This document shows, in pieces, positions 1 to 15,534 of a stretch of 15,534 nt of DNA. The notes under the pieces were generated by a model. It made no database searches and was not told the DNA's origin. It saw nothing but the letters and a program-made list of their open reading frames with translations. The stretch spans positions 1-15,534 of the forward strand of contig CAIWCQ010000056.1 of assembly GCA_903911165.1 (NCBI GenBank). The letters are read 5' to 3'. The stretch is from an uncultured Actinomycetes bacterium (GTDB taxonomy: Bacteria > Actinomycetota > Actinomycetes > Mycobacteriales > Mycobacteriaceae). The position numbers were made by a program, and so were the translations under genes. The first letter of the stretch is position 1, and each line of letters starts with the position of its first letter.

Positions 1-743
1 ATGACTACGTCATCAATGGCGTTAAGTGGCACGTCACCTCCTATAACCTCGCCGACTACATGTTTGTCCAGGCGCGCCTGGACGGTGGCGACCATGACGG
101 TGACCATGTCCTGCTTGTAGTGGACCTCCCGTGGCCCGGCGTCGAGGTGGTCCGCAGCCCGAAGTTCACCCACAACATTCCCGATGAGCATCCGATCGTG
201 TCACTGACCGATGTGCGCGTACCCGCAACGCATCTGGTCGGCGCCGAGGGTGAAGGCATGACGTTCACCCAGGACTGGTTTCGTTTCGAGCGGATCATGG
301 TCTCCTCGCGCTGTGTTGGTGCCGCGCAGCGCCTGATCGACGAGATGACCGAGTTCGCCCGTAACCGCATCGTGGACGGCAAGGCACTCGGCGAGCACCA
401 GTTGGTCGCGGGAATGCTCGCCGACAGTGCCACCGAACTGTTCGCCGCGCGCAGCCTTCTTTACGAGGTGGCCCGCGGTATCGACGCCGGCCTGGACCGC
501 AAGGCGCTGCACGGTCAGGCGTCAATGGCGAAGCTGTACTGCTCGGAGATGGCAGGGCGGGTCGCTGACCGCGCGGTACAGATATTCGGCGGCCGCGGCT
601 ACATGCGGGAGAACGTCGCCGAGCGGATGTTCCGGGAATTGCGGGTGGAGCGAATCTGGGAGGGGGCCAGTGAGATCCAGCGCATCATCATCGGCCGGCA
701 GTTGATGCTGCGCGGACCGCAGGCCATACTCGACTCGCACTGA
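1..743 (+). CDS. Acyl-CoA dehydrogenase, C-terminal part (5' end outside window)
   Basis: Flavin-dependent acyl-CoA dehydrogenases catalyse the first step of beta-oxidation, alpha,beta-desaturation of an acyl-CoA. The reading frame is open from the first complete codon at base 3, so the gene begins before the window; about 246 residues are visible. The visible part starts in the middle beta domain (GVKWHVTS, then FTHNIPDEHPIV) and runs through the C-terminal helical domain. Near the end are the family signatures VQIFGGRGYMRE and RIWEGASEIQR. The glutamate in WEGAS is at the position of the usual catalytic base of medium-chain-type enzymes (family knowledge). The stop is TGA at 741-743. It converges with the reductase-like gene, three bases away. 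The substrate cannot be told from sequence; the lipid-catabolic neighbours suggest a fatty acid or sterol side-chain acyl-CoA. It belongs to the FadE group, but I cannot name the paralogue. Confidence 0.93.
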   Translation, partial: DYVINGVKWHVTSYNLADYMFVQARLDGGDHDGDHVLLVVDLPWPGVEVVRSPKFTHNIPDEHPIVSLTDVRVPATHLVGAEGEGMTFTQDWFRFERIMVSSRCVGAAQRLIDEMTEFARNRIVDGKALGEHQLVAGMLADSATELFAARSLLYEVARGIDAGLDRKALHGQASMAKLYCSEMAGRVADRAVQIFGGRGYMRENVAERMFRELRVERIWEGASEIQRIIIGRQLMLRGPQAILDSH

Positions 744-746
744 GCG

Positions 747-1811
747 TTACCGTGGTCGGCTCAGTAGTCGCGCGGCGCGACCGGTCAGCGGCGGCAGGTC
801 GAAGAACCCCTTCACGCCTGGTTCGGCGGCACAGGTTGCTTCGATGGCGTTGATGCAGTGCGCAGCGGTCGCGACGATTCCGGGATTGCTGATCAATCCC
901 TCCTCGACAGTCTCCGGCTGCCAACCCTTGACGGTGACGAAGGTGTTCGGGTTCCCCCGCACCTCCATCTCGTAACGCTCTCCGGTCGGCCCGAAAGACC
1001 ATGCGGGACTGAGGTTCTCCTCCCCCATCATCCAGTTCACCGCCACCCGAACCACGATCGTGTTCGTGACGATGGCATCCCAGCAGAACCGTCGGCCCGC
1101 TACCTCACCAGGAGCGATCATCCCGATCGGTGAATCGATCGGCGCGGTGGCCACCGCCACCTGCTGACTGGTCAGGATCCGTGGATCGGCGGCGAATCCG
1201 AGCCGGTCAACGATCAGTCGCACCGATTGGAAGAAACCGCCATTGAGCAACTTCTGCATCGGGCCGCCCAGGGCGTTCTCGGGCGTGCCGCCAAAACCCA
1301 TGACGTGACGCAGGACGTCGGGAGCACCGTAGGTACGAAGGTCGGAGAACTCCTCAGCCCGCACGTGCGTTATTCCGGTGGACATCACCGACAGCAGCAG
1401 GGGGAACAGTTCGGTGGCCGCACCGGGGCCGATACCGGCTCCGTGCAGGGTGACGTTGCCATCGAGTGCGGCCGCCTCCAGCGGCGCAGCCTCGGACTCA
1501 CTGGGATAGAACCACCCCAGCGGGCTGATGACGTTCTTACCGGATCGCAGTAACGCCATCACCTCCTCTGCGTTGGGCAGCAGCGGCGCATAGATCACCG
1601 CATCGGCATCCATCGCCAGGATCTGATCGACGCTGTCGGTGGCGATCACACCGAGTGGATCTCCGCCGATGATCTCGCCGACATCCATCCCTACCTTCGC
1701 TTTTGAGTGCACCCAGCAGCCGACTAACTCCAGCCCGGGATGGTCGAGCACCGCGTTGATCGCGGCCACCCCGACCGATCCGGTCGCCCACTGCACAACC
1801 CGAAGTGCCAT
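747..1811 (-). CDS. Dihydrodipicolinate-reductase-like NAD(P)-dependent oxidoreductase
   Basis: The 354-residue product opens with a Rossmann nucleotide-binding segment (VVQWATGSVG, residues 5-14) followed by a strand/helix pattern ending in ISPLGWFYPSE around residue 95-105. This layout fits the mycobacterial proteins annotated as dihydrodipicolinate reductase-like or amine dehydrogenase-like. These are not the lysine-pathway DapB: the protein is about 100 residues longer and the context is lipid catabolism. The start ATG at 1811 has GAGGTGG five bases upstream. It is transcribed divergently from the thiolase gene across an 83-bp spacer with a KstR-like palindrome centred about 32 bp before its start, so the two are probably co-regulated. 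The reaction is unknown; oxidation or reduction of a sterol or branched-lipid intermediate is inference from position only. Confidence 0.85.
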   Translation of the reverse strand: MALRVVQWATGSVGVAAINAVLDHPGLELVGCWVHSKAKVGMDVGEIIGGDPLGVIATDSVDQILAMDADAVIYAPLLPNAEEVMALLRSGKNVISPLGWFYPSESEAAPLEAAALDGNVTLHGAGIGPGAATELFPLLLSVMSTGITHVRAEEFSDLRTYGAPDVLRHVMGFGGTPENALGGPMQKLLNGGFFQSVRLIVDRLGFAADPRILTSQQVAVATAPIDSPIGMIAPGEVAGRRFCWDAIVTNTIVVRVAVNWMMGEENLSPAWSFGPTGERYEMEVRGNPNTFVTVKGWQPETVEEGLISNPGIVATAAHCINAIEATCAAEPGVKGFFDLPPLTGRAARLLSRPR

Positions 1812-1835
1812 CTGAACCCACCTCTGCCGAAGAAC

Positions 1836-1849
1836 TAGAACAGGTTCTA
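1836..1849. promoter_or_regulatory. KstR-like operator in the divergent promoter
   Basis: TAGAAC-AG-GTTCTA is a perfect 6-bp inverted repeat around a 2-bp centre. It fits the published KstR pattern TnnAACnnGTTnnA, the operator of the TetR repressor controlling much of mycobacterial sterol catabolism. It lies between two divergent lipid-metabolism genes, 24 bp from one start and 45 bp from the other, where a repressor could block both. Binding is inferred from the motif match alone. Confidence 0.65.
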
Positions 1850-1857
1850 ATCTGAAT

Positions 1858-1863
1858 TACACT
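1858..1863 (+). promoter_or_regulatory. Candidate -10 box for the thiolase gene
   Basis: TACACT fits the mycobacterial TANNNT -10 pattern. It sits 31 bp before the thiolase ATG and just downstream of the KstR-like palindrome, which would then cover the -35 region. No good -35 hexamer is seen, which is common in mycobacterial promoters. Confidence 0.35.
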
Positions 1864-1894
1864 AGCGCCGACCACCATCCTGGAAGGGGCCGCT

Positions 1895-3085
1895 ATGCCG
1901 AACAAGGTATTCGTCGTCGGAGTCGGAATGACCAAGTTCGAAAAGCCCGGCAGTCGGGAGGGTTGGGACTATCCGGATATGGCTCGCGAATCGGGCACCA
2001 AGGCACTCGCTGATGCTTCAGTGGCCTACACCGAAATCGAGCAGGGCTTCGTCGGCTACGTCGCGGGCGACTCAACCTGCGGCCAGCGTGCACTCTACGA
2101 ACTCGGCATGACCGGGATCCCGATCGTCAACGTCAATAACAACTGCTCGACCGGCTCCACGGCACTGTTCCTGGCGGCCCAGGCAGTCCGCGGCGGACTG
2201 GTGGACTGCGCGTTGGCGTTGGGTTTCGAGAAGATGCAACCCGGTTCGCTGGGCGGCGGGGCGCAGGATCGCGAGTCACCACTGGGCAATCACATCAAGG
2301 CACTCGTGAAGTTGGACGAACTTACTTTCCCGGTGGCCCCGTGGATGTTCGGTGCCGCCGGCCGGGAGTACATGCGGGAATACGGAGCCACCGCCGAGCA
2401 TTTCGCCAAGATCGGCTACAAGAATCACAAGCATTCGGTGAACAATCCCTACGCGCAGTTCCAGCAGGAGTACAGCCTGGACGACATTCTGGGCGCCAAG
2501 ATGATCTCCGATCCGCTGACGAAGTTGCAATGCTCGCCGACTTCAGACGGTTCCGCTGCGGTGGTGCTGGCATCCGAGGCCTTCGTCGACTCCCACGGAC
2601 TGGCCGGCCAAGCCGTCGAGATCGTCGGTCAGGCCATGACCACCGACTTTGCCTCGACCTTTGACGGATCAGCCCGCAACATCATCGGCCACGATATGAA
2701 TGTCCAAGCGGCGCAAAAGGTTTACGACCAGAGCGGTCTGGGACCGGAAAACTTTCAGGTCATCGAATTGCATGACTGCTTCTCAGCCAACGAGTTGCTG
2801 CTCTACGAGGCGCTCGGACTCTGCGGAGCCGGTGAAGCGCCGAAGCTGATCGACTCCGGTGACACCACTTACGGCGGGCGCTGGGTGGTCAACCCGTCCG
2901 GCGGACTGATCTCCAAGGGCCATCCGTTGGGCGCGACCGGACTCGCGCAGTGCACCGAGTTGACCTGGCAGCTGCGCGGTACCGCCGATGCCCGGCAGGT
3001 GGACAACGTCACCGCCGCCTTGCAACACAACATCGGCCTGGGCGGGGCGGCGGTCGTCACCGCTTATCAGCGCGCCGAGCGGTAG
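1895..3085 (+). CDS. ltp1: Ltp1-like lipid-transfer protein/SCP2-type thiolase
   Basis: This 396-residue protein belongs to the SCPx-thiolase family, whose members cleave (or in some Ltp proteins retro-aldol cleave) CoA thioesters of branched chains and sterol side chains. From memory it is very close to M. tuberculosis Ltp1 (Rv2790c), including GMTKFEKPG near the start. Active-site features are visible: Cys84 in NNNCSTGS, His293 and Cys295 in HDCFSANE, and His343 in KGHPLGATG. The nucleophilic cysteine is retained, so thiolase chemistry is possible. ATG 1895 follows GGAAGGGG at a suitable distance. It diverges from the reductase-like gene under a KstR-like site and converges with fadD, whose stop is 10 bp away. 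It may be an ltp1 paralogue rather than the orthologue. The family is certain; the exact substrate is not. Confidence 0.92.
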
Positions 3086-3095
3086 ATGTACTCGG

Positions 3096-4721
3096 CTAGA
3101 GCGTGATGATCTCGTAGGCCCCGTCGGCGTACCGGGCTCTGATCGTTTTCTTGTCGTATTTGCCGACGCTGGTGCGCGGGATCTCGTCGATGAACGTCCA
3201 GCGCTCCGGTATCCACCACCTGGCGACCTTGTCGGCGAGGAAGGTCCTCAGCTCATCGGGAGCCAGCTCGACGCCCTCGTGCAGCACCACCGTGGCCAGT
3301 GGACGTTCCTGCCAACGTTCGTCGGGAACGCCGACCACTGCAGCCTCACGCACCGACGGATGGGCGATCAGGGTGTTCTCCAACTCCACCGAGGAGATCC
3401 ATTCGCCGCCGGATTTAATGACGTCCTTGGCACGGTCGGTCAGCGTGATGTAGCCCATCGGGTCGATCCGGCCGACGTCGCCGGTGCGCAACCACCCGGA
3501 GGTGAATTTCGACGGGTCGGTGTCGCGGTAGTAGGAGCCGGTGATCCACGGTCCGCGGACCTCCAATTCACCAACGGCCACACCGTCATTCGGCAGCACC
3601 GCACCCTCATCGTCGACGATACGGGCCGTCACCCCGCACATGGGCCGTCCCTGGGTGGCACGGATCTCCCACACCTTGTCCGCAGGCGTACCGGGCACCG
3701 GCCAGGCCAACGTTGCCATCGGCGAGGTCTCGGTCATCCCCCACAGTTGCCGGATTTGCACGCCGTAACGCTGCTCGAAAGTCTGCATCAACGACACCGG
3801 CACTGCCGAACCCCCGCAGGCCACCAGTCGCAACGACGAGATATCGTGCCCGGGTTCGCGTTCCAGGTAGTTCATCACATCGTTCCAGATGGTGGGCACC
3901 GCACCGGTGACCGTCGGACGCTGGGTCTCAATGAGGTTCACCAACGACTTGGCGTCCATGAACCGGTCCGGAAGCACGATGTCGGCGCCCGCCATCAGGG
4001 CGGCATACGGAAGGCCCCAGGCGTTCGCGTGGAACATCGGCACGATTGCGAAAGCCTTGTCCGAGAAGCTCAATCCCATCCCGTTACCACTGCAGACCGC
4101 CATCGAGTGCAGGTAACTCGAACGGTGTCCGTACACCACGCCCTTCGGATTGCCGGTGGTTCCACTGGTGTAACACATTGCCGCGGCCGAGTTCTCGTCG
4201 ATCTCGGGCCAGTCGAACTTGTCGGACTCCGCGGCGGTGATCTCGTGATAGCGCAACACCCGCTTACCTGAAGCCTCAAAAGGCCCCAGGTCACCGGACC
4301 CGACCACGATCACGGTATGGACGGTCTCCATCCGGGGCAGTACCGGCGCAAGGATGGCCGCCAGTGAGATGTCGGCGATGACCACCTGGTCCGCGGCCTC
4401 GTAGGCGACGAACTCGATCTGCTCGGGGAACAGCCGGATGTTGAGGGTGTGCAGCACCGCCCCCATCGAGGGAATCGCGACGTAGGCCTCCAGGTGCTCC
4501 TGGTTGTTCCACATGAAGGTGGCAACCCGCTGATCGGAGTCGATACCCAGCCGGCGCAGTGCATTGGCCAGGCGCGCGGCCTGCCGTCCGACCTCGGAAT
4601 AGGTCGCATGCCGGAATCCGTCACCGGTGGCGGTGGTGACGGTGCGGTCGCCGTGGACGCCTACCGCGTATCGCAGGATCGCCGCGACGGTGAGCGGGGA
4701 GTTCTGCATGGTGCTATCCAT
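3096..4721 (-). CDS. FadD-type fatty-acyl-CoA ligase (ANL superfamily)
   Basis: This enzyme activates a carboxylic acid with ATP to an acyl-adenylate and transfers it to CoA. With the start used here it has 541 residues, normal for FadD ligases. The P-loop-like motif YTSGTTGNPKG is at residues 184-194, then MFHANAWG, the adenylate motif QLWGMTETSP, the hinge aspartate region GWLRTGDVGRID, and near the C-terminus PRTSVGKYDKK with the A10 lysine. The frame extends 13 codons upstream to 4760, but ATG 4721 has GAAGGA five bases before it and is preferred. No signal peptide is visible, so it should be cytosolic. It converges with the ltp1-like gene and diverges from a small exported protein, sharing a spacer with paired 12-bp boxes. 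The sequence suggests a medium- or long-chain ligase; the substrate is not determined. Confidence 0.92.
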   Translation of the reverse strand: MDSTMQNSPLTVAAILRYAVGVHGDRTVTTATGDGFRHATYSEVGRQAARLANALRRLGIDSDQRVATFMWNNQEHLEAYVAIPSMGAVLHTLNIRLFPEQIEFVAYEAADQVVIADISLAAILAPVLPRMETVHTVIVVGSGDLGPFEASGKRVLRYHEITAAESDKFDWPEIDENSAAAMCYTSGTTGNPKGVVYGHRSSYLHSMAVCSGNGMGLSFSDKAFAIVPMFHANAWGLPYAALMAGADIVLPDRFMDAKSLVNLIETQRPTVTGAVPTIWNDVMNYLEREPGHDISSLRLVACGGSAVPVSLMQTFEQRYGVQIRQLWGMTETSPMATLAWPVPGTPADKVWEIRATQGRPMCGVTARIVDDEGAVLPNDGVAVGELEVRGPWITGSYYRDTDPSKFTSGWLRTGDVGRIDPMGYITLTDRAKDVIKSGGEWISSVELENTLIAHPSVREAAVVGVPDERWQERPLATVVLHEGVELAPDELRTFLADKVARWWIPERWTFIDEIPRTSVGKYDKKTIRARYADGAYEIITL

Positions 4722-4761
4722 GGGGGTCCTTCGATCGCGTTGACCTGCTGGTGGGCGCATA

Positions 4762-4848
4762 CTATCGCCGCAGCAGACAGCCGCCGGCCCTTACTCCCTC
4801 AGAGAAACCCACCGGTCCGCGCAACGCTGGGGCTATCTGCGGCGATAG
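4762..4848. promoter_or_regulatory. Paired 12-bp boxes in the fadD/exported-protein spacer
   Basis: CTATCGCCGCAG at 4762-4773 and its exact reverse complement CTGCGGCGATAG at 4837-4848 lie in the 169-bp spacer between two divergent genes. Read in each gene's own direction, the box is CTGCGGCGATAG and ends 40 bp before the fadD ATG and 42 bp before the other ATG. The plus-side copy is part of a 16-bp palindrome, CTATC-TGCGGC-GATAG (4833-4848). On the fadD side the box runs into TAGTAT, which fits a mycobacterial -10. A shared regulator or matched promoter elements are inferred. Confidence 0.5.
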
Positions 4849-4890
4849 ACGTAGCGGATCATTGGTCCGAACGCACCTCAGGAGGCGGCA

Positions 4891-5211
4891 ATGCGCAGGT
4901 TCGCGATACTTGCCGCCGTGGCAGTGGCGGCCTGCGGGGTGCTAGCCGGGCCCGCCGGACCGGCCTGGGCCGAGGAGTCGGCCCAGGACACGATCAACCG
5001 CCTCCAGAAAGAGGGCTATACCGTGACCCTCGACAAGATCGGCACCGGCCCGATGTCCAAATGCGTGGTCACCAGCGTGCGCAACCCGCAGACCGTCACC
5101 CAGTGGGTTCCCTACGTCGGGCCGGGCCTGGGCAGGTTCGACTCCAGTTTTCTGGTACCGGTGGTGACGAGTCAGTCCATCTCCGTCTCGCTGGACTGCT
5201 CCCAGCGCTAA
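4891..5211 (+). CDS. Small exported protein with two cysteines, unknown function
   Basis: The 106-residue product begins with MRR, a hydrophobic stretch (residues 4-20) and a likely signal peptidase I site after AWA27, giving a mature protein of about 79 residues. A weaker alternative is a lipobox-like VAAC at residues 12-15, which would make it a lipoprotein; the cysteine is rather close to the N-terminus for that. The mature part has one cysteine in the middle (Cys58) and one near the end (Cys103), suggesting a disulfide. It resembles small conserved secreted mycobacterial proteins of unknown role. AGGAGG five bases before ATG 4891 is a strong ribosome binding site. It is divergent from fadD and convergent with the beta-propeller gene, whose stop is three bases away. 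No function is assigned. Confidence 0.85.
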   Translation: MRRFAILAAVAVAACGVLAGPAGPAWAEESAQDTINRLQKEGYTVTLDKIGTGPMSKCVVTSVRNPQTVTQWVPYVGPGLGRFDSSFLVPVVTSQSISVSLDCSQR

Positions 5212-5214
5212 TGC

Positions 5215-6267
5215 TCAGGACGCCGCGCGCAACTCCCGGCCAGCCTTGGAACGCTCACGTGCAGTAATCGCGCCGTCGTAGTCGGCCACGTACAGCCGAG
5301 TGCCGTCCGGGCTGACGGCGATGCATGACACCGGGCTACCCGCGTCGATGCGATCCGAGATCGTGGCCGTGGCGGTATCGATGACGACAACCTCGCTACC
5401 GTCAACCAGGTAGGCCGACCCGCCGCTGACAATCACCTGGACCGGTAAGCCGTCGACCGCGATGGTGTCAACGACCCGGCCGGCGTCCCCGTCGACAACC
5501 CGTACCACTCCGCCGAGTTCGTCGTCCCATCCGGTTACCAGGATGCGACGGTTGTCCCGATCGACGGCGATATCGCCGATGGATCCGTTCAGCGCGACGG
5601 TGTGCAGAACACGACGGGCCTGGACGTCGATGACGACCAATGAACCACCGGAATCAGAGTTGAGCGCCGCGTACAGTCGGGTGCCGTCGGCGTTGATCCG
5701 GACGGTGTCGACCCAGTCGTCGACCGTCCGGGTGACGGTGATGGTCTTGGACTTGCCGCTCTCGGTGTCGATCACGGCGATGTCGGCGACCTGATCACCC
5801 GAGCGGGCCAGGTAGATCACGGCGCCGTCGGGGCTGACCGCGAGACCACGAGCACCGACGGTGATCTCCTTGGCGGCCAGGGTCGAACCAGCCTTGAGAT
5901 CGATCGCGACGACGCTGTCTTCTTCGCGGGATGCGGTGTTGACGTAGGCACGGTCCGCGACGGCGACCGCGTACGGCTCGGCGATCCCAGCCACGGTCGC
6001 ACTGACCGTCAGCGTCACGAGGTCGATGACCGACACCGAATCATCGCTGTAATGGGCGGCCACTAACTGCCGGCCGTCGCGACTCAGAGCCATGTCGGTA
6101 ACCGCGCCGGGCAGCCCGGCCAAGTGACCGGCGGCCAAGCGGAGTGGTTCGGCGGTCGAGCGAACGCCGGACCGCTTAGTGGCGGCGGTGACGATCCGCG
6201 GGCTCGACAGCCGCACCGTGTCGGTGGGGCGTTCGGCAACCGCGGTCATACCCATCGTGTTCGCCAT
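5215..6267 (-). CDS. YVTN/YncE-type seven-bladed beta-propeller protein
   Basis: About 350 residues. After a 45-residue polar N-terminus, a repeat of about 40 residues recurs, with motifs such as ALSRDGRQLVAA, AVSPDGAVIYLA, INADGTRLYAAL, AVDRDNRRILVT and AVSPDGTRLYVA, each followed by a strand ending in VIDT or VVID. About seven such units can be counted, which fits a closed beta-propeller. No signal peptide or catalytic motif is visible, so a binding or scaffold role is likeliest. The frame opens at TTG 6273, but GGAGGTG at 6275-6281 is seven bases from ATG 6267 and only one from the TTG, so the ATG is preferred. M. tuberculosis has a seven-bladed propeller protein, Rv1057; whether this is its counterpart cannot be judged here. 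The 5' leader has two hairpins (separate entries). Confidence 0.85.
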   Translation of the reverse strand: MANTMGMTAVAERPTDTVRLSSPRIVTAATKRSGVRSTAEPLRLAAGHLAGLPGAVTDMALSRDGRQLVAAHYSDDSVSVIDLVTLTVSATVAGIAEPYAVAVADRAYVNTASREEDSVVAIDLKAGSTLAAKEITVGARGLAVSPDGAVIYLARSGDQVADIAVIDTESGKSKTITVTRTVDDWVDTVRINADGTRLYAALNSDSGGSLVVIDVQARRVLHTVALNGSIGDIAVDRDNRRILVTGWDDELGGVVRVVDGDAGRVVDTIAVDGLPVQVIVSGGSAYLVDGSEVVVIDTATATISDRIDAGSPVSCIAVSPDGTRLYVADYDGAITARERSKAGRELRAAS

Positions 6268-6286
6268 TCTCAAGCACCTCCATTAG

Positions 6287-6301
6287 CCCGACGTGGTCGG
6301 G
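6287..6301 (-). promoter_or_regulatory. Hairpin next to the propeller gene's Shine-Dalgarno
   Basis: CCCGAC-CAC-GTCGGG on the minus strand is a perfect 6-bp GC-rich stem with a 3-nt loop. It ends five bases before the GGAGGTG ribosome binding site of the beta-propeller gene. It may stabilise the leader or affect ribosome access. It could also be a protein operator. Confidence 0.4.
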
Positions 6302-6309
6302 GAAGCGAT

Positions 6310-6333
6310 AAAAAATCGGGATAAACATTCCGA
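6310..6333 (-). terminator. Terminator- or attenuator-like stem-loop with T-run
   Basis: On the minus strand TCGGAAT-GTTT-ATCCCGA forms a 7-bp stem with one A-C mismatch and is followed directly by six T residues (6315-6310). This is the form of an intrinsic terminator, uncommon in mycobacteria. It lies 43 bp before the propeller start and about 345 bp after the DUF2236 stop, so it could end the DUF2236 transcript or attenuate the propeller gene. Confidence 0.4.
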
Positions 6334-6676
6334 CGCCAGCATTGACGGTCGCAACACTGATTCTAACGGCGGCCGGTGACACGGAATTCCGAGTCGCGGG
6401 CCGCACTGCCCCAGCAAGCTTAAATTTCCGATGCACGGGAATAAACTCACCGGGTTGTCACGCCGCACCCCGTGGCGCCCGCGACGGCGCTGTTCAGCCG
6501 ATGAATTCCGGATCGCCGAACGGTGTCTCAATGCCGCATCGTCGGCCTATCGGGGGTCTCCGGAGATCCTTAATCACAACGGTGAAATGCGGCGCACATC
6601 ACAACGCAATGGTGGGTGTCAGGCCGACCTGTATCGGGCCGATCGAAGCTAGAACCTCGCCGATCGAAGCTGGGAC
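6334..6676. other. Non-coding spacer between DUF2236 and propeller genes
   Basis: This stretch of about 340 bases shows no convincing gene on either strand: the open frames through it lack ribosome binding sites and recognisable protein patterns. It holds a 10-bp palindrome CGGAATTCCG at 6382-6391 and a 13-bp direct repeat near its end (listed separately). It includes AT-richer patches such as TTAAATTT near 6420 that could hold a promoter for the propeller gene, but no clear -10/-35 pair was found. Confidence 0.5.
6638..6671. repeat. 13-bp direct repeat after the DUF2236 gene
   Basis: GCCGATCGAAGCT occurs at 6638-6650 and again at 6659-6671, a 21-bp period (two helical turns, seven codons). 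The second copy ends five bases from the stop codon of the DUF2236 gene. Function unknown. Confidence 0.7.
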
Positions 6677-7681
6677 TCACAGCATTTGTTCGACGAAATC
6701 GCGACTGCGGACCGGATCGGCACCCGCGACGTAGGCCGGTTCGGTGTGGTCGACCAGGGTGCCCTTGGCGACCCGGCGTTTGGCCTGGCGGAACTCCCGC
6801 AACGGACCCAACGCGGCCTGGGCGGTGTTGATGGCGGTCCAGGTCGCCGTCCGGCGTGCGGCACGTTCCACCGGATTGGGTGGGGTGTACATCACCATTT
6901 CCGCCGCCCAATCCGTCATCGCATCGCGGATGCCCCAGTCGAAGAACTTGACCTTCTGCGGGGCATCAGGGTTGCTCATCAGGGCCTGCCCGGTGGTCAT
7001 CGCGGCTCCGTGAGTCAGCGCCAATCGCGGCAGATAGGACTTGAGGCAGTCCAGGGTTTCGGCCTTGGTCGCCGGCAGATCGGTGCCACCCAGCGCGTGG
7101 CCGACCCGGACGAATTCGGAGTAGTAGCGGTCGATGTCACGTAGTGGCATGGGGTGGTACATCTGATGTCCGGTCGCGATTCCCCACACCACGGTTGCAT
7201 AGTTCCAACGCAACCATTCAGGGTCGTCGGCATCGTAGGGCAGTCCGTCCGGCCGGATTCCTTTGACGGTGTGATGCATCGACCGCACCGTCTGCGCGAG
7301 TTTTTCGGCCGTCTGCGTCGATCCGTAACCGGTGCCGATAAAGAACGCCACCGAGTGCGCCAGCCGCAGTTGCGCTCCTTCGATGTCGAAGCGGCCGGTC
7401 GGAACGCCGTTCTCATCGCGTTCGACGACCCTGGAATGGTCCGATCCCATCCAGAAGATGCTGGGATCGAGGCGCTCGATGAACGCCGCGCACTGCAGGC
7501 CGAAGATCAGCGCCGAGGTGTGCGAATGCACGTGCCACACCGCACTGCCCGGACCGAACCACCCGGGATCACCCTCGGGTCCGGCGAAGTCGAGGCCACG
7601 GAAGAACCTGCTCCTGATGTCCCGGTTGAAGTCCGACCTGACCTTGTGTTCCACGAGCTGATGCGGCAGCAGCAGTTTCAT
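6677..7681 (-). CDS. DUF2236 (MpaB/Lcp-like) oxygenase-family protein
   Basis: The 334-residue product carries the DUF2236 pattern of the family that includes fungal MpaB and bacterial rubber oxygenase Lcp: GPGSAVWHVHSH near residues 43-54, SMHHTVKGI around 134-142, then PYDADDPEWLRWNYATVVWG around 148-167. In many relatives the last motif reads WVHAT; here the histidine position has tyrosine (WNYAT), so the haem or metal site may be changed. Members often oxidatively cleave or modify hydrophobic substrates. I place the start at ATG 7681, ten bases after AAGGA; GTG 7687 (four bases after AAGGA) is a real alternative, and the open frame continues to 7741. It is divergent from the P450 gene, with a spacer of 140 bp. 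No signal peptide is apparent. The specific reaction is unknown. Confidence 0.85.
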   Translation of the reverse strand: MKLLLPHQLVEHKVRSDFNRDIRSRFFRGLDFAGPEGDPGWFGPGSAVWHVHSHTSALIFGLQCAAFIERLDPSIFWMGSDHSRVVERDENGVPTGRFDIEGAQLRLAHSVAFFIGTGYGSTQTAEKLAQTVRSMHHTVKGIRPDGLPYDADDPEWLRWNYATVVWGIATGHQMYHPMPLRDIDRYYSEFVRVGHALGGTDLPATKAETLDCLKSYLPRLALTHGAAMTTGQALMSNPDAPQKVKFFDWGIRDAMTDWAAEMVMYTPPNPVERAARRTATWTAINTAQAALGPLREFRQAKRRVAKGTLVDHTEPAYVAGADPVRSRDFVEQML

Positions 7682-7805
7682 TCCCACCGGTTCCTTCCCC
7701 GGAGCAGCAACCCCGGTCGCATCTCCAAGCCAAGGTAGCACCGTTGAGCGCGTCCAAACCGGCGCGGAGTGGCGAAAAACCCGTACCGATTTGTCCCTGG
7801 CCAGC

Positions 7806-7811
7806 CATAGT
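7806..7811 (+). promoter_or_regulatory. Possible -10 box for a leaderless P450 transcript
   Basis: CATAGT matches four of six TATAAT positions and ends seven bases before GTG 7819, ten before ATG 7822. No Shine-Dalgarno is visible before these starts, so a leaderless transcript, common in mycobacteria, would explain the arrangement. Confidence 0.3.
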
Positions 7812-7821
7812 CAGACCCGTG

Positions 7822-8997
7822 ATGCCTCAACTGCCATTCCCGCAGCCACACCCGCTGCATGCCGGGGACGAGTTGCTGGCCCTGCGGACAACCGGGCCAA
7901 TCCATCGGGTCCGGACGCCGGTCGGCGACGAGGCCTGGCTGGTGACCGGCTACGCCCAGGTGCGCGAACTGATGGACGAGGACCGACTCGGCCGGTCGCA
8001 CCGAACACCGGAGACCGCGCCGCGCAGTCGTGCGTCGGCCTTGTTCGGCGGGCCGATCGGTGACTTCGACGCCGAGCCTGCCGGCCACAAAAGGATGCGG
8101 TCCCTGCTGCAGCCACACTTTTCCCCCCGCCGCATGCGCGCATTGGAACCCAAGGTGGAGGCGCTGACCAAAAGCCTGTTGGATCAATTGGCAGATGACG
8201 GTCCGCCAGCTGACCTGTATGCCAAACTCGCCGGACCACTTCCGGCTCTGGTCATCTGCGAGCTACTCGGCGTGCCGTATGACGACAGGGACACCTTCCG
8301 GGTTTGGGTCGATTCGGCGGCGTTCGACACCGACCCGGTCCAGTCGGGACAGGGCATGGTTGCTTTGGTGGATTACGGCGTAAGCCTCGTCGCCCAGAAG
8401 CGGCACCACCCTGGTGACGATGTGATCTCCCATCTCTGCGAGGTTGACGACCTCGCTGATGTCGAAATCGCCGTCTTGGCTGTGAGCCTGTTATTCGCCG
8501 GCTACGAGACAACTGTCATCCAGATCTGGCTGCAGACAGTGCAGTTGCTGAGTGGCTCACGCAAATGGCAGACGCTGCTCGACGACCCGTCGCTGATTCC
8601 GAAGGCAACGGAGGAGTTGATCAGGGCTTCGATGATCGGCGGTGTGGGTATTCCGCGCTACGCGCGCGACGCCATCGACATCGCTGGTGTCACCATTGCC
8701 GAGGGCGATTTAGTGCTACTGGATCCCGGTTCGGCTAACAACGATCCGGCGTTCTTCACAAATCCTGACGTCGTTGATTTCAATCGCACCGGACCGAAGC
8801 CGCTGTCGTTCGGGTACGGCGGGCGGTACTGCCTGGGGGCCCCGTTAGCCCGAATGGAACTGAATTCTGTTTTCTCCCAGATGATCCCGCGCTTTCCGGA
8901 TATGCGGCTTACGGCGGACGCTGCAACGCTGCGCATCAACACTGATGCGTTGGGTTCGGGCCTGGTCGCGCTGCCGGTCAGCTGGGGCGATGGGTGA
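7822..8997 (+). CDS. Cytochrome P450 monooxygenase
   Basis: The 391-residue protein has the full bacterial P450 layout: C-helix region GHKRMRSLL near residue 88, I-helix oxygen-activation motif FAGYETT at about 225-231, ExxR motif EELIR with Glu265 and Arg268, and the haem loop LSFGYGGRYCLGAPLARME with the thiolate cysteine at residue 337. It is soluble, with no membrane anchor, and will need a ferredoxin and reductase from elsewhere; none is encoded beside it. The open frame begins at 7744, but typical P450 length and the PQLPFPQPHPLH start favour ATG 7822 (or GTG 7819). Its stop overlaps the next gene's GTG by four bases, so the two are an operon. The CYP family and substrate are not assigned. 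It sits beside a divergent DUF2236 oxygenase gene. Confidence 0.93.
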   Translation: MPQLPFPQPHPLHAGDELLALRTTGPIHRVRTPVGDEAWLVTGYAQVRELMDEDRLGRSHRTPETAPRSRASALFGGPIGDFDAEPAGHKRMRSLLQPHFSPRRMRALEPKVEALTKSLLDQLADDGPPADLYAKLAGPLPALVICELLGVPYDDRDTFRVWVDSAAFDTDPVQSGQGMVALVDYGVSLVAQKRHHPGDDVISHLCEVDDLADVEIAVLAVSLLFAGYETTVIQIWLQTVQLLSGSRKWQTLLDDPSLIPKATEELIRASMIGGVGIPRYARDAIDIAGVTIAEGDLVLLDPGSANNDPAFFTNPDVVDFNRTGPKPLSFGYGGRYCLGAPLARMELNSVFSQMIPRFPDMRLTADAATLRINTDALGSGLVALPVSWGDG

Positions 8998-9464
8998 CTA
9001 CCGATGAACGGCCGAGCGCGGGCAGCCGAGCCGGCTGGGCTGTATTGGCCCTGCTACTCCTCGCATTGGCTCTCGGCGCAGTAGCCATCGTGGCCGACGG
9101 GCAGCCCAATGCCGGTAGTCCGGTGCCGACGGGGCTCGTCGGAGGCGGTGGTCCGGTGCCGGAGGAGCCGGCGCTGACAACATCCGTCACACTGCAACCA
9201 GTCGGGTCGCTCAGTGTCGCCGGAGTCGGGAACAACAGGACACTGGCATGCGACGACAAGCTCGTCAGCGTCAGTGGTGTGGACAACACCGTGGTTCTCA
9301 CCGGCCGCTGTGCCCGTGTCGACATCTCGGGCGTCCAGAACACGGTGACCATCGACGAGGCAGGCGTCATCGACGTCTCCGGCATGAATAACAAGGTGGT
9401 GTTCCATTCCGGCTCACCGGAACTTAAAGAGTCGGGTATCGACAACACGGTTCGGCAAGGTTGA
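8994..9464 (+). CDS. Membrane-anchored DUF3060 repeat protein
   Basis: The 156-residue product has a hydrophobic segment at about residues 14-34, best read as a signal anchor or uncleaved signal peptide, then a proline- and glycine-rich linker to about 62. The outer domain has five degenerate repeats 18-19 residues apart: VAGVGNNRTL, VSGVDNTVVL, ISGVQNTVTI, VSGMNNKVVF and ESGIDNTVRQ. This is the DUF3060 pattern of mycobacterial exported proteins and suggests a small beta-solenoid. Cys86 and Cys106 could form a disulfide. The start is GTG 8994, inside the P450 stop (GTGA overlap), so translation is coupled to the P450. It converges with the fucosidase gene, leaving seven bases. The function of DUF3060 proteins is unknown. 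Confidence 0.85.
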   Translation: MTTDERPSAGSRAGWAVLALLLLALALGAVAIVADGQPNAGSPVPTGLVGGGGPVPEEPALTTSVTLQPVGSLSVAGVGNNRTLACDDKLVSVSGVDNTVVLTGRCARVDISGVQNTVTIDEAGVIDVSGMNNKVVFHSGSPELKESGIDNTVRQG

Positions 9465-9471
9465 CGGCAGT

Positions 9472-10932
9472 TCAACCGGGCCGTACAGCGTGACCGAGGG
9501 TTACCACGTGCGCCGGTGACACCGGCATGCGTTCGGGAAGCCTGACCGTGAGCATCCCGTCATCGACCTGCCAGTCCACCTGCTCGTCGAGTCCCAGGAC
9601 CCGCACAGTATCGATGTCGGTCGCATCAACGCCACGAATGCCGAACTCACGCTCAGGTAGGTCGAGCAGGATCGCATTGACCGCGCCGTCGCGCTGGGTG
9701 AAGCGGACCCCGGCGCCGGTGGTGGTGGTGGCCTCGGCGATGTCCCATGGTCGGGTGCGGTAGATCGCCTTTCCGTTGACACTCATCCACGCACCCAGCC
9801 CGCGCAGCGGCGCCAGTTGTTCGTCGGGAATCACTCCGCGTTCATCGGGTCCGATTCCGATCAGCAGGTTGCCGTTCTTGGACACGATGTCGGCGAATGA
9901 ACGGACTAACTCAGTGGACGTGACAATGTCCTGGGGCCGCTCATTGCGATTCGCACCGAAGGAGTGTCCGACACCGCGGGTTGACTCCCATTTCTTGTCC
10001 TGAACCTCGGAAAACTGCGCGTACTCCGGGGTACGCATGTCGTAGTGATGGTTGGCCGGGAAAGTCAGTGACTTGTAGCTTGCAGGAATGAAGGCCCAGA
10101 AGCGTTGCGCCGCAATTCCTCCCAGTCGGGCCAGGGCATCAGTGACCATTCCCCGATGCTGCGTCGGCTCGATCCATCGGTCGTTGATGACCCCATCGGG
10201 CACGGTGTTGTAGTACTCGGCGAACAATGCAGGTAGATCACCGCCGGCGGGCCAGCAGATGTCGTTCCACAGCACCGACGGCTGGTAGCGGCTGATGAGT
10301 TCGCGCACATGGGTGTCGGCGTAGCCAACGTAGTCATCGGTGTGTGGAACCGCCAGAAAGCTGTCGGCGGGATTCCGTAGCAGAGCGTCGTTATAGGGCC
10401 AGTCGTAGCCGCCGGAGTAGTACAGGCCCATCCGCATCCCGGCGTCGAGTACCGCACGGCGCAGGTCCCCGACGAGATCGCGGCGAGATTGATAGCGGCC
10501 TTTGCGCGGATGTTCCAACTCGGTTGGCCACAGGCAGAACCCGTCGTGGTGTTTAGTCGTCAGCACCACATAGCCGGCCCCGGCGTCGCGGCAGACGGCC
10601 GCGATCGCGTCCATGTCGGCGGCGGCCGTGCCGGTGTCGAAGCTCGCAACGAAGTCGTCATAGGTGGCGTCGGTGCCGTAAGTGTCGCGCTGATGACACC
10701 AGGTCGGACTGCCTTCAAGACGGCTGCTGTTGAGGTACCACTCAGCGTAGGGATTGTCCCGCAACATCGCCGCCGGACCGGCTTCTTTGAGCAACTGCTG
10801 GATATCGGGCACCTGGGGCGCCCAGCCTGGCACCGAATACAGCCCCCAGTGCAGGAAGATCCCGAGTTTGGCATCGTCGTACCACTGCGGAAGGGGATGG
10901 GTTGCGACGGATTCCCACGTGGGGTCGTACAT
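9472..10932 (-). CDS. GH29-family alpha-L-fucosidase-like glycosidase
   Basis: The 486-residue protein has the GH29 (alpha/beta)8 barrel pattern: WYDDAKLGIFLHWGLYSVPGW at 17-37, LTTKHHDGFCLW at 124-135 with the substrate-binding His pair, VLWNDICWP at 220-228 where Asp224 is the likely nucleophile, and KKWESTRGVGHSFG at 313-326 where Glu316 is a candidate acid/base. A C-terminal beta-sandwich follows from about residue 400. GH29 enzymes release terminal alpha-L-fucose with retention. There is no signal peptide, so it is probably cytosolic. ATG 10932 is the only good start by homology to the family N-terminus, but no clear Shine-Dalgarno precedes it. It lies 48 bases after the DUF4337 gene in the same direction. 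Possible targets include fucosylated mycobacterial glycolipids or imported fucosides; this is inference. Confidence 0.9.
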   Translation of the reverse strand: MYDPTWESVATHPLPQWYDDAKLGIFLHWGLYSVPGWAPQVPDIQQLLKEAGPAAMLRDNPYAEWYLNSSRLEGSPTWCHQRDTYGTDATYDDFVASFDTGTAAADMDAIAAVCRDAGAGYVVLTTKHHDGFCLWPTELEHPRKGRYQSRRDLVGDLRRAVLDAGMRMGLYYSGGYDWPYNDALLRNPADSFLAVPHTDDYVGYADTHVRELISRYQPSVLWNDICWPAGGDLPALFAEYYNTVPDGVINDRWIEPTQHRGMVTDALARLGGIAAQRFWAFIPASYKSLTFPANHHYDMRTPEYAQFSEVQDKKWESTRGVGHSFGANRNERPQDIVTSTELVRSFADIVSKNGNLLIGIGPDERGVIPDEQLAPLRGLGAWMSVNGKAIYRTRPWDIAEATTTTGAGVRFTQRDGAVNAILLDLPEREFGIRGVDATDIDTVRVLGLDEQVDWQVDDGMLTVRLPERMPVSPAHVVTLGHAVRPG

Positions 10933-10955
10933 CCACGAAGGGTACGCCGCCAGCG

Positions 10956-11000
10956 GCAGATGCAGTCAGTGCAAATGCGGTCAGTGCAGATGCAGGAGGT
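10956..11000. repeat. 15-bp tandem repeat (3 copies) over the DUF4337 stop codon
   Basis: Three 15-bp units follow one another: GCAGATGCAGTCAGT, GCAAATGCGGTCAGT and GCAGATGCAGGAGGT. The first two differ at two bases; the third diverges at its end. In the minus-strand reading frame the units encode Leu-His-rich codons, and the TGA stop at 10983-10981 is repeated in frame 15 bases downstream. Confidence 0.8.
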
Positions 11001-11625
11001 GCGGCGCGAACATCCCGAACGCCATGAAAGCCAGCCCGATCAGGAACGCCAGCCCACCGGCCAGAAAGCCGGGACCAATCAGCCCGGTTATCACGGCCGC
11101 AGAGGCGAGCACGATGCCTACCTGGAACCCGGCTGATGCGAACTCATAGTTGTGGTACTTCGCGAGCATCTCGTCGCGAAGATGCTCGGACTCGACGGCG
11201 CGGACTCTGAGTTCTTCAGTCCCCTCGCCCTTTCCATCGGCGGCACTGGGTTCGGAACGATAACGCTCGGCGGTTGCGGTCCACTCAGCGATTTGCTTTT
11301 CTGTCGCGGCCCTCTGATTCGGGTCAGTAATGCCGGTGAGGTTCAGCGTGGCCTGTTCAGCGGCGATCACATTCGAGGAACGTCTGACATTCTTCGCCTG
11401 AAAGAAGTTCCACAAATTCGACGCCTCGATCTGAGCGTTGAGAGCCGTGGTCTGCGCACTCTTCCCGGCGGTCTCAGCAAAGGCCAAAAACAGCGCCAGC
11501 ACCGCAATCACCAGCGCCATTCGCTTATTGGCGACCGAGATACCACCGAGGCCGCCGCCGTGGTCCTCGTCGTGTTGGATCTTATGCTCCATCTCGTGCT
11601 GCACCGCGTGTACGCCGCGACTCAC
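10981..11625 (-). CDS. DUF4337 membrane protein with N-terminal histidine ladder
   Basis: The 214-residue product fits the DUF4337 family: one membrane segment near residues 35-51 (ALVIAVLALFLAFAETAGKSAQT), a soluble helical, charged region at about 55-160, and two membrane segments at about 164-184 and 187-207. The family has no established function. The N-terminus has histidines at residues 6, 10, 14, 18 and 22, and the C-terminus ends HLLHLH, so both tails could bind metal; this is inference. The start is GTG 11625, preceded by AGAGG six bases away; an internal ATG at residue 12 lacks a good ribosome site. The stop lies in a 15-bp tandem repeat that provides a second in-frame stop. It is downstream of the tRNA-Leu gene on the same strand. 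Confidence 0.82.
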   Translation of the reverse strand: MSRGVHAVQHEMEHKIQHDEDHGGGLGGISVANKRMALVIAVLALFLAFAETAGKSAQTTALNAQIEASNLWNFFQAKNVRRSSNVIAAEQATLNLTGITDPNQRAATEKQIAEWTATAERYRSEPSAADGKGEGTEELRVRAVESEHLRDEMLAKYHNYEFASAGFQVGIVLASAAVITGLIGPGFLAGGLAFLIGLAFMAFGMFAPHLLHLH

Positions 11626-11764
11626 ATCACACCTCTATCGTCTTCCGTGGCACCGGTGCTTGGCGGGCCTCTCACCGGCAGGTTTCGCCGACGTTATCAC
11701 CCCGGCGTTGCTGGCGTGGCCCCTGGCGAATGACAACACTCCGATGCCCCCGATGGAAATCCGG
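11626..11764. other. Spacer between tRNA-Leu and the DUF4337 gene
   Basis: The 139-bp spacer has no supported gene. It contains the DUF4337 ribosome binding site next to 11626 and presumably that gene's promoter and the tRNA 3' processing region. No clear terminator hairpin with a T-run was found after the tRNA. Confidence 0.5.
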
Positions 11765-11838
11765 TGCCCCCAGTCGGACTCGAACCGACACTGTGCGGAT
11801 TTTAAGTCCGCTGCCTCTGCCAATTGGGCTATGGGGGC
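11765..11838 (-). tRNA. tRNA-Leu (anticodon UAA)
   Basis: The minus strand folds into a complete 74-nt cloverleaf. The acceptor stem is GCCCCCA/TGGGGGC, the D arm contains TTGGCAGAGG, the anticodon stem GCGGA/TCCGC encloses CTTAAAA (anticodon TAA), and the T arm is GTCGG-TTCGAGT-CCGAC. The discriminator base is A73, as expected for leucine. The variable region is only five bases (ACAGT), whereas bacterial tRNA-Leu normally has a long variable arm. CCA is not encoded (CCGG follows), so it must be added by the CCA enzyme. The fold is certain; the leucine identity rests on the anticodon and A73. Confidence 0.93.
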
Positions 11839-11859
11839 GCGCCGAACTCGGCAGGAGAA

Positions 11860-11887
11860 ACCGTACCCGTATCGCACACTGCTGCAA
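11860..11887 (-). promoter_or_regulatory. Candidate tRNA-Leu promoter
   Basis: On the minus strand TTGCAG (11887-11882) and TACGGT (11865-11860) are separated by 16 bp, fitting a SigA-type -35 and TANNNT -10. Transcription would start near 11853, about 15 bases before the mature tRNA. Confidence 0.5.
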
Positions 11888-11899
11888 TGACACCGCTGG

Positions 11900-11936
11900 A
11901 ACTATGGTGAACACCGACCGACCGCAACTATGGTGA
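11900..11936 (+). promoter_or_regulatory. Direct repeat upstream of the Cys-rich peptide gene
   Basis: AACTATGGTGA occurs twice, at 11900-11910 and 11926-11936, with starts 26 bp apart (about 2.5 helical turns). Each copy contains TATGGT, a match to the TANNNT -10 pattern, so they may be tandem promoters or regulator sites. The second ends 40 bp before the ATG. Confidence 0.5.
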
Positions 11937-11976
11937 GAACTGGCCCCCCTACCGGGTCATTGAAGGAGAGACTGAC

Positions 11977-12087
11977 ATGGGTATTCCTGAGACCAAGCGC
12001 GTCGGCGGCTGCACCTGCCGCTGCAACGTCTGCAAGGGCGGCACGCATTGCCGCAACATCGGCAGCGGTTGCAAGGTCAAGCTCTAA
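11977..12087 (+). CDS. 36-residue cysteine-rich peptide, candidate metallothionein
   Basis: The open frame from ATG 11977 to TAA 12085-12087 encodes 36 residues. Six are cysteines (12, 14, 16, 19, 25, 32) and one is histidine (24); there are no aromatic residues. The core CTCRCNVC followed by HC gives the CxC and CxxC spacing typical of metallothioneins, which bind Cu(I), Zn or Cd through thiolates. Lys and Arg residues are scattered throughout. AAGGAGAG ends six bases before the ATG, the strongest ribosome site in the region, which supports real translation. It does not match what I recall of M. tuberculosis MymT. A direct repeat lies upstream; ppx2 converges 29 bases downstream. A regulatory peptide or peptide natural-product precursor is possible, but no modification enzyme is nearby. 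Metal binding is inferred from composition. Confidence 0.78.
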   Translation: MGIPETKRVGGCTCRCNVCKGGTHCRNIGSGCKVKL

Positions 12088-12116
12088 ACACTTCCCACAG
12101 AATCAATTCATCTCAA

Positions 12117-13076
12117 TCACCTGGGCGGAATCGACAGCGCGATCCCGTCGAGAATGTCGTGCTCGCTCACGACGATTTCGTCGATCCCGGCCCGTTCACC
12201 TAATGCGGCTGCGAGTTCCTGAACGACGATCGCCCCGCCGCCGATCACGTCCACCCGGCCCTCGTGCATCGGTCCCAGCGCTGCGCGCTGCGCGCGGGTC
12301 ATCCCGATCAACTCGTCGCACACCGCCAGCATGTCGCTGAACCGGATCCGAGAAAGATGAATGGCCTCAGAGTCATAGGTGTCCATACCCTGCGCCAGCG
12401 CCGCGATCGTCGTGAAGGTGCCGGCCACCCCCACCCAGGTCTTGGCCCCTTCCACCGGGACGACGCGCAGCGCCTCGGCAAGACGTTCGCGAACCACCTC
12501 CCGGGCGGCAGCCACCTCGGAAGTCGTCGGCGGATCGGAATGCAGGCAACGCTCGGTCATCCGCACGCAACCGATATCAGCCGAATAGCTGGACTTCACA
12601 CCATTACTATCGCCGAGTACCACTTCGGTGGATCCGCCACCCAGATCGACGACAACGAATGGTGCTGCAGCAGAATCTAATTCGCCGACCGCGCCGTTGA
12701 AGGACAGTTCGGCTTCCTGGGATCCGGTAATGACCTCAGCGATCGCACCGGGAACCACATCGCCCAGCACGGAGGCCGTCATCGCGAAGAACTCATCGCG
12801 GTTGGCCGCGTCCCGGGTGGCCGATGTCGCCACCATCCGCAGCCTGCGAACACCGTGATTACGCAGCAGCACCGAGTAGTCCGCCAGTGCCGCCTCGGTG
12901 CGCACCAGCGCGTCGGCGGAAAACTGTCCGGTGGCGTCGACACCCTCGCCGAGTCGGACTATCCGCATTTCCCGATGCAAGTCACGCAGCCGGTGATCAA
13001 CCCGGTCCGCGATCAGCAACCGGATCGAGTTGGTTCCGCAGTCAATCGCCGCCACGGTGTTCGCCTCAGCTGTCAC
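12117..13076 (-). CDS. ppx2: Ppx/GppA-family exopolyphosphatase, Ppx2 type
   Basis: Ppx/GppA phosphatases hydrolyse terminal phosphates of polyphosphate or the 5'-phosphate of pppGpp. The 319-residue protein has the ASKHA-fold signatures: AIDCGTNSIRLLIAD near residues 10-24, the VVVDLGGGSTEVVLG phosphate-binding segment in the middle, and GVAGTFTTIAAL later. It is the short, two-lobe form without the extra C-terminal domain and matches M. tuberculosis Rv1026 (PPX2) in length and place. The frame is open far upstream, but GTG 13076 is right: it overlaps the DUF501 stop as GTGA and follows AGGGGAG by five bases. It is the last gene of the eno-ftsB-DUF501-ppx2 run. In vivo it likely affects polyphosphate levels and the stringent response. 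Confidence 0.93.
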   Translation of the reverse strand: MTAEANTVAAIDCGTNSIRLLIADRVDHRLRDLHREMRIVRLGEGVDATGQFSADALVRTEAALADYSVLLRNHGVRRLRMVATSATRDAANRDEFFAMTASVLGDVVPGAIAEVITGSQEAELSFNGAVGELDSAAAPFVVVDLGGGSTEVVLGDSNGVKSSYSADIGCVRMTERCLHSDPPTTSEVAAAREVVRERLAEALRVVPVEGAKTWVGVAGTFTTIAALAQGMDTYDSEAIHLSRIRFSDMLAVCDELIGMTRAQRAALGPMHEGRVDVIGGGAIVVQELAAALGERAGIDEIVVSEHDILDGIALSIPPR

Positions 13077-13564
13077 GTCCACTCCCCTGCCACCAGTATC
13101 CCGGCCATCGCTGCCTCGCCGGCTACCATCGCCAGCGCCTGATCGCCCATCGGGTTGACCCCCCGGCCCTTGGCCAACGCGTGCGCCATTACCACGTGCA
13201 GACACTTCACCCGGTCGGGCATGCCACCGCCGGAGAAGGTGATGCCGAGTGGTTCGATCGCATCACGCTCGGCCAGGTAAGACTCGTGGGCCCGCCAATA
13301 CGCCCCGGCCAATTCCGGATCATCCCGCAGCGCGGCGGTCATCGTCCGCATCACGCCCTCGGACTCCAGCCGGCTGGCCGCAGCGGTCAGCACCGGATGC
13401 GTCAGGTAGTACAGCGTTGGGAACGGCGTGCCATCGCCGAGCCGCGGCGCCGTCTTCACCACACCCGGCTCTCCGTTCGGACATCGGTAGGCGATCTCGA
13501 GCACACCACGCGGCTCCCGACCGAGCTGGCGGGCCACCGCGTCGAGATCAGCGTGGTCAACCAC
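13073..13564 (-). CDS. DUF501 family protein (Rv1025-like)
   Basis: A 163-residue conserved actinobacterial protein of unknown function, family DUF501, always recognised by its place between ftsB and ppx. Visible conserved parts are IAYRCPNGEPGVVKTAPRL, TPFPTLYYLTHP, and a C-terminal GGGMPDRVKCLHVVMAHALAKG. Cysteines and histidines in the last motif (CLH, MAH) could form an active or metal site, which is speculation. The open frame reaches 13651 through the proline-coding tail of ftsB read in another frame; GTG 13564, overlapping the ftsB stop by eight bases, gives the usual family length. No good Shine-Dalgarno is seen, so translation is probably coupled to ftsB. Its own TGA overlaps the ppx2 GTG. 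Confidence 0.9.
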   Translation of the reverse strand: MVDHADLDAVARQLGREPRGVLEIAYRCPNGEPGVVKTAPRLGDGTPFPTLYYLTHPVLTAAASRLESEGVMRTMTAALRDDPELAGAYWRAHESYLAERDAIEPLGITFSGGGMPDRVKCLHVVMAHALAKGRGVNPMGDQALAMVAGEAAMAGILVAGEWT

Positions 13565-14225
13565 CGGGGACGGGGGCAGGCGGCTCCGGCGCGACGGGCT
13601 CGGGCGCGACGGGGGGCGGCGCGACGGGGGGCGGCGGACCGTGTGGCGCATCAGCGATGGTGTGCCACAGCGAGGTGTACCACGGATCGCCGCTTCGGGC
13701 AGCGCCCGCCCGGGGGCCGTCGGGTGTCGGCGCCGCCGCCGATTGAGGCAGCTGTACCTGGTACGGGATCTCTCCGGGCATGACGAATCCCAGCCGTTCG
13801 CGGGCCTGGGCGGCGACGTATACCGGGTCCGCGAGTCTGGCCTTCTGACCTTCCAAGTCGGCGATCTGCTCGCGCAGGGCGGATTCGCTGGCAGCCAGCT
13901 GTTTCATCTCGGTGCGCTGAGCGAAATAGGTGCGCACCGGTCCCGCGATGGTCAGGGTTAGGACGCACACCATCGCGGCAAGGATGGCGGCCCGGCGCGC
14001 AGTGAACCCGAGGCGTTGCTCGCGTTGCTGCTCAATCGACGCCGCGATCACGCGCCGGATCGGGGCGGTCAGGTCGTGGCGCACTGACTCCGCCTGCGCT
14101 CGCAGGCCGGTTGAACGCACGCCCCGGGTGCCGCCGACTGCCGGGCGTGACCGACCGCGGCCCGACGCACCCGGTCGGGACGCCGGTGTGCGCCGCTTCG
14201 AGTCCGGCCGTTTGCCTTCCGCCAC
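13557..14225 (-). CDS. ftsB: FtsB/DivIC septum-formation protein with proline-rich tail
   Basis: FtsB is a small bitopic division protein that joins FtsL and FtsQ at the septum. The 222-residue product has a long basic cytoplasmic tail (1-77), one membrane helix at about 79-98, a coiled coil at about 100-132, and the family signature ARERLGFVMPGE at 141-152. Beyond it is a proline-rich extracytoplasmic tail with VAPPP and VAPEP repeats at 201-215, encoded by a 15-bp DNA repeat. Its tail and length match the mycobacterial form (Rv1024) rather than the about 100-residue enterobacterial protein. The start is GTG 14225 with GGAAA about seven bases upstream. It sits 114 bases after eno and overlaps DUF501. 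Confidence 0.92.
   Translation of the reverse strand: MAEGKRPDSKRRTPASRPGASGRGRSRPAVGGTRGVRSTGLRAQAESVRHDLTAPIRRVIAASIEQQREQRLGFTARRAAILAAMVCVLTLTIAGPVRTYFAQRTEMKQLAASESALREQIADLEGQKARLADPVYVAAQARERLGFVMPGEIPYQVQLPQSAAAPTPDGPRAGAARSGDPWYTSLWHTIADAPHGPPPPVAPPPVAPEPVAPEPPAPVPGG
13588..13632. repeat. 15-bp tandem repeat (3 copies) in the ftsB 3' end
   Basis: GGCGCGACGGGCTCG is followed by two copies of GGCGCGACGGGGGGC, then a partial unit. On the coding strand each unit encodes five residues (VAPPP, VAPPP-like or VAPEP). The period is 15 bp, the same as the eno and DUF4337 repeats. The sequence is extremely GC-rich. Confidence 0.85.
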
Positions 14226-14291
14226 AGTCGTTTCCGCGATTCTTCCGTTTCTGCGATTTCTCGGGTTCGGCCCGACTGCTACTGGTACTCG

Positions 14292-15534
<1,243 letters not shown>

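Follow-up and report, generated by a model that had tools for sequence, protein, structure and literature searches.

Bacterial metallothioneins of the SmtA/BmtA type, which we take to be the proteins of the Pfam family Metallothio_Pro, are small metal-thiolate proteins that use Cys and His residues. In mycobacteria, the only metallothionein named in the portions of the literature that we found is MymT of M. tuberculosis, a 53-aa copper metallothionein that the source describes as a Cu(I)-binding member of the RicR regulon (PMC10470581).

The peptide studied here is encoded in a 15,534-nt stretch of DNA, referred to below as the window. It is likewise small and carries a Cys/His set, but no Pfam or NCBIfam model matches either the window peptide (0 families, E up to 10) or five relatives (0 families, E up to 0.1), and by these models it falls outside the SmtA/BmtA family. 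With MymT it shares small size, Cys richness and a mycobacterial host; metal-thiolate binding has been shown for MymT, whereas it is proposed for the window peptide, and the two are set apart here by length alone (36 aa compared with the 53 aa given in that section of the source; PMC10470581). Short, Cys-rich upstream ORFs overlooked by annotation have been described in mycobacteria as well. In the excerpts at hand, these precede other genes as proposed cis regulators (PMC4633059, PMC9094748), whereas the window peptide is monocistronic and selected at the level of its protein sequence. Finally, bufferins are MNIO-modified, Cys-rich peptides with a link to copper, a few of them fused to FGE domains (PMC12452194). 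They have Sec signals and a modifying enzyme, in contrast to the window's genome, which is without the modifying-enzyme family PF05114, and to the peptide, in which no signal-like stretch is apparent by eye.

A 36-codon gene convergent with ppx2

The first-pass annotation had pointed to a 36-codon frame with a strong ribosome site and six Cys, and precisely this frame is found on the plus strand, with AAGGAG upstream. The features of the region are as follows.

11763..11838, minus strand, tRNA-Leu (anticodon taa), divergent neighbour
11903..11908, plus strand, second TATGGT within another AACTATGGTGA, 26 bp upstream of the promoter-like element in the next line, possible tandem promoter
11929..11934, plus strand, -10-like TATGGT within AACTATGGTGA, promoter-like
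11941..11959, plus strand, inverted repeat TGGCCC-ccctacc-GGGTCA, hairpin candidate in the 5' UTR, directly 5' of the ribosome site
11963..11968, plus strand, Shine-Dalgarno site AAGGAG, eight bases 5' of the ATG
11977..12087, plus strand, gene of the Cys6-His peptide, 36 codons, coordinates with the stop included, ATG start
12117..13205, minus strand, ppx2-type gene, convergent neighbour and synteny anchor

Translation gives a 36-aa peptide with Cys at residues 12, 14, 16, 19, 25 and 32 and with His24 adjoining Cys25. The pattern is CxCxCxxC-x4-HC-x6-C, which confirms the CxCxC and CxxC spacing and the HC pair noted earlier. No hydrophobic or Sec-signal-like stretch is apparent by eye in the window peptide. 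In 81 of 85 member rows an AGGAG stands no more than 20 nt from the chosen start, the starts having been picked partly by AGGAG match. Since 29 bases separate the stops of the peptide gene and of its convergent neighbour, presumably a ppx2-type exopolyphosphatase, the peptide gene is monocistronic.

The ppx2 gene is near and convergent with the peptide gene in 56 of 59 named loci, and in the other three the available sequence ends at or near the peptide gene. In 21 of the 59, ppx2 starts no more than 250 nt from the first Cys codon; in other named loci a DUF4383-type gene intervenes, or genes that we take to be kdpDE lie upstream. Records titled as MAGs make up 33 of the 59, and among the others are M. 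sphagni, M. rhodesiae, M. litorale and M. fortuitum-group species; the loci come from a scan with two short patterns, in which absence of a species means little. The window neighbours tRNA-Leu and ppx2 have no metal link, and no close NmtR was found in the window's genome (best match 32% identity).

Near tRNA-Leu, the minus strand at 10981-11625 encodes a predicted membrane-type protein of 214 aa. It has no tblastn match in any of the 59 named loci, possibly because it was inserted in a single lineage. The mycobacterial locus with ppx2 and eno is also found in three metagenome-assembled records (L099, L100 and L120) whose title, Bifidobacterium breve, looks wrong.

Conservation and range of the peptide family

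Cys content by itself is not clearly beyond chance. The peptide ORF alone has at least six Cys among ORFs of 20-60 aa in the window, and when 200 sequences of matching make-up were simulated with a first-order Markov model, 52 had at least one such ORF. Eight possible starts of small ORFs (20-80 aa) in the window follow a strong ribosome site, and no other than that of the peptide opens an ORF with more than two Cys. What sets the ORF apart from chance is conservation, not Cys richness. For 253 pairs from 23 equal-length window-type sequences, hand-picked from the 85 member rows, pN/pS was 0.40 in frame, whereas shifting the frame gave 1.31 and 0.85, and the nearest relative in another genome (L002) encodes an identical peptide with four synonymous changes. 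Unconserved Cys or frequent frameshifts had been named as grounds for abandoning the proposal; instead, the Cys are kept in relatives, the low pN/pS indicates purifying selection, and an internal stop was seen in one sequence (G610) among the matches listed of the genus profile search. These data show that the peptide frame is conserved and under purifying selection. A functionless chance ORF, which the frequency of Cys-rich short ORFs in the simulated windows might suggest, is already refuted by conservation, pN/pS and synteny, and its probability is negligible.

We conclude that the 36-aa ORF is a genuine monocistronic gene, overlooked and kept by natural selection in many mycobacteria. The suggestion that gene callers miss it is true in part: relatives do occur in 56 protein clusters, where the source name, if there is one, reads hypothetical, 'calcium-binding protein' or 'EGF-like domain-containing protein', and metallothionein is not a source name in any of the 56. 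No published description of the family was found among the titles and abstract openings listed from the open-licence literature. It is a real, unnamed, genus-restricted gene family, and it points to genes of fewer than 40 codons that annotation omits or misnames.

Used as a single query, the peptide matched 25 of 198 genus genomes below E 1e-8, its own genome included, and the best match outside the genus in 251 genomes drawn from the family had an E of 0.0027. Relatives were found with a 28-row profile in at least 167 of 396 genus genomes (E<=1e-3). In the order, at least 22 of 348 genomes matched the profile at E<=0.01, 19 within the genus and three outside it with weak matches (E 1.9e-4, 2.4e-3 and 5.9e-3), and in the class at least 7 of 246 matched a 25-row profile at E<=1e-3, every one in the genus; the profile counts are lower bounds, at most 19 (genus), 22 (order) and 29 (class) first-look candidates being scored per genome. 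The family is found almost only in the window's genus, Mycobacterium sensu lato.

With 3.14 Mb (97.6% complete), the window's own genome (G000) is small by the standards of the genus and has kept the peptide nonetheless; several further matches fall in genomes below 4 Mb. Locus L092 comes from a different family within the order; there, a CxCxCxxC-x4-HC motif near position 1521 on the plus strand ends a 175-codon open frame and stands alone among 24 genomes of that family.

Relatives are 32-58 aa long and share the core CxCxCxxC-x(3-4)-HC-x(5-6)-C. Six Cys, His24 and Asn27 are invariant in 28 aligned rows for which the Cys pattern was the sole filter; the rows represent 28 of 34 distinct peptides, and the remaining six also keep the six Cys, His and Asn. 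Arg15 and Lys35 are invariant in 28 window-type rows. Among the 85 member rows, His and Asn were a condition of selection, which makes these rows no test of either residue, and loci L034-L036, L038-L043, L045 and L048-L055, which are without the Cys pattern, were dropped as chance matches. Invariance of the Asn after HC was rejected for the family at large, as two diverged matches (L092, outside the family, and L093, in the genus) keep His without Asn. Tail and place divide the relatives into the window type (..NIGSGCKVKL), the 'PNC' and 'AAGC' types, the latter beside a presumably PhoD-like gene, an HW-ending type and longer members with a charged head, and some genomes (e.g. G123 and G529) have two members.

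Part of this Cys/His set could hold one structural zinc, with basic ends binding RNA or DNA, as in a zinc knuckle. In the CCHC knuckle the spacing is Cx2Cx4Hx4C, and C16-x2-C19-x4-H24 of the peptide fits its first part; the peptide is also rich in Lys and Arg, including the invariant Arg15 and Lys35. The remainder does not fit, however: the Cys that follow His24 stand at +1 and +8, the distance from His to the last Cys is x7 or x6 rather than x4, and the Cys-to-His gap shrinks to x3 in L197 and L201. Six fixed Cys exceed the need of one zinc site, and profile searches of solved structures found no relative (one match each, E 0.21 and 1.5). We therefore regard a zinc-knuckle-like protein as rather unlikely. 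The AlphaFold model of the peptide has low confidence (mean pLDDT 61.8), which fits a peptide that would fold around metal and equally an unfolded one.

Searches of PHROGs with the window peptide and two relatives, of phages with the window peptide and of plasmids with one close relative gave no match. The diverged L092 variant had one weak match to an unnamed PHROG (E 0.14), and two diverged variants matched phages only at E 2 or worse.

Upstream elements

The two AACTATGGTGA copies of the window form a direct repeat at 11900-11936 on the plus strand, 26 bp apart, and CTATnGT (n not A) occurs upstream in 55 of 85 member rows. In the nearest relative, L002, a single AACTATGGTGA copy is present in the upstream stretch shown.

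The inverted repeat next to the ribosome site, which close relatives have at this position too, was assessed by shuffling. For the window stem TGGCCC/GGGTCA, 2 of 60 shuffles were equally good in a single-sequence test, and such shuffles favour the stem in many close relatives too, though not in many others. RNAalifold predicted no common stem on 25 untrimmed 5' UTRs. A set of 13 hand-trimmed rows has 91% of its cells paired, compared with at most 44% in slid versions of the alignment, and three of its seven pairs are altered on both sides; the percentage paired was reached in 0 of 500 shuffles, the number of pairs altered on both sides in 17 and the number of pair types in 306. These rows are 12 of the 25 UTRs and L124, trimmed to one register, which favours the stem; left out were 11 of the 25 for another register, the window among them, and two repeats. 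A 5' UTR hairpin is likely in the window's clade.

A hairpin at this place, together with the Cys-rich small ORFs that the excerpts describe in mycobacteria (PMC4633059, PMC9094748) and the DUF4383-type gene that lies downstream on the same strand in some other loci, would suit a cysteine-responsive leader peptide acting as an attenuator. Because the next gene in the window is convergent, 29 bases past the stop, there is no co-transcribed downstream gene to attenuate; ppx2, convergent, also starts within the 250-nt distance given above in 21 of the 59 named loci, and it is the protein sequence that is conserved, not merely a run of Cys. We consider such a leader highly improbable.

The palindrome TCGTnATATGTTGAT precedes 20 of 85 members with up to two mismatches. 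It was rejected as an ArsR-type operator: matches beyond the peptide are few, and the nmtR promoter carries a different repeat. In nine genomes, a longer form with up to two mismatches had five matches, of which all but one are at the peptide; the reversed control had three. Given matches near the control level and the different repeat at nmtR, no regulator is claimed, and since TCGTnATATGTTGAT does not recur at other genes it gives no sign of a metal regulon. In the eleven loci L146-L156, the 180 nt upstream of the NmtR-like gene contain a conserved repeat (ACATGTA..GATTGAAATGTAT-like) that is unlike the peptide's element.

Metal genes beside relatives and a metallothionein-like reading

Loci L146-L156 belong to species that we take to be the M. 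fortuitum group, and in all 11, the reference L149 included, the peptide gene lies between an ArsR/SmtB regulator and a ZIP-like gene. The regulator gene starts ∼0.6 kb and ends ∼0.24 kb before the first Cys codon, the ZIP-like gene starts 0.15-0.29 kb past it, a P1B heavy-metal ATPase gene adjoins and diverges from the regulator, and ppx2 is found at 2.4-5.5 kb in 10 of the 11. Models were run on L149 only. Its regulator matches NF033788 with 86.9 bits (cut-off 55) and has NmtR (2lkp) as best PDB match (E 3.9e-47), its ATPase matches TIGR01525 with 539 bits (cut-off 346), and its ZIP-like protein matches BbZIP (7z6m, E 3.2e-5) and no Pfam model at E 0.1. NmtR is described as sensing Ni(II)/Co(II) and as having a P-type efflux ATPase under its control (PMC7055735). 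Because the species are close, these 11 loci count as one evolutionary event. A ZIP-like gene is also near the more diverged members L163, L164 and L165.

A second setting is that of the HW-tailed subgroup, in which a gene for formylglycine-generating enzyme (FGE), identified by a PF03781 match for one locus, lies directly upstream on the same strand in three of five genomes (G019, G054 and G159). In G019, the FGE and peptide genes overlap at ATGA. No FGE was found in G165 or in the ∼1.5 kb of flank examined in G096. FGEs are cuproenzymes according to the portion of the source at hand (PMC12452194). The settings of relatives point to metal handling, though not to one metal.

Metallothioneins are marked by their small size and by many Cys in CxC/CxxC order, and the window peptide (36 aa, six Cys) has both features, which relatives keep. 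Six thiols and one His suit one small metal-thiolate cluster, either Cu4S6 or two divalent ions. We put at roughly 60% the probability that the family works like metallothioneins, i.e. as mini metal-thiolate peptides whose six thiols and imidazole would coordinate a soft or borderline metal in a small cluster, to be buffered or handed over in the cytosol. The original proposal of a metallothionein gains from the fixed His that accompanies six fixed Cys and from the metal genes that adjoin some relatives; the genes around the window peptide are silent on metals, and for this member we infer binding from the peptide and its kin. Different metals appear to go with different relatives: one group sits at a Ni/Co-type locus, and another is linked to FGE, a copper enzyme. 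As these contexts differ, copper(I) or zinc are no more than first guesses for the window member.

The same Cys might be oxidised and reduced rather than serve as metal ligands, in a thiol redox buffer or an Fe-S/NO-responsive peptide, and six Cys in 36 aa with no confident fold would allow this. A plain thiol pool, however, needs neither an invariant His nor a fixed order of residues, and the neighbours of relatives, where informative, point to metal handling; this makes a redox role quite improbable. Still less credit is due to a ribosomally made precursor that is modified into a copper-binding peptide. Copper-buffering Cys-rich precursors do exist, a few of them fused to FGE domains, as the same portion of the bufferin source describes (PMC12452194), but PF05114 is absent from six of seven member-bearing genomes searched, the window's included, the sole match, in G049, lies on contig C26 whereas the G049 peptide is on C23, and the window peptide has no Sec-signal-like stretch by eye.

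Returning to the metallothionein-like reading, the different settings would be accommodated by a genus-specific mini metal-thiolate kit, built on one Cys6-His core and copied to several sites, each with its own metal task. The kit might handle Ni/Co beside an NmtR-like sensor and P1B pump, deliver copper to FGE by means of a coupled downstream gene, and act at the ppx2 site as a general buffer, kept even in small-genome lineages. We offer this only tentatively, as possible rather than probable. A second mycobacterial metallothionein family, if real and with members in at least 167 of the 396 genus genomes searched, would change the description of mycobacterial metal buffering, and from the FGE-linked members one can frame a testable idea of the way in which metal reaches a copper enzyme.

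In one further subgroup (L161 and L167), the peptide gene is near what we presume to be hydrogenase-maturation-like genes, another hint of a metalloenzyme setting.
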